IMG/VR virus record: IMGVR_UViG_3300027708_002314
Span: 1-51,262 of that record
DNA length: 51,262 bases
Source of the DNA: a virus
Reading direction: 5' to 3' (one strand)
This document shows positions 1 to 51,262 of this stretch, in pieces. The notes under the pieces were generated by a model. The model was not told the DNA's origin. It was given only the letters and a program-made list of their open reading frames with translations, and ran no database searches. Position 1 is the stretch's first letter. Each line of letters begins with the position of its first letter. The position numbers were made by a program, and so were the translations under genes.

Positions 1-799
1 CTTCTTTAACAGTTTTCTTTAAAGCCTTAACCATCTTAGCACCATATGATTTACCAGTTGTTGGTGTAGAATTTGTATTATCTGAACAATCACATGGAGC
101 TTCAGTTGCAGCCATAGAATCCAATGTATTTTCTTTGGTTAAATGCTTTTCTAAACGATCAATAGCACCTTTCATACCTCCAGTTGGAGTTTGATTGTGT
201 TTGTTTTCTCTTTCTCTTGCAGCTTTGCGCCATTTCTCTAAAGCAGTAGTTCTTGGTTTCTTGGCTTCATCCAAAACTTCTTCTTTAATCTTTGCTTTGC
301 CGTTGGCGATAAAATCATAATCAGCCATTGTGAGTGTACCTTTATTACGAATCTCAATTAATCTTTCCGTAATCTTGTGTAGTTCCATATCATCTTTAAC
401 ATCTTCACGAGCCAATTCAAATAAACGAATCATCAATGGAATATCTACTGTAATAGTATCAACAACATCAGTTTCTTCAGCCAACTCAAGATGCTGATGG
501 TCTCTTTTCCATTTCATAAATTCACCAGATTTGGAATGAGCAATCTTCATATCTCTGGTAGCATATTTTGCATTGATGCCTCTAGAGTTTAGATATTTTG
601 CCAATAACTCGGATTCACTTGCTTCAGTTATGGTTTCTTCGGACATCTTTCGGTCACTTTTCCATTTTTGAAATAAAGCAGACTTTGCATGAGATATTTT
701 AGTATCTCTCGAAACAAACTTTGGATTGATACCTCTAGAATTCAGGTAGTCATTTAGACTGGCTGCTTCTGAGAAAATATCTTTTATTGTTTTTACCAT
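1..799 (-). CDS. Late protein with two tandem repeats, N-terminal part (runs off window)
   Basis: The reading frame is open for 266 codons from the ATG and meets no stop before the window edge, so the C-terminus is missing. The ATG overlaps the stop of the upstream gene (TAATG), a translational-coupling arrangement. Residues about 15-50 and 65-101 are two copies of one unit: both carry LNSRGIN, an RD.KI.H.KS core and KWK..D. The rest is charged, with no membrane segment or enzyme motif that I recognise. It is the fourth gene behind the late promoter at 5874-5881. The start MVKTIKDIFSEAAS resembles prohead-protease-processed N-termini (FSE followed by A). A virion or prohead component is inferred, not shown. 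Confidence 0.65.
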   Translation of the reverse strand, partial: MVKTIKDIFSEAASLNDYLNSRGINPKFVSRDTKISHAKSALFQKWKSDRKMSEETITEASESELLAKYLNSRGINAKYATRDMKIAHSKSGEFMKWKRDHQHLELAEETDVVDTITVDIPLMIRLFELAREDVKDDMELHKITERLIEIRNKGTLTMADYDFIANGKAKIKEEVLDEAKKPRTTALEKWRKAARERENKHNQTPTGGMKGAIDRLEKHLTKENTLDSMAATEAPCDCSDNTNSTPTTGKSYGAKMVKALKKTVKE

Positions 800-2847
800 T
801 ATTTTGGCTCTTTAACTTTGGTTTTATCACTAACTGTTTTGAAAGCTTGGCGAGCTAAATCTTTTGCACGGCTCATTGGAGTATGAACTGCACCAGATTT
901 ATCTTTTACATTCTTTTCAACTTTTTCCCAACCAGGAGTACCAGCAATAGTTGCTTCTTGAAATGAATTTGGAGTACCATATTTTGCATCTTGATTTTTA
1001 ACTTTTTGTGGAGCTAAATTATCAGTTGGTTTTGCTTTGATAGAAGCTCTTGATGGAGTTTCTTCTGGTTCTTGTTGAGTAACTTTTTCTGGATTACCAT
1101 TACCTTCTTTATCTAAAGGTTTAACTCTAGATTTGAAAGATTGAAAACTATTTGATTTACCACCAGTACCACGGCCAGCAAGAGTATCTGTGGTTATAGC
1201 TGTATCAGCAGGTAGATAAGATTCTTTCTGTGCACCATAATAAGCACCAAGAGCCATCTTCTTACGCTCTGCTTTAGATTTACCAGCAAACTTAGGATTA
1301 TCTGAGTGAACAAAGTCATGAATCCAATCACCAGCAGAAGCATCTTTGGAAAGAACTTCATTTAACATTTCATCCAATTCATATTCAGATACATCTTCTT
1401 TGTTAAGTGTTGATTTAATTGTTTGTTTCAATGTTCTATTAGTTTTTGCTGTGCCTTTGGATGCAGACTTAATATTGGCTCTTGATGCCAATGGATCTTC
1501 TTTATTTCGGCCAGCTCGATTGACTGGTTCTTTTTGGTCGCCTTCATATCCTCTAGCAACCCAAGTTCTCTTTTCATCGGGATATTTAGCTTCTGCATCG
1601 GTACCGTAGCGAGCACTACCTACAGCTCTAGATTTTAACAATGGAGGACCTTGGCGCCATTTTCTACCTGGACCATCTTCTTCTAATTCAATTTCTTCTT
1701 TAGCTAATACTTTCTTACGAATGGCACCAGCAACACGATTACCTGCTTCTTTTGATCCGTATTCTTTCGATGCTTTAGCAGCAATCTTCTTAAACATTAA
1801 ACCTGGTTTACCTTCATCACGTTCTTCAAGAGTTTCTTCTTTTAGTGTAGAAAGGTGTTTATTTAATTTATCAAATTGGCCATGAGCAACCAAATCACCT
1901 TTAGGACGGCCAAGATAATCTTGGTCAGGATGGTGCATCCACTCACCATAACGGTCTACACTAATGATACCATGTTTTGGATGTGTAACTTTTGTATGGT
2001 GATAATGTTGACTAACACTCCAACCTTGCTTTTTAGCGTGAGCAAAATCATCTTCATTAAGGTGTTCAACTTCTTCATTCTTCATACCACTATGGTGTAG
2101 ATGTGCAACAATATCACCAGCTTCGTGTTTATTTTCTACCTTATCTGTTTGGTAATCTTTATGTGATTCGTTACCTGGCCAATTTGGATTGCTACTACCA
2201 TGATATCTCCACATATTACCTTCTTTTTCAACATCACCAACGTGTTCACCACTTGGAGAATGAACTCGATATTTACCCGAGTGTTTCAAGTGCATTGTAT
2301 AATCATGTGCTACAGGAATGCCTTTAGCTTCATTAACAACTTCCTCGTTACGAGCTTTAGCAAGGTTCTCGGGAGCGGAGATAGTATCTTTCTTAGGACC
2401 TTTAGCATCAGCCATAGTCAATGGTGTGTCACCTTTTGCTTTACGGAGATAAGCAGGCACATCAGATTTACGAACTGTTTCCAAAAGTTTTTCTGTAAAC
2501 TCACGACCTTCTTTAACTTTCTTTTTACCACGGAGAATTTTGAAATCTTGAGCATCAACTTCACCATTATGATTGGCATCAATCTTATCTTGATTACCTT
2601 TCAATTCTTCTTTCATCTCTTTGTCTTTTGGACCTTTAAGATTATCAACAGGAGATTTAGTTTGGTCTTTCTTTGCTTTAGCAGAGTTACCATAACTTCC
2701 ACCATACACTCTCATGCCTGTAGATGTAGGTTCTTTGAGTGGTGCAGTTTCATTAAGGAGTTGATCCTTTTGTTCTACAGGTTCTTCACCTAGAACTTTG
2801 TTAACTGCGTCAATCATTGACTGGCTTACTTTACTTTTTGCAAACAT
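799..2847 (-). CDS. Large charged late protein with EF-hand-like loop, unknown function
   Basis: 682 residues, hydrophilic and rich in K, E and D, without membrane segments. Residues 90-101 form an EF-hand-like calcium loop (D at 1, N at 3, N at 5, G at 6, D at 9 and D at 12). A basic segment containing KPGLMFKKIAAKA lies mid-protein. A second conserved-looking segment starts near residue 506 (GDWIHDFVHSDNPKF, then GKSK). I recall both segments from marine T4-like virion proteins. The N-terminus has LGE followed by E near residue 21, a possible prohead protease site. One base separates it from the gene upstream, so it is cotranscribed from the late promoter at 5874-5881. I infer a head-internal or structural role. 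Confidence 0.7.
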   Translation of the reverse strand: MFAKSKVSQSMIDAVNKVLGEEPVEQKDQLLNETAPLKEPTSTGMRVYGGSYGNSAKAKKDQTKSPVDNLKGPKDKEMKEELKGNQDKIDANHNGEVDAQDFKILRGKKKVKEGREFTEKLLETVRKSDVPAYLRKAKGDTPLTMADAKGPKKDTISAPENLAKARNEEVVNEAKGIPVAHDYTMHLKHSGKYRVHSPSGEHVGDVEKEGNMWRYHGSSNPNWPGNESHKDYQTDKVENKHEAGDIVAHLHHSGMKNEEVEHLNEDDFAHAKKQGWSVSQHYHHTKVTHPKHGIISVDRYGEWMHHPDQDYLGRPKGDLVAHGQFDKLNKHLSTLKEETLEERDEGKPGLMFKKIAAKASKEYGSKEAGNRVAGAIRKKVLAKEEIELEEDGPGRKWRQGPPLLKSRAVGSARYGTDAEAKYPDEKRTWVARGYEGDQKEPVNRAGRNKEDPLASRANIKSASKGTAKTNRTLKQTIKSTLNKEDVSEYELDEMLNEVLSKDASAGDWIHDFVHSDNPKFAGKSKAERKKMALGAYYGAQKESYLPADTAITTDTLAGRGTGGKSNSFQSFKSRVKPLDKEGNGNPEKVTQQEPEETPSRASIKAKPTDNLAPQKVKNQDAKYGTPNSFQEATIAGTPGWEKVEKNVKDKSGAVHTPMSRAKDLARQAFKTVSDKTKVKEPK

Positions 2848-2848
2848 T

Positions 2849-4612
2849 TTAATCTCCGTTTTTTTTCTTTTTCTTAATTATTTCTGATGTTTTTATTTTA
2901 ACGTCATCTGGTGTAACTAAAGGTTCTTTATTACTAGAACCCCCTAATGTTCCACCTACTCCTATATCACAAGCACCTGGATCATCAATTGCTTCTTTAA
3001 CTTTTCTAAATGATACAAAAGACTTCTGTTCAGAATAAGTTTGATTTCCTAAACCTGCTGTTACACCAGGAACACGGGAATTGTATGTATCACCAATGCC
3101 TGTTCCTTGATTTACAGACCTACTCATTACAACATTAAAAGTTTTATTCTTCTGAGCTTTTACTTTTTCTTTGTCTTTTTGGAAGCTGGGTTCTTTGGTC
3201 GTGGGGAGGACTTGGACTTTGGGGCCACCTTTTTGACCGGAAAGGTCTCCACTATCTTCATAATATCCTTTTGGGTCGTAACCGGAGGTGTACTTAATGT
3301 CTCCGTCTGTAACGGAATCGACTTTTCCAATTTTTCGCTGGAGCTGCTGGCCTGGGGCGTTTTCTTGAATAGACCTAAAATTGCTTTTAACATTTTTGTT
3401 TTCCTTAAATAATGAATTAATATTCAATTTACTTCTACGATTCAACCAATCTTCGGCTGTTTCTCCTAACATACCAGAATCTAAGAATCCAGTTGTTTTT
3501 TCATATACCAAATGAATATCTTCTTCTTTGGTATCTAGGTTACCAGTATTATCAAAGGTAATACAGTCCGTAAATGATTCTTGGAAATATTTAGTATTTT
3601 GCTGACATTTCAACCATTTATCTTGGCGAACCGATTCAACCATCATTCTGGACAATAAAGAGTTTCTTTCTTTACTGGTCTCATTGGTGGTTTCAACAAA
3701 AATCATCATTGTGTCGTAACCAAGTTCTTCTAATTCTTCTTTAATATAAGCAATTCTATTCTGGTCATCGGCTGGACCATTGATAATCAAAGGACCACGA
3801 TTACGGATGCCTTCTCTACGGAAATCACTGGTTCTTTCTGATAGTTTTTGTTTATCAGCCAAATACTCTTGTGCTTGAATGAAGTTTAACTCCACAATCT
3901 TGGATTCAGCAATGGCTTCACGAATGATAATATCTTTACCTGAACCTGGACCACCAGTTACAAAGATTGCTTTGAATTGTCCGTGGTTATAAGATTCATG
4001 TAAACCCATACCTTTACGAGTATCGTTCATCAACTCTTTAGCGTGGGTGTCAGACACATGAGATGGAACACCTTTGCGAAACTCATTAAAGTTTTTATTC
4101 TTCGCATGTTCTCTCATCTTGGTGCCAGATACACCTTCGGATCCTTCAGCATCAGGATCACGATGGCCAGCGGAATGTACTGTTATCTTTTTAAAATTAT
4201 AAGGTACTTTACCTTCTTTATTGGGTTTACCATTGTATTTGTTTAATGAATCTTTAAATTCTTTAACACGGTCCGAACCAACAACAACATGGAGGTGAGT
4301 TACACCTTGATTGTGTAACTTTTCAGCATGACTGAAAATGGAAGGATGTTCTTTTGAAGATTTTTCGATATTGGTACCGGGAGAATAACGCTTTAGAGCT
4401 TTAACCTTCTGTGGGCCGGATAAAGGATTTTTCTTAGCGTCTTGTGTGTGAGATACAATAACATGATGTGAACCGCCAACATTCTTAGCAATTTCTTTAA
4501 CCTTATCGATTACTTTTAAATGTCCTGTGGTTGGAGGATTCATCCGACCATAAGTCATCACGGCATGTTTACCTGCATCTTTTTCTTCTACTATTTCTAA
4601 GAATGATTTCAT
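2849..4612 (-). CDS. Nucleotidyltransferase fused to P-loop kinase-like domain
   Basis: 587 residues with two enzyme domains. Residues about 17-185 look like a class I (HIGH-type) nucleotidylyltransferase: GRMNPPTTGH has the T-x-G-H motif at 28-31, GSDRVKEF lies near 112, and SGTKMREH near 162 matches the late ISSTxxR-like motif. Residues about 213-380 look like a P-loop kinase with Walker A GGPGSGKD at 220-227. A low-complexity charged tail follows. The nucleotidyltransferase part could act on NMN, pantetheine phosphate or another phosphate; the substrate cannot be read. The N-terminus MKSFLEIVEE resembles T4 capsid-targeting peptides, so packaging in the head is possible. The start overlaps the upstream stop by four bases. 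Late gene by position. Confidence 0.75.
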   Translation of the reverse strand: MKSFLEIVEEKDAGKHAVMTYGRMNPPTTGHLKVIDKVKEIAKNVGGSHHVIVSHTQDAKKNPLSGPQKVKALKRYSPGTNIEKSSKEHPSIFSHAEKLHNQGVTHLHVVVGSDRVKEFKDSLNKYNGKPNKEGKVPYNFKKITVHSAGHRDPDAEGSEGVSGTKMREHAKNKNFNEFRKGVPSHVSDTHAKELMNDTRKGMGLHESYNHGQFKAIFVTGGPGSGKDIIIREAIAESKIVELNFIQAQEYLADKQKLSERTSDFRREGIRNRGPLIINGPADDQNRIAYIKEELEELGYDTMMIFVETTNETSKERNSLLSRMMVESVRQDKWLKCQQNTKYFQESFTDCITFDNTGNLDTKEEDIHLVYEKTTGFLDSGMLGETAEDWLNRRSKLNINSLFKENKNVKSNFRSIQENAPGQQLQRKIGKVDSVTDGDIKYTSGYDPKGYYEDSGDLSGQKGGPKVQVLPTTKEPSFQKDKEKVKAQKNKTFNVVMSRSVNQGTGIGDTYNSRVPGVTAGLGNQTYSEQKSFVSFRKVKEAIDDPGACDIGVGGTLGGSSNKEPLVTPDDVKIKTSEIIKKKKKNGD

Positions 4613-5829
4613 TTACGAACTTTTAACAAATTCTGTTTAGCAAACTCAGCACGATTAACCAATTTAGTAGGTTCTTCTTTACCACCTTCTGGTTTATGAT
4701 TCACCACAAAACCTTCGGGTTTCGATTTCTTACCATCAATATGGTGATGATATCTACCTTCATGAGTTTCTAATGAATTAACCAAAGCATTTTTAGCTTG
4801 GTGTAAATGATGATGCATTGAGAATAGATTACCATAATGTTCTTTATTCTTTTCAACATGAGCAACCTGTTTATCACCTTCACCCGTATGTGCAGCTTTT
4901 GCTTTATCAGTAGATACTTTAGCCGCTTTCTTTTCGTAATGAGCAGCAACATGAGATTTAAATCCTGCGACACTTGGAACTTGATCCGTTCTTACAGTAT
5001 GATTTATGTAGGTTGCTAAATGTCCAGTTTCTCCAGAATGTTTTGGATGAATAGCATCATACATTTTATGGCCTTGTGTATCGTGTATATCTTTGGCGGC
5101 CGCCATGTGTTTCTGGAATGTTTTTTCATTCTCAGGCGAATGCTTTACTTTACTTGTATCGTGTTCAGCACCATGTAAGTGTACATCCGGATGTTCTTTG
5201 AACTTACTCATATCAGGATGGGGAGAAACAGACATATTACCAATATCAGATCCGTGGTATTGTTGGTGTACAACTACACCAACTTTAGATTTTTTAATTT
5301 TATCAGCCTCACTCTTTTCTTTGGGAGTATAAGTGATTGTATTGGGTGTAAATGACACCTTAGAATCTTTGGCTTCTACAATATAACTCTCATGGAGAGT
5401 TTTAGTGTCGGCATGGTGCATCAAATCGCCTTGGTATACACCAGTTTTAGGCGTTACTTTTGGCAGATGTTTTAAAGCGTGTTTAAGTGTTTTTACTAAA
5501 CCCGGTGCATGGCCATGATTCTTTTCAATATCTTTATCCGTATGGTTGATCTTGGGGTTTTTGTTGAAAGCCGACTTGGTGGCCACAAAGAATTTACCAT
5601 TTTTAGGATGATGACCAAAAACGATTGATGGAGAACCATCATATTTCATTGTTAGGTTACTGTTTTGATGTCCAGAAGTGATGTGTGCATGAGCTTGGTT
5701 TAAAGCACCAAAAGCATGTTCAAAACCGGCATGTCCGTGCATTAATGGACGATCTTCAGCATGATGTATATGCTTCAGATTTGAAGCTTCCTCAGTTTCT
5801 TCTCTTAAAAAACTTACAAACGATTTCAT
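4609..5829 (-). CDS. Ligase-fold (covalent nucleotidyltransferase-like) protein, DUF6267-like
   Basis: First gene after the late promoter. I place the start at the ATG preceded by AAGGAAAATTA, not at an upstream GTG that adds eight residues; it then begins MKSFVSFLREE, like its neighbour. The order of motifs fits the DNA/RNA ligase superfamily: K62-Y-D-G65 as motif I with the lysine that would be adenylated, GVYQGDL near 131 as a motif III-like strand, KPEGFVV near 370 as motif IV, and TKLVNRAEF near 388 as motif V. The protein is rich in histidine. Family members in phages are usually annotated only as DUF6267. Polynucleotide ligase activity is inferred; the substrate is unknown. Confidence 0.65.
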   Translation of the reverse strand: MKSFVSFLREETEEASNLKHIHHAEDRPLMHGHAGFEHAFGALNQAHAHITSGHQNSNLTMKYDGSPSIVFGHHPKNGKFFVATKSAFNKNPKINHTDKDIEKNHGHAPGLVKTLKHALKHLPKVTPKTGVYQGDLMHHADTKTLHESYIVEAKDSKVSFTPNTITYTPKEKSEADKIKKSKVGVVVHQQYHGSDIGNMSVSPHPDMSKFKEHPDVHLHGAEHDTSKVKHSPENEKTFQKHMAAAKDIHDTQGHKMYDAIHPKHSGETGHLATYINHTVRTDQVPSVAGFKSHVAAHYEKKAAKVSTDKAKAAHTGEGDKQVAHVEKNKEHYGNLFSMHHHLHQAKNALVNSLETHEGRYHHHIDGKKSKPEGFVVNHKPEGGKEEPTKLVNRAEFAKQNLLKVRK

Positions 5830-5873
5830 TAATTTTCCTTCAGATTGCAACACACTATGGTTGCCGATTTACT

Positions 5874-5881
5874 TATTTATA
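5874..5881 (-). promoter_or_regulatory. T4-type late promoter box TATAAATA
   Basis: A perfect TATAAATA on the minus strand, in the roughly 120-base gap between the sugar cassette and the left-end late genes. In T4 this -10 element is read by gp55-RNA polymerase with the gp45 clamp; both proteins are encoded in this window. Initiation about six bases downstream would give a leader of about 40 bases before the ATG at 5829. No -35 element is needed for this class. The rest of the gap (5882-5951) holds a short dyad CAACAATTTGTTG and nothing else that I can support. Confidence 0.75.
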
Positions 5882-5951
5882 CAACATTTAATCTATCTGG
5901 CCGTAACCGTAGAAAGATTGGCTTCGATACATAGTCAACAAATTGTTGGCT

Positions 5952-6782
5952 TTAGATGAGTGTATCCAACATTTGATTGAGGTTGTATTTGGGTGTATAC
6001 CCTAAGTTTTTGATTTTTGATATGTCCAAAACCATATTCTTGGTTTGTACAATTTTATGAAAATCCACGGTTTCTATGGTACCAAAATTGGAGGTTGAAT
6101 TTGTCTTTTCTTTTACATATTCTAAAGCATTCCGGATACGAACTTGAACTCCATTACCTACATTATAAATTTCATTGGTTTGGCCTTGATCAATAATTAG
6201 ATTAATTGCTTGAACAACGTCATCCACATGAATATAATCTCTATACATGGATCCACCGTCATATAGATTAATATCTTCATTATTTACCACTTGATTAATC
6301 ATATATTGTAGTGCGTTTTTCTTCTTGGACACTTTATAGTCACTTTTACCTAAAACATTTGCCAATCTAAGAATTCGGTATTTAATACCAAAAGTTTCAC
6401 AATATGAAATCAGTAGTTGTTCGGCAGCACGCTTGGTGATTGAGTAGAATCCTTTAGGATCACAATAAGAATCTTCTTTGGCAGGTAACTCCACATCTCC
6501 ATAAACGAACCAGGAACTGATGAAATTAAAAGTTACATTCTTGTCCTTACAGTATTCTAAAGTCTTAACCAAAGTCGTTAGGTTCGTTTCAATGTCTAGG
6601 TATGGATTGGTATGAACATTATAGTTATCGACAGTAGAGATAAAGTATACCACTTCAGAATTATCTTTTACATCATAATCATACTTGGCATTTATTACCA
6701 CGTTTTCGGTAAGTTCACGATAACGGCTTCCCACGAAACCGTTACCACCAAGAACATTAATCAATCGTTCCACTTTTTGCAC
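5952..6782 (-). CDS. NAD-dependent epimerase/dehydratase (extended SDR), sugar nucleotide
   Basis: 276 residues with a Rossmann glycine motif GGNGFVG at 12-18 and a YSITK catalytic Y-x-x-x-K near 133, plus the RDYIHVDD segment typical of sugar-nucleotide SDRs. It is shorter than full 4,6-dehydratases, so a 4-ketoreductase or epimerase step is likely. The reading frame opens with GTG after GAGAAAGT and overlaps the 3' end of the upstream dehydrase gene by 22 bases; downstream GTG and TTG codons are possible starts. It is the last gene of the cassette, where it could reduce the 4-keto sugar made by the upstream enzymes. Substrate not determinable. Confidence 0.8.
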   Translation of the reverse strand: MQKVERLINVLGGNGFVGSRYRELTENVVINAKYDYDVKDNSEVVYFISTVDNYNVHTNPYLDIETNLTTLVKTLEYCKDKNVTFNFISSWFVYGDVELPAKEDSYCDPKGFYSITKRAAEQLLISYCETFGIKYRILRLANVLGKSDYKVSKKKNALQYMINQVVNNEDINLYDGGSMYRDYIHVDDVVQAINLIIDQGQTNEIYNVGNGVQVRIRNALEYVKEKTNSTSNFGTIETVDFHKIVQTKNMVLDISKIKNLGYTPKYNLNQMLDTLI

Positions 6783-8047
6783 ACTTTCTCAATGTAGTTT
6801 AGAATCTTTTCATTCCACAAAGGTGAACATCCAACAAATAATACATTACTCAAGGCTTTATTAGAATTTGGATAATCTTTATAATTATCTAAATGTTGAT
6901 AACCAGGATGCATCAAAATATTTCCACTAAAGTAATTTCTTGTTTGAATCTTATTGGCTTCAAAATGCGACACCAATAATTCTTTTACTTCTTGAGATTC
7001 ACAATAAATTGGAACACCAAACCAAGAAGGATCTCCTTTAGGTAAAGAATTAATTACTTTAACTTCTTTGATGTTATCTTCAATGAACTTTTGAACTTTG
7101 TTTTTATATTCACGGCGTTTCTCATCAATGTAATCAAACTTTTTCAATTGTTCAACACCAATAGCACCTTGTAAGTCTAGTGGTTTTAAATTGTAACCCA
7201 TGGTTGTAAACACATATTTGTGGTCAACGACACCATCATAGTTATTCAGCCATGTATCAAAACGATTACCGCAAGTACCACATTCTAATAAATTATTGAC
7301 ACCAACACAATAACAGTCACGGCCCCACCATGATACAGAGCGTATAATGTTGATTAGTCCATCATCATTAGTAGAAATCATACCACCTTCACCTGTTGAA
7401 ATGTGGTGTGCAGGATAGAATGAAGTAGACCAACAATAATAGTAGTCTGTTAATCCTTTGCCATCATAATTTGAACCAAGAGAATCACAATTATCACCAA
7501 TTAATAGAATGCCGTGTTTGGTACAGATATCACGCAACACATCCATGTCAGGAGGATTACCGAGAACAGGAGATACAAAGATACCTTTGGTTCGTGGTGT
7601 AATCTTTTCTTCAATCTTGGTTAAATCAAAATTTAAAGTATCTAATTCGATATCAATGAATACTGCTTTCAATCCATTCTGAACAATTGGTGCAATCGTT
7701 GTTGGAAATCCCACAGGAGAAACAATAATCTCATCATCTGTTTGCCATTTGAAAAAATGCTTCAATGCAGTAATCATTACAAGATTGGCAGAGCTACCTG
7801 AGTTCACCATGTGTGAATTTTTTACACCAAATTTCTTACTAAATTTATTTTGAAATTGAGCTACTTTTTCACCCGATGTAATCCATTTACCGTTGATGAG
7901 AGTATCAATGGCTGCAAACATTTCATTCTCGTCCCAAAGTTGGCCGGAATATTGAACAAAGTCGCCTTCTTTATAATCGTCATAGTTTTTAGCATAGCTT
8001 GGTCTGCCGAGAGATAAAGCCTTAATCATTTCGAGTTTGTCCATCAT
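6761..8047 (-). CDS. RfbH/DdhC-like PLP and [2Fe-2S] hexulose-3-dehydrase
   Basis: 428 residues of the DegT/DnrJ aspartate aminotransferase-fold group. In SFYPAHHISTGEGGM (209-223) the usual PLP lysine is replaced by histidine (214/215), the hallmark of the CDP-6-deoxy-hexulose-3-dehydrase E1 family. Cysteines 187, 245 and 247 keep the E1 spacing C-x57-C-x-C; the fourth ligand is probably C259 in TCGNRF, with four extra residues compared with the motif I know (x7), and C256 nearby. The family removes the C-3 hydroxyl from a 4-keto sugar, with electrons from a reductase E3. No E3 gene is seen here. ATGA overlap with the upstream methyltransferase gene. Confidence 0.85.
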   Translation of the reverse strand: MMDKLEMIKALSLGRPSYAKNYDDYKEGDFVQYSGQLWDENEMFAAIDTLINGKWITSGEKVAQFQNKFSKKFGVKNSHMVNSGSSANLVMITALKHFFKWQTDDEIIVSPVGFPTTIAPIVQNGLKAVFIDIELDTLNFDLTKIEEKITPRTKGIFVSPVLGNPPDMDVLRDICTKHGILLIGDNCDSLGSNYDGKGLTDYYYCWSTSFYPAHHISTGEGGMISTNDDGLINIIRSVSWWGRDCYCVGVNNLLECGTCGNRFDTWLNNYDGVVDHKYVFTTMGYNLKPLDLQGAIGVEQLKKFDYIDEKRREYKNKVQKFIEDNIKEVKVINSLPKGDPSWFGVPIYCESQEVKELLVSHFEANKIQTRNYFSGNILMHPGYQHLDNYKDYPNSNKALSNVLFVGCSPLWNEKILNYIEKVCKKWND

Positions 8048-9228
8048 AGGTCTTTCATATTTAAAAATATATCGTTAAAGTTGTTTCGTTTGGCAATAAT
8101 ACGCTCTCTAATTTCTTTAAAGAAGTTCCATGCCAAAGGTACAAACAATATTTTATCATCTTCCGTGAAGGTATTCAATACATCCGAACCAACTATACCA
8201 ACAGAAGAACCTGGCGTATACAGTCCTTGTTTCAATGGATTATCATCAATAATAATATCAAATGGTACTTTACTAAAGTTTAGGAATGTATTGGCTTTAG
8301 CTGCAGCACCATAACCCACCACTTTATAACCTTGGCTTCTCCAGTATTCCACTTTCTCTTTAAACTTATCAACCATATTAATACAGTTTTCAGCATAATC
8401 AACATAGGTTGTTCTATTATATAATCCAGCAAAATTCTCCATGCCAATTAAATTGTTTACTCTTGCGTATTGTTTTTTATCAACACTAATAATAAAGATG
8501 TAACTTGTTCCATGAATTGGAGTTTTAACCACATCAATCAATTCCAAGCCTGCTCGAATACACAATAAAGACATTGAAAGAATGTTATAGAAAGAAATGT
8601 GTTCGTGATAAATTGTATCAAACTCATTATTCAAAATCATATCGGATTGTGAAGTTTGAATAAAGATTAAACCTTTGGGTTCCAAGTTACGTTTGCAATT
8701 CTTTAAGAACTCCAATGGATTAGGATTATGAGCAAAGGCATTTTGAATAGTAATAATATCGGCAGATTGTTGATAACTACTATCAAAGTAACCACACTTC
8801 ACATTATGATTTTCTGAAGAAATTGGATAAAGATTTTCTGCTGGATCAACACCATAAGTTAATACACCACGGGATTTGAAAGCATTTAATTGTGAACCAT
8901 CATTACAACCAATATCTAAAACAGAACGAGGATTGTGGCCAAAAGTTTCAATACAGAAATCAGCATACCATTCCATATACTCAACATAAGTTTTTGTGGT
9001 TCCACTTACATACAAATAATTCTTATAGATTAAATCTGGATTAACTGCATGAGATAGTTGAACATGATAACAATAGTTACAACGATTAATTTTTAACGGA
9101 TAAGATGCTTCAAGTTCATCTTTAGTTTTTTTGTATGAATTGGCCAAAGGTTGATCATTTAAATCCAACACAGGAATTAAGTGGTCGTGGCCACAAGCCA
9201 AACATTCTTTAATTTCAGTTAAGTCCAT
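8044..9228 (-). CDS. Sugar C-methyltransferase (TylC3/EvaC-like, zinc-binding N-terminus)
   Basis: 394 residues in the three-part layout of NDP-hexose C-methyltransferases. The N-terminal zinc ribbon has C9-x2-C12 and a second CNYC pair near 50-53. The SAM-binding core has VLDIGCNDG near 103. The C-terminal part carries GYGAAAKANTFLNF, typical of the C-methyltransferase C-terminal domain. The family methylates a sugar carbon, usually C-3, next to a 4-keto group. Placed directly upstream of the 3-dehydrase, it suggests a branched deoxysugar. ATGA overlap with the next gene shows coupling. Confidence 0.8.
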   Translation of the reverse strand: MDLTEIKECLACGHDHLIPVLDLNDQPLANSYKKTKDELEASYPLKINRCNYCYHVQLSHAVNPDLIYKNYLYVSGTTKTYVEYMEWYADFCIETFGHNPRSVLDIGCNDGSQLNAFKSRGVLTYGVDPAENLYPISSENHNVKCGYFDSSYQQSADIITIQNAFAHNPNPLEFLKNCKRNLEPKGLIFIQTSQSDMILNNEFDTIYHEHISFYNILSMSLLCIRAGLELIDVVKTPIHGTSYIFIISVDKKQYARVNNLIGMENFAGLYNRTTYVDYAENCINMVDKFKEKVEYWRSQGYKVVGYGAAAKANTFLNFSKVPFDIIIDDNPLKQGLYTPGSSVGIVGSDVLNTFTEDDKILFVPLAWNFFKEIRERIIAKRNNFNDIFLNMKDL

Positions 9229-9236
9229 TATTTACC

Positions 9237-9986
9237 TTAATAATATTTTTTGTAATGAGCAATAATTTCAAACTCATCTTTCAATTCATTTACAGCCCGA
9301 TCCCAATCCGTAACATTATATAGACTAGTTAATTTTGTGTTGTATGACCAATCTTTTCCAGCTAAGAAATAAAATATTGTCATAAAACAATCAATCCAAC
9401 CCAATGTGGGATATACATGATTCTGTAAAATTCTTCCTGATGTGTTAAAGAATTTTACAATTTGTGGATAATATTCTATAAACGTTGAAACTTTAAATAT
9501 TGCACCACCACCTGCAGCATAATAATCAACATTTGGATATTTACCCGAGAAAAAATAACAAAAATCAAGGAGTTGTTTGGGTAAACGAGAATCAGGTTTT
9601 AATGTGGATTCATCAACATAAGGACCAGCCACTTCCCAATTTGGATCAATGGTTATTTTTTTTGTAAGTAATATGTCATCTTCAAACATCATAATATAAT
9701 CTGATTTACACCTCAATGCAGCTATATAAAATCTACTCATCCATTCTAAAACATTTTCCATAGAATATCCATATGGTTGTGTTGGATAACCACATTTAAT
9801 ATTCGAATGTAAATATTCACAATTATAGGTCTCACATAAATCCATATAACTTTCACAAGCGTCACAGACCAGCATGATATATGCTTCAGGATAAATTTCT
9901 CTTAGATTTTTTAATGATTCTTCTGTTGCTTTCTTTTTTGTTGATACACAATTAAAAAAAGAAATAGTTGGTTCTTTAATTTCCAT
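9237..9986 (-). CDS. Putative GT-A glycosyltransferase
   Basis: 249 residues, no membrane segment. YIMMFEDDILL (98-108) looks like the metal-binding acidic motif at the end of a GT-A strand, and YYAAGGGAIFKVSTF further on resembles the acceptor-side loop of such enzymes. The N-terminal TISFFNCVSTKKKATEESL pattern fits a nucleotide-sugar fold. No close family recognised, so donor and acceptor are unknown. Its start overlaps the end of the acetyltransferase gene by 11 bases, inside the sugar cassette. Confidence 0.6.
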   Translation of the reverse strand: MEIKEPTISFFNCVSTKKKATEESLKNLREIYPEAYIMLVCDACESYMDLCETYNCEYLHSNIKCGYPTQPYGYSMENVLEWMSRFYIAALRCKSDYIMMFEDDILLTKKITIDPNWEVAGPYVDESTLKPDSRLPKQLLDFCYFFSGKYPNVDYYAAGGGAIFKVSTFIEYYPQIVKFFNTSGRILQNHVYPTLGWIDCFMTIFYFLAGKDWSYNTKLTSLYNVTDWDRAVNELKDEFEIIAHYKKYY

Positions 9987-10554
9987 TTTTGATAATTCTA
10001 TTCATTTCACTTATAATTTCCATCGTAGGTTCTTGTTGTAACAATGGCAAAATCTCATTAATCTTTTCATCTGGTAAATCCCACCACTTCATTTCTAAGA
10101 AAGCATCAATAATTTCTTTATCAAAACGATACTTAATTAACTTTGCTGGATTACCACCAACAATAGAATATGGTTCAACATCTTTAAATACATGAGAGTT
10201 TGTAGCTACAACAGCACCATGACCAACAGTAACACCAGACATAACTGTAACAGATTCTCCAAACCAAACATCAGAACCAACATTGATATCGCCTTTGGTT
10301 TGAACCTTTGGTGGAATTGGAAAGTTACTAAAGATATGATTTCTTTCACCTAAATTACCAAATGCATAGTTTGTGCACGCTTTAGGATTATGTGCAACAC
10401 CTTCAGAAGGAAAGAATCTACAACCGAGTCCAATTCCAGTAAAGGCACCAATATTAACTACTGGTGTTGTTGGATCGGCATAAGAAGTGAATTGCCTTAC
10501 AGTTGTTGTATAACCATCTGTTCCATAGGTGTGTTTGCCTACTGAGTTAATCAT
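9976..10554 (-). CDS. Hexapeptide-repeat O-acetyltransferase (CatB/XAT-like)
   Basis: About 192 residues. The middle and C-terminal half shows left-handed beta-helix hexapeptide rhythm (GSDVWFGESVTVMSGVTV, then GHGAVVATNSHVF) and ends YSIVGGNPAKLIKYRF, the usual close of the xenobiotic/maltose acetyltransferase group. I use the ATG three codons inside the open frame because AAGGTGG lies six to seven bases before it and it makes an ATGA overlap with the dehydratase gene. The cassette contains no obvious sugar aminotransferase, so O-acetylation of a sugar is more likely than N-acetylation. Confidence 0.8.
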   Translation of the reverse strand: MINSVGKHTYGTDGYTTTVRQFTSYADPTTPVVNIGAFTGIGLGCRFFPSEGVAHNPKACTNYAFGNLGERNHIFSNFPIPPKVQTKGDINVGSDVWFGESVTVMSGVTVGHGAVVATNSHVFKDVEPYSIVGGNPAKLIKYRFDKEIIDAFLEMKWWDLPDEKINEILPLLQQEPTMEIISEMNRIIKNGN

Positions 10555-11588
10555 TTCAACCACCTTTTATTTTCTAGTGTCCATAAAGTCATTTCTTTAA
10601 TTCGTTCACTCAATTTAATCTTTGGTTCCCATCCAAGAGATTTCAATAGTCCACCATCAAGTGCATATCGTAAATCATGGCCAGGTCTACTGCCATGGAA
10701 ATCAACCATTTCATAATTCAGTTCTTTGCCTTGTGCTGCGGCAATCATTTTAGCTAAGGTTAGATTATCAATTTCTTCTGTACCAACAAGATTGAATTTA
10801 GGACAATGAGCCCAACCATAATCACCAGTATGTTTGTAATCTTTTGGTAATGTATTGAGAATAAACATTAAACCTTCGGCAACATCTTTTGCATGAATAT
10901 ACATTCTTGTGCCGGCTTCTGTGCAATCAGCATTGGCATGGATATAAACTTTCTCACCATCACGAGCACGCTGAATACACATTGGAATAAACTTCTCAGG
11001 ATGTTGGCGTTCACCAAACACATTCATTGTATGAGTAACAACGATAGGCATTTTGTATGTGTTCTCATAAGCAACACAGAATTCTTCTGCGGCAGCTTTA
11101 CTTGCTGAATATGGATTTGTGGAGTTATAACGGTCATACTCTTTGTAAGAAACACCAGGAGGTGCCACTCCAAAGATTTCGTCTGTTGAGAAATATACAA
11201 ATCGTTCTAAGTTAGGTAAATGCTTACGAGCATAATCTAACATATTAACTGTGCCTACAACATTATCTTGTAAGAATTCTGTTGGATATTCAATACTACG
11301 ATCCACATGGCTGCCAGCGGCCAAGTGTAAAACGATATCGATTGGACCAATATCTTTAACAATCATTTCATTGAGTTCTGCTTTCAAATCATGAAATACA
11401 ATCCTCAGGCGAGATGAGACCACTTTTGGGTCATGATCTTGTAACATATCATGTAAACGATTTAAGTTACCTGAAATATCTAAACGATCTAAGCAAATAA
11501 TCTTCCAATCTGTTTCTTTAAGCATCTTGTCGATAACATGATGAGCAATAAATCCTGCACCACCTGTAATCAATACACTTTTACTCAT
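10551..11588 (-). CDS. NDP-glucose 4,6-dehydratase (RmlB/RfbG-like)
   Basis: 345 residues, full length for the family. Glycine motif TGGAGFIAHH (8-17, with A in place of the last G), STDEIFG near 139 for the catalytic T-D-E, NPYSASKAAAEEF with the Y-x-x-x-K pair, and SRPGHDLRYALD near the C-terminus, which closely matches the dTDP-glucose 4,6-dehydratase signature. Reaction: NDP-glucose to NDP-4-keto-6-deoxyglucose, the entry step for the 3-dehydrase, C-methyltransferase and reductase downstream. Whether the nucleotide is dTDP or CDP cannot be told. The start overlaps the gene upstream by four bases. Confidence 0.85.
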   Translation of the reverse strand: MSKSVLITGGAGFIAHHVIDKMLKETDWKIICLDRLDISGNLNRLHDMLQDHDPKVVSSRLRIVFHDLKAELNEMIVKDIGPIDIVLHLAAGSHVDRSIEYPTEFLQDNVVGTVNMLDYARKHLPNLERFVYFSTDEIFGVAPPGVSYKEYDRYNSTNPYSASKAAAEEFCVAYENTYKMPIVVTHTMNVFGERQHPEKFIPMCIQRARDGEKVYIHANADCTEAGTRMYIHAKDVAEGLMFILNTLPKDYKHTGDYGWAHCPKFNLVGTEEIDNLTLAKMIAAAQGKELNYEMVDFHGSRPGHDLRYALDGGLLKSLGWEPKIKLSERIKEMTLWTLENKRWLK

Positions 11589-12265
11589 AATTTAACTCCA
11601 TAATGTTCGGCAACACCGTGTTTGCCATGAAAACCTAAACTTTTACCTAACCAACCAGAACCATAATCATATTCAATACTAAATCTATCAGCAATTTCTA
11701 TTGGAGCAAACTTAATTCCATACTGATGTTCTAATACACCATTATGTATCTTACAAATAATATTATCTTCGGGGATCCATTTTTCACCAGCATCATTGAT
11801 AACATAACAGGCAACATCATTCAGATATTGTGGATAATCAGATGTTAGATTCTTAATCTTCATATGAATAAAGGCATCATATAACTTTCTTGACCTTAAA
11901 CAGAATCCACCATTACCAACTATACCATCACCCCAACGAGCACCAATATAATCATAATTTAAAAACTCATCCGTCCATGCTTCAGAATTGACTGCAAAGC
12001 CATCAGCGTGAATAATTAAGTTGTAATCTTCGATACAAACTTCTGGACATAACTTCAATGTAACAAAACTATAATCGTTATTATACACTTTTATTTTTGG
12101 TATAATAACCCAAGTTACAGGCACACCAACTTCTTCAGGAATATCAATATCAGAAAACCAATACACTTTGGTAACTTTATCGCCAAGAGTTTTAATCGTT
12201 CTTTTTAAAGCTTCAATTGTAGGAGTATAATATAATGTATCAATACAAGTAATGCTTATTGCCAT
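11585..12265 (-). CDS. DUF5672-like glycosyltransferase-related protein
   Basis: 226 residues. LIIHADGFAVN near 84-94 followed by YDYIGARWGD and GNGGFCLRSRKL is the recurring signature of DUF5672 proteins, a GT-A-like group in surface-glycan clusters. No signal peptide or membrane segment. Coupled to both neighbours by short overlaps. I infer a transferase in glycan assembly; donor and acceptor unknown. Confidence 0.65.
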   Translation of the reverse strand: MAISITCIDTLYYTPTIEALKRTIKTLGDKVTKVYWFSDIDIPEEVGVPVTWVIIPKIKVYNNDYSFVTLKLCPEVCIEDYNLIIHADGFAVNSEAWTDEFLNYDYIGARWGDGIVGNGGFCLRSRKLYDAFIHMKIKNLTSDYPQYLNDVACYVINDAGEKWIPEDNIICKIHNGVLEHQYGIKFAPIEIADRFSIEYDYGSGWLGKSLGFHGKHGVAEHYGVKL

Positions 12266-12969
12266 GTGGTACCTTCAAAGTCCATCCAATATGTGGACAT
12301 TCTTCCTTTACCTTGCATGAGATAGAATGGCAAAGTATGAATTAATCCACGACTAGAGTTATAGTATATCAAATCTTTAGGTGCTCTGTCAAGCGACCAA
12401 GCAAAGTGGCTAGTACCAGTATCACCACCAATAAAGATTTCGGCATCCATAATGTGGTTAAGATTTTCTATAATATCGGCACTTACTTTCCAAACATCAT
12501 TCGATTCAAATCCATTTTTAGAACAAATGATTTTTTCATAATCTTTATATTCTTCTGTACTATATTTTTCAAGAAGTTGTTTAAATAAATTTGTAGGCCA
12601 ATTTCGGTATGTATTATATGGTGCATCTGTTAATGGGAATATAACAATCTTCTTTTTCATAGGTTTGTTATTTGGAATCTTTACCAAATCACCACAGATA
12701 TCTCTAAAATCCCAAATATTAACTCTACGCCAAGGTAATGATTCTTGTCCTTCAAATGCAGAGAAATAATCAGTCATGCCAATTAAGAAAGAATGGAATT
12801 CTTGAACATTTCTGTCGGTACTTGTTGCTTCTGCTCGAATATGAAAACGAATCTCTGGATTATTGTTTACTTTTCTTAGATGTTCAACAACATTACAAAC
12901 ACCAACTAAATCACCCATTCGTAATGGACCACCAAAAGTACCAGGTTCAATATTAATAATTGTAGGCAT
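12256..12969 (-). CDS. GT-B/GT9-like glycosyltransferase
   Basis: About 237 residues from the ATG at 12969; the longer frame begins at a TTG without a ribosome site. FGGPLRMGDLVGVCNV at the N-terminus and AEIFIGGDTGTSHFAWSLDRAP near the C-terminus resemble the donor-site glycine-rich turn of heptosyltransferase-type GT-B enzymes (GDTGTSH for the usual GxDTGxxH). The protein is short for a complete two-domain GT-B, so it may be a minimal or degenerate form. Part of the sugar cassette. Confidence 0.55.
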   Translation of the reverse strand: MPTIINIEPGTFGGPLRMGDLVGVCNVVEHLRKVNNNPEIRFHIRAEATSTDRNVQEFHSFLIGMTDYFSAFEGQESLPWRRVNIWDFRDICGDLVKIPNNKPMKKKIVIFPLTDAPYNTYRNWPTNLFKQLLEKYSTEEYKDYEKIICSKNGFESNDVWKVSADIIENLNHIMDAEIFIGGDTGTSHFAWSLDRAPKDLIYYNSSRGLIHTLPFYLMQGKGRMSTYWMDFEGTTWQ

Positions 12970-13639
12970 GTAATTTATTTCCGTCCATAGAGGCAAAGTG
13001 ATGAACTGAGTTTGAAGGCAATTCTAACATTTCATCGTATGTTGTGTAACCATGGATTTGGTCTGCCAATCCTTTATCTCGAATTGAACTAAGCCATGCT
13101 CTTTCTACTGCACTTTCACATCTCCATACTTCGTTCATGGAAAATGTATCTTTAACAAATTGAATGTCTGCAAAGAAACATAATGTTCCAATACCATAAT
13201 CATCTTGTAGTGTTATAACTTTTTTATTCAATGATTCATACTTTTGAATTAATTTTGGATAATCCAAATCTGGATGTTGGTCATAACAGAGTTTTAACAC
13301 ATTCTTAAAACCATATCTACTCAGTACATTTAATCCGTTTTGAATAGCTGACATTTCAGCAACACCATGGTTTGGTCGATTTGGTATTCCATCAATCTGC
13401 CAACGATTATCAGAATCGTAGATAAATGAATGACACATATTTTGAGTTTCTTCATCTAAAGTGGAATGTGCTGAAAGGCAAATGTAGTAACCAGATTTTT
13501 TTAAATATTTCACCAATGTTTTGGTCATCATACGTTTACGCATTACTGCTTCAGCATCACCACAACTATGAAACTCGGGATCATTACCGCCGGTATAGGC
13601 AGTAATTAGAATTGCTGTGTCTTGTGATACTATATTCAT
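12953..13639 (-). CDS. Unknown cassette protein, possibly glycosyltransferase-like
   Basis: 228 residues. AILITAYTGGNDPEF at the N-terminus and the alternation of hydrophobic strands with VLKLCYDQHPDLDYP suggest a nucleotide-sugar (GT-A) fold, but there is no clear D-x-D motif. Overlaps with both neighbours (16-17 bases downstream, four bases upstream) place it in the same operon. I do not recognise a family; the role is inferred from neighbours only. Confidence 0.5.
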   Translation of the reverse strand: MNIVSQDTAILITAYTGGNDPEFHSCGDAEAVMRKRMMTKTLVKYLKKSGYYICLSAHSTLDEETQNMCHSFIYDSDNRWQIDGIPNRPNHGVAEMSAIQNGLNVLSRYGFKNVLKLCYDQHPDLDYPKLIQKYESLNKKVITLQDDYGIGTLCFFADIQFVKDTFSMNEVWRCESAVERAWLSSIRDKGLADQIHGYTTYDEMLELPSNSVHHFASMDGNKLHAYNY

Positions 13640-14385
13640 TTCAATAAACTTTCTAATTCCTTAGCATGAACTAATTTTCCAAGTGCACCTTGGTAGAAAT
13701 GTTTTTCAAATACTTGTTGAATATTTTTACCATTATCCCAAGATACATCGTTATCACCAACTCTAAATTCTGGTTTCCAATCTTCTGCCTTCCAAACACA
13801 ATACAAAGGAATATCACATAAGTCAGCCAACATACCAATGCCAGTAAAGTTTGTAATGAATGGTTTTTTTAGATTTTTGAGAATGTAAGCATTTTCTAAC
13901 ATAGGTCTATCATAATCAATAAACTCACAATCTTTTAGGTGTGATAATATGTGAGTTTCCCTACGATCATCAATATCACCTACAGACCATCGATCACCAA
14001 CATAATAGGCATCTTTCACAGTAATATCATATTCTGGTGTTTTTACTGTGAAATCATCATCAACTTCAAACTTCATTCCATAATTATCTTTCATAAAGTT
14101 TTCGTAACGACAAGTTTCAGTCGGTCTATAACGATCATTTTTATCTTCACGAATTGGCCAAGAACTCATTTTGATGATATCACCATACAAGAATACTTCA
14201 TCATCAAAAAATACAGCCGTAAATAAATCTTGATACATTAGGAATTCTTTAATACCTTTAAACTTACGCATTTCTTTTTTGATATAAAGTTCATATTTAC
14301 CATAAGACTTACTAATACCCGACATTACAGGTAAACCATTTAGAAAGTCGCCAAGATTGGCAGTTCCATTAAGATAAATTTTCAT
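13636..14385 (-). CDS. Unknown cassette protein with GT9-like N-terminus
   Basis: 249 residues. The opening MKIYLNGTANLGDFLNGLPVM resembles the GDhhhh-P-hh start of heptosyltransferase-like proteins, and FITNFTGIGMLADLCDIPLYCVWK near 190-213 could match the donor-side helix turn. The conserved catalytic residues of GT9 are not evident. No membrane segment. It lies between two transferase-like genes with short overlaps on both sides. Confidence 0.5.
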   Translation of the reverse strand: MKIYLNGTANLGDFLNGLPVMSGISKSYGKYELYIKKEMRKFKGIKEFLMYQDLFTAVFFDDEVFLYGDIIKMSSWPIREDKNDRYRPTETCRYENFMKDNYGMKFEVDDDFTVKTPEYDITVKDAYYVGDRWSVGDIDDRRETHILSHLKDCEFIDYDRPMLENAYILKNLKKPFITNFTGIGMLADLCDIPLYCVWKAEDWKPEFRVGDNDVSWDNGKNIQQVFEKHFYQGALGKLVHAKELESLLK

Positions 14386-15163
14386 TATAATCCTTTAAAG
14401 CAATAAACCAATTATCAGGAGATACTGGATGTAATTCAAACATTTCTGGTGCTGCCAAATAGGACATCAACAATAATGTTTGATCATCATCAATTAAATT
14501 ATTTTTAAATAACTCTTGTATATTATGGTAAACCAAGGTTTCAAGATACGGCCACATTTCTTTATCAGCAACAATACATGGTCCTGTAATATGGACATCA
14601 TTGTTTGCAATAATATCTTTGATGTAAGAACCTTTTTGCCATTCTTTGATGGTGAAGAAATGAATTTTTCTCCTAGTAAAAGGATATGTCCATCTTGTTA
14701 TGTTGTGGGGTTCTCTGCAATACCCAAAGTCCAACCAAGCTGCTTGGTCTGTGTGAACCATATTCATGGAGATTGCTCGATTTACAAATGTTGCTTTTAA
14801 TAAATTGACTACAACATAATCGGCATTCCAATATTCCGGATTACGAACTTGTGATGGGTGAATAATCTCTTGAAACTTTGGATCTTTCTGTATTTCAGAT
14901 ACCTTGGATTTCAATTCATCGAATTCATTTTTGAAATCAATAATAACAATCTGTGTTGGTTTATCACCTCGTAATTCTTTAACTTTATCTTCAAACTCGG
15001 ATGAAGTATATACAACCATATCATTCTCAAGCTTTGCCATTTCAGCAAATCGTTCAAAGTAGGTATCATTCGTTCTTTGTAAATAGTGTGGTAGACCTTT
15101 ATCTGGTGTCCAATCACCACGACCAATATCAAAAAATGCTGTTACAATAGTAATATCATTCAT
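14369..15163 (-). CDS. HtrL/YibB-family (WlaTC-like) glycosyltransferase
   Basis: 264 residues. The start ITIVTAFFDIGRGDWTP followed by YFERFAEMAKLENDMVVY, and AAWLDFGYCREPHNI in the middle, match the HtrL/YibB family found in lipopolysaccharide and lipooligosaccharide loci. W-h-D-F-G is the acidic site of that family. It is about the usual length. Its function is probably sugar transfer during surface-glycan assembly. It overlaps the next gene by 17 bases. Confidence 0.7.
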   Translation of the reverse strand: MNDITIVTAFFDIGRGDWTPDKGLPHYLQRTNDTYFERFAEMAKLENDMVVYTSSEFEDKVKELRGDKPTQIVIIDFKNEFDELKSKVSEIQKDPKFQEIIHPSQVRNPEYWNADYVVVNLLKATFVNRAISMNMVHTDQAAWLDFGYCREPHNITRWTYPFTRRKIHFFTIKEWQKGSYIKDIIANNDVHITGPCIVADKEMWPYLETLVYHNIQELFKNNLIDDDQTLLLMSYLAAPEMFELHPVSPDNWFIALKDYNENLS

Positions 15164-15165
15164 AA

Positions 15166-16005
15166 TTAAACTCTATAGGTAAAGTATTCCGATTCATCTT
15201 CTTGGCCGTATTTCTTTTGGATAAACTCTTTTAATACTGGCACACGGTCATATTGGTGTACGATTGGGAATATCTGTCCTGTCCAATCTTTTAATAAACC
15301 ATCTTCAAACACAGGTTCCGGAAAAAGTAAATTAGGTCTAAAACTAGTAATCTTAGATGGATCCATAATAGTACCCAATTCAGCAGCCCATTGTGTTGTT
15401 TTAGTTACAACGTCTTTAAATGGTTGAGTATTGATTAATACATTGAATACGGCTTGGTCAACGATAGGAATTGGTCGGTTGACGCCGTTAGTGAAGATAT
15501 GAAACACCATATCTTTTACATATTCAGATTCACCACCGAATGTTCCAACATTAAATATTTCATTTTCTTTGAATTCATTATGTACATATTGGCCATAAGC
15601 TTGAAATAGATTTTCGTTACCCCAAGGTTCGTCTTTATATTTTAAACCTTCGGATGCAATAACAAGTTTACGGTCAACAAGGAATTTAAATGGATCAGTT
15701 TGGAAATAAACATCTTTTACATCTGTGGTGATAACATAATTATAATCTTGCCAAGTATCTCTTAGATAATGATATATTGAAAGAAAACGTAAAACGTGCA
15801 CGGGAATATTTGGAACTTGAACCATCTCTACAACAAGAAAACCTTGGTCAATTAACCATTTTCTTGTTTCATCTGTACCAACACCAAAAACCATTACCTT
15901 TTCGGTATTTTCATCACAAACTTCATTGATGGATAATACCCAAGGTTTTAGTTGATTGATGCCGTAGTTTGTACAGCCGCCGATGATGAGATTTTTTTGT
16001 GCCAC
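15166..16005 (-). CDS. GT-A nucleotide-diphospho-sugar transferase-like protein
   Basis: 279 residues. VITTDVKDVYFQTDPF (91-106) gives the metal-binding D95-x-x-D98 context of GT-A transferases, and EIFNVGTFGGESEYVKDMV followed by PIVDQAVFNVLI resembles the downstream acceptor and D-Q segments. The start is a GTG with GGAG eight bases upstream, which makes an unusual 58-base out-of-frame overlap with the gene upstream. Part of the sugar cassette; sugar unknown. Confidence 0.65.
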   Translation of the reverse strand: MAQKNLIIGGCTNYGINQLKPWVLSINEVCDENTEKVMVFGVGTDETRKWLIDQGFLVVEMVQVPNIPVHVLRFLSIYHYLRDTWQDYNYVITTDVKDVYFQTDPFKFLVDRKLVIASEGLKYKDEPWGNENLFQAYGQYVHNEFKENEIFNVGTFGGESEYVKDMVFHIFTNGVNRPIPIVDQAVFNVLINTQPFKDVVTKTTQWAAELGTIMDPSKITSFRPNLLFPEPVFEDGLLKDWTGQIFPIVHQYDRVPVLKEFIQKKYGQEDESEYFTYRV

Positions 16006-16709
16006 GGGAACTCTCCATTATATTTTTTATTCATTACTGCATTTCCATTGATAAAGAAATCGGATGTAACCGAACCTTTACCGCCATCAACACGATAGTT
16101 CACGGTGTATTCACCTGTGCAATCGAATTTTTGAAAGTGTTGAGCAATAGTTGCCAGAAACACTCTATCTTGTCCCCAACCGCCATGCCAAACGCTAGCT
16201 AATTTTACACCAATTTCTGTTTTAAGGCAATATGAATTGGTGTCAACATGATTAACTCCATGATAAGTTTGCCATTTACCTAATGATTCACAGTCATCGT
16301 GGCAAACAAAATCACCCTTTTTGTTATATACATCACGGAGAGAATAACACCAATCTAGATTTTTTAGTTTGATTGTATTGATACAGGATTCAACATGATT
16401 AGGTTTCAACCAATTATCTTGGTCAAGGTATAACACATATTCGGTATCAACCAGGTGGGTAAATGCTGCATAGACACGGTGACCATAAAATCCATTGGCA
16501 CCCACATTCAAAGGCAAATTACAAATCATAATTTTTTTATAATTTTTATGATTCTCAAATTGTTTTAAAAAGTTTCTTACCGCATAAACATATTCCGGAC
16601 CATCACACACAAGATAACATTTAGTGTCATAAGTTTGGTCTAACACAGATTGTATAGCAGTAAACAACTCTGGAGAACCAGTAGTTGGTATAATCACAGT
16701 TGCAGTCAT
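15948..16709 (-). CDS. Family 2-like glycosyltransferase
   Basis: 253 residues. ATVIIPTTGSPELFTAIQSVLDQ is the classic GT2 first strand and helix. YVLYLDQDNWL (91-101) supplies the D96-x-D98 motif. A WGQDRVFLATI segment near 175 may carry the catalytic acid. First transferase of the cassette, two bases from the preceding small gene. The last 58 bases overlap the next gene in another frame. An inverting GT-A enzyme is likely; donor unknown. Confidence 0.75.
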   Translation of the reverse strand: MTATVIIPTTGSPELFTAIQSVLDQTYDTKCYLVCDGPEYVYAVRNFLKQFENHKNYKKIMICNLPLNVGANGFYGHRVYAAFTHLVDTEYVLYLDQDNWLKPNHVESCINTIKLKNLDWCYSLRDVYNKKGDFVCHDDCESLGKWQTYHGVNHVDTNSYCLKTEIGVKLASVWHGGWGQDRVFLATIAQHFQKFDCTGEYTVNYRVDGGKGSVTSDFFINGNAVMNKKYNGEFPWHKKISSSAAVQTTASIN

Positions 16710-16711
16710 AA

Positions 16712-16990
16712 TTAATCTCTAGTCAGTTTTAATATCTTCTCTATTTGTTTTTCTATAACAGGTTTTCTGTTAGGCCAATATATATATTCTTTATCTCCGG
16801 TCGAATGTAACTTGGTTAGAAAAGGAACAATCATCTTTTCTAATTGGTTTAATCGAGTTTTATAGTCATCAGCTGTTTCAGCCGTCTTATCTATAACCGA
16901 ATTATAGTCCGCTTCAGATATAGCAGAGAATCCAAAATCATCACCAGTATCAAACTCTTGTGCTAGTTTATCGAAATCAATGAGTGCCAT
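16712..16990 (-). CDS. Small conserved-type protein, unknown function
   Basis: About 92 residues, acidic N-terminus (ALIDFDKLAQEFDTGDDFGF) and a helical C-terminal half with TRLNQLEKMIVPFLTKL. Two ATGs are adjacent; AAGGTAA sits better before the second. I recall similar small proteins in marine T4-like phages but know no function. It lies nine bases after a 436-residue gene and just before the sugar cassette, so it is probably cotranscribed with both. Confidence 0.7.
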   Translation of the reverse strand: MALIDFDKLAQEFDTGDDFGFSAISEADYNSVIDKTAETADDYKTRLNQLEKMIVPFLTKLHSTGDKEYIYWPNRKPVIEKQIEKILKLTRD

Positions 16991-16999
16991 CATTTACCT

Positions 17000-18310
17000 T
17001 TATTTTGCTATAACAAATTTTGCTGAGTCTTTTGACATTGAAGCGGCATATGCATATGTCATTCTAACGAATGTGGACCTTATAGATTCATCTTTAAAGA
17101 TATTATCAATTATAATAGGCCAAAGTTTATTTGATACACATAGAGCACTAAATTGTCCCACTCTCTCATCATAATTAATTTCTTTTTTAACTTCTTTTAT
17201 CACTTCTTTAGTTTTTTCATCTTTATTTTTTATGTCATAACCTTTATCCTTGACTTTATCAGCCAATTCTTTTCTTATAGGTTTTTTATTTTCTTTAAAA
17301 TCTGCGTTTGATGTTTTAAATTGATTTTGAAATTGATTCACAACTTTATCATCAATTAGTGATATTATCCCTAAAATTTGTTCCAATCCAAGACTTCCTC
17401 CCCTGGCAGCCATCCCCTTTAACAGAATCTCACCTTTAATACCTGCGGTAGAAGCATCGTGTCTAATTAATATTTTATCTTTTTCACTATTGGTATTTTT
17501 TAAAAATAATTTTAAATCTCTGGCTGGGGGTTTTGTTGGAATTTTGCCGGCCGGATAAGGAGTCCATTCGTAATTACCCCCTCCTAATTTTTCTAATTCT
17601 TTCCATTCTCTAGTTCTATTGAAGTTTACTTTTTTTATTGTAACTTCTCCTGGTGCAAATTTTAAAGATAATGGTAATAATTCTCCGTTATCAATTAAAT
17701 CACTTATCATTTTATTCAATGAGATAAAAGTTGTTTTTGATAAATTACCGGACGATGCTGCAGTAGATATTGTTTTTTTAGCCAATGGTGTTGCAAAGTA
17801 AATGTCAGCAGGAGACCATTTATTTAATTCACCAAAAGGTATAAATTTGTTTTTAGTAAGCTTTTCTTTATTTTTTTTTTGTTTATTATTAGCGACTTCA
17901 AATAGTTTTGATATATCGTTCATTATTTCATCTTTGTGTTCATAAAACACATCGGACCATCCAAAAGGAGCAATCTTGGCGTGAAGTTTATTTAACCCAT
18001 TCACTTCTACTATTAGTTCTTTTGCAATATTGGAAGATGAAATATACCAAGGTTTATATTTTGTTAGAAAATCATCTACTTGTTGAAATGATGCTTGGCC
18101 TGATTTAACATGATTTTTAAAAATTTCTTCAACAGAATTTTTTTTCTTTAAATACATCATATTCCATGCTTCTTTAAATTCTAGATAAGTTTTGTATGTG
18201 TTTACATCAAATAAACTTTTTGGTAATTTAATTTTATCTTGGCCAAGGTAATCTGCCATAGCACAGAATAGTGCTTGAGCAGTTTCTTGTATATCTTCTT
18301 TTGAAGCCAT
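17000..18310 (-). CDS. Unknown 436-residue protein
   Basis: Mostly helical and charged, no signal peptide or membrane segment. Visible features: LNKWSPADIYFATPLAKK near 174, FISLNKMISDLI near 205, LPLSLKFAPGEVTIKKVNF near 221 and a glycine-rich MAARGGSLGLEQI near 325. The W-S-P-A-D and S-L-K pattern recurs in my memory of hypothetical proteins of marine T4-like phages, but no function is known to me. The start follows AGGTAAACC. A perfect TATAAATA lies about 90 bases upstream inside the previous gene and could give late expression. Confidence 0.65.
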   Translation of the reverse strand: MASKEDIQETAQALFCAMADYLGQDKIKLPKSLFDVNTYKTYLEFKEAWNMMYLKKKNSVEEIFKNHVKSGQASFQQVDDFLTKYKPWYISSSNIAKELIVEVNGLNKLHAKIAPFGWSDVFYEHKDEIMNDISKLFEVANNKQKKNKEKLTKNKFIPFGELNKWSPADIYFATPLAKKTISTAASSGNLSKTTFISLNKMISDLIDNGELLPLSLKFAPGEVTIKKVNFNRTREWKELEKLGGGNYEWTPYPAGKIPTKPPARDLKLFLKNTNSEKDKILIRHDASTAGIKGEILLKGMAARGGSLGLEQILGIISLIDDKVVNQFQNQFKTSNADFKENKKPIRKELADKVKDKGYDIKNKDEKTKEVIKEVKKEINYDERVGQFSALCVSNKLWPIIIDNIFKDESIRSTFVRMTYAYAASMSKDSAKFVIAK

Positions 18311-18313
18311 GGT

Positions 18314-19423
18314 TTACCTAATGATTTGAATGTCTTTACCTGAAGTCCAGATTTCGAGTTCTGTCCTCAATCTACCCTCAGTTTTAAGGGTTTCGTATCT
18401 ATTTATAGCTTTACTTCGCCACCATTCGATAACATTACTCAATTCATGTTTATCGTAATTTTCACCTGGTAAGAGTGCATCCGTTTTACAATTCATATAA
18501 TCTACTGTATTCTTAAATCCATAATCAGAAGTATAATATCTTTTCTTTTCTGTCAACTTTTTAGCGTTCTCAATCGTTATGTTGAAAGCATCACCTTCGG
18601 TTGTTCCTTTTAAAGCGGCTTTCGTTAAGGCAATAATTTTGGTAAATGTTCTTAGTTTCCTACTAGTGGTTGATGTATCACCACCTAATAAATCTCCAGT
18701 AATATTTTCCACATAATTCTTTAAATCGTGATACCTTTGTCCGTGCATCATTGGTACAATATCAGATTCAGTCAAACCCTTAAAACGAATATATGGTTTC
18801 ATGCCATCATATTGTGATACCGACTTTGTAGAACCGTACAAACTGGTAGTTTCAAATAGGCAAAGATTCATACCATACTTTTTATTACAGATTTCTCTTA
18901 CTGTATGACTGGTACAAATGGCGGATAGGAGTTTACCACCCAAATAATTAAATCCAAATGGTTGTGCTGGTACAATTACGAATCCCATGGCACAAGAAGC
19001 ATTGAATCGCTTGGCCGTATCTTCCTGTTGAATCCAAACTTGTCCTAGGTAGTCATTACGGGGTTTCATATAGATGACAGGTGAACCTAAACGAATGAAT
19101 CCTAGAATCTTTCCTGAGTTCTTTTCCTTGACCGCTAATTGTATATTTTTACCAACTGGTGCTTTATTAATATGGGAACTGGTAATGGCAAGTAATGTTT
19201 CAAATTGAGTATTGGGTATTTCACAAACATCGATATCCATGTCCTTTGGGTGCATGGTAAAATCTGAGAACAAATCATCTTCTGGTGGAAATAAAGAAGA
19301 TGGCATATCTGCCACATTCTTCAACTTTTCATCACGCATATATTCTTCGGTACTTCCGATATTACTAAAGTAATCATCAAACACTTTAGCACAATGTAGT
19401 GCTTGTTCTCTACTTAGAATCAT
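18314..19423 (-). CDS. DUF4338 (DruA-like) protein, first copy
   Basis: 369 residues. The central segment holds the DUF4338 core: a strand ILGFIRLGSP, then FGFNYLGGKLLSAICTS and, after a KKYG turn, ETTSLYGSTKSVSQYD. The same core is in the second copy at 36973-38241. DUF4338 is the domain of DruA in Druantia anti-phage systems, but here it sits in a phage replication region without other Druantia genes. Activity is unknown. Overlaps the DUF2061 gene by 14 bases. A late-promoter-like TATAAATA lies in its 3' end. Confidence 0.65.
   Translation of the reverse strand: MILSREQALHCAKVFDDYFSNIGSTEEYMRDEKLKNVADMPSSLFPPEDDLFSDFTMHPKDMDIDVCEIPNTQFETLLAITSSHINKAPVGKNIQLAVKEKNSGKILGFIRLGSPVIYMKPRNDYLGQVWIQQEDTAKRFNASCAMGFVIVPAQPFGFNYLGGKLLSAICTSHTVREICNKKYGMNLCLFETTSLYGSTKSVSQYDGMKPYIRFKGLTESDIVPMMHGQRYHDLKNYVENITGDLLGGDTSTTSRKLRTFTKIIALTKAALKGTTEGDAFNITIENAKKLTEKKRYYTSDYGFKNTVDYMNCKTDALLPGENYDKHELSNVIEWWRSKAINRYETLKTEGRLRTELEIWTSGKDIQIIR
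18400..18407 (-). promoter_or_regulatory. Intragenic TATAAATA, possible late promoter
   Basis: Perfect late box on the minus strand inside the DUF4338 coding sequence (codons for A-I-N-R). If active, initiation about six bases downstream would give a leader of about 84 bases for the 436-residue gene and then reach the sugar cassette. It may equally be a chance match in AT-rich coding DNA. Confidence 0.35.
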
Positions 19424-19622
19424 CTGTGCCCCATTTGATTTTTAACCAAATGCGTTCATGAATATAATAATCAATACTCAATAAAATATGTAATAATGTG
19501 GCAAATCCTGTGGCTTTACTAATATCACCCGTAAACATATATGTCCACAGAATGGTAAATAACCAGGCTGTGATTCTATAACTAATCATCCTTGCAACGG
19601 TTCTTTTGTGTGTTTCTATCAT
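19410..19622 (-). CDS. DUF2061 membrane protein
   Basis: 70 residues. R-T-V-A-R-M-I-S-Y-R followed by a hydrophobic stretch ITAWLFTILWTYMFTG, a second one ATGFATLLHILLSIDYY and then HERIW matches the small two-helix DUF2061 family. Cytoplasmic membrane location is expected. Four-base overlap with gp41 upstream and 14-base overlap with the DUF4338 gene downstream. Confidence 0.75.
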   Translation of the reverse strand: MIETHKRTVARMISYRITAWLFTILWTYMFTGDISKATGFATLLHILLSIDYYIHERIWLKIKWGTDDSK

Positions 19623-21004
19623 ATCTTAAATCCTTCAAAGTTTTTCTTTTCATGTTTAATTTTATTATGAGCACCAACACCTTGGTGTCCTGCATCAGCA
19701 AGGCCTTGTTGTGCTGATTGTTCAACATCAAACAATTTCATCTTTGCTCTATCAACACCAATAGTAAATCGTTTGTAATAAGATGGATCATTATAACGAT
19801 TCTTTAATTGTTTGACCATCATCTGACCCATTGATTCCAAATCTTCAGAAGAAATCAAAGCAAACATTAAGTCTGCCGTGGCGGGAAGTCCGAACGATTC
19901 ACTCGTATCTTCAAGTCCTGGATCACTAGATGTAAATCCGGATCTTGTAGTCTGTGTCGCAGATACAATAGGAACGTTATACTCAACAGCAAGACCCCGA
20001 AGCTCCTCTGCAATTGATTTAACATAGGTGTACGAATTAATATTCGCACCAGCCTTAATACGAGAACTGCAACAAATATTAAGGTAGTCAACAAATATAA
20101 TATCAGGTACGAAAGACCTTTTGAGATTGAGTTCATTTAATAAAGTCCGAAAGTGTGAGGTTGAGGCAGATGCGGTAGGATATTCTTTGATAATAAGTTT
20201 ACCGGTACACTTCTCACGAACACGATTAACTTTCTTATCATACATATCTTTTGGTAAATCAATAAGGTCATCTAAAGTAACATTTAAAAGATTTGCATCA
20301 ATACGCTCAGCAATCTTTTCTTCAGCCATTTCAAGTGTAATGTACAATACATTTTTGCCTTGAACCATTGCTCCTGCCGCCACATGGCACATAAACAAAG
20401 ATTTACCAACACCAGTCCCAGCAAGAGCAATATTGAGAGTTTTAGCTGGCAGACCACCTTTTGTAATTTTGTTGAAGCATTCCAAGTCGAAAGGAATTCG
20501 TTCCTCTTTTCTATGATAGAATTCAAATCGAGCATCAGAGTTCTCTAAGTAATCATGGCCTACGGTTGTATCGAAACTGACGGCCAAAGCGTCCGATAGT
20601 ATAGTGGGAATCGCACCTTTCTCATGGCTTTTGTCCTTACCATCGAGAATTGAAATAGCCCGTAATACGCCATTGTAAATGGCTTTCTCTTGGCAAAACT
20701 TTTCCGTCTTATCAACAAGCCATTGAATCTCGGACTCCTGTGTACGATTATTTTCAACTTCTTTGAGATAAGTTTCACAGTTCTTAACTTCGTCATCCGT
20801 AAGAGTGTTCTTTTCTTTGATGGCAATACTAATTGCCTCAATCGATGGCGGATTATTGTAAGTTTCCGTGAATGATGTAATTTCATTAAATATAGTCCTC
20901 TCGGTTCTGTCCGAGAAATAATCTGGTTTAATAAATGGTAAAACTTTTCTTAAATAGTCCTCGTTATAGACCAGATTTTTCAGTATCGCTTGTTCCAACT
21001 TCAT
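19619..21004 (-). CDS. 41: Replicative DNA helicase (T4 gp41, DnaB family)
   Basis: 461 residues from the second of two adjacent start codons. N-terminal DnaB-like helical domain; Walker A LAGTGVGKS near 195-203; Walker B DIIFVDYLNI; then a TQTTRSG segment and LKNRYND typical of RecA-fold hexameric helicases. It unwinds DNA at the fork ahead of gp43. The expected order polymerase, UvsX, small protein, gp41 is kept. It overlaps the end of the upstream 106-residue gene by about 41 bases. Confidence 0.9.
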   Translation of the reverse strand: MKLEQAILKNLVYNEDYLRKVLPFIKPDYFSDRTERTIFNEITSFTETYNNPPSIEAISIAIKEKNTLTDDEVKNCETYLKEVENNRTQESEIQWLVDKTEKFCQEKAIYNGVLRAISILDGKDKSHEKGAIPTILSDALAVSFDTTVGHDYLENSDARFEFYHRKEERIPFDLECFNKITKGGLPAKTLNIALAGTGVGKSLFMCHVAAGAMVQGKNVLYITLEMAEEKIAERIDANLLNVTLDDLIDLPKDMYDKKVNRVREKCTGKLIIKEYPTASASTSHFRTLLNELNLKRSFVPDIIFVDYLNICCSSRIKAGANINSYTYVKSIAEELRGLAVEYNVPIVSATQTTRSGFTSSDPGLEDTSESFGLPATADLMFALISSEDLESMGQMMVKQLKNRYNDPSYYKRFTIGVDRAKMKLFDVEQSAQQGLADAGHQGVGAHNKIKHEKKNFEGFKI

Positions 21005-21284
21005 CAATTACTTCCTGTTCAATGTTACTACCCATAATTTCAACAAGTAAATCACCTAGATAATCTTTAAACTTGCTGTCTTTTTCCAATTTACTTGGTT
21101 TATCTACTGTAGATTCTAACACATCATATGCAAAAAGTAAATAGACTTGTTCATTTTCTTCTTTGAACTTTACCTTACCATATTTAAAAAGTGTGTCTTT
21201 ATATGGACCATCAAGTAATTTAATATGTACCGCAGTCCCATCATCTTTTGGGTAAATAAAACAGTAATCAATTCCTTCAATCAT
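20964..21284 (-). CDS. Small protein between UvsX and gp41, unknown
   Basis: 106 residues, beta-rich start (YCFIYPKDDGTAVHIKLLDGPY) and a charged C-terminus, no known motif. A small gene in this place is common in marine T4-like phages. Its last 40 or so bases overlap gp41 in another frame, and its start overlaps UvsX by eight bases, so all three are coupled. A replication or recombination accessory role is inferred from position only. Confidence 0.7.
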   Translation of the reverse strand: MIEGIDYCFIYPKDDGTAVHIKLLDGPYKDTLFKYGKVKFKEENEQVYLLFAYDVLESTVDKPSKLEKDSKFKDYLGDLLVEIMGSNIEQEVIDEVGTSDTEKSGL

Positions 21285-22356
21285 CTTCTACTCCATTTGT
21301 AGTTTCCAAATCAAATGCTTTTTCAACTGTATCATCTTGCATAATACTACCAGAAGCTATTTGATAAGTATTTTGTACATAATCTTGAAAAGATTTTTGT
21401 TTCAAAATTGGTAACCAAAATTCAGAAGTATCGGTATCTTTGATACGATATTTCTTTTCTTCTATAACGCCATCCGAATCCACCTTTGAGTACCAACCAT
21501 TAGATGGTTTAACAACATGTTTTGAATCAAGAGCAATATCAAGTAAACCACTCCACTTGCTAATACCGCCATCATGACGAACTGTAACAGGAATCTTAGC
21601 TTTTTCTCTAACATAACGAGATTTCTCCACATTGATAATAAAATTATAACCAATTACTTCGGTGCCTTCTTTTTCTTGTTGACGACCGATAATGAAGATG
21701 TTATCAGCAGAGTAATAAGAACCTGTGCCACCACCAACAATTGCTTTAGGGAACATTCCAATTTCCATGTAAGTATGATTAACTACAATCATGGGAATAT
21801 CTTTAAGTGATAGATGCGGTGTTACCATTCTAAACAAAGATTTAACTGCTTTAGCTCTTGACATATCACCAACGGTTTTACCTTCTAGTGCATCATTAAC
21901 CTCTTTGATAGAAGCCAAATTACCAATTGAATCTACGATGATAATTAAATGATCACCACGTTCAACTTCATTCATCTGTTGCATAATATCGATTTTTAAT
22001 TTTTCAATATCGGTAATAGGAGTATGCAAAACACGGTTAGTATCAATACCAAAAGAGTCAAAGTAGGATTGCGGTGTGCCAAATTCTGAATCATAGAATA
22101 ATAATGCTGCATCAGGATATTTGTCCAAATAAGATTTGGCCATCAATAATGAAAATGCAGTTTTAAAATGTTTGGATGGACCAGCCCACATTGTAAGACC
22201 AGGAGTTAAACCGCCATCGAGTTTACCACTTAGTGCCACATTAATAATTGGCACAGATGTTGGAATCATATCTTTATCTGTAAAGAATTTTGATTTGGAT
22301 AGAATAGCAGATTCTTTAATACTACTATTCTTTTTAATTTTGTCAAGTATACTCAT
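21277..22356 (-). CDS. uvsX: UvsX RecA-like recombinase
   Basis: 359 residues. PGLTMWAGPSKHFKT (52-66) is the UvsX-type Walker A; LIIIVDSIGNL near 138 is Walker B; MIVVNHTYMEIGMFPKAIVGGGTGSYYSA covers the DNA-binding loop region. In T4 this protein forms presynaptic filaments with UvsY and drives recombination-dependent replication; UvsY is at 47085-47519. Overlaps both neighbours by a few bases. Confidence 0.92.
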   Translation of the reverse strand: MSILDKIKKNSSIKESAILSKSKFFTDKDMIPTSVPIINVALSGKLDGGLTPGLTMWAGPSKHFKTAFSLLMAKSYLDKYPDAALLFYDSEFGTPQSYFDSFGIDTNRVLHTPITDIEKLKIDIMQQMNEVERGDHLIIIVDSIGNLASIKEVNDALEGKTVGDMSRAKAVKSLFRMVTPHLSLKDIPMIVVNHTYMEIGMFPKAIVGGGTGSYYSADNIFIIGRQQEKEGTEVIGYNFIINVEKSRYVREKAKIPVTVRHDGGISKWSGLLDIALDSKHVVKPSNGWYSKVDSDGVIEEKKYRIKDTDTSEFWLPILKQKSFQDYVQNTYQIASGSIMQDDTVEKAFDLETTNGVEDD

Positions 22357-23300
22357 TCATTTTCCTTTTTACGAAATGCCAACTCAGCATCATCTACATA
22401 CATACTGTCTATTTTAGATTTCCTGTTTGGAAATCCACGTTTCTTTTTTGATATTGGTGGAATACTTTCACCAGAAGCATCATCAATTACGATGGGTTCT
22501 TCTTCTGCCGGCACACTCTCCTCAACTGTTGTGATATTTTCTTTTTCAATCTCAACTTTATCTACTTTTTTAGAAACCTTTTTGGTCTTTTTGGAGAACT
22601 TTTTTGGATCATCAACTTCTTTAGGTACCACTTTTACTTCTTTTTGTTTCATAGATATGTTTGCTGCTATCAATAATAACACAGCTAACGGGTCAAATAC
22701 AACCATTATTAACATAATTACCAAACGAACGGCTTTATCAATCGCAGTATCATCTTCCGTACCATAAATCATATCACCCACATACTTAATAGGACCAACT
22801 TCTGCCACAAGTTTATTGGATTCTTTAAGAAGTGGTAATTTCTTTTTGTTAATTTCTGTCAATTCTTTTTGTGTAGATTGTATTTGATTATCTAAACGAT
22901 TACTTGCCGTTGATGGATCCTTGGCACGAGCAAGGAGATAATCCAATCTTTCTTTGATAATCTTTTCTTGTTGATTTAATGTTTTAACTTCAACAGAATT
23001 TGCACCAGCATCCAATGTAGATTCAATATGTGCTTTAGATAAAAAGCCAAAAATACCCATACTTGTAATTACCATAAGAATAATTACGGCAAAAGTCAAA
23101 TATGATTTTAATAAAAGTGGGCAGTTCTTCCAATTACGATATAACCATGATGTAGTAACCAGTTTGCTGGCTTCAAGAACCGAGCCCATAAAAACGATTG
23201 GCCAAAATGCGCCAGTAAATATTGCTGCCAAACCAAGTATGGAATAATAGGCAGCAATACCAGAAAGTGCTAATGCACAGAGTAATGTTAAAAATGTCAT
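22353..23300 (-). CDS. Integral membrane protein with coiled coil
   Basis: 315 residues with about four hydrophobic segments (near 2-24, 27-45, 66-88 and 184-212). Between the third and fourth lies a helical KERLDYLLARAKD..QSTQKELTEINKKK region likely to be coiled coil, and the last 100 residues are a lysine- and glutamate-rich tail. The YSILGLAAIFTGAFWPI and SWLYRNW segments recur in marine T4-like phages between gp43 and UvsX, as here. Function unknown; inner-membrane location inferred. Confidence 0.75.
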   Translation of the reverse strand: MTFLTLLCALALSGIAAYYSILGLAAIFTGAFWPIVFMGSVLEASKLVTTSWLYRNWKNCPLLLKSYLTFAVIILMVITSMGIFGFLSKAHIESTLDAGANSVEVKTLNQQEKIIKERLDYLLARAKDPSTASNRLDNQIQSTQKELTEINKKKLPLLKESNKLVAEVGPIKYVGDMIYGTEDDTAIDKAVRLVIMLIMVVFDPLAVLLLIAANISMKQKEVKVVPKEVDDPKKFSKKTKKVSKKVDKVEIEKENITTVEESVPAEEEPIVIDDASGESIPPISKKKRGFPNRKSKIDSMYVDDAELAFRKKENE

Positions 23301-25834
23301 GAGAAGAAATCCTCTAAGCTACTTACCTTTTCAGTTGACCATTTCATACAGTCCAAGATAACCTTGATTGGTTCTAAGAACGCTTTGTCAAATTGTAAAT
23401 CATAATCAATATAGTTGTCAAGCCCAAGTTCTGTTGGTAACCTATTTGGATATGAAATGACTGTATCTTTGAACGGGTTTGGCATCTTTAGATAAGTGAA
23501 TTTAATCTTTTCACCTTCTTGGATTAATTGATATTTTTTGGTAAGATTGTGTTGTTTTAAAAAGTTGTTATATAAAATAGCGCCCTTAACATGAATTGGA
23601 GTACCCAATTTATATAAAGTTGCAGCATCGGAGTATTTATTCAAGCCATTTAAGCCCCGAGGAAAAGAAATCTCCTCAGGTGGCAACTTATGAAAATCTT
23701 CTCTGAACTTGGCAATAAACTTATGAATGTCATCTTCTGTACCATTCACCATTAGGCTTATAGATTCTTTCATCTTCTCACGAATAGCAGATGGTGTAGA
23801 AGATTTAATCATTTCCAAACCCATCACCTTCATTTGAGGTTCATTGTATTGGACGCCTTCATTATTATACACATTTAAAATGTATCGTTTCTTGGCAGTC
23901 CAAATACCTTTGTCAGAAAGACCTTCTCTTTTCATTTGCATCTTCTGGTCATAAGCATGAACATAATCAGAAAGTTCTTTATAAGAAATATCAATGAAAG
24001 GCTCAAGTTTATCTCTACAAATTTTATCCATCAAAGATATTACTTTTTGTTTGTCAGATGTGTCCTTGATAAATTTATTAACCAATTCTCCCATTCGTAG
24101 GTAAATTGAATCAGTATCAGAAGCAATAACATAATCAGCATTTTTGGTCTCCAAAAGTTTATTCATCCACGCATTAATCTTGGCTTCAATCCAACGAATA
24201 CTTAATTGTCCAGCAGTAGTGACCCCAAGAGCCATCCGTAAATCATAAAAACGAAAATATTGAGAACCGAGAGCACCGTAAGCAGAATTGAGCGAAACCT
24301 TCTTGGCGAGTTGGATGTTGTTGTACTTGGCGATACGTTTTTCAATTTCGTATTTTTTCGATTCATCTTGTTCATGTTCATATTCCTGTTTGGCTTTCAA
24401 CATTAATTTTTTAAACTTGCTTCTATCAGTATACATTTCTTCCATCATTTTAGGTAAGAAACCTTGAATGTCGGTACGGAAGAATTGTCCGTTAGGAGTA
24501 ATTGTTGCATTGGTAAGTTTAGATGTATCAACAGATTTGCTCAACAACTTATTCACATCAACACCAGAAGAAAGAATCTCACGCATCTCATCTGTATAGT
24601 TTTCAGGTTCAATAAGAGTTTCTGGACTGATATTATATTGCATCATCAAATGTGGATACAAAGAGTTTAAATCAAATGATGCCACCCAATCATGCTTACC
24701 AACCTGAACTTCTTTAACATAGGCACCCTCAAACGCTGATGATTTCTCTTTAACAATCCTAGGTGGAACAATAATGCCTTTTTGAAATAGATAATCATAT
24801 GTCATTGAATCCCACATACGAGTTTGTGCAAAGATATCTTCAAAGTTTGTTTTGGTATCATACGCCAAGGTTACTCCTAATTCAAGCAACTTCAACTTTT
24901 CTTCCAGTTTAATAATGAGTTCAACGTCTTTGATGTTATACTCAATAAACTTTTGATAGTTCAAACGATATAGAGCATGAAGGTTATCAAATTCATCATA
25001 AGAGATTTTGCCTTCACCCAATTCAACTTGAGCAATGGCATCTAAACGATAAGATTCTTGTGACTTTCCGCCAGGAGCATACCATTTGTATAGTTCAATA
25101 TAATCGAGAGATTCGACACCCATAATATTATAAGCAACCATTTCACGACCATTAATATTGGTCTTGCGTTCACCAATATAATTCCACGGAGATAACTTTT
25201 TGGTTGCATCTTCACCAAGAATTTTACGAAAACGATTGATGATATAAGGCTCATCGAAGAACTTAGTATTCCAGCCAGTTAGAATATCTGGTGTCTTATC
25301 AGCCCAAAGCGACATGAATTGTTTACATAAAGAATATTCATCACGGCATTTAACATAGATTTCTTTACCTTGAGTTTCATAATCACCACAACCAAAAACA
25401 TAAATTGGACCATTGAGATATTTTAATGCAATCGCTGTGATTGGTTCATTTGCTTGATATGGGTTTGGGAACCCATTTTCAGAACCAACCTCAATATCTA
25501 TTACACCAACAAGAACCTTATCGAAATCATAGTCGACCATGCCATGATGTTGGTCGGCAATAAAGGCATATTCAAATCGAGTTTGTCCATAGATTTTACT
25601 GGCATTAGAAACACCTTCAAACTGCTTGATGAAATCTCTAGCTGAACGGATATCACCAAAGATTTTTTGGTCAAGATATTCACCATCGAGTGAGGTGAAG
25701 TTTGTGATTTTTTTGGAAGGTATATAAAGTGAAGGAGAATATTCAACTTTCTGCTTCACTCTCTTACCATTTTGAATACCTCGATAAAGTATGTTGTTAC
25801 CGAAGCTTTGAACATTTGTATAGAAAGAACTCAA
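23297..25834 (-). CDS. 43: DNA polymerase (T4 gp43, family B)
   Basis: About 845 residues. Exonuclease motifs: VIDIEVGSENGF near 111, GWNTKFFDEPY near 187 and YNIKDVELI. Polymerase motifs: SFDLNSLYPHL (A), KKVSLNSAYGALG (B), ASDTDSIYL (C) and a later AKKRY. I place the start at a TTG one base after the stop of the upstream gene, giving MSSFYTNVQ as in relatives; an upstream ATG at 25894 would add 20 poorly fitting residues and overlap the upstream gene by 59 bases. Both exonuclease and polymerase catalytic residues are present, so a proofreading enzyme is expected. Confidence 0.93.
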   Translation of the reverse strand: MSSFYTNVQSFGNNILYRGIQNGKRVKQKVEYSPSLYIPSKKITNFTSLDGEYLDQKIFGDIRSARDFIKQFEGVSNASKIYGQTRFEYAFIADQHHGMVDYDFDKVLVGVIDIEVGSENGFPNPYQANEPITAIALKYLNGPIYVFGCGDYETQGKEIYVKCRDEYSLCKQFMSLWADKTPDILTGWNTKFFDEPYIINRFRKILGEDATKKLSPWNYIGERKTNINGREMVAYNIMGVESLDYIELYKWYAPGGKSQESYRLDAIAQVELGEGKISYDEFDNLHALYRLNYQKFIEYNIKDVELIIKLEEKLKLLELGVTLAYDTKTNFEDIFAQTRMWDSMTYDYLFQKGIIVPPRIVKEKSSAFEGAYVKEVQVGKHDWVASFDLNSLYPHLMMQYNISPETLIEPENYTDEMREILSSGVDVNKLLSKSVDTSKLTNATITPNGQFFRTDIQGFLPKMMEEMYTDRSKFKKLMLKAKQEYEHEQDESKKYEIEKRIAKYNNIQLAKKVSLNSAYGALGSQYFRFYDLRMALGVTTAGQLSIRWIEAKINAWMNKLLETKNADYVIASDTDSIYLRMGELVNKFIKDTSDKQKVISLMDKICRDKLEPFIDISYKELSDYVHAYDQKMQMKREGLSDKGIWTAKKRYILNVYNNEGVQYNEPQMKVMGLEMIKSSTPSAIREKMKESISLMVNGTEDDIHKFIAKFREDFHKLPPEEISFPRGLNGLNKYSDAATLYKLGTPIHVKGAILYNNFLKQHNLTKKYQLIQEGEKIKFTYLKMPNPFKDTVISYPNRLPTELGLDNYIDYDLQFDKAFLEPIKVILDCMKWSTEKVSSLEDFFS

Positions 25835-25835
25835 T

Positions 25836-26147
25836 TTAGCCTGTAATAATTTGTTGTTTAGGAACGATGATGCCAGCACCAAAGATTTGGTCATAATTCG
25901 TAATAAAATCTTCTGCTGGAGTATAAGAGTATACTACATGTTTCTTGGCTAAGGCAACCGTTGCACCTGTTTTTTGTTCAGAGTGAATAGGAAATGGTGA
26001 AAATCCAACTTGTGGTTCACCTGTTTGTTTATTACGAACTACTGCAATACCAACTGGATTTACCAATACGAATTCCGATTCTGATTGAGATTCGAGTTCT
26101 CCAATAACTTCTTCACCTGTAACTAATTTGAGGGCTAATATATTCAT
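25836..26147 (-). CDS. Sm-like small protein, first copy
   Basis: 103 residues from an ATG with GGAG upstream. LALKLVTGEEVIGELE followed by FVLVNPVGIAVV looks like the strand pattern of an Sm fold (short helix-free variant), and the same pattern occurs in the 126-residue protein at 45229-45609. It ends one base before the DNA polymerase start, so polymerase translation is probably coupled to it. RNA binding is a guess from fold resemblance only. Confidence 0.65.
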   Translation of the reverse strand: MNILALKLVTGEEVIGELESQSESEFVLVNPVGIAVVRNKQTGEPQVGFSPFPIHSEQKTGATVALAKKHVVYSYTPAEDFITNYDQIFGAGIIVPKQQIITG

Positions 26148-26176
26148 TTTGTTTCTCCATATAAAATTTAATTCAA

Positions 26177-26305
26177 TTAAGGCCAAGTAATTAAGAAGTT
26201 AACTTTCTTTTTTTCTCTCAACTTTTGTTCTTCTTCAATTCGCTTGAACTCATCATCTTCATTCTTATCATCTTGTTCTTTTACGGGATCATGTTCTTGT
26301 GTCAT
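26177..26305 (-). CDS. Microprotein, 42 residues, charged
   Basis: Starts with ATGACACAAG overlapping the TGA of the preceding 46-residue frame (ATGA) and reads M-T-Q-E-H-D-P-V, then a run of K, E and D (FKRIEEEQKLREKKK) to VNFLITWP. The sequence is too short to assign a family. The overlap with its neighbour and good codon pattern support it as a real gene. Confidence 0.5.
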   Translation of the reverse strand: MTQEHDPVKEQDDKNEDDEFKRIEEEQKLREKKKVNFLITWP

Positions 26306-26442
26306 CTTCCACGACCCGCCTTCCGCTGAACAACCATCTTAGGAACAAATTTTGGTTTTGATATTTTAGGAGCAGGACCTACTGGATTTAAAGTTCGAAC
26401 TTTTTTCAATTGTTCTTCACGAAATTTTTTATCATCTGACAT
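26302..26442 (-). CDS. Microprotein, 46 residues, basic C-terminus
   Basis: AAGGAGATAAT precedes the ATG, a strong ribosome site. The product begins MSDDKKFREEQLKKVRTL and ends with MVVQRKAGRGR, after a proline-rich PVGPAPKISKPK middle. Acidic start and basic tail suggest a nucleic-acid or protein-binding peptide, but this is a guess. It lies 16 bases after the tRNA with anticodon CAT. Confidence 0.6.
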   Translation of the reverse strand: MSDDKKFREEQLKKVRTLNPVGPAPKISKPKFVPKMVVQRKAGRGR

Positions 26443-26458
26443 ATTATCTCCTTAAAGT

Positions 26459-26533
26459 TGGTTGCGGTGGATAGATTCGCACTACCGACATCCGGATTAT
26501 GAGTCCGGCGCTCTACTACTGAGCTACACCGCT
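26459..26533 (-). tRNA. tRNA with anticodon CAT (Met or Ile2)
   Basis: 75 bases with CCA encoded. Acceptor AGCGGTG pairs with CACCGC but the first pair is A1-A72, a mismatch. D arm GCTC/GAGC with a short AGTAGTA loop, anticodon stem CCGGA/TCCGG with loop CTCATAA, T stem GGTAG/CTATC. The anticodon stem lacks the three G-C pairs of initiator tRNA. It could be elongator Met or an Ile2 reading ATA after lysidine modification. Confidence 0.85.
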
Positions 26534-26543
26534 ATAGTATATA

Positions 26544-26699
26544 TCAAACCTGATACCAAAGTTCATCATAGTATTCATCTTTATTACAACCACATTCCGG
26601 ACATTGAAAATTTTCAGGCAATTGTTCCCAATCACCTTCTTTTTCATTATCGTGTTTATGTTTACATACTATGCAAACGTGTAATATTTCAGCTGTCAT
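26544..26699 (-). CDS. Rubredoxin-like protein
   Basis: 51 residues from the ATG preceded by GAGGAAAAAATA. Four cysteines in two C-x2-C knuckles (C9/C12 in CIVC and C33/C36 in CPECG), with GDWEQLPENFQCPECG matching the rubredoxin core; the family carries one iron and transfers single electrons. It is about the usual length. It sits inside the tRNA island just after a structured RNA element. Partner unknown; the iron-sulfur 3-dehydrase of the sugar cassette is one candidate, by inference only. Confidence 0.8.
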   Translation of the reverse strand: MTAEILHVCIVCKHKHDNEKEGDWEQLPENFQCPECGCNKDEYYDELWYQV

Positions 26700-26716
26700 T
26701 ATTTTTTCCTCGAAAT

Positions 26717-26923
26717 CAATTATTGAGAATACTGTTTCGTGTTTAAGAGAATTCAACCGACCCCTTACGGGATTATTTCGGTATTATACTTCTCCCCCCG
26801 ATTACACCTTTCATACTGCTTCAGCCAGCAGTTATCTCCGGATTATGGATGGACACCTCAAGGGTGATGATATTCCTTAACAGTTAGGATTGCTTATTCT
26901 TTTTCACACATTCTCAATAATTG
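26717..26923 (-). ncRNA. Structured non-coding element closed by 14-bp inverted repeat
   Basis: Between tRNA-Asn and the rubredoxin gene. The ends are perfect 14-base complements (26717-26730 and 26910-26923). Inside, on the minus strand, are several local hairpins: CACC-CTTGA-GGTG, ACTGCT-GGCTGA-AGCAGT, GTA-TAA-TAC, and CCGA...CCC-GTAA-GGG...TCGG. The right arm touches the CCA end of tRNA-Asn. No convincing minus-strand gene is present. It could be a stable RNA processed with the tRNAs, like the T4 species C and D RNAs, or a structured rubredoxin leader. No known RNA family recognised. Confidence 0.5.
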
Positions 26924-26996
26924 GCTCCCCAACGTGGGATCGAACCACGGACCAACAGATTAACAGTCTGCTGCTCTACCGCTGAGCTATCGAGGA
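26922..26996 (-). tRNA. tRNA-Asn (GTT)
   Basis: 75 bases with CCA encoded. Acceptor TCCTCGA/TTGGGGA, D arm GCTC AGCGGTA GAGC, anticodon stem GCAGA/TCTGT with loop CTGTTAA giving anticodon GTT, T arm CGTGG TTCGATC CCACG, discriminator G. Complete and canonical. Confidence 0.95.
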
Positions 26997-27002
26997 ATAA
27001 CA

Positions 27003-27605
27003 CTATACGGTTTTACCATAAAGATGAATTAACAACTCATCTAAAGATTTTTTGTTTCCTTCAACTGATTTCCAATCAACTAAAACGCCTTGGTAATTAT
27101 ACATTGGTATAATATTAAATGGTATCGTTTTAATATCTATAATTGGAAAATTTTTATTCTCAGAAAAATCTAAATTATAATTTGTATTTGTTTCAGAAAC
27201 AACTAAAAAATTATTTGGTCCATTAAATGTTACATGATCAAATTTAAAATGATTTTTTACTTTTACCGTATAAGGATCAAATTTACTTAATATATTATCT
27301 ACAACAAAATATTTTGATTGAAATATCTGTTTAAATTTTATTGTACCTTTATTATATTTTGACAATACATTCGTTGCGTAAAGAGCAGGATACACAACCA
27401 ACGTTTCTCCAAGTAATACACTACCACTATTAACCTGAATATCTATTTCCACTTTACCATAACAATTTACATTATTTTCAAAGGAAAATAATTCTGTTCC
27501 TTCAACTAATCCATCTTTACAGACGATACCATCAACTAATACCTTAATTGAGGTATTCGGTTCAGCTTGACCATGTATGGTAAAAGTTCTAAATGATTCA
27601 GCCAC
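27003..27605 (-). CDS. Unknown 200-residue protein in the tRNA island
   Basis: Beta-rich sequence (SFRTFTIHGQAEPNTSIKV, VEIDIQVNSGSVLLGETLVVY) with many N and F residues and no enzyme motif. Starts at GTG with AGGA about 11 bases upstream. Its DNA looks more AT-rich than the core genes and it is flanked by tRNAs, so it may be a recent insertion. Function unknown; an N-terminal immunoglobulin-like strand pattern is possible but weak. Confidence 0.6.
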   Translation of the reverse strand: MAESFRTFTIHGQAEPNTSIKVLVDGIVCKDGLVEGTELFSFENNVNCYGKVEIDIQVNSGSVLLGETLVVYPALYATNVLSKYNKGTIKFKQIFQSKYFVVDNILSKFDPYTVKVKNHFKFDHVTFNGPNNFLVVSETNTNYNLDFSENKNFPIIDIKTIPFNIIPMYNYQGVLVDWKSVEGNKKSLDELLIHLYGKTV

Positions 27606-27648
27606 GGTTATTTGTTCCTATAAAAAATTATTCTTATTTAATAATAAT

Positions 27649-27722
27649 TGGAGCGGGATATTGGAATCGAACCAATAACGAGAGGTTGGAAACCTCTAGT
27701 TTTACCATTAAACTAATCCCGC
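27649..27722 (-). tRNA. tRNA-Gly (TCC)
   Basis: 74 bases with CCA encoded. Acceptor GCGGGAT/ATCCCGC, D arm GTTT AATGGTA AAAC, anticodon stem AGAGG/CCTCT with loop TTTCCAA giving anticodon TCC, T arm ATTGG TTCGATT CCAAT, discriminator T. Complete. Confidence 0.95.
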
Positions 27723-27728
27723 AAAAAC

Positions 27729-27795
27729 TGGAGCGGTGGTCTGCTATGCTCAGATAATATAAGAGGGTATCTCACATCGTACTATTACACACCGC
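27729..27795 (-). ncRNA. tRNA-like relic or minimal tRNA-like RNA
   Basis: 67 bases directly upstream of tRNA-Gly on the minus strand. The ends form an acceptor-like stem GCGGTG/CACCGC followed by T and CCA. A 4-bp stem with a 7-base loop (TCTG AGCATAG CAGA) occupies the T-arm place but lacks TTC. An anticodon-like stem TGAGA/TCTTA has a 5-base loop. No clear anticodon, so it is probably a decayed tRNA or a tRNA mimic. Confidence 0.35.
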
Positions 27796-27799
27796 ATTG

Positions 27800-27919
27800 T
27801 TACTTTTCTTTATCTTTTCTTGCTTTGGCCTTGGCTTCAATTCTTGCTAATAAGTCTAACAACTCTTTCTTGGTTAACATTCTACCCCATGAAGGTGTTG
27901 GTTTTTCTTTTTCTGTCAT
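27800..27919 (-). CDS. Microprotein, 39 residues
   Basis: Reads MTEKEKPTPSWGRM, then a helical LTKKELLDLLARIEAKAKAR tail. No Shine-Dalgarno sequence; the ATG lies only seven bases after the -10 of a strong sigma70 promoter (27927-27955), so its mRNA would be leaderless or nearly so. Family unknown. Moderate support from promoter placement and composition. Confidence 0.45.
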   Translation of the reverse strand: MTEKEKPTPSWGRMLTKKELLDLLARIEAKAKARKDKEK

Positions 27920-27926
27920 ATGTAAT

Positions 27927-27955
27927 ACTATAACATTTTTTATTCATAATGTCAA
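27927..27955 (-). promoter_or_regulatory. Sigma70 promoter TTGACA-17-TATAGT
   Basis: TTGACA at 27955-27950 and TATAGT at 27932-27927 on the minus strand, 17 bases apart, a near-consensus host promoter. The -35 overlaps the 3' end of the 58-residue gene. It should drive the 39-residue frame, the tRNA-like element and tRNA-Gly, and perhaps the downstream tRNAs, early in infection. Confidence 0.65.
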
Positions 27956-28120
27956 ATGGTTATAGCAAAATATACCAAAATATACTTTACTATAACCACC
28001 CTTTTTAGATTTCTCTAAACGCCTTATAGCTTTGTTACTTTTTTTATGACTCCCTGCTTTACGAAACAATGCCAATTTGACAAGATAGTTTCGTGGTTGG
28101 GGAGTATTTTTCTTTTTCAT
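27944..28120 (-). CDS. Small basic protein, 58 residues
   Basis: Start chosen at the ATG after TTTTTAAGGAGAGTATC, a strong ribosome site; the longer frame upstream lacks one. Product MKKKNTPQPRNYLVK, then KAGSHKKSNKAIRRLEKSKK: very basic, as in small nucleic-acid-binding T4-like proteins. I recall similar basic peptides in marine T4-like genomes but no function. Confidence 0.7.
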   Translation of the reverse strand: MKKKNTPQPRNYLVKLALFRKAGSHKKSNKAIRRLEKSKKGGYSKVYFGIFCYNHLTL

Positions 28121-28129
28121 GATACTCTC

Positions 28130-28226
28130 CTTAAAAATATGGGGCTCGTTGTGTAAACGGGACGGCCACCTCCGTTGTTGTTCGGCCAAGAATCCTCAAC
28201 CCAATCATTACACTTGATACAACAAA
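28130..28226 (-). other. Structured leader between tRNA-Tyr and the 58-residue gene
   Basis: About 97 bases without a gene. On the minus strand AGTGTAA near the 5' side can pair with TTACAC near the 3' side, and TTGGCCG with a later GGCC, giving a closed stem with an inner hairpin just upstream of the ribosome site. It could be a processing signal for tRNA-Tyr or a leader control element. Structure is proposed by eye only. Confidence 0.3.
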
Positions 28227-28227
28227 C

Positions 28228-28311
28228 TGGTGGAGCATCTTGGGATCGAACCAAGCATGCCAGAGGCGGCGGATTTACAGTCCGCTGAATCACCATTGAT
28301 TCTTCTGCTCC
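28228..28311 (-). tRNA. tRNA-Tyr (GTA), long variable arm
   Basis: 84 bases with CCA encoded. Acceptor GGAGCAG/ATGCTCC (last pair mismatched), anticodon stem GCGGA/TCCGC with loop CTGTAAA giving anticodon GTA, a long variable arm CGCCTCTGGCATG, T arm CTTGG TTCGATC CCAAG. The class II shape agrees with bacterial tRNA-Tyr. Confidence 0.93.
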
Positions 28312-28322
28312 GTATTACTTAC

Positions 28323-28835
28323 TTATTGAGGGATTTTCCAGCCTAGAGGTTCCGGATCAATTGGTGTGTCCGGATTTTGAATGCCAAAGAATACATCCCA
28401 AAGTTTTTCTTTAATGGCAAATTTTGCAAATAGGCCTACTTCAGTACCAAATGCTTCTATTTCCCATGGTTGAACCCAATAATCGATATTATCAGAATCA
28501 ACTTTTCTGCCTTTCCAACGAGTTAATGTTTCGTTGGTTTCGTTATAAGCATATTGCTTAATGTGTGTCATTTCATGTGCAAGACATTTTAATATTTCCA
28601 TTGCACCAATATTTGGATTCAATTCTATTTCAAATTCTCTTGCTTTGCGGCTTTCATTATATTCTAATATAGAAGCGTAACCATAAACGGGTATACTACT
28701 ATCGAATTTAATTCTGAGATAGATGTTTTCCAACATCTTAGGTTTCATGAGTTCCTGAGCGTAAAAAAGAGCAGCCCTCTTTACATAAGGACGGAAACGC
28801 TGTTTATCGGGACAACCGACTATACTTAACTGCAT
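28323..28835 (-). CDS. SprT-like zinc metallopeptidase-like protein
   Basis: 170 residues from the ATG preceded by AAGGAGACCTAAA; the frame extends further upstream but without a better site. LAHEMTHIKQY (85-95) is the H-E-x-x-H zinc site, and WVQPWEIEAFGTEV near 118-131 could give the third ligand. Small SprT-like phage proteins of this type are common; a peptidase role is plausible, target unknown. A late-like GATAAATA lies about 60 bases upstream. Confidence 0.65.
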   Translation of the reverse strand: MQLSIVGCPDKQRFRPYVKRAALFYAQELMKPKMLENIYLRIKFDSSIPVYGYASILEYNESRKAREFEIELNPNIGAMEILKCLAHEMTHIKQYAYNETNETLTRWKGRKVDSDNIDYWVQPWEIEAFGTEVGLFAKFAIKEKLWDVFFGIQNPDTPIDPEPLGWKIPQ

Positions 28836-28935
28836 TTTAGGTCTCCTTTTAATAGACTGACCCAATAATTGCATTTCTCCGTTACTACTCACAACACTTA
28901 TTTATCTACAATACTCATTTCACCTGGTGAAAAGT

Positions 28936-29367
28936 TTACTCTACTTTAGATACCATTATACTACATTTTTGTAAGAAAGTCAAGCCATCGTCATTCTTAT
29001 AGGAATCACGGTAATATACCGATTTGACCCCCATGGCATACATTTGTTTAGCACAGTCAATACATGGGGCATGGGTCAGGAACATGGTGGATCCATCTCC
29101 AGATTCGTTGCCTCTGGCTAGTTTGGCGATGGCATTGGCCTCTGCATGGATCACTTCAGGTTTGGTTTTGGTGGTTATGGTATCGTCAGATAACTGGATA
29201 TAATCTTCACAGTTATTATCCCAACCGCTTGGCATACCATTGTATCCGATACTGATAATTCGGTCATCTTTTACCACAATGGCACCTACCTGTAATCGTT
29301 TGGCGGTAGATAACTCCGAAAATCTCTGAGCCACATCCATATAGGCATCAATAAATTTTTGTTTCAT
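28936..29367 (-). CDS. cd: Deoxycytidylate (dCMP) deaminase
   Basis: 143 residues. H74-A-E76 and P101-C-x2-C105 form the zinc and catalytic site of the cytidine/deoxycytidylate deaminase family. The middle segment GYNGMPSGWDNNCED is typical of dCMP deaminases. It converts dCMP to dUMP for thymidylate synthesis; no thymidylate synthase is in this window. Shorter than T4 Cd, so the regulatory insert may be reduced. Four-base overlap with the gene upstream. Confidence 0.88.
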   Translation of the reverse strand: MKQKFIDAYMDVAQRFSELSTAKRLQVGAIVVKDDRIISIGYNGMPSGWDNNCEDYIQLSDDTITTKTKPEVIHAEANAIAKLARGNESGDGSTMFLTHAPCIDCAKQMYAMGVKSVYYRDSYKNDDGLTFLQKCSIMVSKVE

Positions 29368-29930
29368 AGATATCCAGTTTCTTGTAACATTTTATAAACC
29401 ATTTTATAATCATAAATTAACGAAACCATCGTGATAGCCACCCGTTCTTCAATTTGATCAGGCGATTCAACACTATGTGGATTGGTAACATCCAATAACC
29501 AAGCTTCATTAGGTTTTGCAATAAAACTATTAGTTTCAATTAAATCATTTTTTTCAAAGGCTCGGCCGTTGGAGGGTAAATAATTTTTACTTGTACTAGG
29601 TGTAATATGACTTTTTACATCTACAGATTTAACTCTATAAAATTGAGTTAAACAATCTTGAGGTCTAATATAAAAATTAATTGATGAAAGTATTCCATTA
29701 TCAGTATGAGCTTTAATGGAAGTATTTATTTTCATTAAAGAAAAATTAAAATTTTTTCTATATCTTTCAGGAACAACTTTAATTAAATTATCTAAAGGTG
29801 TTCCTTCAATTTGTAAATACCATATTCCTTTAAATTCATTATTAATCTCATGTCCATAATTAACTAATTCTTGGCCAATCAAACATTTTTTTTCATCAAT
29901 AATAAAATTTTGTTTTAATTTTGCAAACAT
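29364..29930 (-). CDS. Putative 2-oxoglutarate/Fe(II) oxygenase-like protein
   Basis: 188 residues. H75-T-D77 in IKAHTDNG, H152 in NPHSVE and R163 in ERVAITM fit the H-x-D...H...R iron and oxoglutarate site of double-stranded beta-helix oxygenases, and NEAWLLDVTNPHSV has the expected strand turn. It resembles the aspartyl-hydroxylase-like phage group rather than the DNA dioxygenases. Substrate unknown. Its DNA seems more AT-rich than the core genes. Confidence 0.6.
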   Translation of the reverse strand: MFAKLKQNFIIDEKKCLIGQELVNYGHEINNEFKGIWYLQIEGTPLDNLIKVVPERYRKNFNFSLMKINTSIKAHTDNGILSSINFYIRPQDCLTQFYRVKSVDVKSHITPSTSKNYLPSNGRAFEKNDLIETNSFIAKPNEAWLLDVTNPHSVESPDQIEERVAITMVSLIYDYKMVYKMLQETGYL

Positions 29931-30122
29931 TTACTTAAAGTAATATTCTGAAAATATCATAATTAATAATAAAAGAAATAGTGCTATTCCAATTTTAGTC
30001 CATCGTTCTCGTTCAGTTTCAGGAGCTTGGTGATGACTGCGATAATAACAATCATAATCTGGATCATATCGATACACTTTGCCATCTACTTCAATTGTTT
30101 TTTGATATTCATCATTATTCAT
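29931..30122 (-). CDS. Small membrane-anchored protein
   Basis: 63 residues from the ATG with GGGAG upstream (TTG and GTG lie just before it). Hydrophilic N-terminus MNNDEYQKTIEVDGKVYRYD and one C-terminal membrane helix (IGIALFLLLLIMIFSEYYF). The ATG overlaps the stop of the gene upstream (TGATG). C-tail anchored inner-membrane protein inferred; function unknown. Confidence 0.65.
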   Translation of the reverse strand: MNNDEYQKTIEVDGKVYRYDPDYDCYYRSHHQAPETERERWTKIGIALFLLLLIMIFSEYYFK

Positions 30123-30292
30123 CACCAACTCCCATCATCTATCCATAATCTAACAGTAATCATGGCCAGTTCCAACACAAAAGCATCTTGTTCCCAGGCT
30201 TCATTAGTTTGATTATAAGCACATGAAAATCCCCAATGAAATGGATTTAACTTTAAGGTAATATTACAACCTGAGTATTTTAACCAATTCAT
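30122..30292 (-). CDS. Small protein, 56 residues
   Basis: Reads MNWLKYSGCNITLKLNPFHW and then GFSCAYNQTNEAWEQDAF to IDDGSW. Start and stop overlap both neighbours (ATGA with the gene upstream, TGATG with the gene downstream), which supports it as a real coupled gene. Aromatic-rich; similar N-P-F/L-H-W small proteins occur in marine T4-like phages as I recall. Function unknown. Confidence 0.65.
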   Translation of the reverse strand: MNWLKYSGCNITLKLNPFHWGFSCAYNQTNEAWEQDAFVLELAMITVRLWIDDGSW

Positions 30293-30492
30293 TTTAGTCC
30301 TTTAAGTGTATATGAAGTAATCTTATCCTTAATCATAGAAGGAATATCCAAGTATGGCCATTCTAGGATAAACGGACAACCATATTCCCACCTATTATTA
30401 TATAAGAATTTTCTCACTTCAATCATATCGCCTTTACTACTAGGATCAAATTGATGTCGCTGATATAAATTTAGTTGTTCAATCTTATTCAT
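30289..30492 (-). CDS. Small protein, 67 residues, unknown
   Basis: MNKIEQLNLYQRHQFDPSS followed by an aromatic NNRWEYGCPFILEWPYLD segment. No motif or membrane helix recognised. Overlaps both neighbours by four bases, inside the early small-gene operon behind the promoter at 30708-30736. Confidence 0.6.
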   Translation of the reverse strand: MNKIEQLNLYQRHQFDPSSKGDMIEVRKFLYNNRWEYGCPFILEWPYLDIPSMIKDKITSYTLKGLK

Positions 30493-30698
30493 TTCACAAT
30501 CTCCATATTTACTTTTTTCATATAATGCACAACTTGGGTTTCTTCATGACTTGGTATAGACTTTACCACGGGATAGTATTCTTCACCGTCAATAATATTC
30601 ATTGTCCAATTTGTATAGGAATAGAAAATATCCGTACCACCATTTTTGGCACGGAGTTTCAATAATTTTGATTTGATTTTGGGGTTCATAGTTCTCAT
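30489..30698 (-). CDS. Small protein, 69 residues, first gene of early operon
   Basis: Basic helical start (MNPKIKSKLLKLRAKNGG) and a short beta-rich middle; no known family. Two in-frame ATGs: the first is about three bases from the predicted start site of a consensus sigma70 promoter, nearly leaderless; the second, three codons later, has GAGAACT before it. I report the first. Confidence 0.6.
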   Translation of the reverse strand: MRTMNPKIKSKLLKLRAKNGGTDIFYSYTNWTMNIIDGEEYYPVVKSIPSHEETQVVHYMKKVNMEIVK

Positions 30699-30707
30699 AA
30701 TATATCC

Positions 30708-30736
30708 ATTATAACATAAAGAAAGGGGCCAGTCAA
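30708..30736 (-). promoter_or_regulatory. Sigma70 promoter TTGACT-17-TATAAT
   Basis: TTGACT at 30736-30731 and a perfect TATAAT at 30713-30708 on the minus strand with 17-base spacing. The -35 hexamer is the loop of the terminator hairpin at 30716-30744. It should fire with host polymerase and drive the small-gene run from 30698 to the tRNA island. Confidence 0.75.
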
Positions 30737-30744
30737 GGCCCCTT
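30716..30744 (-). terminator. Terminator hairpin behind the hsp20 operon
   Basis: An 8-bp perfect stem AAGGGGCC/GGCCCCTT with a 6-base loop, then TTTCTTT on the minus strand. It ends the hsp20 and microprotein transcript. The loop holds the -35 of the next promoter, so readthrough and initiation are interlocked here. Confidence 0.75.
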
Positions 30745-30748
30745 ATTA

Positions 30749-30820
30749 TTACCTACCGTTTGGGTAGTTTAATTCTTCCCATTCTTCATCGGTAACAGGC
30801 CACCAGTTTAGAATGTTCAT
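30749..30820 (-). CDS. Microprotein, 23 residues
   Basis: Reads MNILNWWPVTDEEWEELNY, then PNGR and a stop. The ATG overlaps the TGA of the previous microprotein, with AGAGGT upstream. Very short; support comes from its place in an ATGA-linked chain after hsp20, ending just before the terminator. Confidence 0.45.
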   Translation of the reverse strand: MNILNWWPVTDEEWEELNYPNGR

Positions 30821-30918
30821 CTTTGAAAATACCTCTTTTTCATTTCCTCAGATTGTAGTTGTTTAGCATCTTGAATAACTTCAATAACTGAAAGAATAAA
30901 TTTTTTGATATTTTTCAT
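30817..30918 (-). CDS. Microprotein, 33 residues, amphipathic helix
   Basis: MKNIKKFILSVIEVIQDAKQ, then LQSEEMKKRYFQR: a likely amphipathic helix. Its ATG overlaps the hsp20 stop (ATGA), so it is translated by coupling. Function unknown. Confidence 0.5.
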   Translation of the reverse strand: MKNIKKFILSVIEVIQDAKQLQSEEMKKRYFQR

Positions 30919-31367
30919 TTGATGGCAATCTTTTTGATGGCATCTTGTGCCTTTACCATATTCTCTAACCATACTTTGAGCATACCATTGGCAATTTCGG
31001 CATCTTTAATTTCTACCTTATCGGCAAGAGTAAAAGAACGGACAAAATTACGGTTGGCAATACCTTTATAGATGAAGCTTGCTGGATCTTCAGAACTTTC
31101 AACTGCTGCACCTCTGATTATCAATTTGTTACCTTCTAAAGTAACTTCAATATCGGTCTTAGCAAAACCAGCAACTGCCATTTCAATGACATATTTGTTG
31201 TCTTTTACTTGACGTATATTGTATGGAGGATAACCAGGCGTTGCCTTAGCAACAGTTTCAGAGATATCACGGATTTGGTCTAATACATCATCAAAACCAA
31301 CTGTGAAAGGATCCAAAGATTTGGATAGTGAAGTCCATTGTGGAAATAATAGATTTGTGCTTGTCAT
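30915..31367 (-). CDS. hsp20: Small heat shock protein Hsp20 (IbpA-like)
   Basis: 150 residues from the ATG six bases after AAGGAG. The alpha-crystallin domain runs from YPPYNIRQVKDNKYVIEMAV through GNKLIIRG to GIANRNFVRSFTLADKVEI and GMLKVWLEN, closest in style to bacterial IbpA. It acts as a holdase for unfolding proteins; T4-like phages of marine origin often carry one. An in-frame ATG at 31454 would add 29 residues but has no ribosome site and runs through the structured leader, so I reject it. Expression is expected late (TATAAATA at 31523-31530) and probably temperature-controlled by the leader. Confidence 0.9.
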   Translation of the reverse strand: MTSTNLLFPQWTSLSKSLDPFTVGFDDVLDQIRDISETVAKATPGYPPYNIRQVKDNKYVIEMAVAGFAKTDIEVTLEGNKLIIRGAAVESSEDPASFIYKGIANRNFVRSFTLADKVEIKDAEIANGMLKVWLENMVKAQDAIKKIAIK

Positions 31368-31517
31368 GTGTTTCTCCTTAAATTCAAGCGAGTTTTTCAA
31401 AATTGATACCCCGAAGGCGTATCGGATTAAACTGGTTACGGTATCCAGCGGCATCGTAGCGTCATGCCCGCTTTAAAACGCTTCGTAAACTTAGCGGTCC
31501 TAAGGTGAAGCCAGTAT
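31368..31517 (-). promoter_or_regulatory. Candidate ROSE-like RNA thermometer in hsp20 leader
   Basis: About 150 bases of leader. Just before the ATG, CUCGCUU (31392-31386) pairs with the ribosome site AAGGAG (31379-31374) over a GAAUUU loop: six pairs with one bulged G. U-C-G-C-U matches the U-Y-G-C-U signature of ROSE elements, where a bulged G faces the Shine-Dalgarno sequence. A hairpin with a UUCG loop lies upstream (31405-31423, GAUAC-G-CC/GG-GUAUC), and GGAUACC further 5' could pair alternatively with its 3' arm. ROSE leaders control small heat shock genes in proteobacteria, which fits the gene downstream. Proposed by eye. Confidence 0.6.
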
Positions 31518-31522
31518 ATCAG

Positions 31523-31530
31523 TATTTATA
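31523..31530 (-). promoter_or_regulatory. T4-type late promoter box TATAAATA (hsp20)
   Basis: Perfect TATAAATA on the minus strand just after the end of regA. Initiation near 31517 gives the structured hsp20 leader. It implies that Hsp20 is made with the virion proteins. Confidence 0.7.
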
Positions 31531-31537
31531 CTAGGAG

Positions 31538-31945
31538 TCAATAAGCCCCTGGTTTTTTACCAATTTGATATTTCGGAGTTAATTCCCAATCATCCTTTTC
31601 CTTATGGGAAAGTATCTTAATCTGTGATAGGAAGATAGGAGGCGGTTCTTCAATTTGTCTGGTGTTAACAATCTTTACCAGTCCCCAATCAGATAACAGT
31701 TTAGCAATGGCATTCCTACGAGATAAATCATTCTCGGAAATGTCGGTTGGTTTGCCATCCAAAGCAAATAACTCTTTGAAATGTACAATATAATACTTAC
31801 CTTGCTTATGTAAAATATGACAAGATTGGTAAAGTATTCTGTCTTTTTTGGAAGCTACACCGATACGAGTAAGAGTTTCACGCACTTTGAGAAAATCATC
31901 TTTTTCATTTAATGTAACTTCAACTAAATCGATAATTGAAATCAT
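31538..31945 (-). CDS. regA: RegA translational repressor
   Basis: 135 residues. DDFLKVRETLTRIGVASKK, LYQSCHILHKQGKYYIVHFKEL and RRNAIAKLLSDWGLVKIV match T4 RegA throughout. RegA binds around start codons of many early phage mRNAs, including the clamp-loader genes, and represses translation; here it directly follows gp62 with a four-base overlap as in T4. Length matches the family. Confidence 0.92.
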   Translation of the reverse strand: MISIIDLVEVTLNEKDDFLKVRETLTRIGVASKKDRILYQSCHILHKQGKYYIVHFKELFALDGKPTDISENDLSRRNAIAKLLSDWGLVKIVNTRQIEEPPPIFLSQIKILSHKEKDDWELTPKYQIGKKPGAY

Positions 31946-32334
31946 GACTTGTTCATTCCGCCTTTATTTGTTTTTGCTTTTATTTCAGCGACTTGTTCTT
32001 CTGTAAGAATCCGTAAGGCGTCCTTGGCTTTTTCATTAGAATAGCCAAAATACTGCTTCACACAATCTATATCCTTGTCGACCTCTGATTTCTGCCAAGG
32101 TTGAAATTTCCTTTTCATAGGTCTAATGGTATTTAGAAGATACTGGTATTGCATGTCCGGATCAATGGAACAATGAACATTCATCTCATTGACATATAGA
32201 ACACAATCCATATGGTATGATAAAGAACGATTTACAATAAAGGGTTTATAATCACGATAATCCATTTCATCGACAAAAACATTCTTCTTGGTTTGAAGAA
32301 TTGATGGTATAATATCTTTAAATAATTCTGGCAT
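31942..32334 (-). CDS. 62: Clamp loader small subunit (T4 gp62)
   Basis: 130 residues. YKPFIVNRSLSYHMDCVLYV and LLNTIRPMKRKFQPW are the conserved gp62 segments. It is shorter than T4 gp62, as in other marine relatives. It forms the gp44/62 complex that loads the gp45 clamp. In T4 it directly follows gp44, but here two extra genes separate them. Confidence 0.88.
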   Translation of the reverse strand: MPELFKDIIPSILQTKKNVFVDEMDYRDYKPFIVNRSLSYHMDCVLYVNEMNVHCSIDPDMQYQYLLNTIRPMKRKFQPWQKSEVDKDIDCVKQYFGYSNEKAKDALRILTEEQVAEIKAKTNKGGMNKS

Positions 32335-32335
32335 A

Positions 32336-32788
32336 TCAGTACCCCGATACAGAGTATTTTTGAAGTTCTTTCATTTCTTCATCAGACATTTTCTTAACAG
32401 GAACTAAAGCAGATTGTTCACGGTCAATCAGTATCATCTCACGACCATCTTTAGTCCTGTAGGTTCTTGTTTTAAAAGATTTAGGATCTGCTTTAAAGAT
32501 CCATCCAGCCCATTTATCGGAATGTCGGCCAGCCGGTACAGAAACAAAATAAAGAATATCAACAGAGCGGCATTTACGAAGTTGGTTAGGTTTGAAAGTG
32601 AAAGCGTTTTGCATAATAAAAGGAACTTGTGTTTTTACTTCTACTTTATCCTCATCAGCCAATAAATCTTTTTCGGAATCATACTTATTGATAGAAGATT
32701 TAACTTTGCGTCCTTCTTCACTCAATAAATTGATGATGACCTTTTCACCAGCCAAACCTAATTCGTTCATCATTTCTTCTTTAGTCAT
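32336..32788 (-). CDS. PD-(D/E)XK nuclease-like protein
   Basis: 150 residues. GLAGEKVIINLLSEEGRKV gives the helix with a conserved glutamate (E15), then D41-L-L and V-E50-V-K52-T form the D...E-x-K core of the restriction-endonuclease-like fold. The remainder (NQLRKCRSVDILYFVSVP, AGWIFKADP) fits the later strands. It lies between gp44 and gp62 in the replisome operon. A structure-specific nuclease or resolvase-type role is inferred; I know no characterised close relative. Confidence 0.55.
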   Translation of the reverse strand: MTKEEMMNELGLAGEKVIINLLSEEGRKVKSSINKYDSEKDLLADEDKVEVKTQVPFIMQNAFTFKPNQLRKCRSVDILYFVSVPAGRHSDKWAGWIFKADPKSFKTRTYRTKDGREMILIDREQSALVPVKKMSDEEMKELQKYSVSGY

Positions 32789-33327
32789 AATGGTACAACT
32801 CTTTCACCATTGACACCCAACATATCGGTAATTTTTAATATTTTTTGAAAACGATAATCTTTATAAATTTCACTATTAAGCATTGGTCGCATTTTTTCAA
32901 TTAAAACATCTTCTATGTCTTTGATAATAACTCCGTGTTCAAGTTCTTCCGAATTAATTTCAATATACTTAAAACTTAAATTGGATAAATCTCTACCAAA
33001 GTATTCAACATACTTATATGCTGCTGAGTGATTTTCATCAAATCTTTCTGTGCCCCTGACTGCTGCAATAAATCTTGCAATCCTGTTTCTTAAACAATTA
33101 TCAGTTTTTCCAACATAAATTAATTCATTTTCTTTATACAGTAAATATATTCCAGTAACTAAACTTATCTTTTCTGTGGTTGTAAATCCATGAGCTGTTT
33201 TTAAATCTTCTTCAGTTAATACAATCTCATGTTTAGGAGAACCTCGAAATACATCATACATAGAATTTGCATAAATTCCTGCATAATCTTTTATTTCAAA
33301 TTCGAATTTGAATAGTGTCTTAATCAT
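32785..33327 (-). CDS. GIY-YIG endonuclease-like protein
   Basis: 180 residues. G59-I-Y61 and Y71-V-G73, R80 in CLRNRIARF, E144 and N151 in IEKMRPMLN fit the GIY-YIG catalytic set. The N-terminal 55 residues are outside the domain. Placed between gp44 and the gp62 pair with four-base overlaps, it may be a free-standing homing endonuclease like the T4 seg genes or a repair nuclease. Its codons look more AT-rich than gp44. Confidence 0.75.
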   Translation of the reverse strand: MIKTLFKFEFEIKDYAGIYANSMYDVFRGSPKHEIVLTEEDLKTAHGFTTTEKISLVTGIYLLYKENELIYVGKTDNCLRNRIARFIAAVRGTERFDENHSAAYKYVEYFGRDLSNLSFKYIEINSEELEHGVIIKDIEDVLIEKMRPMLNSEIYKDYRFQKILKITDMLGVNGERVVPL

Positions 33328-34253
33328 TTGAACTCACAATCTACCATAATTTCAGTTAAACAAGCAATCATATTAATTTCATGGTCAGCAACAAAGGCCG
33401 CTTGATATTGGTACTTGGCAAGAATAAGAACCAACTGTGGTACAGAATTTGGTTTTAATAACTCATATAGTGTATCATAGAGTTTACGATAAATCTTTGC
33501 TGGATCATTGTCGAGGTTTGTGGTAACCCACTTACGAGTAGAAGCAAAGTCTTTATCTTTTAAGGATATAACCAGCGTACCAAGTTGAACATCAGAAACA
33601 GCACCAAGAATGCCTTTGTCAATATTACCCGAAACAGAATATCGCTGAAGTTCATTGAGAATTCTCCGATTATCCGGAAAGTGTTTTGTGATAACAGCTG
33701 CGACAACTTCTTTGTCATATGTAATTCCTTCTTGTTCTAAGATCCATTCAACACGTTTGAAGAAAGCTCCTGCCATTTTGGCTTTGCTTCCGTTAACTTT
33801 AAAATCAATAACTGAACACCGTGAATGAATTGGGTCAATGATACGATTTTTAAAGTTACAAGTAAAAATGAATGAACAATTGGATGCGAATTCTTCAATC
33901 GAGGCACGAAGAATTGCTTGTGCGTTTGGTGTTAAATAATCTGCCTCATCAATGATGATAACTTTACGACCACCAGCCAAACTAACCGATGACGCATAGT
34001 TCTTAATCTTGACACGAATGGTATCTACACCGTTTTCATCAGAGCCGTTGATTACAATATAATCACAACCAACTTCTTGACATAAGGCTTTGGCAATTGT
34101 TGTCTTACCGACTCCGGCAGAGCCTGACAACAATAGGTTCGGAATCTCTTTACGAGAAACATAATCTTTAAATGTGGATTTGATTGCATCCGGTAAGATA
34201 CAATCATCCACTTTAGCTGGTCGATATTTTTCGACCCACAATAAATGTTCCAT
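33324..34253 (-). CDS. 44: Clamp loader large subunit (T4 gp44, AAA+)
   Basis: 309 residues from the ATG (a GTG precedes it) with GGGAGT upstream. LWVEKYRPAKVDDCILP at the start, Walker A GSAGVGKTT near 44-52, Walker B VIIIDEADYL near 98, and the HSRC arginine-finger motif are all present. It drives ATP-dependent loading of gp45. Confidence 0.93.
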   Translation of the reverse strand: MEHLLWVEKYRPAKVDDCILPDAIKSTFKDYVSRKEIPNLLLSGSAGVGKTTIAKALCQEVGCDYIVINGSDENGVDTIRVKIKNYASSVSLAGGRKVIIIDEADYLTPNAQAILRASIEEFASNCSFIFTCNFKNRIIDPIHSRCSVIDFKVNGSKAKMAGAFFKRVEWILEQEGITYDKEVVAAVITKHFPDNRRILNELQRYSVSGNIDKGILGAVSDVQLGTLVISLKDKDFASTRKWVTTNLDNDPAKIYRKLYDTLYELLKPNSVPQLVLILAKYQYQAAFVADHEINMIACLTEIMVDCEFK

Positions 34254-34271
34254 CACATACTCCCATAATAT

Positions 34272-34277
34272 ATTATA
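34272..34277 (-). promoter_or_regulatory. Possible -10 element before gp44
   Basis: A perfect TATAAT in the 25-base gap before gp44, with only a weak -35 (ATTACA, 16 bases upstream, four of six matches). It may allow separate expression of gp44 and the genes after it. Confidence 0.3.
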
Positions 34278-34281
34278 CTAC

Positions 34282-34563
34282 TTATTTTACTTCTGTAATT
34301 GCTTCAAATAATGCTTCAAAATCTTTAAACTCATCAATTTCGGTTTGAATGGATTGATTATAATACACTTTTGCCATTCGTTTAATAATCTTCTTAGGTA
34401 CTTTTAATGAATCAAAAGTGGCATCAACAATGTCTTTGATTTCATTATTTTTAAATTCAATTTGTTGCATTGAAACATTGATTTCTTCAATGGCACCCTT
34501 GAGTGCCTTTAATTGAGTTTCATCTAAAGAACCGAATAATGTTTGTACGGTAGAAATAGACAT
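34282..34563 (-). CDS. dsbA: DsbA-like dsDNA-binding late transcription modulator
   Basis: 93 residues, all-helical. IEFKNNEIKDIVDATFDSL, KVPKKIIKRMAKVYYNQS and FEALFEAI align in order with T4 DsbA (NELIKDIRIRAKDELGV, LLALYHK, VELYDTVF) as I remember it. In T4, DsbA binds DNA near late promoters. Position among clamp and clamp-loader genes agrees with a late-transcription role. Confidence 0.7.
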   Translation of the reverse strand: MSISTVQTLFGSLDETQLKALKGAIEEINVSMQQIEFKNNEIKDIVDATFDSLKVPKKIIKRMAKVYYNQSIQTEIDEFKDFEALFEAITEVK

Positions 34564-34754
34564 CAGTTTAACTGGCCTTGAAGTACACCAACGGCTTCAA
34601 TTTGTGATTCAGCAATTAAAAAAGAACCATTAATTAAAGAAAGCACGGTTTTACCTTTGTTTTCTTCATCGTTAGCAATAAAAACACCAGTTACATATTC
34701 TGGATTAATTGCAAGTTTGTTTCCTGTTATTGCGTCTGTGAAATAGATTAACAT
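34563..34754 (-). CDS. FlbD-like small protein
   Basis: 63 residues. LAINPEYVTGVFIAND followed by KTVLSLINGSFLIAESQIE shows the short two-sheet pattern of FlbD-type proteins. Phages carry such stand-alone versions; function unknown. One-base overlap with dsbA, three bases after gp45. Confidence 0.6.
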   Translation of the reverse strand: MLIYFTDAITGNKLAINPEYVTGVFIANDEENKGKTVLSLINGSFLIAESQIEAVGVLQGQLN

Positions 34755-34757
34755 ATT

Positions 34758-35429
34758 TTATTCTCCTGTTTTAGTTTCTTTGGCCTCAAATGCAATCCAA
34801 TATTGAATGTCATCTTTGGTATTTTTAAAATGACCAATTCCTTTGAAAGAAATTTTAACTTCATAACTTCCAGGAATTAGTTTGATGTTTTCTGTTTTGA
34901 AAACAATTTTATATTTCTTGCCGTTGCCTTCTCCAACTTGAATGGAGTTTGTATGAGCAGAATTATCGAGTGCATCAAAAGCGACCAATTGAACCGCATC
35001 ACCATCAGATTCTACGGCAATATGTGGTGAAGAAAGTACACTAGACACTTTCATAATGTTATTGTAATCTTCTTCTGATAAAGTGAATGATACATCAACG
35101 GAAGGAAGTGTAATCTCTTTCTCTGGAGGAGTAACAATCATTTCCTTAGCCGTCTTACGATATTTTGTAGAATTGCGACCAGATTTAAAAATTACATTCG
35201 AATCATCAAAAGACAAATCGGAATCTTTATGTAAAGAATGTACCGATAAGAATTGATTCAAGTCATATACACAGAAATCTTGTGGGAATATATCTTTAAG
35301 ATTTGCTTGTGCCAATACAGTTTTACCAGCCGAAACGGTGGTAAGTTTAGTACCTTGTTTGAATTGAATACCTTGATTGATACTCGAAAAGTTTTTCAAT
35401 ACGGTTAGGGTTTCATTTGACAGCTTCAT
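34758..35429 (-). CDS. 45: Sliding clamp (T4 gp45)
   Basis: 223 residues. MKLSNETLTVLKNFSSINQG, FCVYDLNQFLSV and FDDSNVIFKSG match the T4 clamp; a second similar domain follows from about 110. It tethers gp43 to DNA and, in late infection, activates gp55-dependent promoters. Overlaps the DUF5664 gene upstream by 17 bases. Confidence 0.92.
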   Translation of the reverse strand: MKLSNETLTVLKNFSSINQGIQFKQGTKLTTVSAGKTVLAQANLKDIFPQDFCVYDLNQFLSVHSLHKDSDLSFDDSNVIFKSGRNSTKYRKTAKEMIVTPPEKEITLPSVDVSFTLSEEDYNNIMKVSSVLSSPHIAVESDGDAVQLVAFDALDNSAHTNSIQVGEGNGKKYKIVFKTENIKLIPGSYEVKISFKGIGHFKNTKDDIQYWIAFEAKETKTGE

Positions 35430-35733
35430 TTACTTCTCCATTATTTAAAGAATACATTATATCATGTTCAAAGAGAAACATCAAGCAGCACATTGCGTGT
35501 GCCAAATGATGTATACCAGATTCAGGATCAATTTGTTCGCCTTGTTTCCATGACCAAACATGGCGTTGTAGTGCATCAAAGTATCTACGTTTTGCATCAG
35601 GTACTTTTTGCCAATTGTCCCGTTCATACTTCTGAGCACCAAAAGTTAATACTTTAACGGTTTCTTCTAGTGCTAGTGGTGGTAACAAACCATATTCTAG
35701 TTTGCCACCATCAAATTTACGGCCTTTTTCCAT
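35413..35733 (-). CDS. DUF5664 (dATP/dGTP diphosphohydrolase N-terminal-like) protein
   Basis: 106 residues from the ATG in a TAATG overlap with the gene upstream and GGAG eight bases before. KFDGGKLEYGLLPPLALEE, FGAQKYERDNWQKV and HLAHAMCCLMFL form the conserved helical core. The family is annotated as related to purine nucleotide diphosphohydrolases; here it could trim nucleotide pools, activity not shown. Confidence 0.75.
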   Translation of the reverse strand: MEKGRKFDGGKLEYGLLPPLALEETVKVLTFGAQKYERDNWQKVPDAKRRYFDALQRHVWSWKQGEQIDPESGIHHLAHAMCCLMFLFEHDIMYSLNNGEVNEAVK

Positions 35734-36551
35734 TACATTTCTCCAACATAATTGGCAACAGCTGGCATATCTCCTTGGAAGTGATATGTACCAATATGTG
35801 AAGTTTTCATCCAAGGACAAAGGTGAATTGCACCACCAATTTTACGCCACATCTGACAGAACATGTAATCTTCTGAAAGATAACGGTCAGAACCACCACC
35901 AGTAATTGAATCTTTTGTATCGATTACTGTATCAAAGTAAGCATGGATGTAACGAGAACCATCAAAGTGTGCTTGACCTACATGGTCTGGTTTATAACGA
36001 ATAGAAGGATATGCTTCTTGCATTTGCTTAAATACATCACGCTTAATCATCATAAAGCCCGTACCAATTTCCAAAACTTCCAAAGGTTCAGTTACGGAGA
36101 ACTGTGCAGTACCTTTAACAGGATTAAAAACATAATCACCAGTAACTTTTTCCAACATACCAGGATCAATACTTGGATTTTTAGTTACAGCAGTTTTAAC
36201 TGCTTTCCATTTAATCGCTTTCTTCGGATAAGGACCACCAGAAACATCTTTGTCCATAGCCAAAAGGGCAATCACATCTTGTGGATTAAAATGAATATCA
36301 GAATCGATAAACAACATATGAGTACAATCGGAACGATGCAGATATTCGTCAACAAGATAGTTTCTTGCTCGTGTAATTAGGGACTCATTAAATAGAAATG
36401 AGAATTTGACTTGAATTCCGTATTGCAAACAAAGACCTTGTAAGTCCAAACAAGCCTTCATGTATAAACCGTGGTTCATACCGCCATACATTGGTGTTGC
36501 TACAAACAGACTTTTTGTTTGTAAATCTTCTTTTTTAATTGATATTTCCAT
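35733..36551 (-). CDS. GT-A glycosyltransferase-like protein in the replication region
   Basis: 272 residues. LFVATPMYGGMN, LITRARNYLVDEYL and HMLFIDSDIHFNP (D83-S-D85) are the pattern of Anp1-like/GT-A phage transferases; MIKRDVFKQM and SEDYMFCQMWRKIGG are later motifs of the same fold. It is far from the sugar cassettes, beside gp45. DNA-base or protein glycosylation are both possible; no hydroxymethylase is seen here. Confidence 0.7.
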   Translation of the reverse strand: MEISIKKEDLQTKSLFVATPMYGGMNHGLYMKACLDLQGLCLQYGIQVKFSFLFNESLITRARNYLVDEYLHRSDCTHMLFIDSDIHFNPQDVIALLAMDKDVSGGPYPKKAIKWKAVKTAVTKNPSIDPGMLEKVTGDYVFNPVKGTAQFSVTEPLEVLEIGTGFMMIKRDVFKQMQEAYPSIRYKPDHVGQAHFDGSRYIHAYFDTVIDTKDSITGGGSDRYLSEDYMFCQMWRKIGGAIHLCPWMKTSHIGTYHFQGDMPAVANYVGEM

Positions 36552-36568
36552 TTGTGCTCCGATGTTAT

Positions 36569-36602
36569 AAAAAAAGGGAGTATCTCCTCACGGAGAACTC
36601 CC
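36569..36602 (-). terminator. Strong rho-independent terminator after the winged-helix gene
   Basis: Stem GGGAGT-TCTCC pairs with GGAGA-T-ACTCCC (11 pairs, one bulge) around a GTGA loop, followed by seven T on the minus strand. It lies 12 bases after the stop of the winged-helix gene. Confidence 0.85.
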
Positions 36603-36614
36603 AGCGACAACTAA

Positions 36615-36884
36615 TTAGGCAACGAAAGAATAACCAGCTTTAATTGCTTTTTTCACTAAAGATTTGGTTGGAGTTCCCATACGGTAGTAAGTAATCTTAC
36701 GACCATCTTCCAAGGTACGTTTGTTAGTATAGATTACATGGCCTTCTTGGCGCAGTTCATCAATACGAGCAGAAACGTTAGTGATGCCGAAACGAGCCTG
36801 AGCTTGTTTGGTTGTGAATGTATTATAACCATCTTGTTTTTTCAAAGTGGCTAACATACGTTGTTTAGCAGATAATTTGCTCAT
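36615..36884 (-). CDS. Winged helix-turn-helix regulator
   Basis: 89 residues, basic. KQRMLATLKKQDGYNTFTTK gives helix 1, QARFGITNVSARIDELRQEG the helix-turn-helix, and VIYTNKRTLEDGRKITYYRM the wing. Stands alone between its own sigma70 promoter (36939-36968) and a strong terminator, so it is a separate, probably early and abundant transcript inside the replication region. Target unknown; self-control is suggested by the dyad over its promoter. Confidence 0.8.
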   Translation of the reverse strand: MSKLSAKQRMLATLKKQDGYNTFTTKQAQARFGITNVSARIDELRQEGHVIYTNKRTLEDGRKITYYRMGTPTKSLVKKAIKAGYSFVA

Positions 36885-36933
36885 TGTAATACTCCATAGT
36901 AAAGTTAAAATAAATCCTTGCCTTAAGCAAGTT

Positions 36934-36961
36934 CACACAGTATATCATTTATATATGTGTG
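36934..36961 (-). promoter_or_regulatory. Operator-like dyad over the winged-helix promoter
   Basis: CACACATATAT and ATATACTGTGTG are inverted repeats (one extra base in one arm) that cover the -10 and spacer of the promoter. A winged-helix dimer could bind here. The spacer also contains TATAAATG, seven of eight bases of a late box. Confidence 0.45.
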
Positions 36962-36968
36962 GTGTCAA
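36939..36968 (-). promoter_or_regulatory. Sigma70 promoter TTGACA-18-TATACT
   Basis: TTGACA at 36968-36963 and TATACT at 36944-36939 on the minus strand, 18 bases apart, in the gap before the winged-helix gene. The leader of about 50 bases holds a small hairpin CTTGC-TTAAG-GCAAG. Confidence 0.75.
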
Positions 36969-36972
36969 GCGT

Positions 36973-38241
36973 TTATCGACCAACTTGTGGTAAATATTTT
37001 GCTTTGGTTTCTTCCCACGACAGGTAAATCAAATCATCGTAGAAAAGAGTTTCATATGAAACATTGTTTTTCTTTTGTAGTTGCCGAATACGACCTTTGG
37101 CATACTTTGTTTTCCATATATTAGTCAACGCTTCTACACTAGTATCAAATGATTTTACCAATTTATCTTCCGTAATTTGTTTACACAGAAATTCATTGGT
37201 ATTATTATACAGAGGACTAAAATAGATACCACGTTGGTGTTCTGTTCTTGTTTTTTCTTTTGGTATATTAAGTTTAGGATAAGCAAAATGCAATGATCGA
37301 TTTTTATGGTCTCGCTTAAGTGGAAGGCCTTGAGTGTTTTTTGCTTCCCACCATTCAAAATATTTTCTGGTGTGGTTTTGTTTTAACCAATCAAAAATCA
37401 TTTTTTTAGTTGATCTTGATGGTTCAAATGCCACAGAACCTGATGAGAACCCCATTTTATTCCAGTGTTCAAGATTATCATATTGTGATAATCCATCAGT
37501 TTTTGTTTTGCCGTAGAGTGAAGTTGTAGTAACTCCTGCCAAAACATCTCCATATCTTTCTTTCCAGTCTTTTTGAACAGTATCAGATAAACACAACAAT
37601 GCCAATAATTTACCACCCATGTAATTGTACCCAAGTGGTTGTAATGGAACAATCGTTGAACCAATTGCTGTATGATTAATCATACTCTGTGAAGTTTTAA
37701 TATCTCTTGGCCAACCAATTGCTTTATCTCTAGGAGTTAAATCTAAAAAATCGGATGATATACAAACAACACCAAGATATTTTCCACTAATTTCGTCACG
37801 AACAATATAATACAGATTTCTTCCAATATTAGAATTATTTTTCATTGTAGAAGAAAAAGTTCTAATGGCATTCCATTCTTCTACACGATTAGTATTTGCC
37901 AAATACATTTGAGGCTTTAATTTTTCATAATCATCGGGATCTTTGGGAATCCAAATGTTATTTTTTACTTTGTGTATGATGGCTGCTTGTGTGTCATCTT
38001 CCCAATCAATATCGGGATCACCAAACATATTTGTCCGAGCTTCACCCGGATAACGTTCTTTCACTTCACACCATTTTTGATATAAAGTATATTCTCGGAC
38101 GTCCATCTGAGAAGCATAATCCAAATCTTTGATGAGGGTTTCTTTTAAATTATTTTCATCAATGTGTTTAAAGCTTTCAGATGGATTTTCTTCTTGCCAT
38201 TTTTTCCATTGTTTTTCAACAAATTCAATTGGTGTTGCCAT
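36973..38241 (-). CDS. DUF4338 (DruA-like) protein, second copy
   Basis: 422 residues. The core YLGVVCISSDFLDL, then PLGYNYMGGKLLALLCLSDT and GVTTTSLYGKTKTDGLSQYD matches the first copy (18314-19423) and the DUF4338 domain of Druantia DruA. The N-terminal 100 residues and the C-terminal YFSPLYNNTNEFLCKQ region are not shared in an obvious way. Activity unknown. Its ATG overlaps the deformylase stop (TAATG). Confidence 0.65.
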   Translation of the reverse strand: MATPIEFVEKQWKKWQEENPSESFKHIDENNLKETLIKDLDYASQMDVREYTLYQKWCEVKERYPGEARTNMFGDPDIDWEDDTQAAIIHKVKNNIWIPKDPDDYEKLKPQMYLANTNRVEEWNAIRTFSSTMKNNSNIGRNLYYIVRDEISGKYLGVVCISSDFLDLTPRDKAIGWPRDIKTSQSMINHTAIGSTIVPLQPLGYNYMGGKLLALLCLSDTVQKDWKERYGDVLAGVTTTSLYGKTKTDGLSQYDNLEHWNKMGFSSGSVAFEPSRSTKKMIFDWLKQNHTRKYFEWWEAKNTQGLPLKRDHKNRSLHFAYPKLNIPKEKTRTEHQRGIYFSPLYNNTNEFLCKQITEDKLVKSFDTSVEALTNIWKTKYAKGRIRQLQKKNNVSYETLFYDDLIYLSWEETKAKYLPQVGR

Positions 38242-38813
38242 TATTTAAAGCCTATTTTTCTCATAATTTTATTTCGTTTTTTCATGCCTTGTTGCAAGGC
38301 AAGAGGTTTTACTTTATCAGTATACACTATTCCATTCATGTGGTCAAGCTCATGCTGGAAACAACGAGCCGACAATCCGGTAAACTTGGCTTGTTTTGTT
38401 TCTCCCATATAATCTTGGTATTCCACCTCAATCTCTCTAGGTCTAGTAATCATTAATCCTAAAAATGGAAAAGATAAACATCCTTCCATCATATGTACCT
38501 CTTCTTCGGATTTATTGGTAATTCTTGGATTAAAAAATGCCACATAATCATCATTGGCACCCATCACAAAAACTCTAAATGGATAACCACATTGATTGGC
38601 AGATAAACCGATACCACGATTTTGTTTACAAGTTTCCACCAAAGCAGAAGCCAATTCGATGGCATTAACTGGAGGATTTTTAAAATCAAAATCAGTTAAT
38701 ACTTGCCTTAATATTGGATCCGTTTCAGCAACCAAACGCAGTGTTGGTGTTTGCTGTTGAACGGGTTGTGGATTTACAACTTCTTCTGTATTATATTTAA
38801 AGACTTCGCTCAT
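38241..38813 (-). CDS. def: Peptide deformylase
   Basis: 190 residues. All three motifs are present: GIGLSANQ (67-74), EGCLS (110-114) and HELDH (154-158) with its zinc ligands. A 25-residue Q/P-rich extension precedes the domain. It removes the formyl group from nascent proteins; phage copies are known in marine T4-like phages. Overlaps gp46 by four bases. Confidence 0.92.
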   Translation of the reverse strand: MSEVFKYNTEEVVNPQPVQQQTPTLRLVAETDPILRQVLTDFDFKNPPVNAIELASALVETCKQNRGIGLSANQCGYPFRVFVMGANDDYVAFFNPRITNKSEEEVHMMEGCLSFPFLGLMITRPREIEVEYQDYMGETKQAKFTGLSARCFQHELDHMNGIVYTDKVKPLALQQGMKKRNKIMRKIGFK

Positions 38814-40525
38814 GTTGCCACCTGACTAAAATTATTCTTTTTCTCAAATTTAATGATGCTCCGAAACTTGTCGAATAGTTGGTCTCCTTTATGACTAATA
38901 ACAAATATATTAGTATCGGATCCCATCTCATGAATCAACTTCAAGAACTCCTCAGTACCAACACCATCTAAAGATGAATCAAATACTTCATCCAAAATCA
39001 ACAAGTTGGTGTTTGTTGAATTTTTTAATTTAGCAATCTGACGCCATGTAAACAGTAGTGCCAAATCAATACGCATCTTTTCGCCTTCTGAAAAATTAGC
39101 ATAACCAAACTCATCACGGTGCCTTGATTTAATTGTTTCTTCAAAGTTCTCATTAATATTAAAGTTTACAAAGAAATCCATGGCAGTCAAATACTTATTA
39201 ATCAACTTGTTCATGATTGGTAAATACTGACGAATAATCTTTGTTTTGATACCGGTATCTTTCAATAAAGAACCGGCAAACTCCAAGTATTGTTTTTCTG
39301 TTGAAAGTTCTTCTTGTTTGGTTAATAACTCAGTTAACTGGTCTTTTAATTCTTTCAGTTTGGCATTCTCATCTTCAAGATTATCTTTACGATTGGCTAA
39401 CTCCTCAATCTCAGTTTGAAGTTTACTGATATATTTGTTAACGGCAGAAATGGTTGAGTTGTGTTTAACAATTTCGTTATTATGTCCGTTGATATGTTTA
39501 TTAATATTTTGTATTTGTTCTATTCTTTGGTTTGCTTGAGCAATTTGTGTTGCAATTTCCGTAAGACCTTCCCGTTGAGTATCGACTTTCGATTTTCTTT
39601 CTGTAACTTGGTCTTGTTTGAATTCTCCATCAATTGGTTGTCTACAGGTTGGGCAGTTGTCGTGTTCTTCATAGAAAGCAATATCCTTTTCATTCTTTTT
39701 AATGTTGGTTTCAATCTTAGATTCTAACTGTAACAACTTTTTACTTTTCTTTTCCACAGAAATTTTATCTTCAACTTTTTTCTGGAGAACATTAATGTGT
39801 TTTTGTATTAATTCAATATCTCTTTGTAAAGTAAATGTTTGGTCTATACTTGTGGTAATTTCTTTTTTCTTCTTCTCAATTTCCACATCATTTCTAATTT
39901 TGTGGTCCTCAATACTTTGTTTTTGGAAATTAATTCTTTCGGAAGTTAACTCCATTTCATATTTTGTTTTGGTGGTACCATCTTTAATGAATGCCATCTT
40001 CTCTTTAACAACACCATTCATGGAGGAGAAAATTTGAATGTCTAATAAGTCCTCGATGATTGCTCTCCTATCTGCTGGAGATAGTTGCATAAATGGAACA
40101 AATGATGCAGAGCCTAAAATAACCACTTGAGTAAAGGATTTAAAATTTAATTTGAGAATAAACTTTTCAAGATGTTCTTGATAATCTTTTGCCTTAGCAT
40201 CTTGGTCAACCAATTTATCATCACAATATACTTCAAAGATGTTTGGTTTAATACCACGAACTACTTTATATTGTCTTTTGCCGATCAGGAATTCAATCTC
40301 CACAACGGCTGCTTGTGCGTTGATAGAGTTTAATAATTGTGGTTTATTAATTTTACGAAACGGTTTACCAAAAAGACCAAAACACAAGGCATCTAAAATG
40401 GTGGATTTACCTGCACCATTGTTGCCAATGATGAGTGTGTTTGGAGACCTTTGTAAGTTAATCTCAGTAAAGTTTTGTCCGGTGGATAAGAAATTTTTCC
40501 AACGAACTTTTTGAAATATAATCAT
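38810..40525 (-). CDS. 46: Recombination endonuclease subunit (T4 gp46, Rad50/SbcC-like)
   Basis: 571 residues. Walker A GNNGAGKST (34-42), a long coiled coil with a zinc-hook CPTC in its middle, then SEGEKMRIDLALLF (signature) and NLLILDEVFD (Walker B). Works with gp47 to process DNA ends and degrade host DNA. Four-base overlap with gp47. Confidence 0.92.
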   Translation of the reverse strand: MIIFQKVRWKNFLSTGQNFTEINLQRSPNTLIIGNNGAGKSTILDALCFGLFGKPFRKINKPQLLNSINAQAAVVEIEFLIGKRQYKVVRGIKPNIFEVYCDDKLVDQDAKAKDYQEHLEKFILKLNFKSFTQVVILGSASFVPFMQLSPADRRAIIEDLLDIQIFSSMNGVVKEKMAFIKDGTTKTKYEMELTSERINFQKQSIEDHKIRNDVEIEKKKKEITTSIDQTFTLQRDIELIQKHINVLQKKVEDKISVEKKSKKLLQLESKIETNIKKNEKDIAFYEEHDNCPTCRQPIDGEFKQDQVTERKSKVDTQREGLTEIATQIAQANQRIEQIQNINKHINGHNNEIVKHNSTISAVNKYISKLQTEIEELANRKDNLEDENAKLKELKDQLTELLTKQEELSTEKQYLEFAGSLLKDTGIKTKIIRQYLPIMNKLINKYLTAMDFFVNFNINENFEETIKSRHRDEFGYANFSEGEKMRIDLALLFTWRQIAKLKNSTNTNLLILDEVFDSSLDGVGTEEFLKLIHEMGSDTNIFVISHKGDQLFDKFRSIIKFEKKNNFSQVAT

Positions 40526-41619
40526 GCCTGCTCTAGGTTCAATGCCTCAATATACAATTCTTTTAAAACTGATTTGAGTTTATCGTTATCAATATGTTCT
40601 TCTTTAATACCATCTACAAATTTATTAATGATTGAAACGGTATCTTCAGCTTGATTAATTATATCATCATCTAGACCTTCTGTCAAGTCAATTATGTCCT
40701 CAACAATGGTAATATCAATAGGATTTACATTGTATAAATTGGCCATGAACTTATCAAACAGATAGGGATTGGTTTTGTTAAGTACCACAACTTTTACATA
40801 TGTTCCGGTATATTTGGTTAAATCTTTGCTGGTAATCTCTGTAATGGTATTTTCTTTATCGTCATAAGTGATACGATGAAACATTACGTTTGGGTTCTCA
40901 ATAAATTCCAAATGACGAGTGTTAAGATCGAATAAATGAAAACCCCTCGGATCATTGTAGTCCTGCCAGGTGAGTTCGTAAGGATTACCAAGATAACGGA
41001 TATTATCTTGATTTGAACGGTGATGATAATGACCTGAAAACACAGTATCAAACTTTTTAAATAATTCACGGTTTAATCCTTCGTGGTTGGGTATACCCCT
41101 ATTCATGGCAAATCCAGCAATCTCTAGATGACCCATACAAATGTCTGCTGAAGTTTCCTCAATCATCTTCATGCTAGCATCAAAGTTTTCTGGACAAATC
41201 CAAGGCAACATGCAAACATCTGTACCACAAACTTCAATTGTAATGGGGTGATCAAGCACTTCAATATTTTTGTATTCTGCCAATAATAATCGAACAGAGT
41301 TTACATCGTTGGTATTTTTAAAATAGGTGTCGTGGTTGCCGGCCAACATGTGAACTTGTATATTTCGTTTGGCAAGTTCATCAAAAAATATTTCTTTGGT
41401 TCTTTTAAGCGTAAAGAAATTTACATACTTGCGGCGGTCGAAAGTATCACCCAAAATAAGCACAGTAGAAATATTGTGCTCATCAATAGCTGGAAAAAAT
41501 GTATCTCTATAAAACTTTTCATAATAATCTAAAAAATGTGGTGAATCGTTACGAGCACCAAAATGCTGGTCTGTAATAATTGCTACTTTAGTTTCGCTCT
41601 GGTTTTTTAATTGGTTCAT
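40522..41619 (-). CDS. 47: Recombination endonuclease subunit (T4 gp47, Mre11/SbcD-like)
   Basis: 365 residues. Metallophosphoesterase motifs: D17-x-H19 in TDQHFG, GDTFDRR, GNHDTY, GHLE and GHYHHR. Partner of gp46. The start overlaps a 52-residue gene by about 30 bases; no strong ribosome site, so coupling is likely. Confidence 0.92.
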   Translation of the reverse strand: MNQLKNQSETKVAIITDQHFGARNDSPHFLDYYEKFYRDTFFPAIDEHNISTVLILGDTFDRRKYVNFFTLKRTKEIFFDELAKRNIQVHMLAGNHDTYFKNTNDVNSVRLLLAEYKNIEVLDHPITIEVCGTDVCMLPWICPENFDASMKMIEETSADICMGHLEIAGFAMNRGIPNHEGLNRELFKKFDTVFSGHYHHRSNQDNIRYLGNPYELTWQDYNDPRGFHLFDLNTRHLEFIENPNVMFHRITYDDKENTITEITSKDLTKYTGTYVKVVVLNKTNPYLFDKFMANLYNVNPIDITIVEDIIDLTEGLDDDIINQAEDTVSIINKFVDGIKEEHIDNDKLKSVLKELYIEALNLEQA

Positions 41620-41746
41620 AATTAATTTTTATTTCAAGTACAGATCCAAGTGGTTGTTGGTTGGCAAATACGGTTGCCTCATGTAGTGTTTCAAACAATT
41701 TAAACCTTAAGCTTCCCTCACTCAAGGTATAATTAACTTTATACAT
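41588..41746 (-). CDS. Small protein, 52 residues, between gp55 and gp47
   Basis: MYKVNYTLSEGSLRFKLFET, then LHEATVFANQQPLGSVLEI and a basic tail. GGAGAATGATATA precedes the ATG. It overlaps the gp47 start in another frame. A similar short gene in this place is familiar from relatives; function unknown. Confidence 0.6.
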   Translation of the reverse strand: MYKVNYTLSEGSLRFKLFETLHEATVFANQQPLGSVLEIKINYEPIKKPERN

Positions 41747-41750
41747 TATA

Positions 41751-42287
41751 TCATTCTCCTAGAAACTTTTCAATACCTTTGGGCTTGTTTACCTCTTTTT
41801 TAGCCTTCTTGGCAGTTTCATATGTTTCAATAAATTCGGCAATATTATCATAGAGTTCAAATTGTTTGGTTGTACCATCTTCAAACTCTAATAGTTCCAT
41901 TTCATCTAATATGCCCATTTGTTCAGTAGCTTTATACTTCACATAAGTTTGTTTTTTTTCTTTTTGAATTCTTCGTAAAAAGGCATAGTAGATAATTTGA
42001 GTAAAATAGGCAAAAGGATTCTTAGACTTGGTAGGATCAAAGTTACTAAAATACATTAAACAGTTTTCAATACCATCAGCCATCATTTCGTCACGGTAAG
42101 TATAATTAATAAAGTTTGGTTTGTGTGATAACCCTTCAGCAATCTTCATAAAACATTCTCCTATGTAATTTGGAATAGGAGGAGGTTCCGTTTTATTCTT
42201 CGTTGCCTTTTTACAACCCTCTTGATAGTCAATTAATGCTTGTAAAAAGTCCGCATTATTAATATAATGTTTTTGTTTAGTTGCCAT
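41751..42287 (-). CDS. 55: Late-transcription sigma factor (T4 gp55)
   Basis: 178 residues. YINNADFLQALIDYQEGC, PNYIGECFMKIAEGLSHKP, INYTYRDEMMADGIENCLMY and NPFAYFTQIIYYAFLRRI are the conserved gp55 blocks (sigma region 2-like). It directs host polymerase to TATAAATA boxes, several of which are in this window. Confidence 0.93.
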   Translation of the reverse strand: MATKQKHYINNADFLQALIDYQEGCKKATKNKTEPPPIPNYIGECFMKIAEGLSHKPNFINYTYRDEMMADGIENCLMYFSNFDPTKSKNPFAYFTQIIYYAFLRRIQKEKKQTYVKYKATEQMGILDEMELLEFEDGTTKQFELYDNIAEFIETYETAKKAKKEVNKPKGIEKFLGE

Positions 42288-42288
42288 T

Positions 42289-42993
42289 TTATGCCTTTAT
42301 AATATATGCTGTTGGCGCTTTAATGCCGGTTGTGTGTAATGTTAAACCCATTTCTTTAATAAAATCGTCTGCACCATTGGATTCACTCCAGTTATGATAG
42401 GCATATTCATCAAATACAATTACACCACCAGAAACAATATTTTTCCAAAATGTTTTAAGTGCTGCATAGGTTGGTTTATCTAAGTCCATATCCAAATACA
42501 ATACACTAATCCTAAGACCAGGTTTTTCTTCCACAGCGGTCTGTGATGTTTCAATAATATCACCTTTAACCAGTTCAAATTTTGAAGAATCAAATCCAGC
42601 ATTAATAATTCTATTATAAATGCCATCGTATGAAACATCAGTTATATCCAAATGTTTATCTCTAGTAAAAACTTGTTTCATGGTATCTTTATCAATACCA
42701 GATTTCATATTATCAACAAAACCAGGATCAAAAAAATCAAATCCTAAAACTTTCTTAATACTATTGGGTTCATTCATGGCCAAAATTTTTAACCATGCCA
42801 ATAAGCCGGATCCTTTAAATACTCCACATTCAACAATATCACCAGGTAAATGTTTGGTCATTTCATAGAAATACATTTTACTGTATAACTTATTAAACAC
42901 AACTCTATCATTACTAAAAATAAAGGCATTATAACTATCGTACATATCCTGATTTTTTTGAATATCAGAACTATCATTATATAAATTTGTCAT
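42289..42993 (-). CDS. TylF/MycF-like O-methyltransferase
   Basis: About 234 residues from the ATG in an ATGA overlap with the gene upstream. GDIVECGVFKGSG near 50 is the SAM motif and LYLDMDLDKPTYAAL near 160 the metal-binding acidic motif of the macrocin O-methyltransferase family. A sugar or glycan hydroxyl is the likely acceptor. One base from gp55. Confidence 0.78.
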   Translation of the reverse strand: MTNLYNDSSDIQKNQDMYDSYNAFIFSNDRVVFNKLYSKMYFYEMTKHLPGDIVECGVFKGSGLLAWLKILAMNEPNSIKKVLGFDFFDPGFVDNMKSGIDKDTMKQVFTRDKHLDITDVSYDGIYNRIINAGFDSSKFELVKGDIIETSQTAVEEKPGLRISVLYLDMDLDKPTYAALKTFWKNIVSGGVIVFDEYAYHNWSESNGADDFIKEMGLTLHTTGIKAPTAYIIKA

Positions 42994-44357
42994 AGGTGGT
43001 GTTCCAAAAAGTAATTTAAATCTTCTGGAGTACCAATACCCCACATTTTTTCAATATTTTTGATACGAATTTTTTTACCATCAGCAATGGCTTCATTGAA
43101 TACAGGACAAACATAAAATTCATTGTTGGTTCTAATATTTTTATTAATCATTTGTTCAGCATATTTAACATAATCCGAACCGTGTTTCCAATAATAAATA
43201 CCAGCGGTTGCTGTATCAGAAATGGGATTCTTTTCAGCCACTTCAGAAACTAAACCATCATCACCAACTTTAGCAAATGACCATTTAGGGTGTGTTGCTT
43301 TAAATGTAATAATTCCACCATCAATTGTGTCGGCAGTAAAGGCATATAAACATTCATTTGAGTTCCATTCCAAGTATTGGTCAGAGTTGGCCATCAATAA
43401 AGGTTCATCGTTGTTAATGAGTTCTTTAGCTAATAGAGTGGTACATGCCGCACCTTCAGTCATTTTATCTATTTGAATGATGTCACAACCAGGAGCAATT
43501 AGATTCAATAATTGTTTTAAATTATATTTTTCATAATGTTCTTTTTGAACCATAAAAATAAAATGAGCATCTACATTCAAATTTTCAACAACCACTTGAA
43601 TCATAGGTTTGCCATTTACTTCAATTAATGGTTTTGGAAAAGTATAACCTGCTGCAGCAAAACGACTACCTGCACCGGCCATAGGAATCAAAACATTCAT
43701 CTTTTTATTTCTCCACGGTATATTTTTTTTATTCTGAGTGAAACTATCAACATAATCCAAAAATGTTATATCCAAATCGTAAGCATCTTTAACTGGATAT
43801 AAATGTGCACCAGAATTTAGAGCACCCTCACGACCAATATGTGAATCTTCCACAATAATGGTATCTTTAGGTAATGATTTCATCATCGTCATACATTTCC
43901 AATACATCTCAGGAAATGGTTTTGGATTAAATACATCTTCATTACTAACAAAGTAATCAACATATTGTAACACATCCATTGACATTAAGGCAAGTTTAAC
44001 CGTTTCACGAATACTATTTGATGCAACGGCAATTTTCCAACCTTTTATATTCAACCTGTGCATTATTTTAAGAATATTAGGATTCTTTGGTGCTAATGGT
44101 ATTAATTCAAAAGTTTGTTTTTGTTTTTCTTTCCAAATATCATCATACCAATCTACAGGCAAACCTTTATCTTGGGTGAGCATTTGTAATTTCTTTGTGG
44201 TATTTAAACCATCATATTTGGATAAATGTTCTTCACGATTAATGTTATAATTGTAAGAACCTGTTACCTGTTTAATAGAACGATTAAGAGCTTCGTAGTG
44301 AAGTTCTCTGCTGTCCATTAAAACCCCATCAAGGTCGAATATAACTAATTTATTCAT
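42990..44357 (-). CDS. HAD phosphatase fused to sugar nucleotidyltransferase
   Basis: 455 residues. Residues 1-205: HAD fold with DLDGVLMDS (8-16), VASNS (111-115) and EDSHIG (170-175). Residues 220-455: nucleotidyltransferase with MAGAGSRF (226-233) and FPKPLIEVNGKP, and NSDQY later. The second domain starts at an internal ATG (43700) that still has GGAG ten bases upstream, so a free transferase might also be made. The pair could make an NDP-sugar from a sugar phosphate; order and substrate unknown. Confidence 0.82.
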   Translation of the reverse strand: MNKLVIFDLDGVLMDSRELHYEALNRSIKQVTGSYNYNINREEHLSKYDGLNTTKKLQMLTQDKGLPVDWYDDIWKEKQKQTFELIPLAPKNPNILKIMHRLNIKGWKIAVASNSIRETVKLALMSMDVLQYVDYFVSNEDVFNPKPFPEMYWKCMTMMKSLPKDTIIVEDSHIGREGALNSGAHLYPVKDAYDLDITFLDYVDSFTQNKKNIPWRNKKMNVLIPMAGAGSRFAAAGYTFPKPLIEVNGKPMIQVVVENLNVDAHFIFMVQKEHYEKYNLKQLLNLIAPGCDIIQIDKMTEGAACTTLLAKELINNDEPLLMANSDQYLEWNSNECLYAFTADTIDGGIITFKATHPKWSFAKVGDDGLVSEVAEKNPISDTATAGIYYWKHGSDYVKYAEQMINKNIRTNNEFYVCPVFNEAIADGKKIRIKNIEKMWGIGTPEDLNYFLEHHL

Positions 44358-45157
44358 AAACTATTAATAAACTGCCTAAGTGGATCATCCAAATTTCTCC
44401 GAACTCTTTTTATAAAAAAAACATTATTAGTATTTAACATTTCACCGTCTTGATTGGATGATTGGCTGTCTTTAACCAAAAATTCTTTAACTTTATCAAT
44501 AGAAGGACCGCCTTCATAATCAGCCACATTTGTGCAGAGTGCCATAGCACTTCTTACCATTTTTTTCTCATCAGAAAAAGCACGACATAATGTGGGTATA
44601 ACGACTTCTTCAATACAACCACCAGGCCAATTTATAAGATTATCGTGTTTTTCAAACCAATTAACAATCAATTTAAATATTTCTTTTTTACAATGTGTGC
44701 CTTCTGCAAAATTATTTAAAATGTTTTCTCTTGGTATTAAGTCGATCACGCTGGTATTTTCAACCATAATATTTGTTCTTGGATCATTTTTCATGTTCAA
44801 AGAATAATATGATGAGTCGGTATTTCTAAAATATTCTTCCACTCCAGGTTTAATAAACATCATATTACTGTGGAAAATACAATGATATTCATATTCAATA
44901 TGTTCTGAGAAATGAAAATTAGATGCCAAAATACCAAGCATGCCGGTAAACTTAACATGATTAAATCTGGTTGGATTTACATAAACATTGTTATATCTTT
45001 GTGAAACGTTTTCATCAAAGTCGGCAAATGAAGCATTAACATGGAACACAATAATAGGATGCTTTACATACTTTTGTATGTTTTGTATAAGGTTTTCTAC
45101 GGTTGAATTGTTTTCGTGTATAGGAACAGAGAACAATATTCTTACTTCTTCAATCAT
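44354..45157 (-). CDS. Core-2/I-branching-like glycosyltransferase candidate
   Basis: 267 residues from the ATG; a TTG twelve codons earlier is a weaker start. ILFSVPIHENNSTVENLI, IVFHVNASF, RFNHVKFTGMLGIL and IFHSNMMFIKPG resemble the GT14-type (beta-1,6-N-acetylglucosaminyltransferase) pattern, though weakly. First gene of the second sugar cassette. The 71 bases before it contain only repeated TTGTCA words and no clear promoter. Confidence 0.55.
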   Translation of the reverse strand: MIEEVRILFSVPIHENNSTVENLIQNIQKYVKHPIIVFHVNASFADFDENVSQRYNNVYVNPTRFNHVKFTGMLGILASNFHFSEHIEYEYHCIFHSNMMFIKPGVEEYFRNTDSSYYSLNMKNDPRTNIMVENTSVIDLIPRENILNNFAEGTHCKKEIFKLIVNWFEKHDNLINWPGGCIEEVVIPTLCRAFSDEKKMVRSAMALCTNVADYEGGPSIDKVKEFLVKDSQSSNQDGEMLNTNNVFFIKRVRRNLDDPLRQFINSL

Positions 45158-45228
45158 GTTTACCACACAATGTTGTTGACAACTGCTTGACAACTCTGTA
45201 TAGTCGAGTATGTCCTTGGTTGAAAGTA

Positions 45229-45609
45229 TTAATGTAATGTAGCTCCATCATTATCCATATCTTCAAATTCATTCATAATCATATCAATTTCTTCGTCAGA
45301 CATATCGTCTACAAGATTCTTTGCTTTTAACAAATCTTTAATTTTTTCCACAGTATTCCAGTAGTATTCACAAAAGTCATCGGCAGGTTCTATAATTGCC
45401 ATAATATCTTTTTGTGTTAACTCGATTTCATTCTTTTTAACTAACTGTACCGGCAACCAATGTCGCATAACTAATCCATTTGAATTGTGGCGAAAATCAA
45501 TTTCAAAAGCCATTGGTTCTTCTAATCTGTAATTGCCAACTTCTGTGGATGTTAATGTACCTACTAAATCTTCACCATTCCGTAATTTGACTATTTTAAT
45601 ATTATCCAT
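45229..45609 (-). CDS. Sm-like small protein, second copy
   Basis: 126 residues. IVKLRNGEDLVGTLTS, YRLEEPMAFEI and MAIIEPADDF follow the same strand order as the 103-residue protein at 25836-26147; an acidic helical tail (DMSDEEIDMIMNEFED) is added. Overlaps UvsW by eight bases. RNA binding not shown. Confidence 0.65.
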   Translation of the reverse strand: MDNIKIVKLRNGEDLVGTLTSTEVGNYRLEEPMAFEIDFRHNSNGLVMRHWLPVQLVKKNEIELTQKDIMAIIEPADDFCEYYWNTVEKIKDLLKAKNLVDDMSDEEIDMIMNEFEDMDNDGATLH

Positions 45610-47098
45610 TTTTTAGTCCTATTTTATAAATTTTGAATGGGAACTTCTCCTCATTATATATACGACATCTTTCCACCATATGTTTTAATGTGTAATTCAT
45701 GTGTTTTTTATATCTAAGATCATCAGATATATCATACAAAGTTGCTACTTCTTTTCCTTCACTTTGTCGTAAGCCTCGTCCAATGCTTTGCAAAGTTCGA
45801 ATGCTTGATTTTGTTGGCATTGCAAATATAATGTTATGCAAATTTCTAATATTAATACCAGTACTAAAAGTGCCAAAAGAAGCCACAATAATAGCATCAT
45901 TTTCTATCTCCATAATTCTTCTAACTTCTTCACGGTTCGATGTATCAACACCACCATGAATAAAGAAAACTTTTCTGTTGCCAATCTTCTCTGTATCCTT
46001 TATCATATCATACAGTATTTTACCATGTTTGTCAACCATTTGATAAAGAACAAGTGTATTTTTGCCTAGGCTAACTGCAAGATTCTTAATGAATTTATTA
46101 CGAGTTTCATGTGAAATAAGATATTGAATTTCTTCAGCATAAGTTTTACCTTTTATCATTAAACATTCTTCGTCAGTATGCTTAAGTACAAGGCATTTAA
46201 TTTCAAATGTGGCTAACTGATCCTTATCAATTAATTCTTTTGTTGAAATTACTTTTTTGACTGAACCAAAAAGACCTTCTAATACTAGTTTGTGTGTTTT
46301 AGTACCATCTAGTGTGCCAGTAAGACCGACACGGTATTTGGCATTGATGCAATTGGTAAGAATTGAGGTGAGCGATTGTGCTTTAAAATTGTGTGCTTCA
46401 TCACCAATAACATAATCAAACTGTTCAAAATATTCTTTTGGCATTTTATACAACGACTGCCAAGTGGATATTGTCAACGGTTTATTTGTGTTCTTATCTT
46501 TGCCTTGATAAATTCGGTGTATGTGTTCTTCCATACTGCCATTATTGTAATCACCAAAGTCTGAAAACAACTGTTCAACTAAAGAAGTAGTTGGAACAAT
46601 TACAAGTCCTTTTAAATTTTGATATTCCCAGAGTTGTCTAAAGATGAGATAGATGATGAGTGACTTACCTGAAGCTGTTGGAGATAAAAGTAATGTTCTT
46701 CGTTTCTGCATTGTATGAACAAAGGCATTAATTTGATGTTCTCTAACCTCAATTGGTTCTCCACGAGCATGTGGGTTAATTTTGTCGATAAATTTTTTCG
46801 CATGATATATTGAGTATTCATCTTCCGTATCTAAATTATTTTCATATTCATAGGTATAATCTCTCGATTCACAAAACTCTTTAACATAATCCAACAAACC
46901 CAAATACAGTTGTGATGTTTGTAAATTAAAAAGTCTTATCTTTCCATCCCACACACGATTGCGGTATGCTGGAACAAACTGATAACCAGGAACAAAAAAC
47001 GTAAAGAACTCCGACAACTCTTGTGCTATGTGTTTTTCACAAGTTATCTTAGCATATACCTCATTTTTTTTGGAGATTATTATATCATTGGCCGCCAA
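45602..47098 (-). CDS. uvsW: UvsW DNA/RNA helicase
   Basis: About 498 residues. N-terminal substrate domain (GYQFVPAYRNRVWDGKIRLF), Walker A SPTASGKS, GDEAHNFK (DEAH), GLTGTLDG (motif III), and SIGRGLRQ (motif VI) are in order, as in superfamily 2 UvsW. It resolves branched recombination intermediates and unwinds R-loops. No ATG is in frame; TTG at 47098 with GGGAG seven bases upstream fits best, GTG at 47116 is the alternative. Either overlaps uvsY. Confidence 0.92.
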   Translation of the reverse strand: MAANDIIISKKNEVYAKITCEKHIAQELSEFFTFFVPGYQFVPAYRNRVWDGKIRLFNLQTSQLYLGLLDYVKEFCESRDYTYEYENNLDTEDEYSIYHAKKFIDKINPHARGEPIEVREHQINAFVHTMQKRRTLLLSPTASGKSLIIYLIFRQLWEYQNLKGLVIVPTTSLVEQLFSDFGDYNNGSMEEHIHRIYQGKDKNTNKPLTISTWQSLYKMPKEYFEQFDYVIGDEAHNFKAQSLTSILTNCINAKYRVGLTGTLDGTKTHKLVLEGLFGSVKKVISTKELIDKDQLATFEIKCLVLKHTDEECLMIKGKTYAEEIQYLISHETRNKFIKNLAVSLGKNTLVLYQMVDKHGKILYDMIKDTEKIGNRKVFFIHGGVDTSNREEVRRIMEIENDAIIVASFGTFSTGINIRNLHNIIFAMPTKSSIRTLQSIGRGLRQSEGKEVATLYDISDDLRYKKHMNYTLKHMVERCRIYNEEKFPFKIYKIGLKNG

Positions 47099-47519
47099 TA
47101 AAACGCTCCCAAGCACAATATTCCCTTAACTGCCAAGTTCTTTGTTTTAGTTCATTCATGATGGACTCAAGTACACTTACTGTTTCTTCATGGTATACTT
47201 TTTTCTCCAGCATCTTAATCATATCATCATCACCTTCTAAGTAGGCATTAATATCAGATTTTAATACAAATTGAAATGGTGTCCATCCACGAGCATCTAA
47301 TTCTTCTTGATCCATACGACCAGAATAATAATCAATTTTTACTTTACGCAAACGTTGATAATCAAAGTGTGCTTTTTTGGAAGCAATCTTATGTTTGGTA
47401 AGAATACTAAGGTATTTGTTGTGTAGTTTGGGTATCTTTAACATCTCCTTGCCTGGTTCGGTTCGGTCAATGTCTGTATCAGATTCCCAATACTTTAAAA
47501 TTTGTTCTAAGTTTTCCAT
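47085..47519 (-). CDS. uvsY: UvsY recombination mediator
   Basis: 144 residues. LEQILKYWESDTDIDRTEPG, IPKLHNKYLSILTKHK and LRKVKIDYYSGRM agree with T4 UvsY. It loads UvsX on ssDNA covered by gp32. Followed by the uvsW start within its last bases. A candidate sigma70 promoter lies 26 bases upstream. Confidence 0.9.
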   Translation of the reverse strand: MENLEQILKYWESDTDIDRTEPGKEMLKIPKLHNKYLSILTKHKIASKKAHFDYQRLRKVKIDYYSGRMDQEELDARGWTPFQFVLKSDINAYLEGDDDMIKMLEKKVYHEETVSVLESIMNELKQRTWQLREYCAWERFIGGQ

Positions 47520-47544
47520 AATAATTTCAATAGTTTAACATGCT

Positions 47545-47573
47545 ACTCTACATATTAACATACACCATGACAA
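47545..47573 (-). promoter_or_regulatory. Candidate sigma70 promoter before uvsY
   Basis: TTGTCA (47573-47568) and TAGAGT (47550-47545), 17 bases apart on the minus strand, in the only gap between the late tail gene and the recombination genes. The -35 matches five of six and the -10 four of six. Confidence 0.45.
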
Positions 47574-47581
47574 AAGGCAAG

Positions 47582-48112
47582 TTAAAGTGATTCGATAATG
47601 TGGTAATCAAATACAAAGGTAGCAGTAGCATATACAATATCATCTGCTGTCATTTTGGTATCAAACTGTATGTCTGATAGTGAGATAGGGAAGGCATTTA
47701 CAAACTTAACCCTAAGTGTTGGATTGTTTAGATTATTCAATACAGTTAATGTAGCATCACCATAACTTCTTAGTCCACCGGACCTGTTTGCGTTCTGTAT
47801 ATCAGTTAACCTTTTCCTTTCAGGAAAACTCTCTGGTGCTGCGATGGAACGGAACCAATCATATAACTGACGCCAGCAGTCTAACTTCTCATCAACCGCA
47901 AAATCAATGTTTAACTGATTGAATGATAGTTTATTACCTGGTGCATATATGTCTGCACTAGGAGTAAAAATAGGTGCTTGTCCTATACTTACTCCTGGTA
48001 TATTTACCGATTGGCAGAAGTATTGTGTGGAACCAATTCTATCAAAAGTCAACAAATATTTTGTTGGTTGTAGGTAATTGGTGTTTTGAGGGATTCGTGT
48101 GAGAGCTGTCAT
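47582..48112 (-). CDS. Tail-tube-fold protein (gp3/gp19/gp54-like)
   Basis: 176 residues. NYLQPTKYLLTFDRI, YFCQSVNIPGVSIG, DKLSFNQLNIDFAVDE and IVYATATFVFDYHII follow the tail-tube beta-sandwich pattern. The place after gp23 and the length (as T4 gp3) suggest the tail terminator, but the tube protein gp19 and related baseplate parts share the fold. Late gene. Confidence 0.7.
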   Translation of the reverse strand: MTALTRIPQNTNYLQPTKYLLTFDRIGSTQYFCQSVNIPGVSIGQAPIFTPSADIYAPGNKLSFNQLNIDFAVDEKLDCWRQLYDWFRSIAAPESFPERKRLTDIQNANRSGGLRSYGDATLTVLNNLNNPTLRVKFVNAFPISLSDIQFDTKMTADDIVYATATFVFDYHIIESL

Positions 48113-48115
48113 TAT

Positions 48116-48412
48116 TTAAACCAATCCTCTTGAATGATCAATTCTTGATTTTTTAAACGGTGTAGCCATTTTAAAACGCCTTTCGTGGTCTGGTTTAAAA
48201 TGGTCAGAATCAGCTTGTAATTTTACTGCTTTATTTGTTGCAGCCGTCATATGACCTTTAGTGGTATTTTTATAATCACCTTTATGTGAATGTACCAATT
48301 TAGCACCCTTATGAAAATCTACTCGGTCATCGTGGAATGAAATTTTAATACCGTGTTTAACGATACTTCTTCCGTTGTAGTTTTCTTCTCGAAATTGTTT
48401 AAATTTTTTCAT
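48116..48412 (-). CDS. Small basic late protein with capsid-targeting-like start
   Basis: 98 residues, H- and K-rich (HGIKISFHDDRVDFHKGAK, AADSDHFKPDHERRFK-type). It begins MKKFKQFREENYN, like the left-end late proteins. No Shine-Dalgarno sequence: the ATG is five bases after a late box, where transcription should start. Function unknown; a DNA-binding head protein is possible. Confidence 0.65.
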   Translation of the reverse strand: MKKFKQFREENYNGRSIVKHGIKISFHDDRVDFHKGAKLVHSHKGDYKNTTKGHMTAATNKAVKLQADSDHFKPDHERRFKMATPFKKSRIDHSRGLV

Positions 48413-48417
48413 ACTAG

Positions 48418-48425
48418 TATTTATA
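48418..48425 (-). promoter_or_regulatory. T4-type late promoter box TATAAATA
   Basis: Perfect TATAAATA followed by CTAGT and the ATG. The expected start site, about six bases after the box, coincides with the A of that ATG, so the mRNA for the 98-residue protein would be leaderless. Confidence 0.7.
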
Positions 48426-48430
48426 AGACC

Positions 48431-48459
48431 AAAAAAAAGAGACCTCCGAAGAGGTCTCT
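48431..48459 (-). terminator. Rho-independent terminator after gp23
   Basis: Perfect 9-bp stem AGAGACCTC/GAGGTCTCT with a TTCG loop on the minus strand, then eight T. It lies 35 bases after the major capsid gene and just before the next late promoter. Confidence 0.93.
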
Positions 48460-48494
48460 AAAATATCAATCTAAGTTGATTTATTTTTTTTTGA

Positions 48495-49835
48495 TTACAT
48501 CAAGTTTTTAACACCAAAGATACGGTAGTAAACGTTGGTACGAGCAAGCAACTTACCATTGTCTGCACCAGGATTTGTAAGACCTTGTGCGAATGGGTTA
48601 GCAACCATGCCGTAACGAGTTTTGAAACCAATCTTAGGTTGGAATGTATATTGATCAACTGCACGAACCATTTGTAATGGAACGTATGGGCAATAAAACA
48701 AACCAGCGTCATAAGGACTGGATCCTTTGTAACCGATTGTAACCAACTCTTGATTTGATGTGTAACCACCAAAGTATGGGTCGATATAAACCTTGATACG
48801 ACCATGTAACATACCAGCAAATGTATTGCCTGTATCGTCAACTTGTAGGTCAGCTTGAAGAGCAGGAGTATACTGAAGTACACCAGCCATAGCCATTGCA
48901 GATGCTACGTCTGAAGAAACAATCAATACGTTACCTTTTCCACGACGTGTTTGCTTAGCAATTACGTTAGCATCACGCTCGATTTGGAAAATCAAACCTT
49001 TGAAACGCTCAACTGACCAACGACCGTTAGAGTCTGTATCTAAGTCAAAATAACCAGCGGTAGTTGTACCATACTGAGCACCAGCAACGGCACATGTGTA
49101 GATTGTACGGATAACTTCACGGTTGATTTCAGCCAAGATTTCTGTAGACAGAATGTTTGACAATTCTGTTTCAGCGTCAAGACCATGGATTGCTTTCAAG
49201 TCTTGAGCAAGTTCTAAACTGTATTCAGCTTTCAAAGCACGGCTTTGAGCAGTTACAGTAACTTTCTCAATAGAGAAGGCCATCTGTTGGAATACACGGC
49301 TGTCATCGTTAATGCCTAAGAATTCAGCATTAGCAGTTGGCATGCCAGTACCAGAAGTAGTTGTGTTACCAGTTGGGTTTTGGAACTGGTTAGCAACGTC
49401 TTGTGCACGGGTACCTTGGAAACCGTATGGGTTATTCTCAGAGAATGCACCAGAGAATGCTGTGTTGGCTTCATTGAAGAATGCCTCAGAACCAGTTTGG
49501 TTTGTGTAACGAGCACGCATTGCAAAAATCAAACCTGTAGGACCTGTCATTGGCTGAACACCAGCAACGTCATAAGCGATTAGATTAGGCAAAGCACGGC
49601 GTACCAAAGAGATCAAGATTGGGTCAAAGTTAGAAACGCCAGAACCCGTAACGTTGGTTGCACCAGCGCTATAAGTTGTTTCGTTTAAAGCTTGACGGTC
49701 TTGAGCCATAGCTTGTTGTTGATTTTCCAATACAAGAGCTGTAACTGAGCGCTTGTATGGGTCTGTGATGGCTTCTAATTCTGGATGCTCCAGAACTGGC
49801 TGCCATTTTTTTTGTAGTTCTTCTGTCAAATACAT
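48495..49835 (-). CDS. 23: Major capsid protein (T4 gp23)
   Basis: 446 residues. LISLVRRALPNLIAYDVAGV followed by PMTGPTGLIFAMRARY is the gp23 signature, and the C-terminal half continues in family style. In T4 the prohead protease gp21 cuts an N-terminal propeptide; L50-N-E52 followed by T is a candidate site here. No own late box is seen in the 34-base gap, so it is probably transcribed with gp22 from 51198-51205. Confidence 0.95.
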   Translation of the reverse strand: MYLTEELQKKWQPVLEHPELEAITDPYKRSVTALVLENQQQAMAQDRQALNETTYSAGATNVTGSGVSNFDPILISLVRRALPNLIAYDVAGVQPMTGPTGLIFAMRARYTNQTGSEAFFNEANTAFSGAFSENNPYGFQGTRAQDVANQFQNPTGNTTTSGTGMPTANAEFLGINDDSRVFQQMAFSIEKVTVTAQSRALKAEYSLELAQDLKAIHGLDAETELSNILSTEILAEINREVIRTIYTCAVAGAQYGTTTAGYFDLDTDSNGRWSVERFKGLIFQIERDANVIAKQTRRGKGNVLIVSSDVASAMAMAGVLQYTPALQADLQVDDTGNTFAGMLHGRIKVYIDPYFGGYTSNQELVTIGYKGSSPYDAGLFYCPYVPLQMVRAVDQYTFQPKIGFKTRYGMVANPFAQGLTNPGADNGKLLARTNVYYRIFGVKNLM

Positions 49836-49869
49836 TTTATTATTCCTTTTTTTATGTATTAAAGACTAA

Positions 49870-51168
49870 TTACTTAGCCAGAGTTTGTGAAATTGCTTTT
49901 GTATAAATTTCCATTGAAGGATCAGAGAAAGTAACTTTCTTTTCTTCTTCAACTAAAATTTCATCATAAGCTGAATTGTCTGCGGCTTTAACTTCTGCTT
50001 TGAAATATGATTCTTTCAAAACATCAACCTTAGCTACAAATTCTTCCTCAGTAGTGAATTCCACACCCTCTGCGAGCGATTTTAATTTTTCTACTTGAGT
50101 TTGAGTCAGGCCTTCACACGCTGTGTAGATAGCCTCAATTTTTTTCTGTTCGTTCAAAGACTTTGTGAGTTCAATGCCACGAGCAATTTGTTCGTTCAAT
50201 GCATCTTCGAGTTCTTCTACTTTAGAAGTAAGTTCTTCTACAACTTGAACTTTTTCTTCAGGAATATCGATATAATGCTCTTCAAACAAACCTTTAAGTC
50301 CTGTAATAAAGTCTTCCACGATTTCAGCACGGAGACCTTTTTCGATTGCAAGAGCGTTTTCTTTCATCCACTCCTCAACCATGTAGTTAAGATAGTCATC
50401 AACTTTAGCAGCCAAATCTTCTTTGATTTCTTCAACAGCAGATTCAAACTGTTCTGTCAAAGCAATTTCTGCTTCAGCAATAACTTCTTCTGCACGAGCA
50501 ATAACGGCAGCTTCAAAAATTGTAGAAGCCTTAGTTACAAATTCTTCGGATAAGTTTTCGCCACCTAAAAGAGCATCTAAATCTTCTTTCATTTTTTCCT
50601 TTTTGAGCATTTTCTTGATTAAAGCTTTATCTTGAGCTTCATCTTCATGGCCTTTTTCTTCTTTTTCTTCTTCAACCAAGTCGCCTTCTACTTCAGCTTC
50701 TTCGCCATAAGATTGGAACGTAGCACCTTTGTTAGCAACCATTGTTTGTTTTGCTAATTTGCCTGTTGGTTTACGGTCACGGATAGTTTCGTAAGAATCT
50801 TCTTTATCCTGAGTACCAGAATCAACACCACCAATATCACCAGCAGTATCTTGACCTGGTTGATGAGCTAATTTTTTCATTGGCTCTGAACCTACAGGAG
50901 GAGTTGCACCAGGAGGAGTTGCTTTTGGAACGCCTTTTGTGTAATCAGGCAGTTCATCGTAAGCGGAGTTTGGTGAATCACCAATTTTGCCTACTTCTTG
51001 TGTACCATAATCAGTAGAACCTTTAATAGCATTCAAACCTACTTCGTTACCTTTTAAACCGTTACCACCACGAGCACCTTGTTTGGCACTAATGTTTGAT
51101 GTAAACGTTTCTTTTGAGCCTTCAGTTAAAACTGCTTGAGCGGCTTCGGACAGATTAAATTTTTTCAT
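49870..51168 (-). CDS. 22: Prohead core scaffold protein (T4 gp22)
   Basis: 432 residues, very acidic and helical. Residues about 205-330 (SEEFVTKASTIFEAAVIARA, LNYMVEEWMKENALAIEKGL, FITGLKGLFEEHYIDIPEEK) are typical of gp22. The N-terminal 200 residues are an added low-complexity region. It forms the prohead core and is then degraded by gp21. Start MKKFNLSEAAQ has LSE followed by A. Ribosome site AAGGAG upstream. Confidence 0.92.
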   Translation of the reverse strand: MKKFNLSEAAQAVLTEGSKETFTSNISAKQGARGGNGLKGNEVGLNAIKGSTDYGTQEVGKIGDSPNSAYDELPDYTKGVPKATPPGATPPVGSEPMKKLAHQPGQDTAGDIGGVDSGTQDKEDSYETIRDRKPTGKLAKQTMVANKGATFQSYGEEAEVEGDLVEEEKEEKGHEDEAQDKALIKKMLKKEKMKEDLDALLGGENLSEEFVTKASTIFEAAVIARAEEVIAEAEIALTEQFESAVEEIKEDLAAKVDDYLNYMVEEWMKENALAIEKGLRAEIVEDFITGLKGLFEEHYIDIPEEKVQVVEELTSKVEELEDALNEQIARGIELTKSLNEQKKIEAIYTACEGLTQTQVEKLKSLAEGVEFTTEEEFVAKVDVLKESYFKAEVKAADNSAYDEILVEEEKKVTFSDPSMEIYTKAISQTLAK

Positions 51169-51197
51169 TTTGAAAAATCTCCTTGATTTATTGGATA

Positions 51198-51205
51198 TAT
51201 TTATA
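51198..51205 (-). promoter_or_regulatory. T4-type late promoter box TATAAATA (gp22-gp23)
   Basis: Perfect TATAAATA on the minus strand directly after the stop of the upstream frame. Start near 51192 gives a leader of about 24 bases with AAGGAG before gp22. Confidence 0.78.
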
Positions 51206-51206
51206 T

Positions 51207-51262
51207 TTAAAGTTTTTTCATGAAGTTTTCAAATATGTGTAGACTTACCTCTTCAATCTCCT
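51207..51262 (-). CDS. 21: C-terminal end of probable prohead protease (gp21), partial
   Basis: The last codons of a minus-strand frame that enters from the right edge: E-I-E-E-V-S-L-H-I-F-E-N-F-M-K-K-L and stop. Identity as gp21 is inferred from the T4 order 21-22-23; the piece is too short to recognise. Confidence 0.45.
   Translation of the reverse strand, partial: EIEEVSLHIFENFMKKL

Follow-up and report, generated by a model that had tools for sequence, protein, structure and literature searches.

The window, by which we mean the whole stretch of DNA analyzed here (51,262 nucleotides of IMG/VR virus record IMGVR_UViG_3300027708_002314), carries T4-type replication genes, including gp44-like and gp62-like clamp loader genes and regA, with a gene for a small heat shock protein, hsp20, directly downstream of regA on the minus strand. 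In a comparison of 16 marine T4-like cyanophages (PMC3037559), hsp20 was part of the core genome of each; capsid scaffolding has been suggested as its role. In RNA order, the hsp20 leader of the window consists of nested promoters, an 82-nucleotide (nt) RNA domain, a hairpin (hairpin A), an anti-Shine–Dalgarno sequence (anti-SD), the Shine–Dalgarno sequence (SD), and the AUG, with the following coordinates:

30915–31367 (−): hsp20, small heat shock protein of 150 amino acids, the putatively controlled gene (PF00011, E = 6.6e-16; PHROG 432 Hsp20, E = 2.1e-38)
31359–31363 (−): CAAGC in codons 2–4, predicted competitor for the anti-SD (GCUUG), with a pairing probability of 0.96 at 20 °C and 0.39 at 55 °C
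31365–31367 (−): hsp20 start codon (AUG), read from the sequence
31374–31379 (−): Shine–Dalgarno AAGGAG, 3′ arm of helix B, read from the sequence and inside the covariance model match 31424..31374
31386–31392 (−): anti-SD CUCGCUU, 5′ arm of helix B, with the ROSE core UCGCU, read from the sequence (core in 193/194 leaders)
31405–31423 (−): hairpin A, GAUAC[G]CC-UUCG-GG-GUAUC, with bulged G31418 (7/7 pairs with two-sided changes, 98.2% paired)
31431–31512 (−): 82-nt structured RNA domain, four helices and two pseudoknot contacts, from covariation
31513–31541 (−): sigma-70-like promoter TTGACT-N17-TATACT (10/12 matches, the best in the region)
31523–31530 (−): T4-type late promoter TATAAATA, read from the sequence, within the spacer of the sigma-70-like promoter
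31538–31945 (−): regA, translational repressor gene (PF01818, E = 1.6e-45)

The initial annotation had placed hsp20 behind a late promoter, which is indeed present, but this description is incomplete in that a sigma-70-like promoter overlaps it. Sigma-70-like counterparts of the form TTGACA-N17/18-TATACT are found in relatives, and the nesting TTGACA..TAGTATAAATACTA..TATACT recurs in many of them. In 155 of the 194 phage leaders surveyed below, hairpin A is preceded by a box of the late or −10 type, with a median of 3 nt between the two, such that transcripts starting there should consist of just two hairpins.

The 82-nt domain is undescribed and has no match in Rfam. In 43 sequences, 98.2% of its cells are paired and nine pairs show double changes, and its covariation score is 0.273, compared to 0.112 in shuffles (0 of 500 as high); it includes the invariant stretch CACCUUAGGACCRCUAAG (loci L082–L146 and L532–L600). 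Its presence in 5 of the 194 hsp20 leaders marks it as optional. In 99 of the 106 unique contexts with the domain, it is followed by a ROSE-like core and a gene for either Hsp20 (68) or a small protein (31), and since four contigs (L536, L582, L594 and L600) carry the domain right after the regA stop without the putative thermometer, it is an independent module. Within this RNA, the first 11 bases of ACCUUAGGACCG (31495–31506, −) are invariant; this sequence is the complement of CGGUCCUAAGGU, a near-universal 23S rRNA segment known from the I-CeuI site, and the complementarity could be due to chance.

A further proposal of the initial annotation was that GGAUACC offers an alternative pairing for the 3′ arm of hairpin A. 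The complementarity exists as sequence, but GGAUACC belongs to CUGGAUACCGUAACCAG, the last hairpin of the 82-nt domain, and where the sequence of hairpin A differs (L085, L126) it stays the same or changes independently. As it is part of another domain and does not follow the changes in hairpin A, the alternative pairing is unsupported, and we reject a conserved switch of this kind.

Structure and Conservation of the Two-Hairpin Element

The pairing on which the initial annotation had built its reading is borne out by the letters: AAGGAG can pair fully with CUCGCUU, giving the six pairs of helix B, with G31389 bulged within U-C-G-C-U (a U-Y-G-C-U motif). This bulged G is conserved among the phage relatives aligned. 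A check for the fourU type found no four U facing the SD of the window, the anti-SD being CUCGCUU. The UUCG hairpin that had been noticed upstream is also present, as hairpin A, while its bulged G, the second of the leader, had been overlooked. Hairpin A occurs in 121 unique forms, in which the outer stem passes through all pair types and the bulged G and the C-G pair after it are mostly kept. It is the counterpart of hairpin I in the short ROSE plan, and through it the leader has the two to four hairpins, with stable 5′ ones, of a ROSE element. In phage P-HM1 (NC_015280.1, L287), the annotated GTG start of hsp20 sits at the 5′ side of hairpin A, which turns the putative thermometer into coding sequence; this start is probably wrong. 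Another type of upstream leader is seen at positions 4300–4500 (+) of L157 and in L243, in which hairpin A and helix B are separated by an additional segment that looks structured (GACGTGATAC...GGTCACACAACTACAA).

To survey such leaders, hsp20 loci were gathered by protein similarity, using four queries against IMG/VR and adding named phages, and the DNA before the start was examined; five of the named phages (P-SSM2, P-SSM4, syn9, S-SKS1 and P-RSM4) were found by leader searches and are thus not blind. The core, [UC][UC]GC[UC] with AGGA no more than a few bases downstream, was recovered from all but one of the 194 unique phage hsp20 leaders (193), almost all of them protein-selected; in 30 dinucleotide shuffles of the upstream portion, it appeared in 16 leaders on average and in 23 at most. 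The ROSE trait of a 3′ proximal hairpin in which U(U/C)GCU pairs imperfectly with the SD is present in the same 193 leaders, and the bulged-G core is shared by phages from freshwater and those of Prochlorococcus, Synechococcus and Pelagibacter. The lone exception is Vibrio phage VpB-34, which is without the leader and whose Hsp20 is without an equivalent of IbpA R93.

Covariation of the SD with the anti-SD in relatives, on which the initial annotation had staked its proposal, was found. In a model-based alignment of 101 distinct sequences, which was fitted to the structure and thus leans towards it, 98.0% of the cells are paired and both members have changed in 10 of 13 pairs. The covariation score reaches 0.520; shuffles give 0.156, with none of 500 attaining the observed value, and sliding the partners yields no more than 0.114. 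Unlike this alignment, the pair counts for helix B are anchored on sequence alone, although they do not represent independent events, as kin share changes. Pair 1 occurs as C-G (125), U-G (35), A-U (31, a single clade), G-C (1) and U-A (1), and can vary in this way yet always be standard because the SD itself also changes, for example to AAGGAU in the HTVC103P group and AAGGAC in ACG-2014j. Pair 3 is C-G in 130 leaders and U-G in 63, the loop-side pair is mostly U-A and is A-U in seven leaders, and the longer SD GGAGGU goes with a lengthened anti-SD, AACUUUGC, in 34 of 36 leaders. Two pairs of helix B are invariant across the alignment, which counts against our preferred explanation; half of this helix cannot vary freely, because the SD arm is constrained in any case.

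We also built a phage covariance model that excludes the clade of the window, from 11 leaders of marine or named phages, with an alignment set on the tetraloops and on equal helix B loops replacing MAFFT alignments (A1–A3) that had partly misplaced the SD or hairpin A. This model finds the window leader with 42.5 bits (E = 7.5e-13), the next best site in the window scoring 12.0 bits, and on phage genomes of 114–208 kb it usually gives one strong site, which is the hsp20 leader wherever annotation existed. It also detects bacterial ROSE elements, with 21.5 bits for Escherichia coli ibpA, 18.4 for ibpB and 16.1 for Pseudomonas aeruginosa ibpA, these controls having entered through host DNA within unverified phage records. 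The records are those of Pseudomonas phage Y7 (L277) and Campylobacter phage A11a (L290), with host-type ibpA and its ROSE leader; the ibpA genes (P. aeruginosa-like and E. coli, respectively) are probably bacterial contamination. The comparison with Rfam that the initial annotation had suggested gave a divided answer: ROSE_3 (RF02523) aligns over its full length (model positions 1–69), in register with the SD and the start, but the gathering score of 43 bits is not reached by the window (18.7) or by the best phage locus (36.6). We thus call the element ROSE-like by motif and anatomy, and by the Rfam threshold it is outside ROSE_3. Rfam freshwater-2 also matched this part of the window (18.3 of 49.9 bits), which was judged to be chance.

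Taken together, the core count, the covariance model match and the covariation score rule out a chance origin of the element. The plain folding-energy z-score of the window leader is −0.2 to −0.3, giving no signal of structure, and mean SD accessibility compared to shuffles is uninformative. The central claim of the initial annotation, a ROSE-like element before a phage hsp20, is upheld by the covarying helix, by the core in nearly all leaders and by a model made independently of the window.

When viral contigs were scanned with the 17 bases AACTCGCTTAATAGGAG only, at least 106 unique contexts were obtained, 103 of them readable. Among these motif-only matches as listed, 64 precede Hsp20, 38 precede one small-protein family and one is a chance match without hairpin A, showing that the element is, among the matches listed, restricted to hsp20 and one other family of small genes. 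The second family comprises phage proteins of 70–98 amino acids (MLxxINTSIDTISGAKTxFVKTFV..., MFYANMAIDSIQDAKINFLKQ...) with the same ROSE-like leader (L153, L179, L098, L083 and others); the name "phasin" is not secured for it, as it comes from a single sub-threshold match to TIGR01841 (E = 0.009). The long element, sought in cellular genomes by a 22-base pattern, was not found. Among genome contigs, a single close relative of the Hsp20 was found, on a contig binned into a Bacteroidetes metagenome-assembled genome (L531, CAIWHI010000271.1); it has a phage-type hsp20, a late promoter and a ROSE-like leader, resembles phage DNA and is probably a misbinned phage.

Proposed Thermosensing and Its Alternatives

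We consider it probable that the phage hsp20 leader is a ROSE-like translational riboregulator or thermometer, on the short two-hairpin plan of Pseudomonas ibpA. Here, hairpin A would provide a stable folding or 5′-end hairpin, and helix B would hide the SD through the UYGCU pairing, with the bulged G keeping the helix marginally stable. A rise in temperature would loosen helix B and allow ribosomes to bind, such that Hsp20 could be made at once from existing mRNA, transcribed from the overlapping sigma-70-like and late promoters, and could protect virion or host proteins when heat and infection coincide. We infer the temperature response from the anatomy of the element and its kinship to known ROSE leaders, and its set point and what the phage would gain from it are likewise inferred.

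Two-state melting of the helix B core gives a median Tm of 46.5 °C for the phages, against 57.5 °C for P. aeruginosa and 67.5 °C for E. coli under the same rules; these values hold for 1 M salt, with the bulge cost read from the native helix, and have relative meaning only. The lower predicted Tm would fit hosts living in cool water. In energy models, the isolated leader melts gradually, with a probability of helix B of 0.99 at 20 °C in the window, a result supportive of temperature-dependent opening. When 30 nt of coding sequence are added, this probability at 20 °C is only 0.04 and increases on warming, which is the wrong direction, and the SD is left open. Folding is thus equivocal for the window because codons 2–4 compete for the anti-SD. 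AAGC or GAGC is present in codons 2–9 of 95% (the clade of the window) and 93% of the unique genes in two clades, and of 0–9% elsewhere; this amounts to two cases, as sharing within a clade reflects ancestry, and the predicted CAAGC pairing may be a tuning competitor or chance. We note that helix probabilities are also low when the same energy model is applied to the validated ROSE element of E. coli ibpA, and since it handles this control poorly, we do not treat it as decisive in either direction.

A strong rival to this reading, which we nevertheless rate as less likely than not, is feedback repression by the Hsp20 protein, and it may also join thermosensing rather than replace it. Here, phage Hsp20 would bind its own leader and repress its translation until titrated away by misfolded or assembling proteins, by analogy with E. 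coli IbpA, which binds its own ROSE-bearing leader and represses its own translation in a manner that requires R93 and is released by aggregates (PMC10474464). The positions of IbpA R93 and Y34 are conserved in every complete leader-bearing phage Hsp20 aligned, and the one phage without the leader, VpB-34, is also without the R93 equivalent; an aggregation sensor would moreover explain why a lytic phage keeps the element without heat. Against this, an arginine of the R93 type is common in small heat shock proteins, making its conservation weak evidence, and the element also precedes a family other than Hsp20, which would call for repression in trans, as by E. coli IbpA on ibpB.

The gradual predicted opening, and a coding-start competitor that blurs any switch, would also suit a helix that senses nothing and only sets a low rate of translation. 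We regard such a static attenuator as unlikely, as it would need neither the conservation over large distances of the ROSE traits (the bulged G, the Y at position 3 and the flanking C-G) nor confinement to hsp20 and one small-protein family among the matches listed. Far less probable is a temporal switch of the kind known for T4 e and soc, where the ribosome site is hidden in early transcripts but free in late ones, which start inside the hairpin. The phage is T4-like and has a late promoter overlapped by a sigma-70-like one, but with the box so closely upstream of hairpin A in 155 leaders, transcripts should hold both arms of helix B. Finally, an open frame from the ATG at 31454, with 29 in-frame codons open upstream of the start, could make the leader an N-terminal extension of Hsp20. 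In relatives, however, the three frames are about equally represented among the distances from helix B to the start (68/65/60) while the structure is conserved, which refutes such an extension for the family and makes a coding artefact the most improbable of these explanations, with a negligible chance of being correct.

Returning to the ROSE-like riboregulator, nearly every phage hsp20 examined carries an element that can hide its SD, and it is thus probable that heat or protein damage turns on this core gene in viruses that are abundant in oceans and lakes. A leader conserved in nearly all of these genes implies that the phage needs the chaperone on demand. For the lineage of the window, we tentatively suggest, as a rather doubtful extension, a two-domain leader in which a pseudoknotted module (binding a ligand, a protein or the ribosome) would be combined with a thermometer under viral ROSE-like control, thus offering two signals for Hsp20 and a second small protein, with hsp20 belonging to the core genes both of T4-like cyanophages and of lake and Pelagibacter phages related to them. 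If thermosensing is correct, it would turn from a matter of a few single cases among phages into a trait of very abundant aquatic viruses, with relevance to warming water. In addition, the survey yields hundreds of naturally occurring ROSE core variants, among them some with exchanged base pairs or with melting points predicted to be lower.

Relation to Known ROSE Elements and RNA Thermometers

The initial annotation was aware of no described phage ROSE element, and our search of the open literature, subscription papers lying outside its scope, likewise found no earlier report. Known phage RNA thermometers comprise those of lambda cIII, the fourU element of SPbeta blyA and a sigma-70 fourU element of gut Caudoviricetes (PMC10586365, PMC11182007); none of these is described as ROSE-like and none stands before a heat shock gene. 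Outside small heat shock genes, U(U/C)GCU and the bulged G are also found in ROSE-like and ROSE-G elements upstream of ABC transporter genes (PMC11342760, PMC12857270); these belong to bacterial genes, and phages are not mentioned in relation to them in PMC11342760.

With classical ROSE elements (hspA of rhizobia, ibpA of E. coli), the phage element has the UYGCU/SD core in common, and the phage model detects the E. coli ibpA and ibpB leaders, whereas the classical elements have three to four hairpins and the phage element has two. The closest likeness is to Pseudomonas ibpA, for which ROSE control has been validated: its leader of about 62 nt has two hairpins, of which the second is sufficient for thermoregulation, and loss of the bulged G leads to repression (PMC3669281). 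In both cases, two hairpins lie directly before the start of a small heat shock gene, and ROSE_3 is the family that aligns best; hairpin I is of the type GAU[G]CC..GGGUC, and U(U/C)GCU with its bulged G stands against the SD. Unlike its Pseudomonas counterpart, however, the phage helix B is shorter and richer in A and U, with a lower predicted Tm and scores below the Rfam gathering threshold (at most 36.6 of 43), and in place of a sigma-32 promoter the phage element has a late or sigma-70-like promoter and, optionally, a pseudoknotted domain upstream.
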